A DNA stretch of 64,000 nucleotides from Microbacterium esteraromaticum (lineage in GTDB: Bacteria; Actinomycetota; Actinomycetes; Actinomycetales; Microbacteriaceae): positions 3,100,001-3,164,000 of the forward strand of contig NZ_JAFBBS010000001.1 in assembly GCF_016907315.1 (NCBI RefSeq), in the 5' to 3' direction. A model generated the notes under the pieces. That model saw nothing but the letters and a program-made list of their open reading frames with translations, was not told the DNA's origin and ran no database searches. Below are positions 1 through 64,000 of this stretch, one piece after another. Each line of letters begins with the position of its first letter. The first letter of the stretch is position 1. The position numbers were made by a program, and so were the translations under genes.

Positions 1-1
1 C

Positions 2-1354
2 ATTCCGGGCAAGAGCGCCATCGGAATCGAGATCCCCAACGTCGACAAGGAGACGGTCGCGCTGGGCGATGTGCTGCGCTCGACTGCGGCGCAGAAGAGC
101 ACGCACCCGCTCACCATCGGCGTTGGCAAGGACGTGGGCGGCAACATCGTCGTCGCCAACCTCGCGAAGATGCCGCACCTGCTGGTCGCCGGTTCCACGG
201 GTTCCGGTAAGTCCAGCTTCGTGAACTCGATGATCACGAGTCTGCTCATGCGCGCGCGCCCGGCCGACGTCCGCATGGTGCTGATCGACCCCAAGCGAGT
301 GGAGCTCACCAGCTACGCCGGCGTGCCGCACCTGATCACTCCCATCATCACGAACCCGAAGAAGGCGGCCGAGGCGCTGCAGTGGGTCGTGAAAGAGATG
401 GACATGCGGTACGACGATCTCGCGTCGTTCGGGTACCGCCACATCGATGACTTCAACAAGGCGGTCCGCGCCGGTGAGGTGCAGGTGCCGCCCGGCAGCG
501 AACGCGTCCTCAAGCCCTACCCGTACCTGCTGGTCGTGGTCGACGAGCTCGCGGACCTGATGATGGTGGCCCCGCGCGACGTCGAGGATTCGATCGTCCG
601 CATCACACAGCTCGCCCGCGCCTCCGGCATCCACCTCGTGCTCGCCACGCAACGTCCGAGCGTCGATGTCGTGACCGGCCTGATCAAGGCCAATGTGCCT
701 TCGCGACTCGCGTTCGCTGTGACGAGCGTCACCGACAGCCGCGTGATCCTCGACGCACCGGGCGCCGACAAGCTGATCGGCCAGGGTGACGCGCTCTTCT
801 CGCCGATGGGATCTTCGAAGCCATTCCGCCTTCAGGGCGCCTGGGTCGACGAAGCCGAGATCTCCGCGGTCGTCAAGCACGTCACGCAGCAGGCGCGGCC
901 CGAGTACCGGCCCGACGTGCAGGAGTCGGCGGAAGCGCGCAAGAAGGAGGTCGACGAGGATATCGGCGACGACCTCGAGCTGCTTCTCGCGGCCGCAGAG
1001 CTGATCGTGTCGTCGCAGTTCGGCTCGACCTCGATGCTCCAGCGCAAGCTGCGCGTCGGCTTCGCGAAGGCCGGGCGCCTCATGGACCTTCTCGAGTCGC
1101 GCGAGATCGTCGGGCCTTCCGAGGGCTCGAAGGCCCGCGACGTGCTCGTGACCTCCGAGCAGCTGCCTGGCGTGCTCGCGAAGCTGCGCGGAGAAGATGC
1201 ACCAGCACCTGCGTCCGCCCCGAGCGCTCCGTCGCCGGCACCCGCAGATCCGTACGGCGGAGACCCCGTCGCCCAGCAGTTCCAGGGGCTGCCCGTCGTC
1301 GAGAGCGACGACGACGGCGATGAGGACGCCTGGGGCCTCACGGGGCGCGACTGA
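2..1354 (+). CDS. ftsK: DNA translocase FtsK/SpoIIIE, C-terminal part (5' end outside window)
   Basis: This is the motor and DNA-reading end of the septal DNA pump that clears chromosome ends and activates XerCD recombination at division. The reading frame is open from base 2, so the N-terminal membrane domain lies upstream. Visible in order are Walker A GSTGSGKS (about 191-214), DPKRVEL, the Walker B region [10 protein letters not shown], and [12 protein letters not shown] of the RecA-like core. A winged-helix gamma domain follows ([27 protein letters not shown] is split here: the block runs about 980-1160) and would read KOPS sites. The acidic, Ala/Pro-rich tail after the gamma domain is usual for actinobacteria. 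The stop overlaps the pgsA start (TGATG), so the two genes are probably co-transcribed. Confidence 0.96.
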
Positions 1355-1929
1355 TGGCCATCCCGCGGCAGCTTCCCAACGCGATCACCGTCGCCCGCAT
1401 CCCGCTCGCGGTCGTCTTCTTCGTACTTCTGCTGCTGGCAGGAACCTTCGGCGTCGACGACATCGTGTTGCGCTGGGTTGCAGCCGGTCTGTTCGTGCTC
1501 GCCATCTCTACGGACTGGGTCGACGGGTACCTGGCGCGCCGGTACGACATCGTCAGCGACTTCGGCAAGCTGTGGGACCCGATCGCCGACAAGCTGCTCA
1601 CGGGCGCGGGCTTTCTCGGGCTCGCGATCCTCGGCGAGGTGCCGTGGTGGATCATCATCGTGATCCTCGTGAGGGAGTGGGCGATCACGATCCACCGCTT
1701 CACGCTGGTCCACGAGCACGTCGTGGCCGCGGCGTGGATGGGCAAGGTGAAGACCATGGTGCAGGGCGTCGCACTGAGCTGGGCCCTGCTGCCGTTGCAG
1801 GTGCTCGTCGGGCACACGCCGTGGGTCGTCGTCACCCAGGTGCTGATGGTGCTCGCGCTCGTGCTCACCGTCGCCAGCGGCATCGACTACGTCGTGGCCC
1901 AGGTCCGGGGCCGACGGAGTGCCGCATGA
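1354..1929 (+). CDS. pgsA: CDP-diacylglycerol--glycerol-3-phosphate 3-phosphatidyltransferase
   Basis: This integral membrane enzyme makes phosphatidylglycerol phosphate from CDP-diacylglycerol and glycerol-3-phosphate. The complete CDP-alcohol phosphotransferase signature is present: D54-x2-D57-G58-x2-A61-R62-x8-G71-x3-D75-x3-D79. Several hydrophobic helices flank it and the length of 191 residues is normal. The start overlaps the ftsK stop as TGATG and the stop overlaps cinA as ATGA, so the three genes are translationally coupled. The position between ftsK and cinA, upstream of clgR and recA, is the standard actinobacterial arrangement. Confidence 0.95.
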   Translation: MAIPRQLPNAITVARIPLAVVFFVLLLLAGTFGVDDIVLRWVAAGLFVLAISTDWVDGYLARRYDIVSDFGKLWDPIADKLLTGAGFLGLAILGEVPWWIIIVILVREWAITIHRFTLVHEHVVAAAWMGKVKTMVQGVALSWALLPLQVLVGHTPWVVVTQVLMVLALVLTVASGIDYVVAQVRGRRSAA

Positions 1930-2408
1930 CCCACGTCGGGCAGCTGATCGATGCTCTGCGCGAGCGCGGCTGGACGCTCGGGGTGGCCGAATCCCTCACC
2001 GGCGGTGCCGTCGCATCTGAGGTGGTCTCGGTGCCAGGGGCGTCAGCGGCGCTGCTCGGGGGAGTCGTCGCCTATGCGACCCCCGTCAAGCACACGCTGC
2101 TCGGAGTCGACAGCCGTCTGCTCGCAGAGTACGGCCCGGTGCATCCCGACGTCGCGGTGCAGATGGCGGAAGGGGTGCGGCGGGCGGTGGCGGTCGACGG
2201 GCGCGCGGCCGACGTCGGCATATCGACCACAGGCATCGCGGGACCTGAATCGCCGGACGGACAGCCCGTGGGCACGGTGCACGTCGGGATCGCCACTCCG
2301 TCGGGGGTGCAGAGCGTTCCGCACCTGTTCTCGGGAACGCGCGCGGAGATCCGTCGGCAGGCGGTCGAAGCAGCCATCGCCGCGGCACTCGACGCCGTCC
2401 GGGAATAG
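1926..2408 (+). CDS. cinA: CinA C-terminal domain protein (nicotinamide-nucleotide amidase type)
   Basis: This is a single-domain CinA/PncC-type protein of 160 residues, a family that deamidates NMN to recycle pyridine nucleotides. Family motifs visible are VAESLTGG near the N-terminus, GGVVAYATPVKHTLLGV in the middle, and TGIAGPESPDGQPVGTVHVG. The N-terminal MoCF-like domain of long CinA proteins is absent, which is common in actinobacteria. ATG at 1926 was chosen because it overlaps the pgsA stop (ATGA). The gene ends before a 150-bp gap that probably carries the clgR promoter. Confidence 0.92.
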   Translation: MTHVGQLIDALRERGWTLGVAESLTGGAVASEVVSVPGASAALLGGVVAYATPVKHTLLGVDSRLLAEYGPVHPDVAVQMAEGVRRAVAVDGRAADVGISTTGIAGPESPDGQPVGTVHVGIATPSGVQSVPHLFSGTRAEIRRQAVEAAIAAALDAVRE

Positions 2409-2561
2409 CTCCTTCGGCGGCGATGTTCTCCTGTATGTGACAAGTGGCTCACTCACAACTCAAGCACAGCGAAGAACAGTAGATTCAACGACACCCAATC
2501 GGGTTAGACTGGCGATCCCCTCGGAGCAGCTTCCGGGTGGCGCGACGGAAGGGAGGTTCCG

Positions 2562-2870
2562 ATGATCCTCGTCAGACAGGAGATCGGCGATGTGCTGCGG
2601 GACTTCCGCCTGCAGAAGGGGCGCACCCTCCGACAGGTGGCGAGCAAGGCCTCTGTGGCCCTTGGCTACCTGAGCGAGGTCGAGCGCGGTCAGAAAGAGG
2701 CGTCCAGCGAGATCCTCGCCTCTGTCGCAGAGGCGCTCGACGTGCCCATCTCGACCATCATGCGCGAGGTCGGCGACCGCATCTCGGTGCTCGAGGGCCT
2801 GAGTCCCTTCCCGGACGTCGTTCCCGACGACCTCGTCGCCGAGGTCGAGCCCGAGCTGTCGCTGCGCTGA
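2562..2870 (+). CDS. clgR: XRE-family regulator, ClgR type
   Basis: This 102-residue protein has an XRE helix-turn-helix near residues 10-65 (RTLRQVASKASVALGYLSEV then ERGQKEAS). ClgR in actinobacteria activates clp protease genes under envelope or proteotoxic stress, and it is classically found between cinA/pgsA and recA as here. A strong Shine-Dalgarno (GGGAGG) lies just before ATG. The 5' gap holds a plausible TAGACT -10 element near 2507. The short acidic C-terminus (VAEVEPELSLR) ends without the usual LAA-like degron; I cannot tell whether the protein is a Clp substrate. Confidence 0.88.
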   Translation: MILVRQEIGDVLRDFRLQKGRTLRQVASKASVALGYLSEVERGQKEASSEILASVAEALDVPISTIMREVGDRISVLEGLSPFPDVVPDDLVAEVEPELSLR

Positions 2871-2891
2871 GCGCGCGGGCACGCTCTTCTC

Positions 2892-3113
2892 ATGCGACGC
2901 AGTGAATTCCTCCGCGCGGTCGACGACGAGTTCGGCGGCCGCGCGGACTCGCTCACGCGCGACCTGATCCTCGGTCGACTCGGCCGCACGGCGCTTGAGG
3001 CCCTAGACGCGGGCGTGCCGCCTCGAGAGATCTGGCTCGCCCTGTGCGACGAGACCGACGTGCCCGCCGCTCGTCGCTACGGCGTCGGCAGGCTCGATCC
3101 GCGCGAACGCTGA
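2892..3113 (+). CDS. DUF3046 small protein
   Basis: This 73-residue protein matches the actinobacterial DUF3046 family, which is almost always encoded just upstream of recA. Features are an N-terminal [15 protein letters not shown] block, a central TLAL-like helix ([19 protein letters not shown]) and the end [14 protein letters not shown]. No function is established. It lies 21 bp after clgR on the same strand. No clear Shine-Dalgarno precedes ATG, so translation may depend on the upstream gene. Confidence 0.85.
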
Positions 3114-3145
3114 TCGAAAGTCTGGCCGCTCGCGTCGGCGTGTCG

Positions 3146-3161
3146 TCGAAAGTGTGTTCGA
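3146..3161. promoter_or_regulatory. LexA (SOS) box upstream of recA
   Basis: The 16-bp sequence TCGAAAGTGTGTTCGA is an inverted repeat with half sites TCGAA(A) and (G)TTCGA. It matches the actinobacterial LexA consensus TCGAAC-N4-GTTCGA at all but one position. It sits about 200 bp upstream of the recA start, leaving a long leader. A distant promoter of this kind is known for mycobacterial recA, so LexA control of recA is expected. Confidence 0.85.
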
Positions 3162-3357
3162 TGTGCGCGTAGTGTTCTGCACAAGTGGTTCTGACGTCAT
3201 CTTCTCCACATCTGACGCCGTCGCCGATCGAATGTCGGTGGCTGCTCCTACGGTGAGGAATGTGGCACAGAGCCATACGCCTTGTCGCAGAGTCACTCCG
3301 AACCGGAACGGCCGCGACAGCCTACAGGCGGCAGAACTTCGAATAGAGGAGCACGTC

Positions 3358-4401
3358 ATGCCATCCACCGACGACCGCGAGAAGGCACTGGATTCCGCAC
3401 TCGCGCACATCGAGCGTCAGTTCGGCAAGGGTTCGATCATGCGACTGGGCAGCGACGAGCGCGCTCCTGTCGAGGTCATCCAGACCGGGTCGATCGCTCT
3501 CGACGTCGCCCTCGGCATCGGAGGGCTGCCGCGCGGACGCATCATCGAGATCTATGGTCCTGAGTCGTCCGGTAAGACCACGCTGACCCTGCATGCCATC
3601 GCGAACGCGCAGCGCGCCGGCGGCATCGCCGCCTTCATCGATGCCGAGCACGCCCTCGACCCCGAGTACGCGCGCAAGCTCGGGGTCGACATCGACCAGC
3701 TGCTCGTTTCGCAGCCCGACACCGGTGAGCAGGCTCTCGAGATCGCCGACATGCTGATCCGCTCCGGCGCCATCGACCTGGTCGTGATCGACTCCGTCGC
3801 GGCTCTCGTGCCCGAGGCCGAGATCAAGGGCGAGATGGGCGATTCCCACGTCGGCCTGCAGGCGCGACTGATGTCGCAGGCCCTGCGAAAGCTGACCGGT
3901 GGTCTGAACCAGACCAAGACGACGGCCATCTTCATCAACCAGCTGCGCGAGAAGATCGGCGTGTTCTTCGGATCGCCCGAGACCACTGCCGGCGGTAAGG
4001 CGCTGAAGTTCTACGCGTCGGTCCGCCTTGACATCCGTCGCATCGAGACGCTGAAGGACGGCACCGAGGCTGTCGGAAACCGCACCCGTGTGAAGGTCGT
4101 CAAGAACAAGATGGCCCCGCCCTTCAAGCAGGCCGAGTTCGACATTCTCTACGGCATCGGCATCTCGCGCGAAGGCAGCCTGATCGACTTCGGCGTCGAG
4201 CACGGCATCGTCAAGAAGTCCGGCTCCTGGTACACCTACGACGGTGACCAGCTGGGGCAGGGCAAGGAGAACGCCCGCAACTTCCTGATCAAGAACGACG
4301 ACGTCGCGATGGCGATCGAGACACAGATCAAGCAGAAGCTGGGCGTGGGCGTCAAGGCGGAGGCGACCGTCGACGAACTCGCCGAGCGCCGCCCGGCCTG
4401 A
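3358..4401 (+). CDS. recA: Recombinase RecA
   Basis: RecA is the ATP-dependent strand-exchange protein and SOS co-protease. At 347 residues it is standard length. Walker A GPESSGKT is at residues 67-74; DAEHALDP, the [11 protein letters not shown]alker B strand and the L2 region [19 protein letters not shown] are intact. There is no intein. ATG at 3358 follows GAGGAG closely. The frame is open further upstream, but that stretch has no family resemblance and overlaps the SOS promoter. The downstream neighbour is recX after five tandem 24-bp repeats. Confidence 0.98.
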
Positions 4402-4415
4402 TGTCCTCGTCCGAC

Positions 4416-4535
4416 GTGTTTCGACGTCGCTCAACAACCGTGTTTCGACGTCGCTCAACAACCGTGTTTCGACGTCGCTCAACAACCGTGTTTCGACGTC
4501 GCTCAACAACCGTGTTTCGACGTCGCTCAACAACC
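4416..4535. repeat. Five perfect 24-bp tandem repeats between recA and recX
   Basis: A 24-bp unit beginning GTGTTTCGACGTCGC and ending TCAACAACC occurs five times without a mismatch or spacer, at 4416, 4440, 4464, 4488 and 4512. Each unit contains the 8-bp palindrome CGACGTCG. The unit resembles one arm of the short dispersed intergenic repeats common in Microbacteriaceae (recalled, not searched). The array fills nearly all of the 144-bp recA-recX gap and ends 10 bp before the recX start, so copy-number change could alter recX expression. Confidence 0.95.
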
Positions 4536-4545
4536 GGGGTGAGCT

Positions 4546-5214
4546 GTGCAATCCGCTGATGATGACGAGCTCGCACCGATCATTCCGCTGTTCGGCGGCC
4601 GAGGCGCCGACCCTTCCATGGGGTCGGCGCTGCCGGCCGGCGCGCGGTTCAGGGATGCGAGCGACGATGTCGACGTGATTCAGGCCGAGCCGGACGCCGA
4701 CGAGGTGCGTCGGCGGGCCGAGGAAGCGCTGGTGCGCAAGCTGCGCGCCAAGCAGCTGTCGGTGTCGGAGGCCAGGTCGGTACTGCGCGAGAACGATCTC
4801 GACCGCGACTCCATAGAAGACGTCATCGACGACTTCCAGCGTCGCAGCTACCTCGACGACCACACCCTCGCCTCGCTGCTGGTGACCTCCGGGTCCGAGC
4901 GCAAGGGGCAGGGGCGCATCGCCCTCGCGCGCTCACTCGCGCAGCGGGGCATCCCGCGCGACATCATCGATGACGCGCTGGAAGAGCTGCCGGACGATGA
5001 TGCCGAGCGCGCGCTGGAGTTCGCTCGAAGCAAGGCGGCGGGTATGAGCCGGCTCGACTTCGATACCGCACTGCGACGGCTGCACGGCCAACTCGCACGA
5101 CGCGGCTACGGCGGGTCGGTCGCGATGAGCGCGGCCCGCACCGCTCTCGGCGAGGTCGGGGTGCGCCGCGCAACCGCTCGTCCGAGCGGCGTCCGATTCG
5201 TCGAATCCGACTGA
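4546..5214 (+). CDS. recX: Regulatory protein RecX
   Basis: RecX binds RecA filaments and limits their extension. The protein has an extended acidic N-terminus (about 60 residues) followed by the three-helix RecX repeats: EEALVRKLRAKQLSVSEAR, DDFQRRSYLDDHTLASLLV and GYGGSVAMSAARTAL. GTG at 4546 is the only early start, because an in-frame TGA sits at 4540-4542; that TGA is part of GGGGTGA, which serves as the Shine-Dalgarno. The next ATG is at 4618. The gene lies directly after the tandem repeats and is probably co-transcribed with recA. Confidence 0.93.
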   Translation: MQSADDDELAPIIPLFGGRGADPSMGSALPAGARFRDASDDVDVIQAEPDADEVRRRAEEALVRKLRAKQLSVSEARSVLRENDLDRDSIEDVIDDFQRRSYLDDHTLASLLVTSGSERKGQGRIALARSLAQRGIPRDIIDDALEELPDDDAERALEFARSKAAGMSRLDFDTALRRLHGQLARRGYGGSVAMSAARTALGEVGVRRATARPSGVRFVESD

Positions 5215-5221
5215 GCATCCG

Positions 5222-5264
5222 TTCTACGAGCCGCCCTGCCAGTGTGCTCGGCGGCTCGTAGAAT
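5222..5264 (+). promoter_or_regulatory. Hairpin with embedded promoter before miaB
   Basis: A 14-bp perfect stem (5222-5235 with 5250-5263, arms TTCTACGAGCCGCC and its complement) encloses a 14-nt loop. There is no U-tract. The right arm contains TAGAAT (5259-5264), a good -10 element, and 17 bp upstream lies CTGCCA (5236-5241), a 4/6 match to -35. A start site 6-8 nt after the -10 would fall at or just before the miaB ATG at 5274. The element may therefore be a recX terminator, a miaB promoter giving an almost leaderless mRNA, or both. Confidence 0.5.
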
Positions 5265-5273
5265 GGACTCACC

Positions 5274-6827
5274 ATGTCTTCTCTCTCCTCCGAACCGACG
5301 ATCATCGCGCCCTCCGACGCGGCGATCACCGCCGACGGGCGCCGCCGCTCCTACGAGGTGCGCACCTTCGGCTGCCAGATGAACGTGCACGACTCCGAGC
5401 GCCTGTCGGGCTCGCTCGAGAGCGCGGGCTACGTGCCAGCGGATGCCGGCGACGAAGCCGACATCGTGATCATCAACACGTGCGCCGTGCGCGACAACGC
5501 CGCGGGCAAGCTGTACGGAACGCTCGGCCACCTGAAGTCCCGCAAGGACAAGCACGAGGGCATGCAGATCGCGGTCGGCGGCTGCCTCGCGCAGATGGAC
5601 CAGCAGGCCGTGCTCGACAAGGCACCCTGGGTCGACGTCGTCTTCGGCACGCACAACATGGGTTCGCTTCCCGGTCTGCTCGAGCGCGCCCGCCATAACG
5701 GCGAGGCCGAGCTCGAGATCCTCGAATCGCTCGAGATCTTCCCCTCGACGCTGCCGACGAAGCGCGACTCCGCCCACAGCGGATGGGTGTCGATCTCGGT
5801 CGGCTGTAACAACACGTGCACGTTCTGCATCGTGCCCAGCCTCCGCGGCAAGGAGAAGGACCGGCGACCGGGCGACATCCTCAACGAGATCCGCCTGCTG
5901 GTGGAGGACGGCGCCATCGAGGTCACTCTGCTCGGACAGAACGTCAACTCGTATGGGGTCGAGTTCGGCGACCGCCAGGCGTTCAGCAAGCTGCTGCGCG
6001 CTGCGGGTGAGATCGAGGGACTCGAGCGGATCCGCTTCACGAGCCCGCACCCGGCGGCGTTCACCGACGATGTGATCGACGCGATGGCGGATACGCCGAA
6101 TGTCATGCCGCAGCTGCACATGCCGCTCCAGTCCGGCAGCGACAGCATCCTCAGGGCGATGCGCCGCTCGTATCGCAGCTCGCGCTACCTCGGCATCATC
6201 GAGCGTGTGCGCGAGCGCATCCCGCACGCCGCGATCACCACCGACATCATCGTCGGATTCCCCGGTGAGACGGATGAGGACTTCGAAGACACCATGCGCG
6301 TCGTCGAGCAGTCACGGTTCTCCGGCGCCTTCACCTTCCAGTACTCCATCCGCGAGGGCACACCCGCCGCGACCATGGAGAACCAGGTGCCCAAGGAAGT
6401 CGTTCAGCAGCGGTATGAGCGACTGATCGCCCTGCAGGAGCGCATCTCGCTCGAAGAGAATCAGAAGCAGGTCGGCCGCGAGGTCGAGGTGCTCGTCTCC
6501 GTCGGTGAAGGCAAGAAGGACACCGAGACGCACCGTCTCACGGGGCGTGCGGAAGACAACCGTCTCGTGCACTTCGAGGTCACACCCGGATCAGAGCTCC
6601 CGCGTCCCGGCGATGTGGTCACGGTCAGGATCACTCACGGCGCGCCCTTCCACCTCCTCGCCGACGATCCCACTGGCGCTCCGCTTCGCATCCGACGCAC
6701 CCGCGGCGGTGACGCATGGGATCGTGCGCAGGCGGCCTCCTGCGGTGTTCCCGCACCCGCGTCGGACTCAGGGGCACCCCGAGCGGTCTCTCTGGGCCTT
6801 CCCACGCTGCGTCCCGTCGGCTCTTGA
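5274..6827 (+). CDS. miaB: tRNA-2-methylthio-N6-isopentenyladenosine synthase MiaB
   Basis: This radical-SAM enzyme adds the 2-methylthio group to i6A37 of tRNAs reading UNN codons. Three N-terminal cysteines (C34 in TFGCQMN, C70 in NTCAVRD, C104 in GGCLAQ) bind the auxiliary cluster. C178, C182 and C185 (CNNTCTFC) bind the radical-SAM cluster. A TRAM domain lies near residues 400-470. The 517-residue length includes an extra low-complexity C-terminal tail of about 50 residues. The stop overlaps the miaA TTG start (TTGA), pairing the two steps of ms2i6A synthesis. Confidence 0.96.
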
Positions 6828-7738
6828 CCGAGGGTTCGCCGCGTCTCTGGGCCGTCGTCGGGGCGACCGGCACCGGCAAGAGCGACCTGGCGCTCGATCT
6901 CGCCGAGCACCTGCGTGCGCAGGGCAACACGGCCGAGATCGTCAACGCCGACGCGATGCAGCTGTACCGCGGAATGGACATCGGCACGGCGAAGCTTCGC
7001 GAAGACGAGCGGCGGGGCATCCCGCACCACCTGTTCGACGTCCGAGCGGTGACCGACGAGGCCGCGGTCGCCTGGTACCAGCCGATCGCCCGTGACGCGA
7101 TCGCCGCGATCCATGGGCGCGGGGGCGATGCGATCCTCGTGGGCGGATCCGGTCTGTACGTCTCCAGCGTCATCTTCGACTTCCGATTCCCGCCCAGGGA
7201 TGCCGCGGTCAGGGCGCGTCTGGAAGCCGAGCTCGAACAGGGCGGCGCCGCGGCGCTCTTCGAGCGGCTCAAGGAACGCGATCCGGCGACCGCCTCACGG
7301 ATCGATCCGAAGAACGGCCGGCGGATCGTGCGCGCGCTCGAGGTCGTCGAGCAGGGCGGTGCGACGCACGGTGCGGTCCTGCCGGAGAAGCCCGAGCTAT
7401 GGCACGCCGCGACCCGGATCATCGGTCTTCGGACACCGCGCGAAGAGCTCGTCCAACGCCTCGACCGGCGTGTCGAGCGAATGTGGCAGGACGGGATGCT
7501 CGGCGAAGTGGAGCGGCTTCGGGACGAAGGCCTGGAGCAGGGCGTCACCGCCTCACGTGCGATCGGCTACGCGCAGGCGCTCGGGCAGCTGCGCGGCGAT
7601 CTCACTCAGGATCAGGCGATCGCCGAGACCCAGGCGCTCACACGCCGTTACGCTCGGCGTCAGGTGTCGTGGTTCAAGCGCTATCCCGACATCGAATGGG
7701 CCGAAGGGTCCGTCGATGTCGCCGCTCTCACCGACTGA
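6824..7738 (+). CDS. miaA: tRNA dimethylallyltransferase MiaA
   Basis: MiaA transfers the dimethylallyl group to A37 of tRNA, the step before MiaB. Walker A GATGTGKS is at residues 13-20, then [24 protein letters not shown], the LVGGSGLY strand and the C-terminal [13 protein letters not shown] motif. The frame is open further 5', but TTG at 6824 overlaps the miaB stop (TTGA) and gives the expected 304-residue protein beginning just before the P-loop. The upstream in-frame residues only re-read the miaB tail. Confidence 0.95.
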
Positions 7739-7778
7739 GGGCCTGGCGAGTGTCGGTGGTCTCCTGCACGATGAGCAC

Positions 7779-8315
7779 ATGGCTACGCATTTCTACACGG
7801 CGTCATCGCTCGACGGCTTCATCGCCACCGCCGAGCACTCCCTCGACTGGCTCCTGACGCAGGATTTCGATGAGAACGGGCCGATGGCCTATCCCGGATT
7901 CATCCGCGGGGTCGGCGCCCTCGCGATGGGCGCGTCGACCTTCGAATGGGTGATGGACCACGAGATGGGCCGCTGGCAGTACACCCAGCCGACCTGGGTC
8001 TTCACGCATCGCGACCTGTCGCCGCCCGAGCAGGGTGACGTGCGCTTCACACAGGCGGATGTTCGCCAGGTGCACGCGGAGATGACGGCCGCCGCCGAAG
8101 GGAAGGACATCTGGATCGTCGGCGGGGGAGACCTCGCCGGCCAGTTCGCCGACGCAGGACTGCTCGACGAGGTGTGGGTTCAGTACGCACCCGTCACGCT
8201 CGGCTCCGGAGCGCCGCTGCTGCCGCGCCGGCTGGACCTCGAGCTGATCGAAGTGGCACGCAATCGCAGCTTCCTGTGCAGCAGATATCGCGTGGCCGGT
8301 GGGCGCGATCTCTAG
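7779..8315 (+). CDS. Dihydrofolate reductase / RibD C-terminal family protein
   Basis: This 178-residue protein starts THFYTASSLDGFIA, the N-terminal strand of the DHFR/RibD reductase fold. It continues with AMGASTFEWV and the NADPH-binding IWIVGGGDLAGQFADAGLLDEV. Such stand-alone proteins are NAD(P)H-dependent reductases of unknown substrate; a role as folate dihydrofolate reductase is not implied. It lies 40 bp after miaA and 9 bp before dapF on the same strand. Confidence 0.85.
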   Translation: MATHFYTASSLDGFIATAEHSLDWLLTQDFDENGPMAYPGFIRGVGALAMGASTFEWVMDHEMGRWQYTQPTWVFTHRDLSPPEQGDVRFTQADVRQVHAEMTAAAEGKDIWIVGGGDLAGQFADAGLLDEVWVQYAPVTLGSGAPLLPRRLDLELIEVARNRSFLCSRYRVAGGRDL

Positions 8316-8324
8316 ACTGTTCGC

Positions 8325-9197
8325 ATGGTCGCATTCACCAAGGGGCACGGCACGGGCAACGACTTCGTGATCATCGAAGACGTCGACGGGGCACTCGATC
8401 TCACCGCCGCTCAAGTGCAGGCGCTGTGCGACCGCAACTTCGGCGTCGGTGCCGACGGCGTGCTGCGCGTCGTTCGCTCACGCTCGCTGCCTGAGGGCGC
8501 GGCAGCCCTCGCGGAGGAGCCCGACGCCGAGTGGTTCATGGACTACCGCAACGCCGACGGCTCGATTGCCGAGATGTGCGGGAACGGCATCCGCGTCTTC
8601 GCCCACTACCTTCTGCGGGCCGGCCTCGCGACGATGGAGAGCGGCTCGACGCTGCCCATCGGCACGCGAGCCGGTGTCCGCGACGTGATGCGGTCCGAGA
8701 GCGGCTACCAGGTCGATCTGGGCCTGTGGAAGCTCGCCGGCGGCGAACCGCTCGCGCGGGCGGCAGGACTGTCCGTTCCCCGCCCGGGGCTCGGAATCGA
8801 TGTCGGCAACCCGCATATCGTCGTGGCACTGGCATCCGACGACGAACTCGCCGGTCTCGATCTCAACCCCACCCCTGTGCTCGACCCCGCACCTGTCGAC
8901 GGCGCTAACGTCGAGTTCGTCGTGCCCGCGGAACCCCTGGTGCGTGACGGTATCGGGCACGTGCGCATGCGCGTGCACGAGCGGGGCGTGGGCGAGACCC
9001 TCAGCTGCGGAACGGGCGTCGCCGCGACAGCCCTCGCCGTGCGTCATTGGGCGGGCTCGCGCGCCCCTCACCAGTGGCGGGTCGAGGTGCCTGGTGGAGT
9101 GCTGGGCGTGCGGATGTTCCCCGCCGAAGACGGTGAGCACGTCGCCCTGTCGGGGCCTGCGCAGCTGGTCTTCCGAGGCGAGATCGATCTGGTCTGA
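8325..9197 (+). CDS. dapF: Diaminopimelate epimerase
   Basis: DapF interconverts LL- and meso-diaminopimelate, the last epimerisation before lysine and peptidoglycan. The two catalytic cysteines are present: C85 in EMCGNGIR and C228 in [22 protein letters not shown] opens the fold. At 290 residues the length is normal, with the actinobacterial insertion after VLRVVRS. The gene follows miaB-miaA and precedes hflX, a conserved actinobacterial grouping. Confidence 0.96.
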
Positions 9198-9219
9198 CCG
9201 CGCGTGGCGACGGACGTGG

Positions 9220-9867
9220 CTACTCGGGCAGGACGATCGGTGCAGTCGGGGGATTGCCGTGGCGACGCACCTTGAGGATGCGGTAGCCCTTGCCCGTCGC
9301 GGCTCGGGTCACGCTGTATCCCGGGGTGAAGACCGACGTCATCCATCGCTGCAGCGAGTCCGAGCCGAGGTTTCGCTGCACGACCATCCACGCGTCGCTG
9401 CGCTCGTCGAGACGGGGGATCCAGCGCTCGAGCATGCTGTGCAGTTCGCTCTTGCCGACGCGGATCGGCGGGTTCGAGCGGATCGTCGTGAACGCGACAT
9501 CGTCGGGAACATCCTCGGGCTTCACGGCGTTGACATTGGTGAGGCCAAGGGACTCGGCGTTGCGTCGGGTCAGATCCAGCGCCCGCTCGTTGACGTCGAC
9601 CGCCCAGATGGTGGCGTGCGGCGCTGAGAGGGCCATGGTGAGGGTGATCGGACCCCAACCGCATCCGAGGTCGAGGAAATTGCCGCTGGGCGGCAGAGGA
9701 GCCATGTTGGCGAACAGCACCGCGGTGCCGGTGTCGAGACGGTCGGGACTGAACACGCCGCCGGCGGTGGTCACCTCGCGGTCGCGCCCCGCGAGCGGGA
9801 CCGTGATGGTTCGAAGATTCTCGGCACTGGCCGGGGCCGCACTGAAGTAATGATCGGACGACGGCAT
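9220..9867 (-). CDS. Class I SAM-dependent methyltransferase, RsmC/RlmG-like
   Basis: The 215-residue protein carries the SAM-binding loop LDLGCGWGP (about residues 66-73), an acidic strand end AVDVNERAL and the N6/N2-type motif SNPPIRVG (about 131-138). SNPPF/I after a GCGxG loop is typical of the RsmC/RlmG family that methylates guanine N2 in rRNA. The N-terminal pseudo-domain of full RsmC is absent, so this matches the short actinobacterial form. The substrate is inferred only. It is divergent from hflX across 70 bp. Confidence 0.85.
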   Translation of the reverse strand: MPSSDHYFSAAPASAENLRTITVPLAGRDREVTTAGGVFSPDRLDTGTAVLFANMAPLPPSGNFLDLGCGWGPITLTMALSAPHATIWAVDVNERALDLTRRNAESLGLTNVNAVKPEDVPDDVAFTTIRSNPPIRVGKSELHSMLERWIPRLDERSDAWMVVQRNLGSDSLQRWMTSVFTPGYSVTRAATGKGYRILKVRRHGNPPTAPIVLPE

Positions 9868-9937
9868 GCAGTGAGCGTACCGGACACCGCGGGCTAAGGT
9901 TAAGGCGCTTCTCAGAGAGGACAGAGTTCACCACCGG

Positions 9938-11446
9938 ATGACGAACACCAACGACGACAACACCACACAGGATGCACTGGATCGCGTGCTGGCGAATTCC
10001 GAGCCGCGCACTCAGCCGCGCGTGTTCGGCGCAGCTCAGGCGCTGCAGGACACGGCATCCGCCGCCCACACCGATGCGGACGGCGAGCAGTGGGACCTCG
10101 AGGACCGACATGCGCTTCGTCGCGTCGCGGGCCTCTCCACCGAGCTCGAAGACGTCACCGAGGTGGAGTACCGCCAGCTGCGCCTCGAGAACGTGGTGCT
10201 GGTTGGCGTGTACCCACAGGGTGCGCAGGAGGATGCCGAGAACTCGCTGCGCGAGCTCGCCGCTCTCGCCGAGACCGCCGGCGCCGTCGTGCTCGACGGT
10301 CTGCTGCAGCGCAGGCCGCATCCCGACCCCGCGACCTACCTCGGCCGAGGCAAGGCGCAGGAGCTGAAAGAGATCGTCGCCGCCGTCGGCGCGGACACGG
10401 TGATCGCCGACACCGAGCTCGCCTCCAGCCAGCGCCGCGCCCTCGAGGACGTCGTGAAGGTGAAGGTCATCGACCGCACCACCGTCATCCTCGACATCTT
10501 CAGTCAGCATGCGAAGAGCCGTGAGGGCAAGGCTCAGGTCGAGCTGGCACAGCTCGAATACCTGCTTCCGCGCCTGCGCGGCTGGGGTGAGTCGATGAGC
10601 CGCCAGGCCGGTGGCCAGGTCGGTGCCGGCGGCGCGGGTATGGGTTCGCGTGGACCGGGTGAGACGAAGATCGAGCTCGACCGCCGCCGCATCCGCACGC
10701 GCATGGCGCAGCTGCGCAAGCAGATCCGGGACTTCGCACCCGCTCGCGATGCCAAGCGCGCTGAGCGCAAACGCAACACGATCCCGTCCGTCGCGATCGC
10801 CGGATACACGAACGCCGGCAAGTCGAGCCTGCTGAACGCGCTGACCAGTGCGGGCGTTCTGGTCGAGAACGCCCTGTTCGCAACCCTGGATGCCACCGTG
10901 CGCCGCGCCGAGTCGGCTGACGGCCGGGTCTACACCCTCGCCGACACCGTCGGATTCGTGCGCAACCTGCCGCACCAGCTCGTCGAGGCGTTCCGATCCA
11001 CCCTCGAGGAGGTCGGTCAGGCGGACCTGCTCGTGCACGTGGTCGACGGCTCGCATCCCGACCCGTCGGCCCAGCTGCAGACTGTGCGCGACGTGATCGG
11101 AGATGTCGGCGGGCGGGACATCCCCGAGATCGTCGTCTTCAACAAGGCCGACCTGATCGACGCCGACGAGCGGCTGGTGCTGCGCGGGCTCGCGCCAGAC
11201 GCGCATTTCGTGTCGTCGCGCACGGGGGAGGGCATCCCCGAACTGCGGGCGGAGATCGAGCGCCGGCTGCCGATGCCGGCCGTCGAGGTCCGCGCGCTGG
11301 TGCCGTACGACCGCGGCGACCTCATCTCGGCCGTGCACGAGAGCGGTGTGCTGATCTCGGCTGAGCACGAAGAGAACGGCACCGCCGTGCATGCCCACGT
11401 CTCGGAGCGCCTCGCCGCCGAGCTCGCGCCCTTCACCGTCAGCTGA
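9938..11446 (+). CDS. hflX: GTPase HflX
   Basis: HflX is a ribosome-associated GTPase that splits stalled or stressed 70S ribosomes. The N-terminal HflX domain has YLGRGKAQEL. The linker has GPGETKIELDRRRIRTRM. The G domain has GYTNAGKSSLLNALT (G1), DATVRR, DTVGFVRNLP (G3) and FNKADL (G4). The 502-residue length includes a roughly 60-residue acidic N-terminal extension. It is followed immediately by a strong terminator. Confidence 0.95.
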   Translation: MTNTNDDNTTQDALDRVLANSEPRTQPRVFGAAQALQDTASAAHTDADGEQWDLEDRHALRRVAGLSTELEDVTEVEYRQLRLENVVLVGVYPQGAQEDAENSLRELAALAETAGAVVLDGLLQRRPHPDPATYLGRGKAQELKEIVAAVGADTVIADTELASSQRRALEDVVKVKVIDRTTVILDIFSQHAKSREGKAQVELAQLEYLLPRLRGWGESMSRQAGGQVGAGGAGMGSRGPGETKIELDRRRIRTRMAQLRKQIRDFAPARDAKRAERKRNTIPSVAIAGYTNAGKSSLLNALTSAGVLVENALFATLDATVRRAESADGRVYTLADTVGFVRNLPHQLVEAFRSTLEEVGQADLLVHVVDGSHPDPSAQLQTVRDVIGDVGGRDIPEIVVFNKADLIDADERLVLRGLAPDAHFVSSRTGEGIPELRAEIERRLPMPAVEVRALVPYDRGDLISAVHESGVLISAEHEENGTAVHAHVSERLAAELAPFTVS

Positions 11447-11450
11447 GCGA

Positions 11451-11480
11451 TCTGCTGCGGGCGGACGTCCGCCCGCAGCA
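11451..11480. terminator. Perfect 30-nt palindrome, bidirectional terminator
   Basis: CTGCTGCGGGCGGAC is followed directly by its exact reverse complement. It sits between the convergent hflX and SIMPL-domain genes, just past the hflX stop at 11446 and before the other gene's stop at 11489. There is no U-tract, which is usual for actinobacterial terminators. Confidence 0.8.
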
Positions 11481-11488
11481 GGCGTCGC

Positions 11489-12139
11489 TCAGGATGCCGA
11501 GAAGCGACCTTCGACTGTGGCGGAGACCGTGATCTCCTCGCCGTGGAATTCCATGGCCGGAGCGGAGTCCATTGCCATGCCCCTCATGGCCACGGGTTTG
11601 AATGAGGCGCTCTCCGTCGACATCAGCCCGCGATCGGAGATCTCCTTCGGGGTGACGCTGTGCAATCCGAGCGCCTCAGCGTAGGCCTGCGCGCGCGACA
11701 CGGCGATGCCGACCGCCTGGGTGGCGACCTCGCGCTCGACCTCGCGCTCGGTCTCGGGGGTGAGGTGCCAGTCGACCGAGGAGACCGTCAGACCGTCGTC
11801 GGCCGAGATGTCGGTCACCCAGACGGACATCTCGGAGAAGTCCGAGAACGTGGCGGTGAAGTCGATGCTCGCACGGTAGACGGGTGCCAGCTTCTTGCCC
11901 TCGCTGTTCCACGGTCGGTCGGCGTACACGCTCACCCGCTGGCTGGTCCACTCGGCGACGCTGCCCGCTGTCTTGCGGGATTCGATGCCCTCGCGCACGG
12001 GGGCCGCAGCCGCGAGAGTGCGCTCCACGACCTCAGCGCGGCTGGGGCCCTCGAAGGAGACCGAGAGGTGCACGGTCGCACGTTCGGGGGCGACGCGCAG
12101 CTCATGCTCGCCGCGCACGGTGATGATGACTTCACTCAT
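11489..12139 (-). CDS. SIMPL (DUF541) domain protein
   Basis: This 216-residue protein begins SEVIITVRGEHELRVAPERATVHLSVSFEG, the typical opening of the SIMPL/DUF541 family. Later it has the conserved AVGIAVSRAQAYAEALGL helix. Family members are usually periplasmic or cytosolic, with reported roles in oxidative stress or signalling. No signal peptide is visible, so a cytosolic location is inferred. ATG at 12139 was chosen because the upstream open frame runs towards ssrA and has no homology. Confidence 0.85.
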   Translation of the reverse strand: MSEVIITVRGEHELRVAPERATVHLSVSFEGPSRAEVVERTLAAAAPVREGIESRKTAGSVAEWTSQRVSVYADRPWNSEGKKLAPVYRASIDFTATFSDFSEMSVWVTDISADDGLTVSSVDWHLTPETEREVEREVATQAVGIAVSRAQAYAEALGLHSVTPKEISDRGLMSTESASFKPVAMRGMAMDSAPAMEFHGEEITVSATVEGRFSAS

Positions 12140-12284
12140 GCGTGCGACTGTACGGCACGGCACCGGCGTGGTGCTCGCGGAATAGCATCCGGGGTGGATC
12201 CGTTGTAGTCTGTGATGCTCGGGAGCACATGCTCCCGCTGGTAATTCCACAGTGTGACAGCGGCTCCTTCGCGAGAAGGTCCAC

Positions 12285-12654
12285 GGGGCTGATCGGTTTC
12301 GACGGCGCCTGTGTATCGACGAGAAGCGGGCCGAGGATGCAGGGTTATCTCGTGAACGCTCCCTGCGAACCTATAGTTGCCGAATCCAAGCGCAACGACT
12401 TCGCCCTCGCTGCCTAAGCGAGCCCGATAGTCCGTCAGACCGTATGTGATCCCGATACGGACCCTGGCGTCATCTAGGGATCTTGCTGCGTGACGGCGTC
12501 TGGACGTCACGTGGGACTCTTCCCAGACTGGGCTCGTCGACTTAGGTGTCTGTGACAAAGGTCGGAGCCGAGCAGAACGCTTTCACAGACTGCGCCCGGA
12601 GAAGACGTGGATTAGCAGCGTCGGACGGGGGTTCGATTCCCCCCAGCTCCACCA
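12285..12654 (+). ncRNA. ssrA: Transfer-messenger RNA (tmRNA)
   Basis: The gene opens GGGGCTGATCGGTTTCGACGG, whose first 7 nt pair with CAGCTCC before the encoded ACCA at 12651-12654. The T-arm GTTCGATTC is at 12631. The resume codon is GCC at 12379, and the tag reading frame (12379-12417) encodes AESKRNDFALAA followed by TAA. tmRNA with SmpB rescues stalled ribosomes and tags the nascent chain for ClpXP. The 3' end doubles as a phage attachment site. Confidence 0.97.
12631..12654. repeat. Attachment-site direct repeat, copy 1 (ssrA end of prophage)
   Basis: The 24 bp from GTTCGATTCC to the terminal CACCA form the T-arm and acceptor 3' strand of tmRNA. They recur exactly at 17541-17564. The flanks after both copies also share a similar stretch (GCCGTTGTCAC here, GCCGCTGTCAC at the other). 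This is the att core at which the prophage entered ssrA. Confidence 0.9.
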
Positions 12655-12673
12655 CAGCCGTTGTCACACGAAG

Positions 12674-12712
12674 AGGCCCGCCTCCCCATGGAAACATTGG
12701 GGAGGCGGGCCT
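12674..12712 (+). terminator. Rho-independent terminator downstream of ssrA (phage side)
   Basis: A 15-bp perfect stem (12674-12688 with 12698-12712, arm AGGCCCGCCTCCCCA) has a 9-nt loop and is followed by a U-run (CTTTTTG). It lies 20 nt after tmRNA. Because it is inside the element boundary, the phage appears to supply the terminator that replaces the host one now stranded beyond 17583. Confidence 0.9.
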
Positions 12713-12734
12713 TTTTGCGTATGTGGATAACTGG

Positions 12735-12856
12735 TCAGGCGGCGAGCCCTGCCCACACTTTGCCCACATCTGCCGCTGTCGCGCGTTCATCGAGCCTGCT
12801 GCGACGTCGTCCAGGTCGTCGTCGAACGGGTCGGCGTAGGTGTCGAGGGTAGCTCG
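12735..12856 (-). pseudogene. Tyrosine integrase, C-terminal remnant with frameshift
   Basis: Read on the minus strand from about 12855, one frame gives TLDTYADPFDDDLDDVAA, the typical C-terminal block of actinophage tyrosine integrases after the catalytic Tyr region. One base is missing near 12800. The adjacent frame then continues RLDERATAADVGKVWAGLAA and a stop at 12735. The rest of the enzyme, including the catalytic R-H-R residues, is gone. Position next to the att repeat and orientation towards ssrA fit an integrase beside attP. Confidence 0.7.
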
Positions 12857-13023
12857 CTGAACACGCCGTGCGCGCGGCCCGGGAAGCCTCCGACGACACC
12901 GTGCAGTTGCGCGAAAACGTGCAGGCGCTCCGCAGCGACCTTGGTGGCACTCAATTCGACATCCGCGGTATCCGCAAAGACTTCGGCCGTATCGCTCACG
13001 TCATTACCCAAAAGGGGTCCTGA
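12853..13023 (+). pseudogene. 5'-truncated phage coiled-coil gene (DUF2746-like)
   Basis: After an in-frame stop at 12850-12852 the frame reads LAEHAVRAAREASDDTVQL and continues as a charged helix ending RIAHVITQKGS. It resembles the C-terminal coiled coil of DUF2746-type proteins that precede holins in actinophages (a tentative match). The 5' part is missing at the deletion junction. A GTG at 12868 could still start a 51-residue peptide. The TGA stop overlaps the holin start (TGATG), which may preserve coupling. Confidence 0.55.
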
Positions 13024-13331
13024 TGGACATCACTCTTCCCACCATTCCCGCCGGGGTGCTCGTGCTCCTGGCATTGCCCGCCCCCTATGTGCAGGCGCTG
13101 ATCCAGCGACCGGCATGGTCTCGGACCGTGAAGAAGGTCGTCGCACTCGTCGTGGCCCTGGTGCTCACGGCCGTCGTGCTTGGCTTCTACTATGTGTACA
13201 CCGGCGACACGGTGCCGGCGTGGCCGGCCCTCGTGTTGCTCGCGATCGTCGTCACTCAGGCCTCCTACGTCATGGTGACGAAGAGCACCGCGTCCGCGCT
13301 CGAACAGCGCACCTCCCCGCCCCGCTACTAA
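13023..13331 (+). CDS. Holin-like membrane protein
   Basis: This 102-residue protein has three hydrophobic segments (about residues 8-25, 38-60 and 66-84) with a basic linker (RPAWSRTVKK) and a charged C-terminus. The size, topology and position after a coiled-coil phage gene suggest a holin, which permeabilises the membrane for the endolysin. No endolysin gene remains. ATG overlaps the preceding stop. Alternatively it is an unrelated small phage membrane protein. Confidence 0.65.
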   Translation: MDITLPTIPAGVLVLLALPAPYVQALIQRPAWSRTVKKVVALVVALVLTAVVLGFYYVYTGDTVPAWPALVLLAIVVTQASYVMVTKSTASALEQRTSPPRY

Positions 13332-13349
13332 GACTCTGAGAGGGCTCCA

Positions 13350-14882
13350 ATCACGGCGTACCCCGCATACATTCCGACCCGCATCGTCACCCTCGGTGGC
13401 GCTGCGAGCCTCGAATCGTCCATGCCCCTGAGGGTGACTGTCCAGATTAAGGCGTCCCGTTCGTTGGTGTGGGGAGCGACCGGTTACCGGTTCGAAGCGA
13501 CCGGCACTACCGTGACCGGTGAGTCCAACGGCAGCGAGGTGTCACTCCCGCTGCCGCTAACGGATCTCTCGGGATGGCGTGACGCTGTGACTGGAGCGAT
13601 CATCGACACATCATCGCCGGACTCGTTCAGCCACACGTACACGGCGACAGCGCAGATCGGCGAGAAGGCGTACGCGTATGGCCCGTTCGTCGTCCCAGCC
13701 GGAAGTGAGCCGATCGACATCGATCTCACCGTGCCGGCAGGAACAGTCGCGGGCGGCGCAGTGTCGATATCGGACTCGTGGTCCGCTTCGATCCTCGCGG
13801 CTGAGGAGGGCGCTGAAGCTGCAGGGCCAGCGGTGCTGCAGGCCCAGGCGGCAGCCGCTGAAGCGGCGGCATCAGCGGCTCAGGCTCAGGCAATCGCGCT
13901 GAGTGAGGTGAGCGAGGCGCAGGGTGCCGTCTTCAAGGTGCAGTCGACCCCGCCCGAGAACGCGACCGAGGGTGGGTTGCCGGTGGTCTGGATCGACACG
14001 ACGGAGCAGTTCGTGCCGACGCCGGTGAACCCGCCGACGCTGGCGTGGGACGACGCGCTGTCGCGGTTCACGGTGCCGACTGGAGTGATCGGCGTCGAGT
14101 ACGTGTGGACGTCGGGCGGCGGCGGCGTGGGGGCGACCCTGATGCCAGGTGCCACGCTCTCCACCTCAGGTGCGTACCCGAGGACTGTGACGGTTACCCC
14201 TGTCGCGAAGCTGGGGTACGTTCTGGCCTCCGGAGTCGTGTCGTTCGTGCACGATTTCCCAGACCCCAGCGCGGTGACCGTGATGACTTCGGATGGTTTC
14301 GGTGGCAGTGCCGACCCGGATATAACAGGCCGAGTCGCGGACCTGGGTCTCGGCGGCACACTGACTCCCTCATGGGTGGATGCTGCGGCGTGGAACGTGG
14401 ATGGGGCTGGCCGGGCTGTCGCATCTGGCGTGACTTCGGGTATCGGTCGACTCGTGCTCGCTCCTGCCATGCGGAACCTGCGCGTCGAGCTCGAGGTTAC
14501 GACGCTCGCGGAAGACTTCGACTTGTCCGTGCGCGGCCCCAGCAGGGTCGAGGGCAAGCCTCTCGGTTATGTCGAGCTGGCGCTCGGTCCGTCGTCGGTG
14601 GGTCTCCGAGTCGCCAATGGTGCCGGAGGTGGCGCCGAAGTCGGTCCCGGCAGCGGCGCCACGCTGGTCCCACAGGCCGGACTCTGGGTGATCCAGATCT
14701 ACGTGACGACGGTGACCATCACCGACCCGGCGAGCCACGTCCGCGTCTGGGATCTCTCCGATTCGACGAAGTTCGATCCTGGTTCGCTCCGCGACGGGCC
14801 GCGCGAGATCTGGATGCGCAAGAACAGCGCCGGCACAGGGACCGTGATTGACAGCATCAAGATGAGCAAGGTGGGCTTCTGA
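13350..14882 (+). CDS. Phage minor tail-type protein (start codon appears to be ATC)
   Basis: The sequence from 13350 reads TAYPAYIPTRIVTLGG then SSMPLRVTVQIKASRSLVW, an opening I associate with actinophage tail proteins. No ATG, GTG, TTG or CTG lies in frame between the holin stop (13329-13331) and ATG at 13422. ATC at 13350 has GAGAGGG 5 nt upstream, so the original ATG may have mutated to ATC. Otherwise translation starts at 13422 and loses 24 residues. An Ala/Glu-rich coiled coil lies near residues 150-190, followed by a C-terminal beta-rich, lectin-like region. The predicted length is 510 residues from 13350. Confidence 0.65.
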   Translation: MTAYPAYIPTRIVTLGGAASLESSMPLRVTVQIKASRSLVWGATGYRFEATGTTVTGESNGSEVSLPLPLTDLSGWRDAVTGAIIDTSSPDSFSHTYTATAQIGEKAYAYGPFVVPAGSEPIDIDLTVPAGTVAGGAVSISDSWSASILAAEEGAEAAGPAVLQAQAAAAEAAASAAQAQAIALSEVSEAQGAVFKVQSTPPENATEGGLPVVWIDTTEQFVPTPVNPPTLAWDDALSRFTVPTGVIGVEYVWTSGGGGVGATLMPGATLSTSGAYPRTVTVTPVAKLGYVLASGVVSFVHDFPDPSAVTVMTSDGFGGSADPDITGRVADLGLGGTLTPSWVDAAAWNVDGAGRAVASGVTSGIGRLVLAPAMRNLRVELEVTTLAEDFDLSVRGPSRVEGKPLGYVELALGPSSVGLRVANGAGGGAEVGPGSGATLVPQAGLWVIQIYVTTVTITDPASHVRVWDLSDSTKFDPGSLRDGPREIWMRKNSAGTGTVIDSIKMSKVGF

Positions 14883-14883
14883 C

Positions 14884-16089
14884 ATGGTCGCTGCGATTCG
14901 CAGGCATGACGCATCTCGCAATGAGTGGGTGCCCGTCATACCGAAGACATGGGACGGGAATGGATGGTCTCGGCCAGAGAACGACTACACGACCGTCCGT
15001 CGTTCGCCATTCGACCCATACCTTCCGGCCGGATCGGTCTTCACTCGTGATGTCTCCGCGATGCCGCTCGCAGCACGGTCCGGTGACATGGCCACCTGGA
15101 TGGCTGCGAACGTCAACTATGGATCGGGGTTCGGGCCGACAGCCCTGAACACGTCCGTCAGCGGCACGCACCCGGTGCAGACGGTCATCGTGGATTCCCG
15201 CATGCCTGGCATTCACCGTGTGCACATGACATGCGGTGGGATCGGCGCGAGCAGGTACGGGCACGAGGTTCTATCCGGGTGGGTCCCGTGGCCCGCGTGG
15301 CTGGACGAGTCATGCTTGCAGGGCGGGCAGGACTCCGGCGTCCTAATTATCGACATCGGTTCCGGCCTCATCCGCGAGTACTACCTGGTCGAGCAGTCCG
15401 CCGGCTACAAGAACCGATTCACCGCGCTCGTCGGCGGATTCACCCTCTATGAGCGTGATCTCGCAGATCTGGTGGAGCGCAACTACCCTATGCAGTTGCG
15501 TGAGGGATCGCAGACTGTGGTCCGCATGCACAATTGGGCGGGGTGGATTGACATCGCCGGGGCGCGGAAGGGGGAGATCAACCATGCGATCGCATTCACA
15601 TGCGCGAACATGGCGCTCCCTACAAGCCTCGGCGAAGCGATCGACCCGAACGGGCTGCGCTACGTCACCAAGGGAGCATCTTGGCCTCCTCAATCAGGGG
15701 ACGGCGACACCTCAAATCCGAGCGACATGGTGCCAATCCACGGCCAATGGGCGCGCCTGCCGATGGGCCTCGACCTATCCGAGACAGGCCCATATCCGCC
15801 GTTTCTGCGAATGGTGATCCGTGCGATCCAGAAGTACGGGATGGTCTCCACCGACACGAACAATTTCGTTCACGCGTTCAACGCGGAGCCGGGATTCTAC
15901 GAGCGGGAGTTCCTGGGCGTAGACCCGTGGTCCAGCTCAGGGGACATTGTGGCGAAGTATCGGGCGCTGAACATCCGAGAGGGTCGAGACCCGGTGGATG
16001 CGCTTTCGGTCGCTGCGTTCCCTTGGGCGCAAACTCAGTGGGCCCCTCGTCACTGGGGTGCACCGACGAGGATTGCGGCTCAGCCCTGA
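14884..16089 (+). CDS. Phage tail-associated protein of unknown function
   Basis: This 401-residue protein begins 1 bp after the preceding stop. I do not recognise a catalytic family. It has many aromatic and Gly residues and beta-rich texture. The C-terminal part includes IHGQWARLPMGLDL and FLRMVIRAIQKYGMVSTDT; an AaQkYG motif of this kind occurs in several actinobacterial secreted and phage-encoded proteins (recalled). There are no transmembrane segments or signal peptide. Position suggests a tail tip or receptor-binding component. Its last 10 bp overlap the convergent acyltransferase gene. Confidence 0.6.
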   Translation: MVAAIRRHDASRNEWVPVIPKTWDGNGWSRPENDYTTVRRSPFDPYLPAGSVFTRDVSAMPLAARSGDMATWMAANVNYGSGFGPTALNTSVSGTHPVQTVIVDSRMPGIHRVHMTCGGIGASRYGHEVLSGWVPWPAWLDESCLQGGQDSGVLIIDIGSGLIREYYLVEQSAGYKNRFTALVGGFTLYERDLADLVERNYPMQLREGSQTVVRMHNWAGWIDIAGARKGEINHAIAFTCANMALPTSLGEAIDPNGLRYVTKGASWPPQSGDGDTSNPSDMVPIHGQWARLPMGLDLSETGPYPPFLRMVIRAIQKYGMVSTDTNNFVHAFNAEPGFYEREFLGVDPWSSSGDIVAKYRALNIREGRDPVDALSVAAFPWAQTQWAPRHWGAPTRIAAQP

Positions 16090-17147
16090 CCTGCGGCCTC
16101 GAGCGTGCGCACGGTGGTGCGCGGGGGCTTCACGCGAGCCCGGAGTTTCATCGCCGGGCGCTCGACGAGCAACCAACTCGCCCATGCGAGCGGCACCGTC
16201 GCGGCGATTGAGGTCAGAACGTAGAGCCAGAGCGGCAGGTCTCGCCCGATCGTGATCGCGAGAAGTTGCTGCACCGGGAAGGCATAGACGTACATCCCGT
16301 AGGAGATGTCGTTCTCGGCGCCGACCCGGTGCAGTGGCAACGCGACGCCAAGCCACATGCAGAGGTACGCCAGGGGAACCGCCGCCAGGATGTCGAACGT
16401 GCCAGTTACAATCGTCAGCACGACGGCCGCAGCGGATGCTGCGGCGAACTCCCACCGGTATGCGACCCGGTGGCGGAGGAAATACAACAGCGCACCGGCG
16501 GCGAAGTAGGTTCCGAGGCGCACAGTGTGCAGGATTACGTTGATGTGCAGCACGTCAAGATACACGTGCGCGGCGGTGACGGCCATTCCGGCGACCAGCG
16601 TGACGACGAGCACGCGCACGAGCCATCGTCGCGAGATGAACGTCATTGCGAGCCCGATGGCGAGGTAACACAAAGCCTCGTAGAACAGCGTCCACAGCGA
16701 CCCGTTCCACGCTCCCGCGTATGGCGCGTCTGTCAGCGTGCCAGTCATTTCGAACGTGAAGATGTATAGGCCCGCGTTCTTGACCAGGTACTCAAGCCCA
16801 GCGCCGATCGAGTAGTCGCCCATGACGAATGCTGAAAGCGGGGCGAACACAAATGCTGTCACCGCGAGCACGACGATGAACGCTGGATAGATCCGCAGGA
16901 GTCGACGCAACAGGAACGGGCCGAGCTTCGAGTGGTCCCGGCTGCCCGCGATCAGGTATCCGGAGATCACGAAGAACCCGGCAACCGCCCACGATCCGAG
17001 CGAGTTGAACGCACCAGGGCCGGCTGGCTCGTCACCGTGCCCGTTCAACGGCCACGAATGAGAGACGATCACCGCCGTTGCCAAAAGCAACCGCAGAGCA
17101 TTCAGGCTGTTCCGCTTCGGGTTGAACGCGGCCCCCAGTGAAGTCAT
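16080..17147 (-). CDS. Acyltransferase family 3 membrane protein (prophage cargo)
   Basis: This is a 355-residue membrane protein of the OafA/AT3 type. It opens with NSLNALRLLLATAVIVSHSWPL, with the conserved Arg and His of helix 1, then GSWAVAGFFVISGYLIAGS and RRLLRIYPAF. About ten hydrophobic helices follow, with WTLFYEALCYLAIG and the late motif SYGMYVYAFPVQQL. Such enzymes O-acylate surface carbohydrates. Opposite orientation at the element's edge fits a lysogenic-conversion gene that changes phage receptors. It appears intact, although the prophage is dead. Confidence 0.85.
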   Translation of the reverse strand: MTSLGAAFNPKRNSLNALRLLLATAVIVSHSWPLNGHGDEPAGPGAFNSLGSWAVAGFFVISGYLIAGSRDHSKLGPFLLRRLLRIYPAFIVVLAVTAFVFAPLSAFVMGDYSIGAGLEYLVKNAGLYIFTFEMTGTLTDAPYAGAWNGSLWTLFYEALCYLAIGLAMTFISRRWLVRVLVVTLVAGMAVTAAHVYLDVLHINVILHTVRLGTYFAAGALLYFLRHRVAYRWEFAAASAAAVVLTIVTGTFDILAAVPLAYLCMWLGVALPLHRVGAENDISYGMYVYAFPVQQLLAITIGRDLPLWLYVLTSIAATVPLAWASWLLVERPAMKLRARVKPPRTTVRTLEAAGQG

Positions 17148-17540
17148 AGGCCTGAGCGTACAGACTGAGCGAACTCAGGCTCATTCCTAGGTGACCTCTT
17201 CGGGGGTCGTGCTCGGCGGAGGGTCCGGTTCCCTGCGCGATTGGTTGCCCCCACGCCCATGCGGACAGCGTATGTCGGTGGCCGGGGAGACCATAGGGCC
17301 ATACTGCCCGAAGCCCTGCTCGCATTCGAGCGCGCCCACCCTCGCCACGACGGCACCAAGGAAGACACCATTTGCGCCGAGCTCGGACAATGAGGGACGG
17401 GCACGCGGCTCGGCGACGCGACTTAGTGAGCACATTCTGAGCCCACTTTCGATACTCCGCTACTTCGGCTGCCCCTCCCTTGCCCCACCAAAACCCGGGT
17501 GATTTCGCCAGGGCGCTATCGTTCCGTGTGCCTGGGCAGA
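17148..17540. other. Prophage end region without a convincing gene
   Basis: About 390 bp lie between the acyltransferase start and the second att repeat. Short open frames exist on both strands (for example about 80 codons on the minus strand from 17435), but none has a Shine-Dalgarno, recognisable family or convincing amino-acid texture. The acyltransferase promoter must lie near 17150-17200. The rest is probably degraded phage DNA. Confidence 0.6.
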
Positions 17541-17564
17541 GTTCGATTCCCCCCAGCTCCACCA
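17541..17564. repeat. Attachment-site direct repeat, copy 2 (distal prophage end)
   Basis: An exact 24-bp copy of the ssrA T-arm and acceptor 3' strand, from GTTCGATTCC to CACCA, with no tRNA-like or tmRNA sequence before it. It marks the displaced original 3' end of the host ssrA gene, and the host's own terminator begins 19 bp later. Confidence 0.9.
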
Positions 17565-17582
17565 GCCGCTGTCACTGTGGAT

Positions 17583-17622
17583 GACCCCGCGGTCCCTCAT
17601 GAGAGTGAGGGACCGCGGGGTC
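17583..17622. terminator. Original host ssrA terminator, now also the end of a TetR gene
   Basis: A 17-bp perfect stem (17583-17599 with 17606-17622, GACCCCGCGGTCCCTCA) encloses the loop TGAGAG and is followed by TTCTC. Before prophage insertion it would have ended ssrA. It now stands 3 bp from the stop of the convergent TetR gene and can serve that gene. Confidence 0.85.
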
Positions 17623-17625
17623 TTC

Positions 17626-18246
17626 TCATGTCTGAGGGGCGTCGTGTCGCGGCCGCAGGCCGTCGAGCGCCACTGTGCGGATCTCGGCGCCCAGGAGTTC
17701 CGGATCGACGGGGCCGTCGGGGCGGTACCACTCGACGACGGAGTTGATCATTCCGAAGATCAGTCGCGTCGCTACGCCGGCATCCAGGTCGCTCCGTACC
17801 AGGCCCTCGGCCTGTGCTTCCCGCACCAGGTCCGTGACGGTGTGGTCGAAGCGACGGCGACGTTCCAGCGCCGCGAGCTCGATGGCGCTGTTGCCACGCA
17901 GACGAAGCAGTAGGGTCACCTGCGGCTGACGTTCGGTCAGCACCCGCACGGCGCCGTCGACGATCGCGGTGAGCCGCTCGGCCGGAGTCGGACGCTGCAA
18001 GGCGTCCTGCAGGGCTGACTCGAGACCTCCGAGGGCATCATCGAGAGCGATCTCCAGGATCTGGGCCTTCGATTCAACGTGGTGGTACAGGGCGGACTTC
18101 GTCAGACCCAGGTGCGTGGTGAGATCAGCCACCGATGTGGCGTCGTAGCCCTGCTGATTGAAGAGCTGCACACCGGCGCGGATGACGTCTTCGCGATCGT
18201 GCCCTGGGCGTCCTCTGCGCGTTGGACGGCCGGTCGTCTCGGTCAC
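17626..18246 (-). CDS. TetR-family transcriptional regulator
   Basis: This 206-residue protein has a basic N-terminus (RPTRRGRPGHDRE) and a TetR helix-turn-helix near residues 20-65 (GYDATSVADLTTHLGLTKSALYHHVESK). The C-terminal half has the look of the actinobacterial KstR2/FadR-like TetR group, with LLLRLRGNSAIELAALERRRRFD, but the ligand cannot be read. The start is GTG at 18246. The divergent neighbour is a 65-residue membrane protein; no biosynthetic target gene is adjacent. Confidence 0.85.
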   Translation of the reverse strand: MTETTGRPTRRGRPGHDREDVIRAGVQLFNQQGYDATSVADLTTHLGLTKSALYHHVESKAQILEIALDDALGGLESALQDALQRPTPAERLTAIVDGAVRVLTERQPQVTLLLRLRGNSAIELAALERRRRFDHTVTDLVREAQAEGLVRSDLDAGVATRLIFGMINSVVEWYRPDGPVDPELLGAEIRTVALDGLRPRHDAPQT

Positions 18247-18364
18247 GGAAGGGTCCTCGGCATGTGCCCACTCTAGCGGCGGGTCCCGGTGGGGCCGGGG
18301 CGACGGCCGGCGCTGTCAGACCGCTAAGCTGGGAGGGTAATCCGACGATCGGAAAGGCTTCGAC

Positions 18365-18562
18365 GTGGTCGACTTCATCGTGTTCATGGTCCTGTTCCTG
18401 GGCGGCTTCTGGCTGTTCGGCGCCGCATGGGAGATGCCGGAGTGGCAGGGTGTCGCGTTCAGCGGCGGCATCATCCTCGTCAGCCTCGCCATGGCCTACG
18501 TGATGCGCCAGCGCGGCTCGGCCACGCGTCGCACCGACAACTGGAACCAGCGCCAGAAGTGA
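18365..18562 (+). CDS. Small membrane protein
   Basis: This 65-residue protein has two hydrophobic segments (about residues 2-20 and 28-48) and a basic polar tail (RQRGSATRRTDNWNQRQK). GTG at 18365 is preceded by GGAAAGG at good spacing. I do not recognise a family. It is followed at once by a hairpin terminator, so it is a single-gene unit. Confidence 0.7.
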   Translation: MVDFIVFMVLFLGGFWLFGAAWEMPEWQGVAFSGGIILVSLAMAYVMRQRGSATRRTDNWNQRQK

Positions 18563-18564
18563 CA

Positions 18565-18591
18565 GAAGGCGCCGCCGGTGGCGGCGCCTTC
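18565..18591. terminator. Hairpin between convergent genes
   Basis: A 12-bp perfect stem, GAAGGCGCCGCC with its complement, has a 3-nt loop (GGT). It lies between the small membrane protein stop and the lipoprotein stop, and lacks a U-tract. Confidence 0.7.
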
Positions 18592-18609
18592 AGCCGGGGG
18601 CCTGTTCGC

Positions 18610-19185
18610 TCATCCCTTCCAGTCGATGAGCAGCAGGCCCTGTTTCGTGTCTGCGAACTTCACCCAGCCGTCGCCGAACTCGTAGGTCATGCCGAAGCCG
18701 TCCTCGTCGGTCGCGATCGCGTAGTCGGGATCCTCGGTGAAGTACACGAGGTCGCCCTCGGTCGAGCGCAGCCAGCCGTCGCGCTGAAGGTTCGACTGAG
18801 CGGTCTCGGAGGTGCGCTCGTCCACTGTGCCCCAGCCGTACATCTGGCCGTGGTCGGACGGGGTGCTGAAGTCCGCCCACATGCACATCAGACCTTCTTC
18901 GACGAGGGTGTCGCCGATGCGCAGCTCCTGCTGTCTGGAGGTCCATCCTTGCGAGGTGAGGGCCTCGACGGTGCCCTTGGTGATGATGGTCTCGCAGGTG
19001 GGGTCCGCGTCGGCGGCCGGGGTCTCGTCGTCGACCGGCGCGGTCGTCACGGCGGTCGAGGGCTCGGCGCTGGCCGAGGATGATGCAGGCGGAGGGGTTG
19101 TGGGGGCGGGGTCTGGTGAGGCGCAGGATGCCAGCAGCAGAGTCGCTGCAAGCACACTGAAGGCCAGGGGGGTGCGGGGGCTCAT
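18610..19185 (-). CDS. Secreted lipoprotein of unknown function
   Basis: This 191-residue protein has a signal peptide with a lipobox (LLLASC, Cys about residue 21). A Ser/Thr/Pro/Ala-rich linker of about 40 residues follows, as in cell-wall-spanning actinobacterial lipoproteins. The globular part has two cysteines (PTCETII and GLMCMW), which could form a disulfide, and many Trp and acidic residues. No domain is recognised. The next gene on this strand, the IMPase-type gene, lies upstream of it, so read-through between the two is possible. Confidence 0.75.
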   Translation of the reverse strand: MSPRTPLAFSVLAATLLLASCASPDPAPTTPPPASSSASAEPSTAVTTAPVDDETPAADADPTCETIITKGTVEALTSQGWTSRQQELRIGDTLVEEGLMCMWADFSTPSDHGQMYGWGTVDERTSETAQSNLQRDGWLRSTEGDLVYFTEDPDYAIATDEDGFGMTYEFGDGWVKFADTKQGLLLIDWKG

Positions 19186-19222
19186 GAGATCCGTTGGAGT
19201 GAGGGGAGGGGCGGAGACGCGC

Positions 19223-20032
19223 CTAGGGGAGTCGCGCGTCGCGGAACAGGGACAGGAAGGGGTCGTGCAGGATGCCGTTCGTGGCGAGCGTGGACAGCGC
19301 CGACAGGGTCTCGGTGCCGTCGAAGGCGGTCATGCGGCCGCCGGCTTCTCGGACGATCGCCACAGCCGCGGCGATGTCGTACTCTTTGACGTCGAACTCG
19401 GCGACCATGTCGATGCGCCCTTCGGCGAGCAGCATGTAGCTGTAGACGTCGCCGTAGGCGCGGTCGCGCCAGACGCGCTCAGCGACCGCGTGGAGTTCGG
19501 GCAGCTTCCCGGCATCCGCCCACTGGCCGATGCTCTGGAAGCTGACGCTCGCGTCGTCGAGCGAATCGACTGCAGACACCGCCAGGCGGCGTGGCGAGTC
19601 GGAGGGGTCCGTCCAGGCGCCAAGGCCTTCGGCAGCCCACCAGCGGCGCGACAGCGCGGGCATGCTCACGACGCCGACGCGCGGGACGCCATCGATCGCG
19701 AGGGCGATCATCGTGCCCCACAGCGGCACGCCGCGAAGGAAGTTGGCTGTGCCGTCGATCGGGTCGATGATCCACTGACGGTGGGTGTCGCCCTCGGCGC
19801 CGTACTCCTCGCCGAAGATCCCGTCGGCAGGACGCTCGATCGTCAGGATCTCGCGGATCGCGCGCTCGGTGGCGAGGTCGGCGTCGGTCACATGCGAGCG
19901 GTCGGCCTTGCGGGAGACCTGCAGGTCAGCCGCATCGAAGCGGGGGAGCGACTGCTCGTCGGCCGCGTCGGCCAGGCGCAGTGCGAGGGTGAGATCGGCA
20001 GCGAGGTCGGCGTCGGCGCGAGTGTCGGTCAC
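19223..20032 (-). CDS. hisN: Inositol-monophosphatase family, probably histidinol-phosphatase HisN
   Basis: This 269-residue Mg-dependent phosphatase has the family's metal site: E75-E76 in GEEYG, D90 and D93 in IDPIDGTANF, and a late Asp in EYDIAAAVAIVREAGG. The GEEYG and IDPIDGTANFLRGVP forms resemble actinobacterial HisN enzymes that dephosphorylate histidinol phosphate. Inositol or fructose-1,6-bisphosphate phosphatase activity cannot be excluded, since no his genes are adjacent. The start is GTG at 20032. Confidence 0.8.
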   Translation of the reverse strand: MTDTRADADLAADLTLALRLADAADEQSLPRFDAADLQVSRKADRSHVTDADLATERAIREILTIERPADGIFGEEYGAEGDTHRQWIIDPIDGTANFLRGVPLWGTMIALAIDGVPRVGVVSMPALSRRWWAAEGLGAWTDPSDSPRRLAVSAVDSLDDASVSFQSIGQWADAGKLPELHAVAERVWRDRAYGDVYSYMLLAEGRIDMVAEFDVKEYDIAAAVAIVREAGGRMTAFDGTETLSALSTLATNGILHDPFLSLFRDARLP

Positions 20033-20125
20033 CCATCCAGGATAAGCGGCGACCCTTCGCGTCAGAGGCTCGCAGGATATCGGTCCAGAAACGATACGCC
20101 GTGCCCGGATGTCGGAGGACGGGCG

Positions 20126-20494
20126 TCAGAGAAAAGGCGCGAAGGATGACGGGACGGTGACGTTGTCGGGCGCGCCGGCGAACAGGGGTGCGACCTGCTC
20201 GGGCGTGTATCCGGCGATGCCGCACCCCACAGGCGTCAGCAGGAACCGCAGATCCGGGTGCTCTGCGGCGTAGGTCAGGAACGCACGAGCCTCAGAGGCG
20301 AGCACGCCCAGGCCGCTCATGGTGTCGATCGCGTAGCTCCGACCATGATGACCGTGTCCCTCGCCCCACACCGCGCCGAACCGCTCGTATGCGACCCTGG
20401 CGGCGCCGCCGCCATGCTGGCCGCTCGCGTTGCTGCCGAACACGAACACCTCGTCCGGACGCAATGTGACAACGACGTCAGGAGTGATGTCCAT
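20126..20494 (-). CDS. Macro-like protein, A1S_2505-type family
   Basis: This 122-residue protein reads DEVFVFGSNASGQHGGGAARVAYERFGA, then RSYAIDT, and ends with LTPVGCGIAGYTPEQVAPLF. These are features of a family annotated as A1S_2505 phage non-structural proteins, related to macro domains that bind ADP-ribose-type ligands. There is no phage gene next to it, so it may be a stray acquired gene or a house-keeping hydrolase. Function is unknown. Confidence 0.7.
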   Translation of the reverse strand: MDITPDVVVTLRPDEVFVFGSNASGQHGGGAARVAYERFGAVWGEGHGHHGRSYAIDTMSGLGVLASEARAFLTYAAEHPDLRFLLTPVGCGIAGYTPEQVAPLFAGAPDNVTVPSSFAPFL

Positions 20495-20587
20495 GCCGGA
20501 ACTCTACGGCGATCGCCGCCTGGAGTCATCGAGGAAAGTGCCCGCTCGGCTTTGCCTGGGCTCGGAGGCGCCGCTACGGTGGGCGGC

Positions 20588-20896
20588 ATGGGCGTGCTCA
20601 AGTATGGCGACTCAGACGTACCGATAGACATCGATGACAGGACCCTTGCCCACCTTCAAGCAGTCGTCGTGGCCAAATTGCGTCGCAACGAGAGCTTCAC
20701 GCTTTCGTGGCGTCACTGCTCCGGCAACGGCACAGGCAGATCGACGATCTGGCTGCATCCGGCCATCCCACTGCTCTTCGAGTTCGACCAGGGTGCTCCC
20801 GACAAGCTGAATCTCGAATGGCTCGAGCGCCTCATGCACTCCGCCAACACGAGCGGCGGCATCCGCCTGATCGAGGAGAACGCTCCGGAGGGCTAG
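20588..20896 (+). CDS. DUF7882 family protein
   Basis: This 102-residue protein matches a small family frequent in Microbacteriaceae, with DDRTLAHLQAVVVAKLRRNESFTLSW, then GRSTIWLHPAIPLLFEF and a final LNLEWLERLMHSANTSGG. Such proteins are sometimes mislabelled as DNA ligase; no ligase motif is present. It has no signal or membrane segment and stands alone between divergent and co-directional small genes. Function is unknown. Confidence 0.75.
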   Translation: MGVLKYGDSDVPIDIDDRTLAHLQAVVVAKLRRNESFTLSWRHCSGNGTGRSTIWLHPAIPLLFEFDQGAPDKLNLEWLERLMHSANTSGGIRLIEENAPEG

Positions 20897-21007
20897 CCGA
20901 GGCGTACCGCCCGGATCGCTCGTCGACCACAATTCCGGTCCTGACGCAGACCAGCGGATCGAGCGACGCGAAGCCCGTGAGGCTCGCGTCTCGGGCATCC
21001 TGGATTG

Positions 21008-21358
21008 ATGACCTCTGCCCGCATCATCATCCTCTTCGTTCTCGCCGCGGTCGCAGAGATCGGCGGAGCGTGGCTGATCTGGCAAGGCGTACGCGAGAAC
21101 CGCGGGTGGATACTCGCGGCGCTGGGCGTGGTCGCGCTGGGCGGCTACGGATTCCTCGCGGCCCTGCAGCCGGACGCGAACTTCGGACGCGTGCTCGCCG
21201 CGTACGGCGGCATCTTCGTCGCTGGTTCTCTCGCCTGGGGCATCATCGTCGACGGCTTCACGCCGACCGTCTGGGACTATGTCGGCTCCGCCGTGTGCCT
21301 GCTCGGAGCGGCGATCATCATGATCGCACCCGCGGTGTCCGCTCCCGTGTCCGATTGA
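21008..21358 (+). CDS. UPF0060 / YnfA-family membrane protein
   Basis: This 116-residue protein with four hydrophobic helices matches the UPF0060 family: [19 protein letters not shown], then [21 protein letters not shown] and [11 protein letters not shown]. The topology resembles small multidrug resistance transporters and a transport role has been proposed, without firm evidence. TTG at 21005 would add one Met; ATG at 21008 is preferred. Confidence 0.88.
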
Positions 21359-21447
21359 TCTCGCTGGGAGTCGCAGCCCTGCCGGCACCTCGCGATCCCA
21401 TTCTCGAGAACGCCTGGACCCGACGCAGCACAGGCGCACATGCAGAA

Positions 21448-21481
21448 AAGCCCCGGTAGATGGCGAGATCTACCGGGGCTT
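21448..21481 (-). terminator. Terminator of tRNA-Lys
   Basis: A 14-bp perfect stem (21448-21461 with 21468-21481) has the loop GGCGAG. Read on the minus strand it ends in CTTTTC, giving the U-run, and it lies 5 nt after the tRNA 3' end. Confidence 0.88.
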
Positions 21482-21486
21482 ATCCG

Positions 21487-21559
21487 TGCACCCCCAGGGA
21501 CTTGAACCCTGAACCCACTGATTAAGAGTCAGTTGCTCTGCCGATTGAGCTAGAGGTGC
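21487..21559 (-). tRNA. tRNA-Lys (anticodon CTT)
   Basis: The minus strand folds as a 73-nt tRNA. The acceptor GCACCTC pairs with GGGGTGC with one G-U, and the discriminator is A. The anticodon stem ACTGA/TCAGT encloses loop CTCTTAA with anticodon CTT (Lys, AAG codon). The T-loop is GTTCAAGTC. CCA is not encoded. Confidence 0.95.
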
Positions 21560-21652
21560 GTGGCCCGGGAGATTTCCCCGGCCGAGGAATTACATTACCA
21601 GCGGCCGGGGGTCGCGCCAAATCGCTCCCGTGCGCCGGGCGCGTTGCGCTCG

Positions 21653-22741
21653 TCAGGCCTTCACGGACGCCAGGTCAGCGGCTTCCTGCACGGTGTCGAC
21701 GAGATGCACGTGCTGCTCCATCGGGCGTCCCTTCGCGAGAGCCTGCAGCAGGGGCCACGCGGGGAACTGCTCGCTCCAGTACTCGCGTCCCACGAGGATC
21801 ATGGGCGCTACGGAGGACTCGTCGGCATAGTAGTTCTCGCAGGCGTCCTGGAAGATCTCCTGGACGGTGCCGCCGGCGCCGGGCAGGAACACGATGCCCG
21901 CCTGGCACACCTCGAGCAGTATCGCCTCACGCTGCGCGTTGCGGAAGTACTTGGCGATCGCACTCGCGAAAGGGTTCGGCGGCTCATGGCCGTAGTGCCA
22001 GGTCGGGATGCCGAGCGAGTCGCCGCCGTCCGGGAACTCCGCGCGCACCGTGAACGCCGCCTCGGCCCATCCCGCGATGCTCGGCGCGAACCCGGGCACC
22101 GCGGCGAGCATGGTGAGCGCCTGCTCGCGGGCATCCGGCCCTCGATCCGCGAGATAGCCGCCGAGGTTGACGGCCTCCATGGCCCCGGGCCCACCGCCCG
22201 TCGCGACGGTGAGGGTCTGCGACAGGTGCTGCCCGAGTTCGACGCCATCGGCGTACTCTCGACTGCCGCGAACGATGCCGTGCCCGCCCATGACGCCGAC
22301 AAGACGGCGATGCGACACCCAGTCGGCGAGTGCGAGGTCGATGCTGTGATCATGCAGCGACTGCGCGAGAGCGGCATCTCGTGACGTCTCCCGCTGCGAC
22401 CAGGCGTAGGTGCGCGCGTCAGGACTGTCTGCGTACCCGCCGGTGCCGAACAGCTCCGCGGGCGAGTAGAGGGAGGAGCGGTACGTGTCTATCGGGATGC
22501 CGGGCAGCGCGGGGAACACGACGGCTCCACGGGCGCGCACGGATGCCTCGTCGGCGAGCGTCAGCCGGCAGCCGAGGAACAGTGATCCGGCGACGTCGAC
22601 CGAGCGCAGAGCGGCGCTGCGATCGGTGAGGTCGAGAGAGCGCATCCGCCATCCCGACAGCGAGCTGGTTCCGCGCGTGAGGCGTTGATCGAAGTCCTCG
22701 ATCGTGTCGACATCGACGACCCTCCCGCGCGTTCTTCTCAT
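21653..22741 (-). CDS. LOG-family Rossmann protein (cytokinin riboside hydrolase-like)
   Basis: This 362-residue protein carries both LOG-family signatures: TGGGPGAMEAVNLGGY in the middle and PGAGGTVQEIFQ near the C-terminus (usual form PGGxGTxxE). LOG proteins are phosphoribohydrolases that act on nucleoside monophosphates. This long form has an extra N-terminal domain of about 140 residues ahead of the Rossmann fold. Substrate is unknown. The gene begins right after a region containing the tRNA-Lys gene on the same strand. Confidence 0.85.
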   Translation of the reverse strand: MRRTRGRVVDVDTIEDFDQRLTRGTSSLSGWRMRSLDLTDRSAALRSVDVAGSLFLGCRLTLADEASVRARGAVVFPALPGIPIDTYRSSLYSPAELFGTGGYADSPDARTYAWSQRETSRDAALAQSLHDHSIDLALADWVSHRRLVGVMGGHGIVRGSREYADGVELGQHLSQTLTVATGGGPGAMEAVNLGGYLADRGPDAREQALTMLAAVPGFAPSIAGWAEAAFTVRAEFPDGGDSLGIPTWHYGHEPPNPFASAIAKYFRNAQREAILLEVCQAGIVFLPGAGGTVQEIFQDACENYYADESSVAPMILVGREYWSEQFPAWPLLQALAKGRPMEQHVHLVDTVQEAADLASVKA

Positions 22742-22849
22742 GCAGACGACCCTAGATCAGCGCCTGCGGCAGCCGGCCGAGGCGATCGCGATCCTGCTCT
22801 TCCCTCCCGGGCGCGCCGGTGAGAACATGGCGGACAGGAGGTAGCTCTC

Positions 22850-23338
22850 ATGATCGATCTCGATGACATCGACACCGACGAAGACGGCGCGCTGACCGCG
22901 ACCGTCGAACTTCCTGGTGGCCGTCGCGTCACCGTCGAGTATGAATTCGACGAGGAGTTCGACCACTCCGACGAAGAGGGTGACGACGGGGAGGACGAGG
23001 ACGACGAGCCCGTCGAGCGCGAGGATCTGCCTGACCTCGGCACCATGCAGGAGACGGTGCAGCACGCCCTCGCGCGCCTGACCGAGGAGATCCTCGATGC
23101 CAGGGAGCAGGAGGTGGTCGAAGAGCTCACCGAGGCCGCTTACGAAGATGACGACGACGAGGTCGACCTGGCGGAGGCCCTGGCCGCACTGAAGGACGAC
23201 ATCGCGCTCGATGGAGTGGTCGTCTTCGGCGACGGAGGCATCACTCTGCTGTACATCGCACCCGAGGAGTACCCCGACCTGATCATCTACTGCCTGCTCG
23301 ACGAGGACCTCGAGATCGACGACCTGATGGTCGAGTGA
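22850..23338 (+). CDS. Very acidic protein of unknown function
   Basis: This 162-residue protein has an Asp/Glu content of roughly one third, including the runs HSDEEGDDGEDEDDEP and EDDDDEVDLAE. The N-terminal half has beta-like text (TATVELPGGRRVTVEYEFDE). The C-terminus is a hydrophobic-acidic VVVFGDGGITLLYIAPEEYPDL. I do not recognise a family; DNA mimicry or a chaperone-like role would be speculation. It begins 108 bp after the divergent LOG gene and converges on the YbaK-type gene with no gap. Confidence 0.75.
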   Translation: MIDLDDIDTDEDGALTATVELPGGRRVTVEYEFDEEFDHSDEEGDDGEDEDDEPVEREDLPDLGTMQETVQHALARLTEEILDAREQEVVEELTEAAYEDDDDEVDLAEALAALKDDIALDGVVVFGDGGITLLYIAPEEYPDLIIYCLLDEDLEIDDLMVE

Positions 23339-23815
23339 TCAGGCGACGCGAACCAGCCTGCCGCCGGTGACCTCCACCAGCTGCGCGAAGGTCAGCGGCA
23401 TCACGGTCTCGGGTGTGCCCCCGGCGGTCCACACCTCGTCGAAGGCCCGCAGATCGCCGTCGATGTATGTCGGCAGGGGAGCGGGATGCCCGACGGGTGC
23501 CACTCCGCCGATCACCTGACCCGTCGCCGCGCGCACGGCGGCCGGTGGCGCCATGGTCACGACGTCAGCGCCCAGCTGCTGCGCGAGCACGCCGAAGTCG
23601 ACACGGTGGGCGCCGCTGGTCATCACGAGGATCGGCTCCTCATCGGCCACGAGCACCAGACTGTCCGCTATCGCCCCGACCGGGCAGCCGATCGCCTCTG
23701 CGGCCAGCGCGGCGGTGCGCGCAGAGGCCGGCAGCACGACGATGCGCGCATCGACGCCCGCGTCGGCGAGGCGGTCGTGCACGATACGACTGCGGGACGG
23801 AAGGGAGTCGGTCAC
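23339..23815 (-). CDS. YbaK/EbsC-family aminoacyl-tRNA deacylase
   Basis: This 158-residue single-domain protein of the YbaK/ProX editing family hydrolyses mischarged tRNA. Motifs are AAEAIGCPVGAIADSLVLV, a late GGVAPVGHPAPLPTYID with the family GHP element, and EVWTAGGTPETVMPLTFAQL at the end. Which amino acid it clears (Cys-, Ala- or other tRNA) cannot be read. The start is GTG at 23815. It follows a marR-MFS operon on the same strand with a 28-bp gap. Confidence 0.88.
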   Translation of the reverse strand: MTDSLPSRSRIVHDRLADAGVDARIVVLPASARTAALAAEAIGCPVGAIADSLVLVADEEPILVMTSGAHRVDFGVLAQQLGADVVTMAPPAAVRAATGQVIGGVAPVGHPAPLPTYIDGDLRAFDEVWTAGGTPETVMPLTFAQLVEVTGGRLVRVA

Positions 23816-23843
23816 GGCAATGTCTCCTCGGTGAGGGATGCCC

Positions 23844-25070
23844 TCAGGCGGCGTCTCCGATGAGGATAGCCGCTGCGTCCTCGGCGTCGTCGTCAGCGGG
23901 ATCGTCGATGTGCGCGAGCACCCGGCGTCCGAGCAGCACGGTCAGCGCCGCGAGCAGCACGGCCCCGGCGGCGAACAGGTAGGGCACCGTGTCGCCGTAC
24001 GCATGAGCGAGAGCGGCCGCGACCGGCGGTGCCATCGCTCCGCCGAGGAAGCGCACCGCCGAATACGCGGACGACGCGACAGAACGCGGGAGGTCGGTGG
24101 CCTCCATCACCGCCTCGGTGAGCACGGTGTTCATGATGCCCAGCAGCAGACCGCCGACCACGATGCACACCACCAGGGCTGCAGGGCTCTCGACGACCAG
24201 GCCTGCGGCGATCAGGTCCACCGCGAGAAGAGGCAGCGTCGCAAGGATGATCGACGTCCGCGACGAGCGGCGCATCAGCGCCGGCGCCACCCATACGCTC
24301 GTCACCGCAAGACCGACTCCCCAGCCGAAGAACGTCAGGCCGATGCCCATCGCCGTGAATCCGAGGGGGAAGGGCGAAAACGCCAGCAGCACGAAGAAGC
24401 CGATGTTGTAGAACAGGGCGGTCACAGCGAGCACCGCGAGCGCCGGCCGGCGCAGGGCCCGGAACGGAGCCGAGAACGGCATCGGCTCACGGCGCTCGTC
24501 GTCGCTGCGCACGAGGGTGAGCACGGCGATGAAGCCGATGGCCATGAGGGCGACGACCCCGAAGAACGGGCCCCGCCAGCTGAGCTCGCCCAGCAGACCG
24601 CCGAGCAGCGGGCCCACGGCGATGCCGAGTCCGAGAGCTGCCTCGTAGAGCACGATCGCCGCACCGCTGCCCCCGGCGGCGGCGCCGACGATGGTCGCGA
24701 GAGCAGTGGAGATGAAGAGCGCATTGCCCAGACCCCAGCCGGCGCGGAACCCGATCACCCAGTCGACGCTGCCGCTCACCGCGCACAGCAGAGCGAAGAC
24801 GACGATGAGGGCCAGGCCCGCCAGCAGTGTCGCCTTCGCGCCGATGCGGCTCGAGATCCAGCTCGTGATCAGCATCGCGAGGCCGGTGACGAGGAGGTAG
24901 CTCGTGAACAGCAGCTCGGTCTCGACGGGAGATGCTTCGAGCGACTCGGCGATGGCGGGCAGGATCGGGTCGACAAGACCGATACCCATGAACGCCACGA
25001 CGCACGCGAACGCGACCGCCCAGACCTGCGCGGGCTGTCGCCAGACCGATCCCTGTGGTGTTCCGCTCAT
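23844..25070 (-). CDS. MFS transporter
   Basis: This 408-residue protein has 12 hydrophobic helices. Helix 1 is AVAFACVVAFMGIGLVDPILPAIAESL. The loop 2-3 motif is SRIGAKATLLAG, and LGLGIAVGPLLGGLLGE is the helix-5 motif C of drug/H+ antiporters. Exchange of drugs or metabolites for protons is inferred from the family and from the coupled MarR gene. ATG overlaps the marR stop (ATGA), so both genes are translated from one mRNA. Confidence 0.88.
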   Translation of the reverse strand: MSGTPQGSVWRQPAQVWAVAFACVVAFMGIGLVDPILPAIAESLEASPVETELLFTSYLLVTGLAMLITSWISSRIGAKATLLAGLALIVVFALLCAVSGSVDWVIGFRAGWGLGNALFISTALATIVGAAAGGSGAAIVLYEAALGLGIAVGPLLGGLLGELSWRGPFFGVVALMAIGFIAVLTLVRSDDERREPMPFSAPFRALRRPALAVLAVTALFYNIGFFVLLAFSPFPLGFTAMGIGLTFFGWGVGLAVTSVWVAPALMRRSSRTSIILATLPLLAVDLIAAGLVVESPAALVVCIVVGGLLLGIMNTVLTEAVMEATDLPRSVASSAYSAVRFLGGAMAPPVAAALAHAYGDTVPYLFAAGAVLLAALTVLLGRRVLAHIDDPADDDAEDAAAILIGDAA

Positions 25071-25513
25071 TCGTCTTCTCCTGTCTGGTGGTCTGCGGTG
25101 TCCTGCGCCCGCTCGCCGAGGATGGCGGCGGTGCGCTCGATCGCCTGCCAGTCGTCATCGCTCAGGTGCTCGAAGCGCGGGGCGAGGGTGCTGCCGAGCT
25201 CGGTGCGCCACTCGTCGAGGGCGCGGATGCCCTCGGTCGTGGCGTTCACGACCGTGGCGCGCGAGTCGGCCGGGTCGGCTGTGCGCTCGACGAGGCCTGC
25301 CTGCTCCAGCACGCCGATGAGGCGCGTCATGCCTGGCTGCGTCGTGCGTGCCGCGGAAGCCAACGCGCCGAGACGCATGCCGCCGCGCTGACTCAGGATG
25401 CTGAGGGCACGCCATTGCGCGGAGGGCGCGTCGTTTCCCGCATCATGAGCCGCGATGCGAGCCAGCGCATGCGCGGCGAGGACGATCGCGGTGATCGCTT
25501 CGGACTTTTGCAT
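25067..25513 (-). CDS. MarR-family transcriptional regulator
   Basis: This 148-residue protein has a central winged helix (MRLGALASAARTTQPGMTRLIGVLEQAGLVERTADPAD SR region, about residues 46-88) flanked by dimerisation helices. It probably represses itself and the coupled MFS gene. ATG at 25513 was chosen because a good -10 element ends 7 nt upstream and an inverted repeat overlaps the promoter; the upstream open frame crosses that promoter. Confidence 0.9.
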   Translation of the reverse strand: MQKSEAITAIVLAAHALARIAAHDAGNDAPSAQWRALSILSQRGGMRLGALASAARTTQPGMTRLIGVLEQAGLVERTADPADSRATVVNATTEGIRALDEWRTELGSTLAPRFEHLSDDDWQAIERTAAILGERAQDTADHQTGEDE

Positions 25514-25520
25514 ACCAATA

Positions 25521-25539
25521 AGTATATACCCTGCGGTAT
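25521..25539 (-). promoter_or_regulatory. Promoter and MarR operator for the marR-MFS operon
   Basis: On the minus strand TATACT (25526-25521) lies 7 nt before the marR ATG, so the transcript would start at or next to the initiation codon (leaderless). The inverted repeat ATACC-CTGC-GGTAT (25526-25539) lies just upstream between -35 and -10. It is the likely operator for MarR autoregulation. Confidence 0.55.
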
Positions 25540-25547
25540 CTATTGCG

Positions 25548-26342
25548 TCAGCGTCGCCCGCCCGCGATCCGCGAGGAGAGCTGATGTGCATGCGCGAGCA
25601 ACGTGCGACCGAGCTGCGGCAGCCGGTCGGCGTCGAAACGGAACTCGACACCGGTGATGCTCAGTGCCCACTCCGGACGCCCCTGCCGGTCGAACACCGC
25701 GGCGGCCATGCCCCACGATCCCTCGACGATCAGCCCCGGGTTCACGGCGTAGCCCTGGGCCTTGGTCTCACGCAGCCGCCGCCGCAGAGGCCCTTCGCCA
25801 TGTGCGGACCCCCAGCGCTCGTCGAGCTCGGGGTGGCGCTCGAGGTACGCATCCACATCGTGGTCGGGGAGAAAGGCGAGGATCGCCAGTCCCGCACTCG
25901 CCACTCCCAGGGGGAAGCGCACGCCCTCGCTGAGCACGAAGGAGCGGATCGGGAAGGATCCCTCTTCGCGGACCAGGCACACGGTCTCGTCGGCGCGGCG
26001 GGTGGAGAGGAATGCGCTCTCCTCGGTCTTCACCGCGAGGGAGCGCACGATGTCGCGGGACAGCTCAGTGATGTCGTAGCGGGCTGCGGCGACGGTTCCC
26101 ATGAGATACAGCTCGGGGCCTGGCATCCACCGCGCCGTGGCCTCGTCCTGGTCGACCAGCCCCTCGGCCCGGAGCGCCGTGAGCAGACGGTGGGCGGTCG
26201 AGCGACTGAGACCGGCATCCCGCGCCAGCGATTGCAGAGCGGCGCCGTCGGCCGAGGCCGACACAAGACGCAGCAGCGCCGCTGCCCTGGCCACGGCCTG
26301 GGCGCCGGGCACGGAGCGGCGAAGAGCGGGCTGTTGTTCCAC
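25548..26342 (-). CDS. IclR-family transcriptional regulator
   Basis: This 264-residue protein has an N-terminal winged helix (LQSLARDAGLSRSTAHRLLTALRAEGLV, about residues 38-65) and a C-terminal IclR effector domain. That domain includes GVRFPLGVASAGLAILAFL, RETKAQGYAVNPGLIVEGSWGMAAAVFD and ALSITGVEFRF. It is divergent from scoA-scoB-thiolase and is the probable controller of that operon. GTG at 26342 was chosen; it lies inside a 13-bp palindrome that may be its own operator. The open frame continues upstream into the scoA leader without homology. Confidence 0.88.
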   Translation of the reverse strand: MEQQPALRRSVPGAQAVARAAALLRLVSASADGAALQSLARDAGLSRSTAHRLLTALRAEGLVDQDEATARWMPGPELYLMGTVAAARYDITELSRDIVRSLAVKTEESAFLSTRRADETVCLVREEGSFPIRSFVLSEGVRFPLGVASAGLAILAFLPDHDVDAYLERHPELDERWGSAHGEGPLRRRLRETKAQGYAVNPGLIVEGSWGMAAAVFDRQGRPEWALSITGVEFRFDADRLPQLGRTLLAHAHQLSSRIAGGRR

Positions 26343-26350
26343 AATGTGGA
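26338..26350. promoter_or_regulatory. Candidate IclR operator
   Basis: TCCACA-A-TGTGGA is a perfect 13-bp inverted repeat. It covers the regulator's GTG start and lies about 95 bp upstream of scoA in the divergent gap. IclR proteins usually bind palindromes of this size in such gaps, so it is a candidate for both autoregulation and scoA control. Confidence 0.5.
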
Positions 26351-26444
26351 CGGTAGTCGCGAGAGCGACCACATCGCAAGCGGAGTCTTGCCTGCATCGC
26401 TGGAGCGGGCGGATGCTGGAAGCACCGCACACGAAGGAGTGGTC

Positions 26445-27221
26445 TTGATCGACAAACAGTTCGCATCCGCGGCGGAGGCCGTCGCCGACATCCCGGACGG
26501 CGCATCGCTCGCCGTCGGTGGTTTCGGCCTCTCGGGCAACCCCATGAAGCTCATCGAGGCGCTGCACGCGCAGGGCACCAGCGGTCTCAGCGTCGTCAGC
26601 AACAACTGCGGCGTGGACGACTGGGGGCTGGGCATCCTTCTCGGCTCGCGGCGCATCCGCAAGATGACCTCGTCGTACGTCGGGGAGAACAAGGAGTTCG
26701 AGCGGCAGTTCCTCGAGGGCGACCTCGAGCTCGAGCTCACCCCGCAGGGCACGCTCGCCGAGAAGCTGCGTGCAGGCGGCTCGGGCATCGCCGCCTTCTT
26801 CACCCAGACCGGCGTCGGCACGCAGGTCGCCGAGGGCGGCCTGCCCCGGCGCTACAACGCCGACGGCACGATCGCCGTCGCCTCACCGGTGAAGGACGTG
26901 CGCAGCTTCGACTTCCATGGCGAGCAGCGCGAGTTCGTGCTCGAGGAGTCGATCACCACAGACTTCGCACTCGTGCACGCGCTCAAAGGCGACCGTCACG
27001 GCAACCTGATCTTCAATAAGGCGGCGCGCAACTTCAACCCGCTCGCGGCCATGGCCGGTCGCGTCTGCATCGCCCAGGTCGAAGAGCTCGTCGAGCCGGG
27101 GGAGCTCGACCCCGACGGCATCCACCTCCCCGGCGTCTACGTGCACCGCGTCGTCGAGGTCGGCAGCGGCATCGAGAAGCGCATCGAGCGCAGGACCGTG
27201 CGCACCCAGGAAGGAGCCTGA
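26445..27221 (+). CDS. scoA: 3-oxoacid CoA-transferase subunit A
   Basis: This is the alpha subunit of succinyl-CoA:3-oxoacid CoA-transferase, which activates acetoacetate. Motifs are [49 protein letters not shown] and [16 protein letters not shown]; the SYVGEN and TPQGTLAE blocks resemble SCOT more than PcaI. TTG at 26445 with AAGGAG 5 nt upstream is the best start and gives 258 residues; GTG at 26439 is possible. scoB follows after 2 bp. Confidence 0.9.
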
Positions 27222-27223
27222 CC

Positions 27224-27873
<650 letters not shown>

Positions 27874-27877
<4 letters not shown>

Positions 27878-29052
27878 GCGACATCGTCATCGTCGCGGCC
27901 GCCCGCACCCCGCAGGGGCGACTCAAGGGGCAACTCGCCTCGTTCACCGCGCCGCAGCTCGGAGCGCTCGCCATCCGCGGTGCGCTCGAGCAGGCGTCGA
28001 TAGCTCCGGATGCCGTTGACGCGGTCATCATGGGGCAGGTCCTGGCCGCCGGGTCGGGCCAGAACGCGGCCCGCCAGGCCGCCATCGGCGCGGGCATCGG
28101 CTGGGACGTGCCTGCGAGCTCGGTCAACAAGGTGTGCCTCTCGGGTCTCACCGCCATCATCGATGCCGCGCGCATGATCCGTACCGGCGACGCCAGCACG
28201 GTCGTGGCCGGTGGCATGGAGTCGATGACCCGTGCGCCGCACCTGCTCATGGGCTCTCGCGACGGCTGGACCTACGGCAGCATCGAGGTGCTCGACCACA
28301 TGGCTCACGACGGGCTGACGGACGCGTACGATCGCGAGAGCATGGGCGCCTCGACCGAACGTCACAACCCGCGCTTCGAGCTGACGCGCGAGATGCAGGA
28401 CACCGTTGCCGCGCTGTCGCACCAGCGCGCGGCGGCAGCGGCATCCGAGGGCGTGTTCGACGCCGAGATCGTGGAGGTGACCGTCCCGCAGCGCAAGGGC
28501 GACCCGATCGTGCTCACCAAGGATGAGGGAGTGCGCCCCGAGACCACCGTGGAGTCGCTCGCCGGACTCCGCCCTGCGTTCGCCGAGGGCGGCACGATCA
28601 CCGCGGGCAACGCGTCGCAGATCTCCGACGGCGCTGCCGCCGTCGTCGTCACATCTCGTGAGAACGCGGATGCCCACGGCTGGCCTGTTCTCGCGGTGGT
28701 CGGAGCGAGCGGGCAGACCGCCGGACCCGACAACTCACTGCAGGCGCAGCCGGCGCGTGCCATCGAGCGCGCCCTCGAGAAGCAGGGCATGTCTGCTGAT
28801 CAGCTCGACATCGTCGAGATCAACGAGGCGTTCGGTGCCGTCGTGGCCCGCTCTCAGCAGGAGCTCGGGCTGCCGAGCGAGATCGTCAATGTGCACGGCG
28901 GTGGGATCGCCATCGGGCATCCCATCGGCGCGAGCGGTGCCCGGCTGGTGGTGCACCTCGCGCATGAACTGGCCAGGCGGGGTGCCGGTGCCGCCGTCGC
29001 CGCGCTCTGTGGCGGTGGCGGACAGGGAGAGGCGCTCATCCTCACCCGGTGA
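27874..29052 (+). CDS. atoB: Acetyl-CoA C-acetyltransferase (thiolase)
   Basis: This 392-residue thiolase has the acylated cysteine C88 (VNKVCLSGL), the NEAFGA motif, [10 protein letters not shown] with the catalytic His, and the C-terminal [15 protein letters not shown] with the second Cys. It cleaves acetoacetyl-CoA to acetyl-CoA. The operon with scoA and scoB points to ketone-body or acetoacetate use rather than poly-hydroxybutyrate synthesis; the reverse direction cannot be excluded. Confidence 0.92.
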
Positions 29053-29070
29053 GGGACCGGCCCGAATGAC

Positions 29071-29109
29071 AGAGGCCCCGGCTATCGCGTTGCGACGGCC
29101 GGGGCCTCT
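29071..29109. terminator. Terminator after the thiolase gene
   Basis: A 12-bp perfect stem, AGAGGCCCCGGC with its complement, encloses a 15-nt loop between the thiolase and the convergent small membrane protein gene. It can serve both directions; no U-run. Confidence 0.75.
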
Positions 29110-29120
29110 GTGCGGGGAGG

Positions 29121-29399
29121 TCAGCGCTTCTTCGAGATGCGCTTGACCTCCTCGCGACGCTTCTCGCGCCGCTCCTTCTTGTCCGGCTTGGGTGCATACG
29201 GCGAATCGGCTGCGACCGGCAGGCCCTTCTCCATCCGGCGCATATCCTTCACCGCGCCGATCGCGAGTGAGAGGGTGATGATCCAGCTCACCCAGGCGAG
29301 CACGGCCCGCCAGGTGAACTGCTGGCCGCGCGAGCCGCGCAGCAGGGTGACGCCCGTGGAGATGGCGCTGAAGAGTCCGGTGCGAAGGAGATAGCGCAT
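29121..29399 (-). CDS. Small membrane protein with basic tail
   Basis: This 92-residue protein has one clear hydrophobic helix (VLAWVSWIITLSLAIGAV, about residues 33-50) and a shorter N-terminal hydrophobic segment. The C-terminus is strongly basic (KPDKKERREKRREEVKR then ISKKR), probably cytosolic. No family is recognised. It is divergent from the ferric ABC operon. Confidence 0.65.
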   Translation of the reverse strand: MRYLLRTGLFSAISTGVTLLRGSRGQQFTWRAVLAWVSWIITLSLAIGAVKDMRRMEKGLPVAADSPYAPKPDKKERREKRREEVKRISKKR

Positions 29400-29485
29400 G
29401 CGTCCACGCTAGCCGACGCGGAGAACACCCCGCGGAGGGTTGACAGCGTGGGACGAAGGCGTCGGAGGTGGGGGAGGTCGTCCAG

Positions 29486-29508
29486 TAAGATAGGTGAGCC
29501 TAACCTGC
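29486..29508 (+). promoter_or_regulatory. DtxR/IdeR-type iron box and -10 of the ferric ABC operon
   Basis: TAAGAT (29486-29491) is a good -10. Overlapping it, 29490-29508 matches 15 of 19 positions of the DtxR/IdeR consensus, with core AGGTGAGCCTAACCT. The site covers the expected start of transcription, so Fe-bound repressor would block initiation. The identical core recurs at 35799-35813. Confidence 0.8.
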
Positions 29509-29522
29509 CCGAAGGGAACCAC

Positions 29523-30557
29523 ATGCCTGCCTCCCGCATGCGTCCGCTCGCACTCATCGCAGGTGTCGCCGCCGCGGCGCTGCTCGCCGGCTGCGCACCC
29601 GCCGCTGACGGCCCGGCCGCGGGTGGCGACGACGCGCTGGTGATCTACAACGCGCAGCACGAGCAGCTGACCGAGGAGTGGACCGCGGCGTTCACCAAGG
29701 AGACGGGTATCGAGGTCAAGCTCCGCCACGGCGACGACAGCGAACTCGCCAACCAGCTCGTCCAGGAAGGCGAGGCGTCGCCGGCCGACCTGTTCCTCAC
29801 CGAGAACTCGCCGGCCATGTCGCTCGTAGAGAGAGCCGGGCTCTTCGCGCCCGTCGACGACGCCACGCTGCAGCAGCTGCCCGAGCAGTTCCGCCCGGGC
29901 ACCGGGGCGTGGACCGGTATCGCCGCACGCGACACGGTGCTCGTGTACAACCCCGAGCTGATTGCGGAGGACGATCTGCCCACCTCGATCCTCGAGCTGC
30001 AGGACGACAAGTGGAAGGGCAAGTGGGGGGCCGCTCCCGGCGGTGCCGACTTCCAGGCGATCGTCTCGGCGATCCTCGCATCCGAGGGCGAAGACGCGAC
30101 GGGCGAGTGGCTCGCAGGCATGCAGAGCAACGCGAAGATCTACCGGAACAACATCGTCACGATGAAGGCCGTCAACGCCGGCGAGGTTCCGATGGGCATC
30201 ATCTACCACTACTACTGGTACCGCGATCAGGCAGACACCAAGGAGAACAGCGCCAACACAGCCCTGCACCTGTTCGAGCCGGGCGACCCGGGAGCGTTCG
30301 TGAGCATCTCGGGTGGCGGCGTCCTCGCATCCGGCGACCACGCCGAGAACGCGCAGAAGTTCCTGGCCTGGCTGGTCGGAGAGAAGGGTCAGAAGATCCT
30401 CGGCGAGGGATACAGCTACGAGTACCCCGTGGCGACGGGCGTTCCGGCCCGATCCCCGCTTCCGGCGCTGGATTCGCTCGGCGCGCCCGATATCGACCCG
30501 TCGACCCTCAACGGACCCACGGTGGTCGAGCTGATGACCGAGGCAGGACTCCTCTGA
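29523..30557 (+). CDS. Ferric-iron ABC transporter substrate-binding lipoprotein
   Basis: This 344-residue secreted lipoprotein has a lipobox ending at C24 (LLAGC). The mature part begins LVIYNAQHEQLTEEWTAAF, typical of FbpA/FutA-type ferric-binding proteins. It has a late Tyr cluster IIYHYYWYRDQ, where Tyr residues bind Fe3+ in this family. It captures iron outside the membrane for the permease encoded next. An iron box overlaps its promoter. Its stop overlaps the CTG start of the permease. Confidence 0.88.
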   Translation: MPASRMRPLALIAGVAAAALLAGCAPAADGPAAGGDDALVIYNAQHEQLTEEWTAAFTKETGIEVKLRHGDDSELANQLVQEGEASPADLFLTENSPAMSLVERAGLFAPVDDATLQQLPEQFRPGTGAWTGIAARDTVLVYNPELIAEDDLPTSILELQDDKWKGKWGAAPGGADFQAIVSAILASEGEDATGEWLAGMQSNAKIYRNNIVTMKAVNAGEVPMGIIYHYYWYRDQADTKENSANTALHLFEPGDPGAFVSISGGGVLASGDHAENAQKFLAWLVGEKGQKILGEGYSYEYPVATGVPARSPLPALDSLGAPDIDPSTLNGPTVVELMTEAGLL

Positions 30558-32110
30558 CACTCGCAGCCGAGCGCGCGTCGGGTGCCGTCCGCCCGCGGGG
30601 GGCGCGCACCTATCCCTGGACGCTGGCGCTCGGCGTCGCGGGTGCCGCCGCCTTCGCGCTGATCCCCGTCGGCTACGTCGTCGTCTCCTCGGTGCAGACC
30701 GGAGGACCGCGTCTGCTCGAGCTGCTCGTGCGGCCCCGGGTCGCGGAGCTGACCGTGAACACCGTGCTGCTCGTCGCGCTCGGCGTGGCGGCGACGCTGG
30801 TGATCGGCATCGGCGGGGCCTGGCTCGTGGAGCGGACGACGCTGCCGCTGCGCCGTGTGTTCGCCGTCGCACTCGCCGCGCCACTCGCCATCCCGGCCTT
30901 CGTCACGAGCTACGGGTGGGCGAGCGCCGCCCCATCATTGAACGGCATAGGCGGAGCCGTGCTCATCGCGGCATGCGCGTACTCGCCCCTGGTCTACCTG
31001 CCTGCGGTGGCTGCACTGCGCGGGCTCGATCCCGCGCTGGAGGAAGCGGCGCGCTCGCTCGGGCTCGGCCCATGGACGGTCTTCTTGCGGGTGGTCCTGC
31101 CGCAGCTGCGCATCGCCGCTGTGGGCGGTGGGCTCGTCGTCGGGCTGCACCTGCTCGCCGAGTACGGCGCGTTCGCGTTCCTCCAGTTCGACACCTTCAC
31201 CACCGCCATCATGGATGCCTATCGTGCGAACTTCGGCGGGGCGAACGCGGCGGCGCTCGGTGTGGTCCTCGCCGGCCTCTGCCTGCTGATGGTTGTCGGC
31301 GAGGGGCGGATGCGGGGCACGACCCGGCTGTCGCGCAGCGCCGCATCCCGCCCCGGAGGCCGCGCCGCTCTCGGGCGCTGGACCGCCCCGGCGATCATCT
31401 CGCTCGTCGTGGTCGTGGGCGCCTCGGTCATCGTGCCGATGGCGTCGGTGCTGCGCTGGACATCGCGCAGTGACGCAGCCGACTGGGCGCCGGTCGGCCC
31501 CGCGGCCTGGCAGACCGTGCTGCTCTCGGTAGGCGGAGCTGTAGCGTGCGCGATCGTGGCGCTGCCGGTCGCGTGGCTGGCGGTGCGTCACCGCGGACGC
31601 CTGAGCGGAGCGCTCGAGGGAGCGTTCTACCTCGCAGGCAGCTTTCCCGCCATCATCGTGGCGCTCGCCCTGGTCGGTGTCACCCTCAAGGCCGCGCCCG
31701 CCCTGTACCAGACCGCCGCAACCGTGATCCTGGCATATGCGATCCTCTTTCTGCCCCGCATCCTGGTGCCTCTGCGAGCTGGACTCGCTCAGATCTCGCC
31801 GGCGTGGGAAGAAGCTGCTCGCTCGCTCGGCGCGCCGCCGTGGCGTGCGCGTCTGCGCATCACCGCGCCGCTGCTGGCGCCTGCGGTCGCGAGCGGTGCC
31901 GCGCTCGTTGCGCTCGGGGCCTCGAATGAGCTGACAGCGACCCTGCTGCTCGCCCCGATCGGCACCGAGACCGTCGCGACGGGCTTCTGGTCGGCGGCAT
32001 CGGCGATCGACTACGTCGCAGCTGCCCCGTTCGCGCTGACTCTCATCGCGCTGTCGATCCCCGCTGTCCACCTGATGTTCTCGGAAGCGACCTCGAGAGG
32101 CGGCGCATGA
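30554..32110 (+). CDS. Ferric-iron ABC transporter permease (two-domain, CTG start)
   Basis: This 518-residue permease of the FbpB type has two fused membrane halves, each with the EAA loop: [23 protein letters not shown] and [22 protein letters not shown]. About 12 helices are visible. No in-frame ATG, GTG or TTG lies before the first helix. CTG at 30554 overlaps the preceding stop as CTGA, and is the probable start by analogy with ATGA coupling. It moves Fe3+ through the membrane with the binding protein and the ATPase that flank it. Confidence 0.85.
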
Positions 32111-33177
32111 CCCTCCAACTCACCGGCATCGGGAAGTCGTTCGGTGCTGTGCCCGTGCTCGAGGACGTCGATCTCGCCGTGCCCTCCGGATCGCGCCTGG
32201 CGCTCGTCGGCGCGTCGGGCAGTGGCAAGAGCACGCTGCTGCGGCTGATCGCCGGGTTCGAGCGGCCCGACGCCGGGCGCATCGCACTCGACGGAGCCGT
32301 GCTCGCCGATTCGCGCACATCTGTGCCCGCCCACCGTCGCGGTATCGGCTTCGTGCCGCAGGACGGAGCGCTCTTCCCCCACATCACCGTGGCGGGCAAC
32401 ATCGGCTTCGGCCTGTCACGGGGACCGCGTCGAGCAGCTCGCGTGCGCGAGATGATGGAGCTCACCTCACTCGCTCCCGAGCTCGCCGATCGACGACCTC
32501 ATGAGCTGTCGGGCGGACAGCAGCAGCGTGTGGCATTGGCCCGTGCGCTCGCGCCGGCACCTCAGGTGATCCTGCTGGACGAGCCGTTCAGCGCGCTGGA
32601 CGCCGGCCTGCGCGCACAGACACGCGAAGCGACCGTCGACATCCTCGAGCGGGCTGCGGTCACGACACTGCTGGTCACCCATGACCAGGACGAGGCGCTG
32701 TCGTTCGGCGACCTCATCGGGGTGGTTGCCGGCGGGCGCCTGGCGCAGGACGGCGAGCCGAGCGCCGTCTTCGACGCACCCGTCGACCTCGCCACCGCCG
32801 AGTTCCTCGGTGACGCTCTCACGCTGAGGGCCCGACGCCAGAGTGCGGCCGAGATCGTCTGCGCCCTCGGCAGGGTCTCCGTACGCCACGACCGCTCCAA
32901 CGGCTCGGACGAGATCGTCGCCATGATTCGCCCGAACCAGCTGGAGCTCGTCATGCCCGCAGCAGACAGGGGTGCGGCGGGGGCGGGCGCGGGTGCTGCG
33001 ACGATCACCGCTCGGCGCGCGATCGGCTCGCGCACCGAGCTGCGCGTCGACATCCACGGCGACGACGGCGCGCGCGTCTGGCTGCAGGTGCCCACCCATC
33101 GGGCGGCCGAAACCAGAGACGGCGATGTCGTCGCCGCGCGCGTCGGTGGCGGCGCGGTGCTCTATGCGGCGCCCTGA
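32107..33177 (+). CDS. Ferric-iron ABC transporter ATP-binding protein
   Basis: This 356-residue ATPase has Walker A GASGSGKS (35-42), signature [15 protein letters not shown], Walker B VILLDEP and the H-loop [14 protein letters not shown]-terminal TOBE-like domain of about 100 residues follows, as in FbpC. ATG overlaps the permease stop (ATGA), completing a binding protein-permease-ATPase operon. The last 16 bp overlap the 3' end of the convergent fusion gene. Confidence 0.9.
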
Positions 33178-35762
33178 GCATACGAGCGCGGTCGGATGAG
33201 CGCCTTGGCCAGCCGCAGGACGGGGCGGTAGACCGCCCAGGCGGCGATGCCGGTGGCGAGTGACAGCAATGTGCCGACGAGCGGCGCCGACTGCTCGAAC
33301 GGCGGATACACGACCCAGTGCGTCAGGTAGATGAAGAGGGACGCCGACGCGATGGTGGTCAGCCAGGGACGCAGCAGCGAGGGGATGTGGATCGAGGGCA
33401 GCCAGATCAGGGCGAGCACGCCGATCGCGACGATGGCCTCACGCAGCGGCTCCCCGAAGAATCCGGGGACGAGAGCGAGCGTGAGCAGCGTGGCGACGAT
33501 GCGGCGCCGTGGGTCGTCGGCGCGTGCGACGACGGCTCCCAGCGCGATGCACCACAGCACCGTCGCGACCGCATAGCGCTCGATGTGCTGTGCGGGCGCG
33601 GCGCCCAGCACGGCGAATCGCACGACGACTGCGATTGCGAGGGCAGCCATCGCGAAGCCCCACGGGGCGCGGCGCTCGAGCCGGTCGACGGCAGGGATGG
33701 CGAACAGCGCAGACAGGGGCAGCATGGTCCACACCATCGCCTCGAGGAACCAGAACTGCCACTGCTCGCTCCACAGCCCGTCGCCAGGCACCGCGTTGTT
33801 CACGAGCAGCGCGGTCGAGGGATCGTACTTTCCGCTCAGCAGTCCGACGGCGCCGATCCACAGCACCGCGGGGACCACCACGTGTGCGAGTGCGGCGAGA
33901 AGGCGGCGCGGACGATCCGGCGCCGAGGGCGAGATCGCGAACCTCGCCAGGTTGTACCCCGCCACCACCAGCAGCAGGTGCGCCCCGCCCTTGAGCGAGA
34001 ACCCGTCGCCGAGGAACAGATCGGCGTGTGTGCCCACGATCAGCACGATCGCGATCGCCCTGATCAGCACGGGCGTCTCGATCGCGGTGAGCGAGGGCCG
34101 TGTCGCGCGCCACCTGCGGGTGGTGTCGGTCGAGAGCGTGACGTCGTCTGCGGACGGCGCCGCCGGCGCGAGCTCGGCGAGCTCGACGGCCGACCGAGCC
34201 GGCCAGTCACGGGGGAGCGCACCGAGCAGCTGTTCGAGCCGAACCGACGCCTCGACGTAGCTCAGGGAGTCGCCGCCGAGCGCGGCGAAACTGTCGTGCA
34301 CAGTGGCGTCGGCTCGTCCGGTGCACACCGCCAGCACATCGCGCAGGCTCGACGGCGTGATCTCACCGGGGACGACACCGGGCATCGCCGCTGCGCGCTC
34401 CGCATGATGGTGCGCCACGAGCGCGGCGTTGTCGGGTTTGCCAGACGAGGTGACGGGGAAGGAGTCGATCGTGTGCACCGTGACCGCTGACGACGGGATG
34501 CCGACGCGTCGCGACACCTGAGTCCGTGCCTCGCTCGCATCGCGGCCGTCGCGCACGAAGACCAGCAGCTCTTCGCCGTCGGCTGCGGTGCGTGAGGGGA
34601 TGCCTGCCTCGGCGAGCTGATTCTGCACCGCGTCGAGGTCGATGCGCAGTCCGAAGATCTTGACGAATCGGTTCATGCGTCCGACGATCTCGACGTAGCC
34701 GTCCGCCCGCCAGCGGGCGAGGTCGCCGGTGCGCAGCTCGTGAACCGTGCGACCGAGAGCGAGATCCGCGGGTTCCTCGGCGTAGCCGAGCATGACGTTC
34801 GGGCCCGAGTAGACCAGCTCACCCGATTCGCCGTCCGTCGCGTCGATGTGGAACGATCCGCCCGGGATGGCCCGGCCGATCGAGCCCGCGGCGCGTACGG
34901 CATCCGCCGGTGGCAGGTACGACATCCGCGCCGTCGCCTCGGTCTGTCCGTACATCGTGAAGAACTCGAAGCCGCGGTCCCGGCCCGCGAGAGCCAGCTC
35001 GCGAACTCGCTCGGCAGGCAGACGTCCGCCGGCCTGCGTCAGATACCGGATGCTGTCCGGCAGTCTCTCGACTCCGCCGACGGCGTCGATCAGCTCGAAG
35101 GTGTAGGGAACGCCCGCGAGTCCCGTGACGCGCGTCTCTGCGGCCCGCAGCCAGAACGCCTCGTCCGACACCGAGGCGTCGCTGAGAACCAGGCTGCCGC
35201 CGACGAGCAGATGGCTGTTGATCACCGACAGCCCGTAGCAGTAGTGCATGGGCAGGGTGGTGATCGCCCGATCGGCCGCACCGAGGCTGAGATAGTCGGC
35301 AATGGCCGCGGCGTTCGACAGCATGGCCTCTCGCGAGATGCGGACGAGCTTCGGGGAGCCCGTCGATCCAGACGTGCTGGCCAGCAGCGCGAGATCGTCG
35401 TGCAGAGTGTGGGCGGTGCCGTCGCGGCGCTCCCAGAGGGGGCCTCGTCCGGCGATGACGTCGGGATCGAATCGCTCGATGAGCGTCTGGCGCGTGCGCT
35501 CAGCCGACTCATCGTCGCCCCCGGGGGCGAGCATGACCGGATGCCCGCCGGCAAGCGCTCCGAGGTAGGCGGTGAGCGCATGGGTCGTGTTGGCGGCCTC
35601 GAGGAGCACGAGTCGCCGGGTGGTGCCCAGCCGTTGACGGATGTCGTCTGCTCGAGCGGTCAGCTCTGCGTATGTCAGATCCCCGTCGTCTGTGCAGAGC
35701 GCTACGGCAGCTGGTTCGCCACGGAGCAGATCCACTGATGCGGCGGGGGAGACGGTGATCAC
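33162..35762 (-). CDS. Adenylation / carrier / membrane acyltransferase fusion
   Basis: This 866-residue three-domain protein starts with an adenylation domain (1-450) with STSGSTGSPKLV (A3), YGQTEATARMSYLPP (A5), TGDLARW (A7) and the A10 lysine K442 in SSGKPDN. The A4 region HYCYGLSV has no obvious Asp for an amino group, so a non-amino carboxylic acid substrate is possible. A carrier domain (about 470-530) has the phosphopantetheine serine S499 in LGGDSLSYVEA. The rest (about 560-860) is an AT3-type membrane acyltransferase with about ten helices, beginning LIRAIAIVLIVGTHADLF (helix-1 Arg and His). I infer activation of an acid, loading on the carrier and transfer to an acceptor across or at the membrane. 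GTG at 35762 is the start; an iron box lies 35 bp upstream. Confidence 0.85.
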   Translation of the reverse strand: MITVSPAASVDLLRGEPAAVALCTDDGDLTYAELTARADDIRQRLGTTRRLVLLEAANTTHALTAYLGALAGGHPVMLAPGGDDESAERTRQTLIERFDPDVIAGRGPLWERRDGTAHTLHDDLALLASTSGSTGSPKLVRISREAMLSNAAAIADYLSLGAADRAITTLPMHYCYGLSVINSHLLVGGSLVLSDASVSDEAFWLRAAETRVTGLAGVPYTFELIDAVGGVERLPDSIRYLTQAGGRLPAERVRELALAGRDRGFEFFTMYGQTEATARMSYLPPADAVRAAGSIGRAIPGGSFHIDATDGESGELVYSGPNVMLGYAEEPADLALGRTVHELRTGDLARWRADGYVEIVGRMNRFVKIFGLRIDLDAVQNQLAEAGIPSRTAADGEELLVFVRDGRDASEARTQVSRRVGIPSSAVTVHTIDSFPVTSSGKPDNAALVAHHHAERAAAMPGVVPGEITPSSLRDVLAVCTGRADATVHDSFAALGGDSLSYVEASVRLEQLLGALPRDWPARSAVELAELAPAAPSADDVTLSTDTTRRWRATRPSLTAIETPVLIRAIAIVLIVGTHADLFLGDGFSLKGGAHLLLVVAGYNLARFAISPSAPDRPRRLLAALAHVVVPAVLWIGAVGLLSGKYDPSTALLVNNAVPGDGLWSEQWQFWFLEAMVWTMLPLSALFAIPAVDRLERRAPWGFAMAALAIAVVVRFAVLGAAPAQHIERYAVATVLWCIALGAVVARADDPRRRIVATLLTLALVPGFFGEPLREAIVAIGVLALIWLPSIHIPSLLRPWLTTIASASLFIYLTHWVVYPPFEQSAPLVGTLLSLATGIAAWAVYRPVLRLAKALIRPRSYAQGAA

Positions 35763-35796
35763 TGGTTGCTGGCTTCTTCTGGCTCGGTGAAACGGG

Positions 35797-35815
35797 CAAG
35801 GTGAGCCTAACCTAT
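35797..35815. promoter_or_regulatory. DtxR/IdeR-type iron box of the fusion gene
   Basis: The 19 bp match 15 positions of the DtxR/IdeR consensus; the 15-nt core AGGTGAGCCTAACCT is identical to that of the ferric ABC operon. On the minus strand it overlaps TAGGTT, a possible -10 of the fusion gene. Relative to the divergent MFS gene it lies about 50 bp upstream of that gene's best -10 (35849), so its control of the MFS gene is less certain. Confidence 0.78.
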
Positions 35816-35824
35816 CCTCGCGTT

Positions 35825-35854
35825 CTGATCTGAATCGGGGTGCTGGTTTAGACT
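35825..35854 (+). promoter_or_regulatory. Candidate promoter of the MFS gene
   Basis: CTGATC (35825-35830) and TAGACT (35849-35854) are separated by 18 bp and would give a leader of about 95 nt before the MFS ATG. The -10 fits TANNNT; the -35 is weak. Confidence 0.4.
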
Positions 35855-35955
35855 GCTCTTCGGGCGCTGCGCCCATTCCACTGTGTATCCACCGGCCGTC
35901 GGCGCCCCGACGGACAACGGCGGCACCCGATCCGCGTCGAGCACGCGCGAGAGCC

Positions 35956-37179
35956 ATGACACAGACACCACTTCCCTCGCCGAGTCTGCTGAGACTGACC
36001 GGCATCCCGTATTTCGTGATCGCATTCGTCGCGAGACTGCCCTTCGCGATGATGGTGGTCGGCGTGCTGACCATGGTGGTCTCGATCCGCGGATCGCTGT
36101 CGCTGGGCGGACTCACCTCGGCGGCGGTGGGTCTCGGCACCGCGCTGTTCGGGCCACTTCTCGGCGCAGCGGCCGACCGCTGGGGTCAGCGTCCGGTGCT
36201 TCTGATGTGCGCGGCGCTCAACGCGGCGATGCTCGCCGTCTTCGCACTCGTCGTCTACACGCCGCTTGCCGATGCCGTCGTTCTCGCGTCAGCGTTCATG
36301 ATCGGCGCCACCGCCCCGCAGGTCTCGCCGATGTCGCGATCGCGGCTGGTCACGATCATCGCCGAGCGGATGCCGCAGGCGCAGCGTGCTCGCACCACCT
36401 CGGCCACCATGTCGTACGAGTCCGCAGCCGATGAGACCGTGTTCGTCTTCGGGCCGTTCCTGGTCGGGCTCCTCGCCTCGTTCATCGCCCCCTGGGCGCC
36501 GATCGCGATCGCCTCAGCGCTCACCCTGCTGTTCGTCGGGGCGTTCGCGCTGCACCCGACGGGACGCCATGTCTCGGTCGAGCGCGACAGCGACGGGCGC
36601 GCGCCGTCGGACGTGTCCGAGCTCTTCCGGCCGGCTCTGCTCGTCGTCGTGGTCGGCATCTTCGGGATCGGGCTGTTCTTCGGCGCCAGCCTGACTGCGC
36701 TGACCTCGTTCATGGCCGACCGCGATGCCGCCGAGCAGGCGGGCCTGCTGTACGGAGTGATGGGCGTCGGCTCAGCGGTGCTCGCGCTCGGGGTCGCCTG
36801 GCTGCCGCCTCGCTTCACGCTGCACGCGCGGTGGATCGCCTTCGCCGCTGTGCTCGTCGCGGGCTCCCTGCTCTTCGCGACGGCCACGAGCGTGATCACG
36901 ATGATCGTCGCGCTCGCGCTGGTGGGCATCGGAGTCGGACCGACCATCGTCACGCAGTACAGCCTCGGTGCCGCGCGCAGTCCGCTCGGACGCTCGGCCA
37001 CGGTGATGACCATGCTCGGATCAGGCGTCGTGGTCGGACAGGCCCTCGCCGCCGCCGTCACCGGCGCTGTCGCGGACGGACCGGGCACGTCGGTCGCGCT
37101 GCTGCTGCCCCTCGTCGCGGCATCGATCGTGCTGATCGCGGGCATCGTGAACCGCATCATCAGCCCCCGACAGCACTGA
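35956..37179 (+). CDS. MFS transporter next to the fusion gene
   Basis: This 407-residue protein has 12 hydrophobic helices. It begins LLRLTGIPYFVIAFVARLPFAMMVV, with the loop 2-3 motif ADRWGQRPVLL. The second half begins near LFRPALLVVVVGIFGIGLFFGAS. The group is typical of exporters. Its divergent position to the fusion gene suggests it exports or imports the fusion product or a siderophore; this is inference. The Shine-Dalgarno is weak (GAGAG). Confidence 0.82.
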   Translation: MTQTPLPSPSLLRLTGIPYFVIAFVARLPFAMMVVGVLTMVVSIRGSLSLGGLTSAAVGLGTALFGPLLGAAADRWGQRPVLLMCAALNAAMLAVFALVVYTPLADAVVLASAFMIGATAPQVSPMSRSRLVTIIAERMPQAQRARTTSATMSYESAADETVFVFGPFLVGLLASFIAPWAPIAIASALTLLFVGAFALHPTGRHVSVERDSDGRAPSDVSELFRPALLVVVVGIFGIGLFFGASLTALTSFMADRDAAEQAGLLYGVMGVGSAVLALGVAWLPPRFTLHARWIAFAAVLVAGSLLFATATSVITMIVALALVGIGVGPTIVTQYSLGAARSPLGRSATVMTMLGSGVVVGQALAAAVTGAVADGPGTSVALLLPLVAASIVLIAGIVNRIISPRQH

Positions 37180-37307
37180 GGCGAACCCCGGGCGCCACGA
37201 TCGCCGGCGCATCGCCGACCGCCCTGGCATCCGGTGCGCGAAGCGTCAACCCCCGTAACCGCTGCTGCGGTCGTGGGTAGCCTGGAGGCACCGAGCAGAG
37301 GAGTCAT

Positions 37308-38735
37308 ATGGTCGCCGCAGAGTTCGTGGTCGTCGCCAACCGCCTTCCGGTCGACCGGATCATCACCCCTGACGGTGAGGAGATCTGGCGCACGTCCCCC
37401 GGAGGACTGGTCGCGGCGCTCGAACCCATGATGCGCAGCGTCGATGGCGCCTGGGTCGGCTGGGCCGGACAGGCGGACGTCACGATCGAGCCGTTCGAGG
37501 GAGACGGCATCCGGCTGCTGCCGGTGACCCTCAGCGAGCAGGAGGTCCAGGACTATTACGAGGGCTTCTCGAACGACACCATCTGGCCGCTGTATCACGA
37601 TGTGATCGCCCCGCCGCAGTATCACCGCGAATGGTGGGAGGCGTACGTCGCCGTGAACCTCCGATTCGCCGAGGCTGCGGCCGATGCGGTCGCCGAAGGC
37701 GGGACGGTCTGGGTGCACGACTATCAGCTGCAGCTCGTGCCGGAGATGGTGCGGGGCCTCCGCCCGGACGTGACCATCGGCTACTTCCACCACATCCCGT
37801 TCCCCGCGCACAGCCTGTACGCGCAGCTGCCATGGCGCGACCAGGTGCTGCGCGGACTGCTCGGCGCGGATGTGATCGGATTCCAGCGTGCGCAGGACGC
37901 GGCGAACTTCCTCGCGGCGGCCAAGCGTCGCCTGGGCTACGAGACCAAGGCGTCCAGCATCTCACTGCCCGACGGGCGCACCCCGCTCGTCAAGGCATTC
38001 CCCATCTCGATCGACACGACCCCCTACCGCGAGCTCGCGCAGAGGCCCGACATCCGCGCGAGAGCGCTCGAGATCCGCGAAGGTCTGGGCAACCCGAAGC
38101 ACATCCTGCTCGGCGTCGACCGTCTCGACTACACCAAGGGCATCCGGCACCGCATCAAGGCATATGGTGAGCTGCTCGACCAGGGTCGCATCGCGGTGGA
38201 GGACGTGGCATTCATCCAGGTCGCCAGCCCCAGCCGCGAGCGGGTGGACGCCTACATGCACCTGCGTGACGAGGTGGAACTCGCGATCGGCCGCATCAAC
38301 GGCGATCACGACACCCTCGGGCACACCGCGATCCGCTACCTCCACCAGGGCTTCCCGCGGGAGGAGATGGTCGCCATGTACCTCGCCGCCGACGCGATGC
38401 TGGTGACAGCGCTGCGCGATGGCATGAACCTCGTAGCGAAGGAGTACGTGGCCACCAGGGCGGACAACCGCGGCGTCCTCGTTCTCAGCGAGTTCACCGG
38501 CGCGGCAGACGAGCTGCGCCAGGCGCTGCGGGTGAACCCGCACGACATCGAGGGCCTCAAGGACGCCATCGTCGACGCGATCGAGATGCCCCGCGACCAG
38601 CAGGGCAAGCGCATGCGGGCGCTGAGGAAGCGGGTGCTGGAGAACGACGTGACGGCGTGGTCGCAGTCCTTCCTCAGAGCGCTGGAACAGGCCGGACGCA
38701 ACCGTCACCGACGTCACGAGGGAGCGCACGGATGA
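37308..38735 (+). CDS. otsA: Trehalose-6-phosphate synthase
   Basis: This 475-residue GT20 enzyme makes trehalose-6-phosphate from a nucleotide-glucose and glucose-6-phosphate. It begins VVVANRLPVDR, then VWVHDYQLQLVPEM, GYFHHIPFPAHSLY, GVDRLDYTKGIRHR and late ALRDGMNLVAKEYVA with the sugar-nucleotide-binding Glu. AGAGGAG precedes ATG. The stop overlaps otsB (ATGA). Trehalose serves as osmoprotectant in actinobacteria. Confidence 0.95.
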   Translation: MVAAEFVVVANRLPVDRIITPDGEEIWRTSPGGLVAALEPMMRSVDGAWVGWAGQADVTIEPFEGDGIRLLPVTLSEQEVQDYYEGFSNDTIWPLYHDVIAPPQYHREWWEAYVAVNLRFAEAAADAVAEGGTVWVHDYQLQLVPEMVRGLRPDVTIGYFHHIPFPAHSLYAQLPWRDQVLRGLLGADVIGFQRAQDAANFLAAAKRRLGYETKASSISLPDGRTPLVKAFPISIDTTPYRELAQRPDIRARALEIREGLGNPKHILLGVDRLDYTKGIRHRIKAYGELLDQGRIAVEDVAFIQVASPSRERVDAYMHLRDEVELAIGRINGDHDTLGHTAIRYLHQGFPREEMVAMYLAADAMLVTALRDGMNLVAKEYVATRADNRGVLVLSEFTGAADELRQALRVNPHDIEGLKDAIVDAIEMPRDQQGKRMRALRKRVLENDVTAWSQSFLRALEQAGRNRHRRHEGAHG

Positions 38736-39529
38736 CCCGCGAGTGGACACCAGGCGAAGCTGACCCCGCGGTCGCCGCGATCGCCCGCACCGACCGGCTG
38801 CTGGTCGCCCTCGACTTCGACGGCACCGCATCGGAGCTGGTCGCCGAGCCGATGTCGGCCCGCGCGATTCCGGCGGTGAAGCGCGCGCTCGCCGATCTGG
38901 CGGCACTGCCGCAGACGACCGTCGCCTTCATCTCGGGCCGCAGCCTCGTGCACCTGCGCGAGATCGCGGAGCACGACGACGATTCGGCCGTCGTGCTCGC
39001 CGGATCTCACGGAGCGCAGTACTGGTACCCGGGGGAGGGCGAGGCGGATGCCGACGCCGCCGACCCCGAACGGATGCTGCGAGACACTCTCCTGGAAGAA
39101 CTCGGGCCGCTGCTCGCCGACTACCCGGGCATCGAGCTCGAGAGCAAGACGTTCGGCATCGGCATCCATGGGCGGCCCGCGCGACCCGAGGTGGAGCGGG
39201 CGGCCTTCGCCGCCGTCGACGAGGTGTTCGCGCGTCGCGCGCGGCACTGGCGGCGCCGCACGGGCGATCGCATCCTCGAGTACTCCTCACGCGACGAGGG
39301 AAAGGACACCGCGATCAGCGTGCTGCGTGAGCGCACGGGTGCCACGGGCATCCTGTTCGCCGGTGACGACGTGACCGACGAGGACGCGCTGCGCGTGCTC
39401 GGCGACGGCGACCTGGGCGTGCGCGTGGGCCCAGGGGAGACGGCAGCCGCTCTGCGTGTGGAATCTCCACAGCAGATCGCCGAACTTCTGGAAGTCATCG
39501 CGTCGGAACGGGCCTCGCGACCGCAATAG
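38732..39529 (+). CDS. otsB: Trehalose-6-phosphate phosphatase
   Basis: This 265-residue HAD-type phosphatase has the nucleophile motif DFDGT (D28, D30), the SGRSLVHLREIAE block, the Lys-bearing DEGKDTAI and the metal motif AGDDVTDEDAL. It converts trehalose-6-phosphate to trehalose. ATG at 38732 overlaps the otsA stop; the frame is open slightly upstream but that lies in otsA. Confidence 0.95.
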   Translation: MTREWTPGEADPAVAAIARTDRLLVALDFDGTASELVAEPMSARAIPAVKRALADLAALPQTTVAFISGRSLVHLREIAEHDDDSAVVLAGSHGAQYWYPGEGEADADAADPERMLRDTLLEELGPLLADYPGIELESKTFGIGIHGRPARPEVERAAFAAVDEVFARRARHWRRRTGDRILEYSSRDEGKDTAISVLRERTGATGILFAGDDVTDEDALRVLGDGDLGVRVGPGETAAALRVESPQQIAELLEVIASERASRPQ

Positions 39530-39538
39530 ACTTCCGTC

Positions 39539-41272
39539 ATGTCCACCCGCGAATCTCAGCCCGGTATGCCCGGAGCGCACCCCGACATCGACATCAAGCC
39601 CCGCAGCCGCGTCGTCACCGACGGCATCGAGGCGACCACCTCGCGCGGCATGCTTCGTGCCGTCGGGATGGGTGACGCCGACTGGGACAAGCCGCAGATC
39701 GGGATCGCGTCGAGCTGGAACGAGATCACGCCCTGCAACCTCAGCCTCGACAGGCTCGCGCAGGGTGCCAAGGAGGGCGTGCACTCCGGTGGCGGCTACC
39801 CGCTGCAGTTCGGCACCATCTCGGTCTCGGACGGCATCTCGATGGGTCACGAGGGCATGCACTTCTCGCTCGTGTCTCGCGAGGTCATCGCCGACTCGGT
39901 CGAGACGGTGATCATGGCCGAACGCCTCGACGGCACCGTGCTGCTCGCCGGCTGCGACAAATCGATCCCCGGCATGCTGATGGCCAGTGCCCGCCTCGGG
40001 CTCTCGAGCGTCTTCCTGTATGCGGGTTCGATCGCACCCGGCTGGGTGAAGCTCTCGGACGGCACCGAGAAGGACATCACGATCATCGACTCCTTCGAGG
40101 GCGTCGGCGCGTGTCGCGCGGGCCGCATGACCGAAGAAGACCTCAAGCGCATCGAATGCGCCTTCGCGCCGGGTGAGGGCGCCTGCGGCGGCATGTACAC
40201 CGCCAACACCATGGCATCCGTTGCGGAGGCACTCGGCCTCAGCCTTCCCGGTTCGGCCGCCCCGCCTGCGGCTGACCGTCGCCGTGACTACTTCGCGCAC
40301 CGCTCGGGCGAGGCCGTCGTGAACCTGCTCCGCCAGGGGATCACCACCAAGGACATCCTGACCAAGGAGTCGTTCGAGAACGCGATCGCTCTGGCCATGG
40401 CCCTGGGCGGTTCGACCAATGTCGTTCTGCACCTGCTCGCGATCGCGAACGAGGCGGGGATCGAGCTGACGCTGCACGACTTCAACCGCATCGGCAGCCG
40501 TACGCCCCACGTCGCAGACATGAAGCCCTTCGGCAAGTACGTCATGAACGACGTCGACCGTCACGGCGGCATCCCGGTCATCATGAAGGCGATGCTCGAC
40601 GAGGGCCTCATCCACGGCGACGCGCTGACCGTCACGGGCAAGACCGTCGCCGAGAACCTGCGCGATCTGAACCCGGACCCGGTCGACGGCGACGTCATCC
40701 ACACGTTCGCCGACCCGATCCACGCCTCCGGTGGCATCACAATCCTGCACGGGTCTCTCGCGCCCGAGGGGGCCGTGGTCAAGTCGGCCGGTTTCGACGC
40801 CGACGTGTTCGAGGGTCCCGCTCGCGTCTTCGAGCGCGAGCGCGGCGCGATGGACGCGCTGGCCGCCGGCGAGATCAACCCCGGCGACGTCATCGTCATC
40901 CGCTACGAAGGTCCCAAGGGCGGCCCCGGCATGCGCGAGATGCTCGCGATCACCGCGGCCATCAAGGGCGCGGGGCTCGGAAAAGATGTACTACTCTTGA
41001 CGGACGGACGATTCTCAGGCGGCACAACCGGCCTGTGCATCGGCCACATAGCACCCGAAGCGGTGGACGCAGGTCCTATCGCCTTCGTGCGCGATGGTGA
41101 TCTGATACGGGTCGATATCGCGGCTCGCTCCCTCGAGCTACTCGTCGAGGAGGCAGAGCTGGACTCCCGCCGGGAAGGCTGGGAGCCTCTTCCCCCGCGC
41201 TATACCCGTGGCGTCCTCGCCAAGTACTCCCGTCTCGTGCGCTCTGCCGCACAGGGCGCGGTGACCGGCTGA
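39539..41272 (+). CDS. ilvD: Dihydroxy-acid dehydratase
   Basis: IlvD makes 2-keto acids in the isoleucine/valine pathway with an Fe-S cluster. The three cluster cysteines are C66 (TPCN), C139 ([10 protein letters not shown]) and C216 ([14 protein letters not shown]). At 577 residues the protein is full length. From about 40980 to 41270 the codons shift to forms rare elsewhere in the gene (GTA, CTA, ATA, TTG, CGA, TCA), while the protein stays conserved ([16 protein letters not shown]). ilvB follows after 33 bp. Confidence 0.96.
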
Positions 41273-41305
41273 CCTTCTGACGACACAGATCACCAAGGAA
41301 GCGAC

Positions 41306-44688
<3,383 letters not shown>

Positions 44689-44700
44689 TCCATCGTCGTG

Positions 44701-44730
44701 AGAACGGGCGTCCTTCGGGGCGCCCGTTCT
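44701..44730 (+). terminator. Terminator of the ilv operon
   Basis: AGAACGGGCG (44701-44710) pairs with CGCCCGTTCT (44721-44730); the stem extends to 13 bp around a TTCG tetraloop and is followed by TCGTCT. Confidence 0.88.
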
Positions 44731-44777
44731 TCGTCTCTGGTCCTGCATACATCCGATGTCTGTGTCATGCTTGGTGC

Positions 44778-46040
44778 ATGCGACAGGAATGGTTCGATGA
44801 GGCGCGGTTCGGCATGTTCGTGCACTTCGGTGCATACAGCGTGGCTGCACGGCACGAATGGGTGCAGAACTACGAGCGGCTGACCGACGAGGAGTACCGG
44901 CCCTACGTGGACCACTTCGCTCCCGACCGCTTCGACGCGAGGGCCATCGCGCGCAGGGCGAAGGAGACCGGCATGGGGTATGTGGTGCTGACGGCTAAGC
45001 ATCACGACGGATTCTGCCTGTTCGATTCGGCGCTCACCGACTTCACCTCCGCGGTGGTCTGCGATCGGGACCTGGTGCGCGAGCACGTGGAGGCGCTGCG
45101 GGAGGAGGGGGTCAAGGTCGGGCTGTACTACTCGCTCCTCGACTGGCATCACCCCGACTTCACCGTCGACTGGAACCATCCGCGATGCGACGATGAGAAC
45201 GCCGCGGCACTGAACGAGGACCGCGACATGGCGCGGTACCGCGAATACCTGCACGGCCAGGTGAGGGAGCTGCTCACCGGCTATGGCGAACTCGACTATC
45301 TGTTCTTCGACTTCAGCTACCCCGAGACCAGGGACGGCTGGGCGGGCAAGGGCCCCGAGGACTGGGACGCCGAGGCGCTTCTGGCGATGTGCCGAGAGCT
45401 GCAGCCGGGGATGCTGGTGAACGACCGGCTCGGCATCCCTGCCGACTTCGTCACCCCAGAGCAGTACCAGCCGACCTCACCGCTCGTCGATGGGGCGGGC
45501 GAGCCGCAGGTCTGGGAGGCCTGTCAGACCCTGAACGGCTCCTGGGGATACCACCGCGACAACACCGATCAGAAGTCAGCCGATCTTCTCGTGCGGATGC
45601 TCGCGGACTCGGTGTCGATGGATGGCAACATGCTGCTGAACATCGGGCCGGACGGACGAGGTGCCGTCGCGCCTCGCGACGCGCAGACACTGGGGGAGAT
45701 CGGCGAATGGATGCTGCTCCACCGTGACGCCATCGTCGGCGCGGGCCATGCCGAGTTCGTCCCTCCGCGGGAGGGCGTCTACACACGTCGTGGCGACAGG
45801 CTGTACCTGCACCTGTTCACCTGGCCGCTCGGCTTCGTGCACCTGCCGGACCTCGCAGGCAGGGTCTCGTTCGCGCGGCTGCTGAACGACGGATCATGGC
45901 TGAAGACCTCGGTCGTCGACCCCGATCAGCGTCCGGAGAACATGACCCCTGCGGGTCAGGCCGAGGGCACGCTCACGGTGCACCTGCCCGTTCGACGCCC
46001 CGACGTGCTGCTGCCCGTGATCGAGCTCACCCTGGCCTGA
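44778..46040 (+). CDS. Alpha-L-fucosidase, GH29
   Basis: This 420-residue enzyme has no signal peptide, so it is probably cytosolic. GH29 blocks are RFGMFVHFGAYS near the N-terminus, LTAKHHDGFCLFDS (H75, H76, D77), VGLYYSLLDWHHPDF, and LDYLFFDFSYPE with D178 as the likely nucleophile. GNMLLNIGPDGRG lies near the end of the catalytic part. ATG at 44778 is the only sensible start. It is followed by the convergent ROK regulator and belongs to the glycan locus to its right. Confidence 0.9.
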   Translation: MRQEWFDEARFGMFVHFGAYSVAARHEWVQNYERLTDEEYRPYVDHFAPDRFDARAIARRAKETGMGYVVLTAKHHDGFCLFDSALTDFTSAVVCDRDLVREHVEALREEGVKVGLYYSLLDWHHPDFTVDWNHPRCDDENAAALNEDRDMARYREYLHGQVRELLTGYGELDYLFFDFSYPETRDGWAGKGPEDWDAEALLAMCRELQPGMLVNDRLGIPADFVTPEQYQPTSPLVDGAGEPQVWEACQTLNGSWGYHRDNTDQKSADLLVRMLADSVSMDGNMLLNIGPDGRGAVAPRDAQTLGEIGEWMLLHRDAIVGAGHAEFVPPREGVYTRRGDRLYLHLFTWPLGFVHLPDLAGRVSFARLLNDGSWLKTSVVDPDQRPENMTPAGQAEGTLTVHLPVRRPDVLLPVIELTLA

Positions 46041-46049
46041 TGACTCCCG

Positions 46050-47186
46050 TCAGGGGCCGGGCACCTCGAGCCCGCCGAGGGCCAGGCGGGCCGCACCGAG
46101 GATGATGGCGTCGGGGCCGGTTCCGGCGGCCTCGATGCGGAGCCGCTGCGTGGCGAGGGGGTGACAGGCCTCGTATACGCGGCTGCGGACCGCCGCGAGG
46201 AACGGCTCGGACGCGCTCATGCTCCCCGTCAGGAAGACGGCGTGCGGGTTGAAGAAGTTGACGACGCCGGAGAGCGCCTGACCCAGGTGAGTGCCCGCGG
46301 TGCGCACGAGCGTCGTCGCAACGGGGTCGGCATCCCGCGCCAGCGCCAGTACCTGATCGACGCCGGTGATGCCCTCGACGCCGCGCTCCCGCATCTGGCG
46401 GACGAGGCTCGCGCCGCTTGCGACGGTCTCCAGGCAGCCGGTGTTGCCGCAGGAGCAGGGGATGTCGCCGCTGCCGTCGATCCGCGTATGAGTGATGTCG
46501 CCGGCAGCTCCGCTGGCTCCACGATGCACGACGCCGTCGACGACGATCCCGCTGCCGATGGCCGTGCCCGCCTTCACGGTGATGCTGTGCCCGGTCATGC
46601 CGAACTGTGCACCGTGCTCGCCCAGGGCGGCGAGGTTAGCGTCGTTGTCAACGGCCACCTGTGTGCCGCCGAAGCGGGCGCTCAGATGCTCGCCGACCCG
46701 GAATCCCGACCAGCCGGGCATCCGCGAGGGCTGGTCGACGCTGCCGGTCTCGACGTGCACTGGTCCGGGGAGGCCGATGCCGATCGCGCGCACCGGGGAT
46801 CCCGTCACCAGGAGCTCCATCGCGTCGGCGATGGCGGCGAGGGTCGCCTCAGGGCCCTCCGTGAGATCGATGGGAATGGTCTCGACGAGCTGGATCGCAC
46901 CCGACAGCCCATGTCTTCCGATGCGCGCGTGCCCGCCGCCGAGATCAGCGGTCAGCACGATCCCGCCGTCGTCGGCGACTCGGAGGATGCGGGGGCGGCG
47001 TCCGCCCCGGGAGGTGCCCTCTCCTGCTTCCGTCAGCATCCCGGAATCGAGCAGTGCCTGGACCCGCAGTCCCACGGTGGATGCGGCGACGCCCAGCTGA
47101 TCGGCCAGCTGAGAGCGCGAGCGTGCGCGACCACTCGCGACCAGGTCGAGAATCCTTCTGGCGTCATCGGGGGCGGTGGAGGGCAT
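46050..47186 (-). CDS. ROK-family transcriptional regulator (NagC/XylR type)
   Basis: This 378-residue protein has an N-terminal helix-turn-helix (RSRSQLADQLGVAASTVGLRVQALLDSG, about residues 20-47). A ROK sugar-binding domain follows with GIGLPGPV, DNDANLAALGE and the zinc motif CSCGNTGCLE. It is divergent from the sugar ABC operon. A 23-bp inverted repeat lies in the gap, so it is the probable sugar-responsive repressor of that operon. ATG at 47186 was chosen over an upstream frame that crosses the gap. Confidence 0.9.
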   Translation of the reverse strand: MPSTAPDDARRILDLVASGRARSRSQLADQLGVAASTVGLRVQALLDSGMLTEAGEGTSRGGRRPRILRVADDGGIVLTADLGGGHARIGRHGLSGAIQLVETIPIDLTEGPEATLAAIADAMELLVTGSPVRAIGIGLPGPVHVETGSVDQPSRMPGWSGFRVGEHLSARFGGTQVAVDNDANLAALGEHGAQFGMTGHSITVKAGTAIGSGIVVDGVVHRGASGAAGDITHTRIDGSGDIPCSCGNTGCLETVASGASLVRQMRERGVEGITGVDQVLALARDADPVATTLVRTAGTHLGQALSGVVNFFNPHAVFLTGSMSASEPFLAAVRSRVYEACHPLATQRLRIEAAGTGPDAIILGAARLALGGLEVPGP

Positions 47187-47297
47187 GCAGCTCGTCTCTG
47201 TTCGGTCTCGGTCTGGCAACGCTTGCGAGACATCGGATGTTCCGCTTGCGTTGGAGATCGAATCATGACACGGTAACTTCCTGCAACACAATCAAAT

Positions 47298-47320
47298 GTT
47301 GTTTCGATTCTCGAAATAAC
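47298..47320. promoter_or_regulatory. Operator upstream of the sugar ABC operon
   Basis: GTTGTTTCGA-TTC-TCGAAATAAC is an inverted repeat with 10-bp arms and one mismatch. It lies 30 bp before the binding-protein ATG in the gap shared with the ROK regulator gene, and is the best candidate for its binding site. Confidence 0.7.
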
Positions 47321-47349
47321 GCCCTGAACTCTGTGCAAGGAGGCATTCA

Positions 47350-48612
47350 ATGAAGAAGATGCGGATGGGAGCCGTCGTCGCCATCGCGGGCGTCGCGGTC
47401 GCCATGACGGGCTGCTCGACCAGCGGCGCGGGCTCGAACGGGTCGGGCGACGGTGACACCATCGTCGTCGACATGTGGTCGGGCAGTGAGGACGACACGG
47501 CAGCGCTGGAGGCGCAGCTGGATGTCGCCAAGAAGCAGAACCCCGACCTCAAGATCGAGCTGCGCACCGCACCGTGGGGCGACTTCTTCACGAAGCTCAC
47601 GACCAATATGGCCTCCGGCAACATGGCGTGCGTCACGGGTATGAACTCGGGCATGCTCGCCAGCTACACCGACGGCTTCGTTCCGCTCACGGCGGATGAC
47701 CTCAAGACCGCGGGCCTCTCGGAGGACGACTTCGCACCGGGCGCCACCGAGATCCTGAAGAACAAGGGCGACATGTACGGTCTGCCGTTCGATGTCTCGA
47801 CGATGCTCGCGTACTACAACGAGGACATGCTGACGGCCGCGGGCGCCGAACTCCCGAAGGTCGGCTGGAGCTTCGACGACTTCGAGAAGATCGCCGCCAA
47901 GGCGACGACCGGCGGCAAGTACGGCTTCGGCATCGGCATGGGCGACTTCCAGTGGCAGGCGCTCCCCATCGCGAAGTCCGGCGTGCAGCCGGTCTCGGAG
48001 GACGGGTCGCTCCAGCTCACTGACAAGGACTTCGCCTCGGCCGCCGAATGGTACGCGGGACTGGTCACCGATCAGAAGGTCGCCGCACCCGTGGCCTCGG
48101 CATCCGACACCGGATGGGGCGAGAACCAGTTCACAGGTCAGAACGCCGCCATCGCGGTCGACGGCACCTGGAACGCCGTGGGCTACCTCACCAACGACGC
48201 CGGGTTCAAGGCCGGCATGGCTCCGCTGCCGACCGGCGAGAACGGCAACCTCAGCCTGATCCTGGGCTCGGGCTTCGGCATCGCCAAGTCCTGCGAGAAC
48301 AAGGAGGCGGCGCTCAAGGTGCTCGGCTCGCTGCTCAGCAAGGACGCGCAGGACTACATCGCCTCGTCGGGTCGGAGCTACCCCGCGCGCGCCGAGAGCC
48401 AGCCGCTGTACTTCGAGTCGCTCGATGAGTCGTACCGCGACCAGGTCGAGCAGGTCTTCACCGCCGCCTTCGAGAACGTCGAAGGCCAGTACGTGTCGGA
48501 CAACTGGGCGAAGGTCGGCACGTTCGTGCAGCCGCAGCTGGTGAGCGTCTACAACGGCCAGGCGTCGATGAAGGACGTGCTCGAGTCCGCGCAGCAGCAG
48601 TTCGGCAACTGA
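47350..48612 (+). CDS. Sugar ABC transporter substrate-binding lipoprotein
   Basis: This 420-residue family 1 solute-binding protein has a lipobox VAMTGC (Cys about residue 22) after a hydrophobic signal helix. The mature part begins [25 protein letters not shown], then [15 protein letters not shown] and [16 protein letters not shown]. The ligand is probably a fucosylated oligosaccharide, inferred from the GH29 genes. AAGGAGG precedes ATG at 47350. No ATPase gene is in the operon; a shared MsiK-type ATPase elsewhere is usual in actinobacteria. Confidence 0.9.
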
Positions 48613-48653
48613 GAATCGATCCGGGACGTCGTCCCGACTAAGGAAATGCAGAG

Positions 48654-49565
48654 ATGACCACCACGACCGCTCCCCGGCGTCGTCGAGGGTCGTTCGCCAA
48701 GGTCGAGGCGCGCCAGGCGCTGGGCTTCGCAAGCCCAGCCCTGGTGGGCCTCGCCCTGTTCACGATCGTGCCCGTCGTCTTGTCCGTCGTGATGAGCTTC
48801 TTCGACTGGCCGACGTTCGGCGATCGCTCCTTCAACGGCGGGGCGAACTACGTCCGCCTCTTCGAGGATCCGAACTTCCTTCCCGCACTGCGCAACACGA
48901 TGGTCTTCACGGTGCTCTACGTGCCGGTGAGCATCGCGCTGTCGCTCGCGCTGGCGCTGGGACTCGGCCCCCGCATCCGCGGACGAGGCGTCCTGCGCGT
49001 CCTCTTCTTCATCCCGGTCGTGACGCCGATGGTGGCGAACGTGCTGGTGTGGAAGATGCTCCTGCAGCCGCAGGGGCTGTTCAACGGACTCTCGCAGACA
49101 TGGTTCGGGGTAGAGCTGCCCAACTTCCTGGCGGATCGGCAGTGGGCGATGATCATGGTCGTCGTCATGAGCGTCTGGCAGGGGCTGGGCTACAACATGC
49201 TCATCTTCTCGGCGGCCCTCGAGCAGCTGCCCGAGAGCGTCGTCGAGGCGGCGCGCATCGACGGTGCGCGCGGACTGCGGATGATCTGGAGCGTCATGAT
49301 CCCGATGATCTCGCCGGCGATCTTCTTCGCGACGATCATGACCATGATCACCTCGCTGCAGGTGTTCGTCCAACCGCAGATGCTCACCGGCGGCGGGCCG
49401 GGCAACGCGACCATGCCACTGGTCATGTGGATCTACAACCAGGGATTCAAGTTCCAGGACCTCGGGCTGGCCGCGGCCGGGGCGTGGATCCTGTTCGCCC
49501 TCATCATCATCATCACTGCGCTGCAGTTCGGTGCGCAGAAGAAGTGGGTGCACTATGAGCACTGA
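48654..49565 (+). CDS. Sugar ABC transporter permease, MalF-like
   Basis: This 303-residue permease has six hydrophobic helices and the EAA loop LPESVVEAARIDGARGLRMIW. It begins with a basic TTTTAPRRRRGSF tail then ALGFASPALVGLALFTIVPVVLSVVMSFFDW. It pairs with the next permease, whose start lies 11 nt inside this gene, so the two subunits are made together. Confidence 0.93.
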   Translation: MTTTTAPRRRRGSFAKVEARQALGFASPALVGLALFTIVPVVLSVVMSFFDWPTFGDRSFNGGANYVRLFEDPNFLPALRNTMVFTVLYVPVSIALSLALALGLGPRIRGRGVLRVLFFIPVVTPMVANVLVWKMLLQPQGLFNGLSQTWFGVELPNFLADRQWAMIMVVVMSVWQGLGYNMLIFSAALEQLPESVVEAARIDGARGLRMIWSVMIPMISPAIFFATIMTMITSLQVFVQPQMLTGGGPGNATMPLVMWIYNQGFKFQDLGLAAAGAWILFALIIIITALQFGAQKKWVHYEH

Positions 49566-50478
49566 CGCGATCATCCAGCCGGTCCTCACGGCCGGAAGCG
49601 ACGACGGGCATGTCGAATCCGATGCTCGCCGAGGGCGGGCGCCCATGACGCGCGGGGAGCGAGCCCGGCTCGTCTTCGGCCATGTCCTGGTCTACCTCGC
49701 CGCGGCACTGTTCATGCTGCCGCTGATCTACGCCTTCTTCTCGGCGCTGAAGCCGAACGCCGACATCTTCTCGATGCCGCCCAGCCTGTTCGGCTCGGAG
49801 GTGCGCTGGTCGAACTTCGCCGAGGTGTTCTCCTTCGGTCCGTTCTGGACGTACATCGGCAACTCGCTGTTCACCTCGGTGGCAGGGACGCTGGTCGTGC
49901 TCGTGGTGTCGACGACAGCGGGCTACGCCTTCGGCCGGCTGCGATGGAAGGGGCGCGACGCGGTCTTCGTGCTGTTCCTCGCCACTCTCATGGTGCCGGC
50001 CGAGGTGCTCGTCATCCCGATGTTCCAGGTCATGCAGTGGTTCGGGTGGGTGGACACCTACCAGGCGCTCATCTTCCCATTCGCGTTCACCGCCTTCGGC
50101 ACGTTCCTGATGCGGCAGTTCTTCCGTGGCATCCCGTACGAGCTCGAGGAAGCTGCTCGCGTCGACGGGGCAGGCCCGCTGAGATGCTTCCTGCAGATCA
50201 TCCTGCCGCTGTCGACGTCGGCTGTCGCTGTGCTCGCCGTCTTCACGTTCCTGTCGTTCTGGAACAGCTACCTCTGGCCGCTCATCGTGACGGTCGACTA
50301 CAACGCGCACGGGACGCTGCCGGTCGGGCTCGCGAGCTTCTCCGGTCTGACGGGCACTCGATGGGACCTGCAGATGGCCGCGTCGATCATCTCTATGATC
50401 CCGACCACCATCCTGGTGATCGCGTTGCAGAAGCACCTGGTCAAGGGCATCGCCATGGCCGGCCTCGGTGGACGCTGA
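49555..50478 (+). CDS. Sugar ABC transporter permease, MalG-like
   Basis: This 307-residue protein has a polar 40-residue N-terminus then VLVYLAAALFMLPLIYAFFSALKP. The EAA loop is PYELEEAARVDGAGPLRCFLQIILP. It ends RWDLQMAASIISMIPTTILVIALQKHLVKG, typical of MalG-type subunits. It overlaps the upstream permease by 11 nt and the following kinase gene by 11 nt. Confidence 0.93.
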   Translation: MSTDAIIQPVLTAGSDDGHVESDARRGRAPMTRGERARLVFGHVLVYLAAALFMLPLIYAFFSALKPNADIFSMPPSLFGSEVRWSNFAEVFSFGPFWTYIGNSLFTSVAGTLVVLVVSTTAGYAFGRLRWKGRDAVFVLFLATLMVPAEVLVIPMFQVMQWFGWVDTYQALIFPFAFTAFGTFLMRQFFRGIPYELEEAARVDGAGPLRCFLQIILPLSTSAVAVLAVFTFLSFWNSYLWPLIVTVDYNAHGTLPVGLASFSGLTGTRWDLQMAASIISMIPTTILVIALQKHLVKGIAMAGLGGR

Positions 50479-51427
50479 CCGCGGCATGGCGCAGCAGCAT
50501 CGGAACGAGGCGATCTCCGGCTACGCCGGGATCGACATCGGCGGCACGAAGATCGCCGCTCTCATCGTCGACGACGCAGGTGGTGTCCTCGCTCGCGGCG
50601 CCGTACCCGCTCCGGCGCGGGAGGGCGGAGCTGCCATGGCGGACGCCGCGGCTCGGCTCGTCGCCGACCTGGCTCAGCGCGCCGGGGCTCACCTCCTCAG
50701 CGCCGGCGTCGGTGCTGCGGGTGTCATCGATCACGAGACCGGCACCATCCGTGCCGCCTCGGCGACATTCTCGGACTGGGTGGGCTTCCCCCTGGCGACG
50801 GAGCTCACGATCCGCCTCGGAGTGCCTGTAGGAGTGGAGAACGACGTCAACGCGTTCCTGCTCGGCGAGGCCGCCGCGGCGTCGGTCCGCGATGACGTCC
50901 TGGGCGTCATGCTCGGCACCGGCGTCGGCGGCGCGCTCATCATCGACGGCCACCTTCGTCGCGGCCCCCACGGCGCGGCCGGTGAGATCGGGCATACGCC
51001 CGGCTACAGCGACCTCGTCTGCACGTGCGGTCAGATCGGGCACCTCGAGACACTCGCCTCGGGAACGTCGATCGGGCTTCGCTTCGCCGAGCGCGCGGGG
51101 GAGCACGTCGGCGGTGCTCGCGAGGTGGCCGCTCGCGCGCGCCGCGGTGACGCCGATGCGATCGCGGTCTTCCGCACGGCAGGGCGGGCGCTCGGCCTCG
51201 CGTGCGCGAGCGCCGCGACGCTGCTCGACCTGCCTCGGGCGATCGTGGGCGGGGGAGTCGCTCAGGCCTGGGACCTCCTTCAGCCGGGAGTCGACGAGGC
51301 CCTTCGCACGGACGCGCCGGTGTCCGGCATCCCGCTCACCATCCTGCCGGCCCGCCTGGGCGAGGATGCGGTGGCCCTCGGCGCCATCGAGACCGCACGC
51401 AGCCTCGATCTGGCTGCGATCCCCTGA
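50468..51427 (+). CDS. ROK-family sugar kinase
   Basis: This 319-residue protein (from GTG 50468) or 313-residue (ATG 50486) has the phosphate loop GIDIGGTKIAALIVD, the catalytic Asp in VENDVNAFLLGE (D126) and LGTGVGGALIID. GEIGHTPGY is followed by CTCGQIGHLE. The last part of the zinc motif CxCGxxGCxE has His (H192) in place of Cys, so the zinc site is altered. It is likely a glucokinase or N-acetylhexosamine kinase for sugar released inside the cell. Confidence 0.88.
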   Translation: MDADRGMAQQHRNEAISGYAGIDIGGTKIAALIVDDAGGVLARGAVPAPAREGGAAMADAAARLVADLAQRAGAHLLSAGVGAAGVIDHETGTIRAASATFSDWVGFPLATELTIRLGVPVGVENDVNAFLLGEAAAASVRDDVLGVMLGTGVGGALIIDGHLRRGPHGAAGEIGHTPGYSDLVCTCGQIGHLETLASGTSIGLRFAERAGEHVGGAREVAARARRGDADAIAVFRTAGRALGLACASAATLLDLPRAIVGGGVAQAWDLLQPGVDEALRTDAPVSGIPLTILPARLGEDAVALGAIETARSLDLAAIP

Positions 51428-51450
51428 CCCTCTCGCCGCAAGGAGCGAAC

Positions 51451-53022
51451 GTGAACGAACGACTGGAAGCCAGTGAGATCTGGATGGGCCCGCTGCCCGA
51501 ACTCGCCGAAGGCGGACTGGCGGCACCGCGCATCGGCATCGCAGGGATCTCGATCGAATCCAGCACCTTCTCACCCCATGTCTCCGGAGACGAGGCATTC
51601 ACGATCCGGACGGGCGCCGACCTCATCGCCTACTACCCCTTCCTCGATGAGGGTCGTGAACTCCGCGAGGCCGCCACCTGGGTGCCTCTCTACCATGGTC
51701 GCTCGCTGCCCGGCGGGGCAGTAGATCCTGCCACCTACCGGCGGATGAAGGATGCCATCGTCGAGGCGATCCGTCGTGAGGGGCCGTTCGACGGCTTCTT
51801 CTTCGACATCCACGGCGCCATGAGTGTGCAGGGGATGCAGGACGCAGAGGGCGACCTCGCGGACGCGGTGCGCGAGGCGCTCGGTTCCGACACGCTGATC
51901 TCGACATCGATGGACCTGCACGGCAACGTGTCCGAGGTGCTGCGCGACCAGGTCGACCTGCTGACCTGCTACCGCATGGCGCCCCACGAGGACTGGCTCA
52001 ACACCAAGGAGCGCGCCGTGTGGAATCTGCTCGCGCGACTGCGCGGCGAGCACGGCGCCGACCCGGTGCGCCGTCGTCCGCTCAAGGCGTGGGTGCCCGT
52101 GCCTGTCCTGCTCCCAGGAGAGAAGACGTCGACGCGCCTCGAGCCGGCGCAGAGCATCTATGCCGAGCTGCCCGCGATCGAGGCGATGGAAGGTGTGGTC
52201 GACGCCTCCGTGTGGATCGGCTACGCGTGGGCCGATGAGCCGCGCTGCCAGGCCTACGTGGTCGTGACGGGAGACGACGGGCCGCTGATCGCCGGCGAGG
52301 CGGAGCGCGTCGCGCGGATGTTCTGGGCCGCGCGCGAGGACTTCGTCTTCGTGGCACCGACCGCCACACTCGACGGGGCGCTGAGGAAAGCACTCGCACC
52401 GGACGCCGCCCGCCCTTATCTCATCTCCGACTCCGGTGACAATCCGACCGCGGGCGGTGCCGGCGACGTCACCTGGACGCTGGGAGAACTGCTCGCCCGC
52501 CCGGAGCTCACCGACCGATCGCGCACGACCCTGGTCGCCTCCATCTTCGACGCGGGCGCCGTCGCCGTCGCCGTCGCTGCCGGAGTGGGCTCGACCGTCA
52601 CCTTGACGGCGGGCGCGCGCGTCGATGCCGGGCCTCGGGGCCCGCTGACCATCACGGGCGAGATCTTCTCGATCACGCATGGAGATCCGGATGCAGGCAC
52701 CCAGGTCGTCATCGCAGTGGGCGGCGTGCACGCGATCATCACAGAACGTCGCAAGCCGTTCCATCACCTAGAGGACTTCAGGATGCTGGGGCTGGATCCT
52801 GAGGCCGCGGACATCGTCGTGGTGAAGATCGGCTACCTCGAGCCGGAGTTGTACGAGCTCGCCGCCGACTGGACGCTCGCCCTCACCCCTGGCGGCGTCG
52901 ATCAGGACCTCCTGCGGCTCGGCCACCATCACCTGCAGCCGGGAGTGTTCCCCTTCGACACCGACGGCGACCCAGCGCTCACCGCCCACGTGAGCCGACG
53001 AGAGGAGAGCCCCGCATGCTGA
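51451..53022 (+). CDS. M81 / MlrC-type protein
   Basis: This 523-residue protein has both halves of the microcystinase C family. The N-terminal half has IGIAGISIESSTFSPH, FFDIHGAMSVQGMQDAEG, STSMDLHGNVSEVL and CYRMAPHEDWLNTKERA, with candidate zinc His/Asp residues. The C-terminal half begins at YLISDSGDNPTAGGAGD. MlrC is a metallopeptidase, but family members in sugar operons have no proven peptide substrate. GTG at 51451 has AAGGAG 5 nt upstream. The stop overlaps the next gene by 7 nt. Confidence 0.85.
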   Translation: MNERLEASEIWMGPLPELAEGGLAAPRIGIAGISIESSTFSPHVSGDEAFTIRTGADLIAYYPFLDEGRELREAATWVPLYHGRSLPGGAVDPATYRRMKDAIVEAIRREGPFDGFFFDIHGAMSVQGMQDAEGDLADAVREALGSDTLISTSMDLHGNVSEVLRDQVDLLTCYRMAPHEDWLNTKERAVWNLLARLRGEHGADPVRRRPLKAWVPVPVLLPGEKTSTRLEPAQSIYAELPAIEAMEGVVDASVWIGYAWADEPRCQAYVVVTGDDGPLIAGEAERVARMFWAAREDFVFVAPTATLDGALRKALAPDAARPYLISDSGDNPTAGGAGDVTWTLGELLARPELTDRSRTTLVASIFDAGAVAVAVAAGVGSTVTLTAGARVDAGPRGPLTITGEIFSITHGDPDAGTQVVIAVGGVHAIITERRKPFHHLEDFRMLGLDPEAADIVVVKIGYLEPELYELAADWTLALTPGGVDQDLLRLGHHHLQPGVFPFDTDGDPALTAHVSRREESPAC

Positions 53023-54359
53023 ACTTCGAGACACGCATCGGCCCCGACCTCGGCGCCCATGCTCCCCGCTACCCGCAGAACGGGGTGCCTGACTGGTATC
53101 GCGACGCCAAGCTCGGTTTCTTCGTGCACTGGGGCCTCTACTCCGTGCCCGCATGGGCGGTGCAGCATGGCGAAGGCGTCAACATCCCCGCAGAGGACGC
53201 GTATGCCTGGCATCAGTACGCCGAGTGGTACGGGAACACCGTGAGGATCGCGGGGAGCCCCACCTGGGAGCGGCACCAGCGGGTCTATGGCGCAGGCACC
53301 TCCTACGAGGACCTCGCGGAACTCTGGGATGCCTCGGCCTTCGATGCCGACGCCTTCGTCGATGAGCTCGTCGGCGCCGGAGCCCGATACATCATCCCCA
53401 CCACGAAGCACCACGAGGGCTTCTGCCTCTGGGGCACCGGGACGACCGGGTTCAACGCGGTCGCCCGCGGTCCGCGTCGCGATCTCATCCGCGAGTTCCA
53501 TGACGCCACGCGCAGAGCGGGAGCGCGGTTCGGCGTCTACTATTCGGGGGCGCTCGACTGGCACGTCAGCGACTTCCCGCCGATCGAGTCCGACACCGAC
53601 CTGTTCCGCTTCCGGCGCAACGACGAGCACTTCTCGCGCTACTCGGCGTCGCAGCTCGATGAGCTCATCGAGCGCTTCTCGCCGGACGTGCTCTGGAACG
53701 ACATCGAATGGCCGGACGGCGGCAAGGGCGACGACCCGTTCGCCGTGGCCGCACTGCTGAAGCGGTACTTCGAGTCCGTGCCTGACGGCGTCGTCAACGA
53801 CCGCTGGGGCGTGCCCTACCACGGCTTCCTCACGCGCGAGTACCGGGACATCCCCGACATCCTCGATCAGCCGTGGGAGTCGACGCGCGGCCTTGGCTAC
53901 TCGTTCGGATTCAATCAGGCGGAGGACGCCCGGCACTCGCTCTCGGGCGATGAGCTGATCCGCATGCTGGTCGACGTGGTCTCGAAGAACGGCAATCTCC
54001 TCATCAACGTGGGTCCGGCCGCCGACGGCTCGATCCCCGAACTGCAGCTCGCAGCGATGCGAATGATGGGCTCCTGGCTCCGCCAGAACGGCGACGCCGT
54101 ATACGGCACGCGGCCGTGGATCCGATTCGGCGAGCCGCTCGCACCGGTTCGCTACACGTCATCGGCAGCCGGCGTGCACGTGCACGCCATGGATCCTGCG
54201 GGCGGCGAGGTGACGCTGCCCCCTGAACTGGCCGGGAGGGACGTGCGCTGGGCTGACGGATCCCGCGCCCGGGTCGCGACCGGCGTGAGCGGCGTCTCGA
54301 TTCTCGAGATCCCGGACGCGCTCCGCGGCGATGCGGTCGCGGTGGCGACGGCGTCATGA
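53016..54359 (+). CDS. Alpha-L-fucosidase, GH29 (second copy)
   Basis: This 447-residue GH29 enzyme also has no signal peptide. Blocks are KLGFFVHWGLYSVPAWA, YIIPTTKHHEGFCLWG (H132, H133), FGVYYSGALDWH, and VLWNDIEWPDGG with D229 the likely nucleophile. GNLLINVGPAADG closes the barrel, followed by a short beta domain. It differs strongly from the 44778-46040 enzyme, so the two may act on different linkages. It sits between the M81 gene (7-nt overlap) and cutC (ATGA). Confidence 0.9.
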   Translation: MLNFETRIGPDLGAHAPRYPQNGVPDWYRDAKLGFFVHWGLYSVPAWAVQHGEGVNIPAEDAYAWHQYAEWYGNTVRIAGSPTWERHQRVYGAGTSYEDLAELWDASAFDADAFVDELVGAGARYIIPTTKHHEGFCLWGTGTTGFNAVARGPRRDLIREFHDATRRAGARFGVYYSGALDWHVSDFPPIESDTDLFRFRRNDEHFSRYSASQLDELIERFSPDVLWNDIEWPDGGKGDDPFAVAALLKRYFESVPDGVVNDRWGVPYHGFLTREYRDIPDILDQPWESTRGLGYSFGFNQAEDARHSLSGDELIRMLVDVVSKNGNLLINVGPAADGSIPELQLAAMRMMGSWLRQNGDAVYGTRPWIRFGEPLAPVRYTSSAAGVHVHAMDPAGGEVTLPPELAGRDVRWADGSRARVATGVSGVSILEIPDALRGDAVAVATAS

Positions 54360-55099
54360 GCGCGAGGACTGCCCTCGAGGTCGCCGTGCAGGATGCCGCC
54401 GGCGCACGTACGGCGTTCGACGCCGGCGCGGACCGCGTCGAGCTATGCCAGGCGCTCGCGGGTACGGGCGGATTGACCCCGTCGGCCGGAACGATCGAGG
54501 CGGTGCTGCGGATCGCAGACGCTCCCGAGCGAGTCGCCGTGCTCGTGAGGCCGCGACCGGGCGGATTCGTCTACGACGCGGAGGAGGTCGCACTGGTCGC
54601 CGCGGATGTCCGCGACGCCGTGCGTCGCGGCGCCGGTGGCGTGGTCGTCGGCGCGCTCACGCACAGGGGCGCCGTCGATGAGGAGGCGATGCGGCGCTGG
54701 ACGGATGCTGCAGATGGCGCGGACGTCGTGTTCCATCGGGCCATCGATGTGCTGCCCGCGCCTCTGGGCGCGATCGATCAGCTGATCGGTCTCGGCGTGC
54801 GCCGGGTGCTCACCAGCGGCGGCGCCGCGCGAAGCATCGACGGTCTCGCCACCATCGCGGGGATCGCTCGGGGGTCTGCGGGGCGTATCCAGGTCATGGC
54901 CGGCGGTGGAGTACGCCCTCGCGACATCCCCGACCTCGTGCGCGGAGGAGCACACGCCGTCCATCTGTCAGCGCGCACCTCGTCATCGGATGCTATGCCT
55001 GCAGGACCCGGCGGTGGTGCCGCCGGGTACGACGTCACCGATGTCGCGATCGTCCGCGCTGCGCGCGCGGCGCTGAACGGCGTTCTCGCGCTCCGCTAG
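54356..55099 (+). CDS. cutC: CutC-family TIM-barrel protein
   Basis: This 247-residue protein matches CutC: LEVAVQDAAGARTAFDAGADRVELCQALAGTGGLTPSAG, VLVRPRPGGFVYD, FHRAIDVLP, RVLTSGGAARSI and QVMAGGGVRPRDIPDL. CutC was named for copper homeostasis, but its place at the end of a fucoside operon with 4-nt coupling suggests a catabolic role here (inference). Potential metal or phosphate ligands are the Glu/His of VELCQ and VFHRA. Confidence 0.88.
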   Translation: MSARTALEVAVQDAAGARTAFDAGADRVELCQALAGTGGLTPSAGTIEAVLRIADAPERVAVLVRPRPGGFVYDAEEVALVAADVRDAVRRGAGGVVVGALTHRGAVDEEAMRRWTDAADGADVVFHRAIDVLPAPLGAIDQLIGLGVRRVLTSGGAARSIDGLATIAGIARGSAGRIQVMAGGGVRPRDIPDLVRGGAHAVHLSARTSSSDAMPAGPGGGAAGYDVTDVAIVRAARAALNGVLALR

Positions 55100-55114
55100 C
55101 GGAGCGCGAGAACG
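55081..55114. terminator. 34-nt perfect palindrome at the end of cutC
   Basis: CGTTCTCGCGCTCCGCT is followed directly by its exact reverse complement. The cutC stop (55097-55099) lies at the centre. It ends the fucoside operon and also faces the convergent membrane protein gene. Confidence 0.85.
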
Positions 55115-55121
55115 GCCCTGA

Positions 55122-56045
55122 CTACTCGCTGGCCGGGGCATCCTCGATCTCGATCGGCGCCTCGCCATCGGCCCACTGGGGAGCAGGCAGCGTCACCGTC
55201 TGGCCGCCCTGGATCTGACGAAGGGCATCGGCGATCTCGTCGGAGTTGGACGGAACCGGGAGTCCGCACTTCTCGAGCTCGGACGCGAACCTCAGCGTGA
55301 GGCGCTCCTTGCCTGCCTCGACGGCTTCGGCAGTGGTCCCGTACTTGATCTCGCTGCCGGTCTGGATGTCGGATACCGAGTCGCACACGTGGTAGACCTT
55401 GCCCCCGTCGACCCAGGTCACGGCGTCCTCGCCGAGCAGCTGGATGACCGTCGACTGGTCGGCCGTGTACTTCTCGACGGACGGCGGGTTGAAGTCGATG
55501 CCCACGATCGTCGCGATCACGGCGAGCACGATGCCGAGGGCCCCGGCGATCGTCTTCTGGCCCTTGTCCATGTCCTTGTTCAGGAAGATCAGGATGATCA
55601 GCGGCAGGAACGCCAGGATCGCGATGATCGCGCCGAGCTGGTTCTGGACGAAGAAGCGCACGGCGTCGGACCTCTTCGCAGGATCGAGTCGGTTCGCCTT
55701 CTTCCACAGGATGGATCCGGTGATCGCCAGCGCCGCGATGACCACGAGCAGCACGAGCAGGGTGATGAAGGCCCACTGCGGGAACGTGGCGTCCGCTCCG
55801 CCCTCGACGAGCAGGCCCGTCTCGGGGTCGCGCATCAGCTCGCCATCGCCGCCGGTGACCTCGCGCTGACGCAGCAGCCAGAAGATCGCGACGGCCTCTG
55901 CCGCGATGGCCAGCGCCCACAGGACCGCAGCGATCCACCGCAGCGTCGTCGACTTCCTCTTCGCCTCGGCGGTCGGCACCCACGTGCGCTCGCTCATGCC
56001 GCGCCCGTCACCGGGCTCGGCGACCGGCCTGCTGTTCTCTGCCAC
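55122..56045 (-). CDS. Membrane protein of unknown function
   Basis: This 307-residue protein has about four hydrophobic helices: one near residue 40-60, then FITLLVLLVVIAALAITGSILW, AIIAILAFLPLIILIFL and ALGIVLAVIATIVGIDF. A C-terminal extracytoplasmic or cytosolic domain of about 120 residues has two Cys (VCDSVSD and KCGLPVPS). The text PSVEKYTADQSTVIQLLGEDAVTWV resembles secreted domains found in Microbacteriaceae, but no family is recognised. GTG at 56045 has a strong GGGGAGG upstream, better than any upstream start. Confidence 0.75.
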   Translation of the reverse strand: MAENSRPVAEPGDGRGMSERTWVPTAEAKRKSTTLRWIAAVLWALAIAAEAVAIFWLLRQREVTGGDGELMRDPETGLLVEGGADATFPQWAFITLLVLLVVIAALAITGSILWKKANRLDPAKRSDAVRFFVQNQLGAIIAILAFLPLIILIFLNKDMDKGQKTIAGALGIVLAVIATIVGIDFNPPSVEKYTADQSTVIQLLGEDAVTWVDGGKVYHVCDSVSDIQTGSEIKYGTTAEAVEAGKERLTLRFASELEKCGLPVPSNSDEIADALRQIQGGQTVTLPAPQWADGEAPIEIEDAPASE

Positions 56046-56109
56046 TTTTTCCTCCCCAGGAGCTGTCGACCTGAGCATAGTGGAACGCCTGCCACCGCTC
56101 GGGGACCCG

Positions 56110-57492
56110 TCAGACGCGCGCCCGCTCCTCCTGCTCGATCTCGAGTGGTCCGGTCAACGCGGGCGGTGCCGCGCGGAACAGCCGCGTGCGCCAGAGCAGA
56201 TAGGCGAAGCCGAGCGCGGTCCAGATCGCGCCGATCAGCATGGCGCTCGGCTCGAGGCTGAACCAGAGCATGACGTTGATCGCCGCGCCGAGCGCGGGCA
56301 CCACGACCCAGCCGATCACGCCCCTCTTCGCACGATCGTGGCGGAACCGCAGCCACGTGGCGATCACCGACAGGTTGACGAAGGTGAACGCGACGAAGGC
56401 GCCGAAGTTGATGAGCGACGCGGCTTGGAACAGATCGAGGAAGACGGCGGTGGCCGCCAGGAGCCCGATGATGATCAGGTTCGCCGACGGCACGCCCTTG
56501 TCGTTGAGACGTGCGAACAGCCGACGCGGGAGCACGTCGTCTCGTCCCATCGCATAGAGCAGCCTCGCCGCCGACATCTGCTGGGTGATGCCGCATCCGA
56601 GGACCGCCACCATGTAGCCGCCGATGAACAGCGCCTGGAACAGTGCGCCGCCGATGTATTTCGCCATTTCGGGCGATGCGCCGACGATGTCGCCGACGAG
56701 TGTCACATCGGGGAACAGCACCTGCATCACGTAGGTGACCGACACGAAGAAGACACCGGCGGCGGCAACGATGAGGAAGATCGCCCGCGGGATGTCCCGA
56801 CGCGGATCGCGCGCCTCTTCCGACATCGTCGTGACGGCGTCGAACCCGAGGAAGGAGAGGGCGAGGATCGCCGCGCCCGAGGCGACGCCGCTGAACTGCT
56901 CTGGGGTGGCGAGGAAAGGAGCAAAGGAGAACGCGGCGCCGTTCGCGCCGTCGAGGATGCTCTTCACGGTCAGGACGACGAACGCCACGGCCGTGACGAT
57001 CTGGATGACGACGAGTGCGGTGTTGACCTGTGCGGCGAGTCGCACGCCCGCCAGATTGACGCCGGTGCAGATGACGATCGTGCCGAGGATCCACACCCAG
57101 GCGGGTACATCGGGGAAGGCGACGGTCATGTAGATCGACGAGAGCAGTGCATTGATCATGGGAAGCAGGAGGTAGTCGAGGGTGGCGGCCCAGCCGACGA
57201 TGAAGCCCAGGTGCGGGTTGATCGACTCTCTGGTGTACGTGTACGCCGAGCCGGCACGCGGATAGATGCGCACCATCCTGCTGTACGCCCATGCGGTAAT
57301 CGCCACCGCGACGAAGATCAGCAGATACGACAGGGGCACGCGCCCCTCAGATACCTCCGCGACGATGCCGAAGGTGTCGAACACGGCCATCGGCGCCATG
57401 TAGGCCAGGCCGAGGAACACGATCTGAGTGAGCGACAGTGAGCGCCGGAGGCCGGGCGCCGTGCTCGGTGACGATACGGGTGAGGTGGACAT
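56110..57492 (-). CDS. APC-family amino-acid/polyamine permease
   Basis: This 460-residue protein with 12 helices begins LSLTQIVFLGLAYMAPMAVFDTFGIVAE, the APC helix-1 form, with WAYSRMVRIYPRAGSAYTYT. LALSFLGFDAVTTMSEEARDPRRDIPRA is the family's helix 6-7 block. Its substrate is probably an amino acid or amine. It is coupled to the upstream amidohydrolase gene by TGATG; ATG at 57492 has AAAGGA at 7 nt. Confidence 0.9.
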   Translation of the reverse strand: MSTSPVSSPSTAPGLRRSLSLTQIVFLGLAYMAPMAVFDTFGIVAEVSEGRVPLSYLLIFVAVAITAWAYSRMVRIYPRAGSAYTYTRESINPHLGFIVGWAATLDYLLLPMINALLSSIYMTVAFPDVPAWVWILGTIVICTGVNLAGVRLAAQVNTALVVIQIVTAVAFVVLTVKSILDGANGAAFSFAPFLATPEQFSGVASGAAILALSFLGFDAVTTMSEEARDPRRDIPRAIFLIVAAAGVFFVSVTYVMQVLFPDVTLVGDIVGASPEMAKYIGGALFQALFIGGYMVAVLGCGITQQMSAARLLYAMGRDDVLPRRLFARLNDKGVPSANLIIIGLLAATAVFLDLFQAASLINFGAFVAFTFVNLSVIATWLRFRHDRAKRGVIGWVVVPALGAAINVMLWFSLEPSAMLIGAIWTALGFAYLLWRTRLFRAAPPALTGPLEIEQEERARV

Positions 57493-59189
57493 CAACGGAT
57501 CCTTTCTCCGACGGCTTCGGCGGAGCAGTGCGGCGACGATTCGCCGGGGTGAGGGAGGGAGGGGCGGTCCCCGGCGCGGTCTGTCTCGTGGACGACGGTG
57601 CCGGCGACGACGGTCAATGCAGCGTGCTGATCGAGGAGGGCGGCGGGGTCCGCCTCATGGCGGTAGAGGTCGTCGCTCCAGGCGACGACGTCGGCGGACG
57701 CTCCGACGCGGATCACGCCGAGGTCGCCATCCGCATGCCATGCCCAGGCGCCTTCGCGGGTGTACCCGCGGAGCGCATCGTCGAGGCCGATGCGCTCAGA
57801 AGCGGTCCAGCCGTCTCCGCCCTGCAGCCCGGCTCGGGTCAGCGCGGAGTAGAAGCCGACCCGGGGGTCCATCTCGCCGACCTGCCAGTCACTCGACAGC
57901 GCCACATGCGCCCCGTCGTCCATGAGCGAGCGAATGCGCCACGCGCGGTCCCAGCGCTCCTCGCCCACGTTCTCCATCCACGTGCCGGCGACGAGGTCGG
58001 GGGAGCAGTGTCGCGGCTGCATGGCTGCGGTGACGCCGAGCTGTGCGAAGCGCGGCAGGTCGTCGGGGTGCAGGCATTCGACATGCACGATGCCGTGCCG
58101 TCGGTCATGTGTGCCGTTGACGCGGGCTGCCTGCTCGATGGCGTCGAGCGCGAGACGGACGCCGCCGTCTCCCGTGGCATGGGTGTGGGTCTGGAAGCCC
58201 ATGGCGTCCAGCTCGGTCACGATCCGCGTCAGCTCTCCTACGGCGGCGCTCGGATGGCCCCGGTGGCCGGGCCGGTTGGCGTAGTCGTCGAGCATCCACG
58301 CGGTGTGCGGCTCGATCACGTCGTCGGCGTAGAGCTTCAGAGGTCCGAATCTGAGCAGCGGATGCTCGGCAACCGAGTCCACCGCCTCGCGCAGTCGTGC
58401 GCGGAATGACGCGTCGGCGTCGATCGGGTGGAACAGGGCCGCGATGACGCGCGAACTCAGTCGGCCCTCGTCGCGCGCGCGGAGCATGAGGTCCATCTCG
58501 GCGAGGGGGACCTGGGGCTCGACGGCGGTGGTGATCCCGGTCGCGGTCGCCATGCGCAGACTCGAGAGCATCCGGCGGTACCGGCGGTCGGGGGAGTAAA
58601 GAGGGATGTCTCTGCGCAGGGCATCGAGGCCCGCTGTGGTCATAGCACTCGTGTAGAAGTCGGTCACCCATCCGGTGGGCCGGCCCTCACTGTTCAGCTC
58701 AGGGCGGCCCCACGCGATCTGTCCGCCGTCGGCGATTCCCAGCACGCGCAGTGCGACGTCGTTGAGCCAGACCGAATGCTGGTCGTAGGTCGTGACGAAC
58801 ACGGGCCGGTCGGTGATGCCCGCGAGGTCAGCCGAATCGGGACGGCGTCCGGAGACGATCGAGTACACGGCGTTCTCTCCGCACACCCAATCCAGATCCG
58901 GGCGGGCGTCCGCGAGGCCCGTGAGCCTTCGCCGGACCTCGGCGAGGGTGTCGGCGCCCTCGAGGCTCACCGCGTCCTCGTCGAAGCCCAGCAGGAGGTG
59001 ATTGTGGCTGTCGATGATCCCCGGTGTCACGAGCGCGCCGTTCAGGTCTCTGACCTCGCGAGCCGGGGGCGCATCCGCCGTGCTCCCGACGTACGTGATG
59101 CGCCCGGCGGTGATCCCCACCGCCTCGGCCCAGGGCTGGGCGGGGTCGAATGTGCGCACGGTGGCGTCGGTCAGCAGCAGATCTGTCAT
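57492..59189 (-). CDS. Amidohydrolase family protein, YtcJ-like
   Basis: This 565-residue metal-dependent amidohydrolase has the first metal motif IDSHNHLLLG, a late TVEQAARVNGTHD RRHGIVHVECLH-type block (about residues 350-370) and SSDWQVGEMDPRVG near residue 455. YtcJ-like enzymes hydrolyse N-acyl or formamide bonds. Coupled with the permease, it may process an imported amide or N-acyl amino acid; the substrate is not visible. It is divergent from a TetR gene, with a repeat-rich 77-bp gap. Confidence 0.88.
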   Translation of the reverse strand: MTDLLLTDATVRTFDPAQPWAEAVGITAGRITYVGSTADAPPAREVRDLNGALVTPGIIDSHNHLLLGFDEDAVSLEGADTLAEVRRRLTGLADARPDLDWVCGENAVYSIVSGRRPDSADLAGITDRPVFVTTYDQHSVWLNDVALRVLGIADGGQIAWGRPELNSEGRPTGWVTDFYTSAMTTAGLDALRRDIPLYSPDRRYRRMLSSLRMATATGITTAVEPQVPLAEMDLMLRARDEGRLSSRVIAALFHPIDADASFRARLREAVDSVAEHPLLRFGPLKLYADDVIEPHTAWMLDDYANRPGHRGHPSAAVGELTRIVTELDAMGFQTHTHATGDGGVRLALDAIEQAARVNGTHDRRHGIVHVECLHPDDLPRFAQLGVTAAMQPRHCSPDLVAGTWMENVGEERWDRAWRIRSLMDDGAHVALSSDWQVGEMDPRVGFYSALTRAGLQGGDGWTASERIGLDDALRGYTREGAWAWHADGDLGVIRVGASADVVAWSDDLYRHEADPAALLDQHAALTVVAGTVVHETDRAGDRPSLPHPGESSPHCSAEAVGERIR

Positions 59190-59206
59190 GTTCGTCCTCG
59201 AAGTTT

Positions 59207-59224
59207 TTTGACTACAGCGTCAAA
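59207..59224. promoter_or_regulatory. Inverted repeat in the amidohydrolase/TetR gap
   Basis: TTTGAC-TACAGC-GTCAAA is a perfect 6-bp inverted repeat with a 6-bp spacer. A direct repeat, GTCAA(A/G)GAATGG, occurs at 59219-59230 and again at 59259-59270, 40 bp apart, the second overlapping the TetR start codon. Together they look like a two-site TetR operator controlling both directions. Confidence 0.6.
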
Positions 59225-59266
59225 GAATGGGTCGAGTGTTGCATTCATTCGCGGTAGTGTCAAGGA

Positions 59267-59893
59267 ATGGCCAGACCGAAGCGGCAGGATGCCAGACGAG
59301 CCGACCTTGTGGAGGCGGCGCTCTCGGCGGTGTCCGAGCACGGCCTGCGCTCCATCTCGCTCACGGACGTGGCGCAGCAGGCAGGGCTCACCCGTGGTGC
59401 GATCCTCTACTACTACGCCGACCTCGACGCGCTGCTGGTCGAGGCTCATCGTGCGGGAGTCGAGCGATACTGCGACGCGCGCGACGAGCTGATCGCGGGG
59501 CTGAGCGACCCGCGCGAGCAGCTCGCCGTGGCGATTCAGGAAGGCCTGCCCGACGGACCTGACGACGCGCTGATGCGGCTGCTGTACGAGTTCGACATCC
59601 TCGCCGGCAACTCGTCACTGCACGACGAGATGGTGGAGACGATGTACTCGCGGCAGCTGGCGACCTACACGGGCGTGCTGCACCGCGGCATCGCAGCGGA
59701 GATGTTCGCTCCGCAACTCGATGTGGCGACGCTGGCGATGACGCTGGTCGCCCTCGAGGATGCTTACGGGCTGCACATCGTCGGTGGCAACTCGCTCATC
59801 GACGTGCCTCAGGCGGAGCAGGCGATGCGACGTGTCGCCGAGAAGCTCGGCGCGGCTCCGGGGGCGGGCCGCCGCGGAACGCGATCGGCGTGA
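59267..59893 (+). CDS. TetR-family transcriptional regulator
   Basis: This 208-residue protein has a TetR helix-turn-helix (LRSISLTDVAQQAGLTRGAILYYYADLDALLVEAH, about residues 26-60). The TRGAILYYY form is typical of the BetI/TetR_C_6-like group. A ligand domain follows. Divergence from the amidohydrolase-permease operon and the repeats in the gap indicate control of that operon. Confidence 0.9.
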   Translation: MARPKRQDARRADLVEAALSAVSEHGLRSISLTDVAQQAGLTRGAILYYYADLDALLVEAHRAGVERYCDARDELIAGLSDPREQLAVAIQEGLPDGPDDALMRLLYEFDILAGNSSLHDEMVETMYSRQLATYTGVLHRGIAAEMFAPQLDVATLAMTLVALEDAYGLHIVGGNSLIDVPQAEQAMRRVAEKLGAAPGAGRRGTRSA

Positions 59894-59906
59894 GTACTCT
59901 GGGACG

Positions 59907-60386
59907 GTGAGCTCCGACCCCGATGACGATGCCCCGAGCTGGGAGGGCGACGCTGCGCTCGACGCGCGCCGTCCTGCACCCCACCCGAGCGAGCAGCGCG
60001 CGACCCGGCCTGCGCCGGCGCCGCAGGGCGGTGACGCGGCCCCTTCGCGCGACGACCAGGCTGACGTGCGCGATGACGAATCGCAGGGAATCGGAACGGC
60101 GACGCTCGTGATGCTCGGCATCCTCGGCGGCGTATACCTGCTGTACACGGTCGGCTGGGTGATCGGCGGTGTCGGCATGCAGGCCAAGGCGATGTTCATG
60201 CTGCCCGCACCTCTCTATCTCGCGAGCATGTGGATAGCGGCGCTCGCCCCCGCTCTCTGGTTCGTCGCGACGCTCATTCTGACCCGTGGCGGCAGGGACT
60301 GGGTGCGCATCAGCGCCCTGGTGGTCGGAGCCGCGCTGCTCGTGCCATGGCCGTTCGTGGTCGCCGGGGGAGGGGGAGCGCTGTGA
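59907..60386 (+). CDS. Membrane protein with acidic/proline-rich N-terminus
   Basis: This 159-residue protein (GTG at 59907) has an Asp/Pro/Arg-rich cytosolic N-terminus of about 65 residues. Three helices follow: ATLVMLGILGGVYLLYTVGWVI, APLYLASMWIAALAPALWFVATLIL and ALVVGAALLVPWPFVVA. No family is named; similar proteins often lie before serA in this family. It overlaps the next gene by 4 nt (GTGA). Confidence 0.7.
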   Translation: MSSDPDDDAPSWEGDAALDARRPAPHPSEQRATRPAPAPQGGDAAPSRDDQADVRDDESQGIGTATLVMLGILGGVYLLYTVGWVIGGVGMQAKAMFMLPAPLYLASMWIAALAPALWFVATLILTRGGRDWVRISALVVGAALLVPWPFVVAGGGGAL

Positions 60387-60736
60387 GCGAGAGCACGTCG
60401 TCCGCCGGGGCGGCACCCACGGCATCCCGCATGATGAGCATGCTTCGCGGCTTCGTCACAGGCATCCTCGGACTCGCCTATGCGTTCCTCATCTGGAACG
60501 CGACCTTCTATCTGATCGAGATGGCGCAGGCAGGCATCAGCGGATACGGCTGGACGGTTCTGCTCATGCCGGTGATCGTGCCGATGATCGTGTTCGTGGT
60601 GGCGCTGCTGATGACACGCCGACGGCCCCTCGGGGTCTTCATCGTCGGGATGCTCGCCGGTCTCGGGCTGAGCGCGGTGTTCTGGCTCGACACGCTGAGC
60701 TACGCGCTGCGCAACGGGGCATCGCTGCTCGGCTGA
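60383..60736 (+). CDS. Small membrane protein
   Basis: This 117-residue protein (GTG at 60383) has about three helices: MLRGFVTGILGLAYAFLIWNATFYLI, VLLMPVIVPMIVFVVALLM and GVFIVGMLAGLGLSAVFWL. Coupling to the previous gene suggests a complex of the two. The function is unknown. It is followed 139 bp later by serA. Confidence 0.7.
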   Translation: MSESTSSAGAAPTASRMMSMLRGFVTGILGLAYAFLIWNATFYLIEMAQAGISGYGWTVLLMPVIVPMIVFVVALLMTRRRPLGVFIVGMLAGLGLSAVFWLDTLSYALRNGASLLG

Positions 60737-60875
60737 GTTCCACGGCGGCCTGCTGCAATGGCCCGTCACACGGTCGGGGCCCTCGACGGCGCTGAGGTAA
60801 AGTGTGTCCCGATCGCGCCCCGACGGCGTGCGGCGCATCGGCTTACTCCCGCTCGTCCTGCCCCGAAGGATCTCT

Positions 60876-62495
60876 GTGCCGAACAACACCGCCACCAAGC
60901 CCGTCGTCCTGCTCGCCGAGGTGCTTTCGCCCGCGACGATCGAGGCGCTCGGCCCCGACTTCGACGTGCGCGAGGTCGATGGAACCGATCGTGAGGCGCT
61001 GTTCGCTGCCCTCGCCGACGCCGATGCCGTGCTCGTCCGCTCGGCTACGCGCATCGACGCAGAGGCGCTCGCCCACGCTCCGAAGCTGAAGGTCGTCGCC
61101 CGCGCCGGCGTCGGGCTCGACAACGTCGACATCAAGGCCGCGACCGCAGCCGGCGTCATGGTCGTCAATGCGCCCACGTCGAACATCGTCTCCGCGGCCG
61201 AACTCACCGTGGGACACATCCTCAGCCTCGCCCGTCGCATCCCCGCCGCCCACGCGTCGCTCTCGAGCGGAGCCTGGAAGCGCAGTTCGTTCACCGGGGC
61301 CGAGCTCTTCGAGAAGACGGTCGGCATCATCGGCCTCGGTCGGATCGGCGCGCTCGTCGCCGCGCGGCTCAACGCGTTCGACATGCGGGTCATCGCGTAC
61401 GACCCCTACGTCACGAGCGCGCGGGCGCAGCAGCTGGGCGTGCAGCTCGTGACCCTCGACGAGCTGGTCGCGGAGTCCGACTTCATCACCATCCACATGC
61501 CGAAGACCCCCGAGACGACGGGCATGATCGCCGCCGAGCAGTTCGCCGCGATGAAGCCCACCGCGTTCGTCGTGAATGTCGCACGCGGCGGCCTGATCGA
61601 CGAGGCCGATCTGCACGAAGCACTCGTCGCGGGTGAGATCGCCGGCGCCGGACTCGACGTCTTCACCTCCGAGCCCCCGGCCGAGGGCAGCACGGCTCAG
61701 GCGCTGCTCGGTCTGCCGAACGTCGTCGTCACGCCGCACCTCGGTGCCAGCACCGACGAGGCACAGGAGAAGGCGGGCGTGTCGGTCGCGCGATCGGTGC
61801 GCCTCGCGCTCGGCGGCGACCTCGTTCCTGACGCGGTCAACGTCGCGGGCGGCGTCATCGACCCGTACGTGCGTCCCGGCATCCCGCTGGTCGAGAAGCT
61901 GGGCCAGATCTTCTCGGCTCTCGCACAGTCGCCGATCACCAGCCTCGACGTCGAAGTGCACGGCGAGCTCAACAACTACGACGTCAGCGTGCTGCGGCTC
62001 GCCGCGCTCAAGGGCGTCTTCACGAACATCGTGAGCGAGACGGTCTCGTACGTCAACGCGCCGCTGCTGGCCGAGCAGCGCGGTATCGCGGTGCGGCTCG
62101 TGCAGGACGACATCAGCGAGGAGTACCGCAACGTCATCACGCTGCGCGGGGCTCTCTCCGATGGTTCTCAGCTGGCGATCTCGGGCACCCTCACCGGGCC
62201 CAAGCAGATCGAGAAGCTCGTGGCGATCAACGAGCACGCCATCGAGCTGCCGATCGAGAAGCACCACGTCGTGATGCTCTACACCGACCGCCCCGGCATC
62301 GTGGCCGTGTACGGCCAGAAGTTCGGCGACGCCGGGATCAACATCGCGGGCATGCAGATCGCCCGTCAGGCCGCCGGCGCGCAGGCGCTCAGCGTGCTCA
62401 CCCTCGACTCGCCGGTCTCGGACGAGCTGCTCGAAGACGTCAGCGTCGCGATCGACGCCGACCTGTTCCGTCAGATCGAGATCGCCGAGGTCTGA
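60876..62495 (+). CDS. serA: D-3-phosphoglycerate dehydrogenase
   Basis: This 539-residue actinobacterial SerA carries the first step of serine synthesis. The NAD loop GLGRIG is at residues 153-158, and the catalytic R-E-H set is suggested by NVARGGLIDE and NVVVTPHLGAST. An intervening (ASB) domain then leads to the C-terminal ACT domain (VVMLYTDRPGIVAVYGQKF), which gives serine feedback. GTG at 60876 has GAAGGA 5 nt upstream and is preferred to the longer open frame from 60804. Confidence 0.95.
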   Translation: MPNNTATKPVVLLAEVLSPATIEALGPDFDVREVDGTDREALFAALADADAVLVRSATRIDAEALAHAPKLKVVARAGVGLDNVDIKAATAAGVMVVNAPTSNIVSAAELTVGHILSLARRIPAAHASLSSGAWKRSSFTGAELFEKTVGIIGLGRIGALVAARLNAFDMRVIAYDPYVTSARAQQLGVQLVTLDELVAESDFITIHMPKTPETTGMIAAEQFAAMKPTAFVVNVARGGLIDEADLHEALVAGEIAGAGLDVFTSEPPAEGSTAQALLGLPNVVVTPHLGASTDEAQEKAGVSVARSVRLALGGDLVPDAVNVAGGVIDPYVRPGIPLVEKLGQIFSALAQSPITSLDVEVHGELNNYDVSVLRLAALKGVFTNIVSETVSYVNAPLLAEQRGIAVRLVQDDISEEYRNVITLRGALSDGSQLAISGTLTGPKQIEKLVAINEHAIELPIEKHHVVMLYTDRPGIVAVYGQKFGDAGINIAGMQIARQAAGAQALSVLTLDSPVSDELLEDVSVAIDADLFRQIEIAEV

Positions 62496-62510
62496 TCGCT
62501 CACACGCGCT

Positions 62511-62544
62511 GACGCGGGTTCCGGTTCATTCCGGGGCCCGCGTC
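62511..62544. terminator. Hairpin between serA and TetR gene
   Basis: A 14-bp stem with two G-U pairs (GACGCGGGTTCCGG with CCGGGGCCCGCGTC) encloses the loop TTCATT. It lies after serA and inside the 3' end of the convergent TetR gene. Confidence 0.65.
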
Positions 62545-63095
62545 GTCGCATCCACCACCAGCGCGACCAGCCTGTCGAGCGCGGCACCGGTCGGCACGAA
62601 CTCGCTCATCGCGCCCTGGTCCTCGCCGGGCTCCGCGAGGGAGTTGTTGAAGTACAGGCCGTCGCTGAGCAGCATGACGAGGTCCAGCGCGGTCTCGTCT
62701 CGCACGTGCGGTCGGATCGCATCAGCCCAGCGTGTGCGGACATCGCGCAGTGCGTCGGACGCCGCCGCCGAGCCCCCCTGAGCGAGCCGCGTCGTCGCGA
62801 TAAGGGCCCGATCGAGGGCGTCATCCTCCATGACCGACGTGCGCACGTAGTAGGAGATGGGTCCGTCATCCGCAGCCGACATGCGTTCCAGGTCGTCGTC
62901 GGTCAGGGCGCTCAGCCGTGCGGTGAGGCCGTTAGCCAAGTCGTCCTTCGAGGCGAAGTGGTACAGCAGTCCGCCCTTCGATACCCCGGCCGCCCTCGCG
63001 ACGGCTTCGAGCGTGGCCGCTCGCTCGCCCTCGGCGATGAGGATGCTCTGGTAGGCGTCGAGCACGCGTTCGCGTGCCAGGGGTGGACGAGGCAT
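62526..63095 (-). CDS. TetR-family transcriptional regulator
   Basis: This 189-residue protein has a TetR helix-turn-helix (ATLEAVARAAGVSKGGLLYHFASKDDL, about residues 27-53). The C-terminal half (MSAADDGPISYYVRTSVME) is of the TetR_C type. It is divergent from the MFS exporter gene and is the likely repressor of it. Confidence 0.9.
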   Translation of the reverse strand: MPRPPLARERVLDAYQSILIAEGERAATLEAVARAAGVSKGGLLYHFASKDDLANGLTARLSALTDDDLERMSAADDGPISYYVRTSVMEDDALDRALIATTRLAQGGSAAASDALRDVRTRWADAIRPHVRDETALDLVMLLSDGLYFNNSLAEPGEDQGAMSEFVPTGAALDRLVALVVDATTRAPE

Positions 63096-63130
63096 CGGCT
63101 TCTCCTGATCGTCGGCTTCTGTGTTACTGT

Positions 63131-63144
63131 ACCAGCCGGACGGT
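63131..63144. promoter_or_regulatory. Candidate TetR operator before the MFS exporter gene
   Basis: ACCAGCCGGACGGT is an imperfect inverted repeat (ACC...GGT around CCGG). It lies in the 89-bp gap, just upstream of a TAGAAA that could serve as -10 of the MFS gene. Sequence support is weak. Confidence 0.35.
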
Positions 63145-63184
63145 TTAGAAACGCTGCCGTCCCCTGAACCCGAAAGGTGCGGTC

Positions 63185-64000
63185 ATGTCCATCACAGCCC
63201 CGATCCGGCTCTCCCAGGAAGACGGTGCGCGCGTCGGCGCCCGCGGGTGGGCCGCGCTGGCTGTGCTCATGCTGCCGGTGCTGCTCGTGTCGGTCGACAA
63301 CACCGTGCTGAGCTTCGCACTGCCGGAGATCTCGCTCGCGCTGCGCCCGAGCGGCGCAGAGCAGCTCTGGGTGATCGATGTCTACTCGCTCGTGCTCGCC
63401 GGCCTCCTGGTCACGATGGGGGTGATGGGCGACCGGTTCGGCCGTCGGCGGATGCTGTTCATCGGCGCGACGGGTTTCGCGGTGGTCTCCGCGCTGGCGG
63501 CCTTCGCGCCGACTGCGGGGCTGCTCATCGCCGCCCGTGCGGCGCTCGGCTTCTTCGGGGCGATGCTGATGCCGTCCACGCTGTCGCTGCTGCGGTCGAT
63601 CTTCCCGAACCGTGACCAGCGTCGACTCGCCATCGCGATCTGGGCATCCGGGTTCTCTGCGGGGTCGGCGCTCGGACCCGTCGTCGGCGGATTCCTGCTC
63701 GAGCACTTCGCGTGGGGTTCGGTCTTCCTCATCGCCGTACCCATGCTCGTCCCGCTTCTCATCGGCGGGTACTGGCTGCTGCCCGAGAGCCGCGATCCCA
63801 ACCCAGGCCGGATCGACCCGATCGGCATCCTGCTCTCGATGGCGGCCATGCTGCCCATCGTCTACGCGATCAAGTCGTTCGCCGTCGACGGCCCGACGCC
63901 CGCGGCGGCCGGTCTCGTGGTCCTCGGCGTCACCATGGGGTGGCTGTTCGTGCGCCGCCAGCTGCGCGCCGAGACACCCATGCTCGACATGAGCCTGTTC
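63185..64000 (+). CDS. MFS transporter, EmrB/QacA (DHA2) type, 3' end outside window
   Basis: The first 272 residues are visible and the frame is open at the window edge. Helix 1 reads LAVLMLPVLLVSVDNTVLSFALPEIS, the VDNTVLSFALP form of 14-helix drug exporters. LLVTMGVMGDRFGRRRMLFIGA is motif A, and GSALGPVVGGFLLEHFAWG is the helix-5 motif C. GAAAGG precedes ATG. It probably exports cationic drugs or dyes and is repressed by the divergent TetR. Confidence 0.9.
   Translation, partial: MSITAPIRLSQEDGARVGARGWAALAVLMLPVLLVSVDNTVLSFALPEISLALRPSGAEQLWVIDVYSLVLAGLLVTMGVMGDRFGRRRMLFIGATGFAVVSALAAFAPTAGLLIAARAALGFFGAMLMPSTLSLLRSIFPNRDQRRLAIAIWASGFSAGSALGPVVGGFLLEHFAWGSVFLIAVPMLVPLLIGGYWLLPESRDPNPGRIDPIGILLSMAAMLPIVYAIKSFAVDGPTPAAAGLVVLGVTMGWLFVRRQLRAETPMLDMSLF

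Follow-up and report, generated by a model that had tools for sequence, protein, structure and literature searches.

In the Dlt pathway (DltA, DltC, the MBOAT DltB, and DltD) a ligase loads a carrier and a membrane acyltransferase moves the acyl group to an outside acceptor, as the relevant parts of PMC12148441 describe. The fusion protein reported here has the same ligase–carrier–membrane acyltransferase logic, but an AT3 domain replaces the MBOAT, everything lies in one chain, and iron boxes and a ferric importer replace the teichoic acid context; furthermore, Gly177 aligns with the LgrA position that holds the Asp of amino-acid A domains. Since the DltA model scores far below its cut-off on the fusion (63 versus 560 bits), the protein appears to work like the Dlt pathway without being a member of it. 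Poly-epsilon-lysine synthetase (Pls) also has an A-PCP unit followed by membrane segments, but its C-terminus consists of tandem soluble condensation-like domains, whereas that of the fusion is an AT3 domain.

AT3/TmAT enzymes (OafB, OatA, Oac) have RX10H, the TMH2 and TMH6 glycines and the TMH9 SxxxY in common with the fusion, which differs in being joined to a ligase and a carrier and in its changed TMH1 acid, TMH2 Phe and first Arg of RxxR. Acetyl-CoA is used, or reported, as the donor of CmmA, TmaT and OatA, and the AT3 fusions named in the sections concerned of the same review are those with SGNH and alanine-racemase domains (PMC9558356). The importer resembles SfuABC, FbpABC and YfuABC in its SBP type (YfuA/SfuA), fused two-domain permease and ATPase; what sets it apart is that a membrane acyltransferase and DtxR-type boxes accompany it. 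No publication on this A-PCP-AT3 protein was found in the open-licence literature. Part of PMC7438953 describes Microbacterium NRPSs with A, PCP and a terminal acyltransferase domain, beside aminopeptidase N, which from that description we take to be a different gene; the relevant portions of PMC12161575 and PMC13238742 contain no such fusion protein.

The window, a stretch of 64,000 nucleotides from Microbacterium esteraromaticum (contig NZ_JAFBBS010000001.1, positions 3,100,001 to 3,164,000), carries the fusion gene tail-to-tail with a ferric ABC operon (29523-33177); the 3' ends of the ATPase and fusion genes overlap by 16 nt. The features are as follows.

29490..29508 (core 29492-29506), plus strand: DtxR-type iron box before the ferric ABC operon (consensus from PMC1382209)
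29523..30557, plus strand: ferric-iron-binding protein (SBP, SfuA/YfuA type), with a lipobox-like LAGC identified by eye
about 30557..32110, plus strand: fused two-domain ferric ABC permease, two BPD_transp_1 stretches (Pfam)
32107..33177, plus strand: ferric ABC ATPase (Pfam scan)
33162..35762, minus strand: A-PCP-AT3 fusion protein, GTG start at 35762, stop at 33162, 866 aa
33267..34067, minus strand: AT3 (Acyl_transf_3) membrane acyltransferase domain, R568-x10-H579 kept
34221..34346, minus strand: phosphopantetheine carrier domain (Pfam PP-binding), Ser499 codon 34266-34268
34782..35408, minus strand: adenylation domain, best Pfam AMP-binding stretch, residues 119-327 (Met = 1)
35797..35815 (core 35799-35813), minus strand: DtxR-type iron box before the fusion (consensus from PMC1382209)
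35956..37179, plus strand: MFS transporter (Pfam scan), divergent from the fusion

A preliminary description of this DNA had proposed an 866-residue adenylation–carrier–AT3 chain with S499 as the carrier serine and neither a condensation nor a thioesterase domain, and the reading frame and Pfam scan bear this out. AMP-binding, PP-binding and Acyl_transf_3 were all matched (E 0.001); the PP-binding score is low (22 bits, cut-off 20.8), and Acyl_transf_3 (PF01757) reaches 53.8 bits (cut-off 31). No condensation or thioesterase family was matched in the fusion at E 0.001, which sets it apart from NRPSs proper. The TSGSTG core motif, Lys442 and Ser499 are those of an NRPS-like A-PCP unit, the A10 residue Lys442 lying C-terminal of the best AMP-binding stretch, and Arg568 and His579 are present in the AT3 domain. 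The genome has a single PPTase match, which is AcpS-sized.

The presence of a ferric ABC importer beside the fusion was confirmed by its Pfam domains and by its SBP, which matches the solved ferric-binding proteins 8k7n, YfuA and SfuA (E 1e-118 to 4e-112); with an FbpA-family SBP, a fused permease and an ATPase it has the composition of Sfu/Fbp ferric importers. As had been claimed, the same 15-nt core, AGGTGAGCCTAACCT, is found upstream of both genes, at 29492-29506 (16 nt from the SBP start) and at 35799-35813 (36 nt from the fusion start). In the whole genome AGGTNAGSCTNACCT occurs at three perfect places and at four with one mismatch (reversed-pattern control, one), and two of the three perfect cores are those at this locus. 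Two of the one-mismatch boxes, at 2036382 and 2306113, precede FecCD-type iron permease genes (2038535 and 2307345, respectively) by 2.2 kb and 1.2 kb, with genes between. The 15/19 box and two Fe_dep_repr_C proteins encoded in the genome are consistent with a DtxR/IdeR regulon. The third perfect box (genome position 2856771) is directly before a glycosyltransferase-like frame.

Homologues were compared at 79 distinct Actinomycete loci, drawn from a contig scan (15), family and genus samples and a class sample; the duplicates L094, L096, L097 and L104 were dropped before this count. The fusion is spread over many Actinomycete families, on chromosomes and plasmids. All three ABC genes lie near it at 53 of the 79 loci, while 26 have no complete ABC in the stretch fetched. 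A box (≥ 14/19) precedes the fusion at 61/79 loci, the SBP at 48/53 and one or the other at 72/79, compared with 0/3950 control windows kept 900 nt from SBP and fusion starts. The threshold of 14 was set after seeing a first control, in which 17 of 1379 random windows reached it, a rate that we infer was due to SBP promoters left in the windows. The pairing of the fusion with iron boxes is far beyond chance. Four layouts of fusion and ABC genes were seen, with at least nine layout changes on a tree of the loci made with FastTree only; on the same tree, 18 changes are required to explain where the linkage is present or absent. Boxed ferric ABC operons without an adjoining fusion also exist (L195-L197, L199-L201).

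Among 394 genomes the SBP (cut-off E 1e-60; Fisher's test uncorrected for phylogeny) was found in 55 of 66 fusion-positive genomes, 45 of these with the SBP within 10 kb. Of the 11 negative at this cut-off, at least five (G524, G720, G662, G579, G546) match the SBP more weakly next to the fusion, at 31-36% identity. The class sample gave 61 full or nearly full-length rows; nine of these (G594, G625, G671, G572, G699, G718, G676, G483, G695) enter the co-occurrence count only and are not among the 79 loci, and five of 71 class genomes (G650, G473, G501, G425, G439) match the A domain alone and were not counted as fusions. The alignment has 77 rows, without L030 (contig end) and L103; residue counts were repeated with L103, which is intact (898 aa, counted from where its alignment begins), giving 78. 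S499, K442, R568 and H579 are invariant (78/78), so that neither the carrier Ser nor the A10 Lys is lost in any of the fusions. Together with the retained boxes and ferric ABC neighbours, these comparisons support the preliminary interpretation as far as sequence can. The MFS transporter, which had been put forward as a partner, did not hold up: the gene is real, but a homologue lies near the fusion at only 6/79 loci, all Microbacterium relatives, and we rejected it as local synteny outside the conserved unit. No conserved neighbours other than the ABC genes were found (79 loci minus L149 and L151, where the fusion was uncalled) in a survey whose basic gene caller also produces antisense frames, such as cluster c4 on the strand opposite the ATPase.

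The A-domain pocket closely resembles that of ligases found in capsule-type clusters and hence does not reveal an iron ligand. The ligases of Parabacteroides, Deinococcus and Ponticoccus are close relatives of the A domain and have the same YGLSV (FGLSV in Ponticoccus), TQAGG and MYGQTEA..R motifs. Unlike the fusion they come as stand-alone ligase and ACP, and those of Parabacteroides and Deinococcus sit among polysaccharide genes. Arg279 was considered as a carboxylate anchor and rejected, as it is present in all nine compared relatives outside the Actinomycete fusions. A Metabacillus plasmid carries a split counterpart in the order carrier, ligase, DltB-like MBOAT, protein of unknown family and FbpA-type ferric ABC, with Fur-like boxes before both gene groups. 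The C-terminal FIYGGF of this MBOAT fits the FXYXXF motif given in part of PMC12148441. A search for more split (MBOAT) loci gave this one plasmid record among the matches listed (50 of 103 records). The annotation shows no ferric ABC around the A-PCP-AT3-like fusions of Rhizobium etli, Sinorhizobium, NT-25 and Leisingera; a tie to iron is therefore not a general property of the architecture.

The reading that we favour, at even odds, is a model of iron-responsive, carrier-dependent transmembrane acylation that helps Fe(III) capture. Counting against it are the 26 loci without a complete ABC and the 18 changes in linkage, the 11 genomes negative for the SBP, the boxed ABC operons that have no fusion, the fusions of Rhizobium etli and others without an annotated importer, the low PP-binding score, the AcpS-sized PPTase and the single record behind the Metabacillus case. 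In iron starvation a DtxR-type repressor would release two promoters. The first would drive the Sfu-type ferric importer (lipoprotein, permease and ATPase) and the second a membrane enzyme predicted to adenylate a carboxylic acid, the usual Asp for an alpha-amino group being missing. The acid would be loaded onto the phosphopantetheine arm of the enzyme's own carrier domain, on what we predict to be the cytoplasmic side, and the AT3 domain would pass the acyl group across the membrane to an acceptor outside, with the carrier replacing acyl-CoA. The acylated product, which is likelier to be a glycan or glycolipid of the envelope than something diffusible, would provide or concentrate Fe(III) for the importer.

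A minimal diffusible siderophore is a smaller but real possibility: the AT3 domain would esterify a small acceptor, and the released product would chelate Fe(III), which the importer takes up. A siderophore locus would account just as well for the iron boxes and the linked importer; IucA/IucC gave no match in the genome, whose PP-binding matches are the fusion and one short stand-alone protein. In addition, the fusion occurs in genera whose envelopes differ greatly (Mycolicibacterium, Rhodococcus, Streptomyces and Microbacterium among them), which argues against one fixed wall polymer. However, the survey of neighbours (79 loci minus two) showed no conserved precursor gene or exporter, the window's SBP belongs to the ferric-ion SfuA type, and the acyltransferase of the split counterpart is a DltB-like MBOAT, a kind of enzyme that the pertinent part of PMC12148441 associates with envelope polymers. 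Low-iron envelope remodelling without iron binding, where the acyl group would change charge or permeability and the importer would be merely co-regulated, seems improbable. Surface polymers are known to be modified by AT3 enzymes and by carrier-dependent acylation (relevant parts of PMC9558356 and PMC12148441), and relatives of the A domain occur in capsule or polysaccharide-type clusters; but the importer linkage persists or recurs through the layout changes described above, and co-regulation alone does not need adjacency.

It is quite unlikely, in our view, that the AT3 domain still works on acyl-CoA, with the A-PCP part serving to make or tether another molecule. The acetyl-CoA donors mentioned above would favour this, as would the retained R568 and H579. 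RX10H in TMH1 and SxxxY in TMH9 are complete (R568, H579, S808 and Y812, each 78/78), and the TMH2 and TMH6 glycines are also kept. The elements named for the CoA site are the TMH1 acid, the TMH2 Phe and the TMH3 RxxR (PMC12423673). D, E or N in TMH1 is found in 24/33 stand-alone AT3s versus 0/78 fusions, the TMH2 Phe in 29/33 versus 0/78 and, at the aligned position, the first Arg of RxxR in 32/33 versus 0/78; the second Arg is present in 32/33 versus 33/78. The stand-alone set comprises 33 of 35 sequences (L004 and L187 missing), some of which lack the TMH1 acid or the TMH2 Phe. Judged by the aligned positions, the fusions do not show the acyl-CoA site as defined by the DxxR acid, TMH2 Phe and TMH3 RxxR. 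A looser test, any R..R ≤ 12 residues before the conserved Pro, was positive in 20/77 fusions versus 31/33 stand-alone enzymes, a result on the side of the acyl-CoA reading, and the TMH3 motif may therefore be shifted rather than lost in some. All four alphaproteobacterial PCP-AT3 fusions examined are likewise without the TMH1 acid, TMH2 Phe and first TMH3 Arg, and the Actinomycete loci surveyed have no conserved neighbour that could serve the carrier as a separate acceptor enzyme. Loss of CoA-site residues with retention of the catalytic pair is what would be expected if the donor is the protein's own carrier. The Dlt-like activation, loading and transfer suggested in the preliminary description gains support from these changes and from the split Metabacillus counterpart. 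Chance neighbours with a chance motif, although 26/79 loci are without a complete ABC nearby, are excluded for practical purposes by the boxes (72/79 versus 0/3950) and the SBP co-occurrence (55/66).

Carrier-dependent acylation in the service of Fe(III) capture may be taken one step further, as a tentative proposal that we think has a modest chance of being correct. A carrier-borne, iron-binding acyl group on the envelope would act as a cell-anchored siderophore substitute feeding an Fbp-type importer, a strategy of which we found no description in the open-licence literature. It would have arisen at least twice, as a one-chain ligase-carrier-AT3 under DtxR in Actinomycetes and as separate ligase, carrier and MBOAT under Fur in a member of the Bacillota, and would include the first AT3/TmAT shown to have a carrier rather than CoA as donor. 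If true, it would break the working rule of acyl-CoA use by AT3 enzymes, offer a one-chain model, open to purification and assay, for acyl transfer across the membrane, and add a class of iron-acquisition locus without NRPS condensation modules or IucA/IucC. Many actinobacteria carry the enzyme, which would be a new way to alter the cell exterior under iron scarcity.

The 3.24 Mb genome is a single contig, of which the window covers 3100001-3164000; the closest relatives that have a name belong to Microbacterium. The fusion gene and the ferric operon are arranged convergently, with the 3' ends of the fusion and ATPase genes sharing 16 nt:

35762 (GTG start) to 33162, minus strand: 866-aa adenylation-carrier-AT3 fusion (numbered from Met = 1)
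29523 to 30557, plus strand: ferric-binding protein (SBP), with a fused permease and an ATPase (ending at 33177) on the same strand

Pfam assigned AMP-binding (132 bits), Acyl_transf_3 (54 bits) and PP-binding (22 bits, narrowly above the 20.8 cut-off) to the fusion, and no further family at E 0.001. The SBP carries a lipobox-like LAGC and is closest to the ferric-binding protein 8k7n, YfuA and SfuA (E 1e-118 to 4e-112). Another AT3 gene lies in the window (16176-17111, minus strand); with it, the genome has nine AT3 matches in all. The single phosphopantetheinyl transferase match (2509914-2510162 of the contig) is AcpS-sized and would have to serve the fusion's carrier too.

An identical 15-nt core precedes both units, 16 nt ahead of the SBP start and 36 nt ahead of the fusion start. 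PMC1382209 gives the DtxR consensus as TTAGGTTAG(G/C)CTAACCTAA. The degenerate core occurs genome-wide at three perfect places and at four more with one mismatch (reversed-pattern control, one); FecCD permease genes lie 2.2 and 1.2 kb downstream of two one-mismatch cores, and the genome encodes two DtxR-type regulators. The third perfect core (genome 2856771-2856785) is immediately 5' of the ATG of a glycosyltransferase-like frame, possibly an iron-regulated glycan gene, possibly chance.

The fusion gene is widespread, yet patchy inside genera. Counting the window genome, 8 of the 150 family genomes sampled (E 1e-60) have a homologue, as do 11 of 198 genus genomes (in one of them as two pieces within a single open frame) and 71 of 394 class genomes (E 1e-40). 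The class matches comprise 61 of full or nearly full length, five that are partial or in pieces of one long frame and five to the A domain only. The five partial or piecewise matches (genomes G401, G492, G537, G570, G673) each fall within a single frame, open over 958-1081 aa, and are thus probably intact proteins with insertions. Precomputed Pfam assignments placed both AMP-binding and AT3 in the 120 listed of 7444 matches at E 0.001. Among the named relatives are Agromyces, Mycetocola, Cryobacterium, Demequina, Rhodococcus, Streptomyces, Micromonospora, Kribbella and Mycolicibacterium.

Up to ~20 kb around each fusion was fetched and four duplicates were removed, leaving 79 loci. SBP, permease and ATPase homologues are all present in 53 (SBP identity 31-100%), in convergent (25), upstream same-strand (14), divergent (10) or downstream same-strand (4) layouts; the 26 loci lacking a complete transporter nearby count against linkage. 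On a FastTree tree of the loci, linkage requires 18 changes, layout among linked loci at least nine and box presence six. Annotated plasmids carry the order SBP-permease-ATPase-fusion (Mycolicibacterium crocinum), fusion-SBP-permease-ATPase (Rhodococcus opacus B4, R. fascians D188) or the fusion without these genes (Pseudarthrobacter). Among the 394 genomes the fusion occurs in 66 (five as partial matches), the SBP in 89 (E 1e-60), both in 55 and both within 10 kb in 45 (Fisher 1.7e-32, uncorrected for phylogeny); where SBP identity is at least 50% (46 genomes), the fusion is present in 39. A box scoring at least 14/19 stands ahead of the fusion in 61/79 loci, of the SBP in 48/53 and of either in 72/79, and none of 3950 random 410-nt control windows from the same loci, kept at least 900 nt from SBP and fusion starts, reached 14; in an earlier control with SBP promoters left in, 17 of 1379 did. 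In several loci (L106, L107, L109, L111) the fusion comes last in the operon, and it is the SBP promoter that has the box. Some Sfu-type ferric operons (loci L195-L197 and L199-L201) have an iron box but no adjoining fusion. The importer is evidently able to act alone. In a Leucobacter MAG an Fe/Mn superoxide dismutase gene lies just 5' of the fusion (L021:2780-3403).

Ser499, Lys442, Arg568 and His579 are invariant in 78 aligned fusions. The Asp of amino-acid A domains holds the α-amino group; in an alignment with LgrA, Gly177 (78/78) occupies this position, from which we infer that the substrate is a carboxylic acid other than an α-amino acid. The remainder of the pocket closely resembles ligases from capsule-type clusters, so the acid cannot be named from it.

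According to PMC12423673, conserved TmAT elements are TMH1 DxxR (with RX10H in AT3s), TMH2 FxxxxG, TMH3 RxxR, a TMH6 Gly and TMH9 SxxxY, most of which touch the adenosine and phosphopantetheine moieties of CoA. As a reference for the 78 fusions we used 33 of 35 stand-alone actinobacterial AT3s. The TMH1 acid or Asn (24/33 stand-alone), the TMH2 Phe (29/33) and the first Arg of RxxR at its aligned position (32/33) are each found in 0/78 fusions, and the second Arg in 33/78 (32/33 stand-alone). With the criterion relaxed to any R..R in the 12 residues ahead of the conserved Pro, the counts were 31/33 for stand-alone AT3s and 20/77 for fusions. Arg568, His579, Gly602, Trp671, Gly742, Ser808 and Tyr812 (each 78/78) and His815 (77/78) are retained. 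PMC9558356, as far as its text was available, states support for AT3s drawing physiologically on acyl-CoA and not on ACP, and mentions AT3 fusions with SGNH and alanine-racemase; neither 'adenyl' nor 'phosphopantetheine' was found in that part. A carrier in cis together with an eroded CoA site would, indirectly, be the expected look of a donor switch, although the erosion could have other causes.

Similar fusions occur in Alphaproteobacteria:

L154:8007-10616, A-PCP-AT3-like fusion
L163:6902-9559, A-PCP-AT3-like fusion
L160:7995-10640, A-PCP-AT3-like fusion
L159:9950-12487, A-PCP-AT3-like fusion

All four lack the TMH1 acid, TMH2 Phe, first TMH3 Arg and TMH9 Ser, and two of three scanned fall under the AT3 cut-off. 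No ferric importer is annotated near the Rhizobium, Sinorhizobium, NT-25 and Leisingera fusions (the plasmid gene table being incomplete), which suggests that the enzyme type has been recruited to other uses. A zinc ABC operon lies ~7 kb from the Leisingera fusion.

A split counterpart was found in Metabacillus sp. B2-18:

L162:6068-14609, plasmid pB218, all on one strand: acyl carrier, AMP-binding ligase, MBOAT, unknown-family protein, Fe(3+) binding protein, permease, ATPase

The ligase is of the same kind as the fusion's. The MBOAT is DltB-like (TIGR04091, 165 bits, under the cut-off of 375; DltB structures 6bug and 8jem, E about 1e-26), and the closest relatives of the binding protein are other members of the FbpA family (6g7n, 2pt1), not SfuA. 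Two Fur-like boxes with one mismatch to the Fur consensus precede the carrier gene (box 6074, start 6346) and the binding-protein gene (10805, start 10857); 200 shuffles gave no match. The MBOAT ends in FIYGGF, which fits the acyl-shuttle motif FXYXXF described in PMC12148441. By eye, the unknown-family protein (9760-10674) has a GASHS stretch and is perhaps SGNH/DltD-like. Though a single record, it repeats the logic with another acyltransferase, another FbpA subgroup and another regulator motif.

As to the acceptor, an envelope component is somewhat likelier than a diffusible one, the rival view being a minimal diffusible siderophore: comparison of conserved neighbours across the fetched loci revealed no conserved exporter or precursor gene beside the fusion, the importer belongs to the ferric-ion class, and a polymer-type acyltransferase serves in the split counterpart, all of which favour the envelope. 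The reading to which we commit is that the fusion would carry out iron-induced, carrier-dependent transmembrane acylation in the service of ferric uptake.
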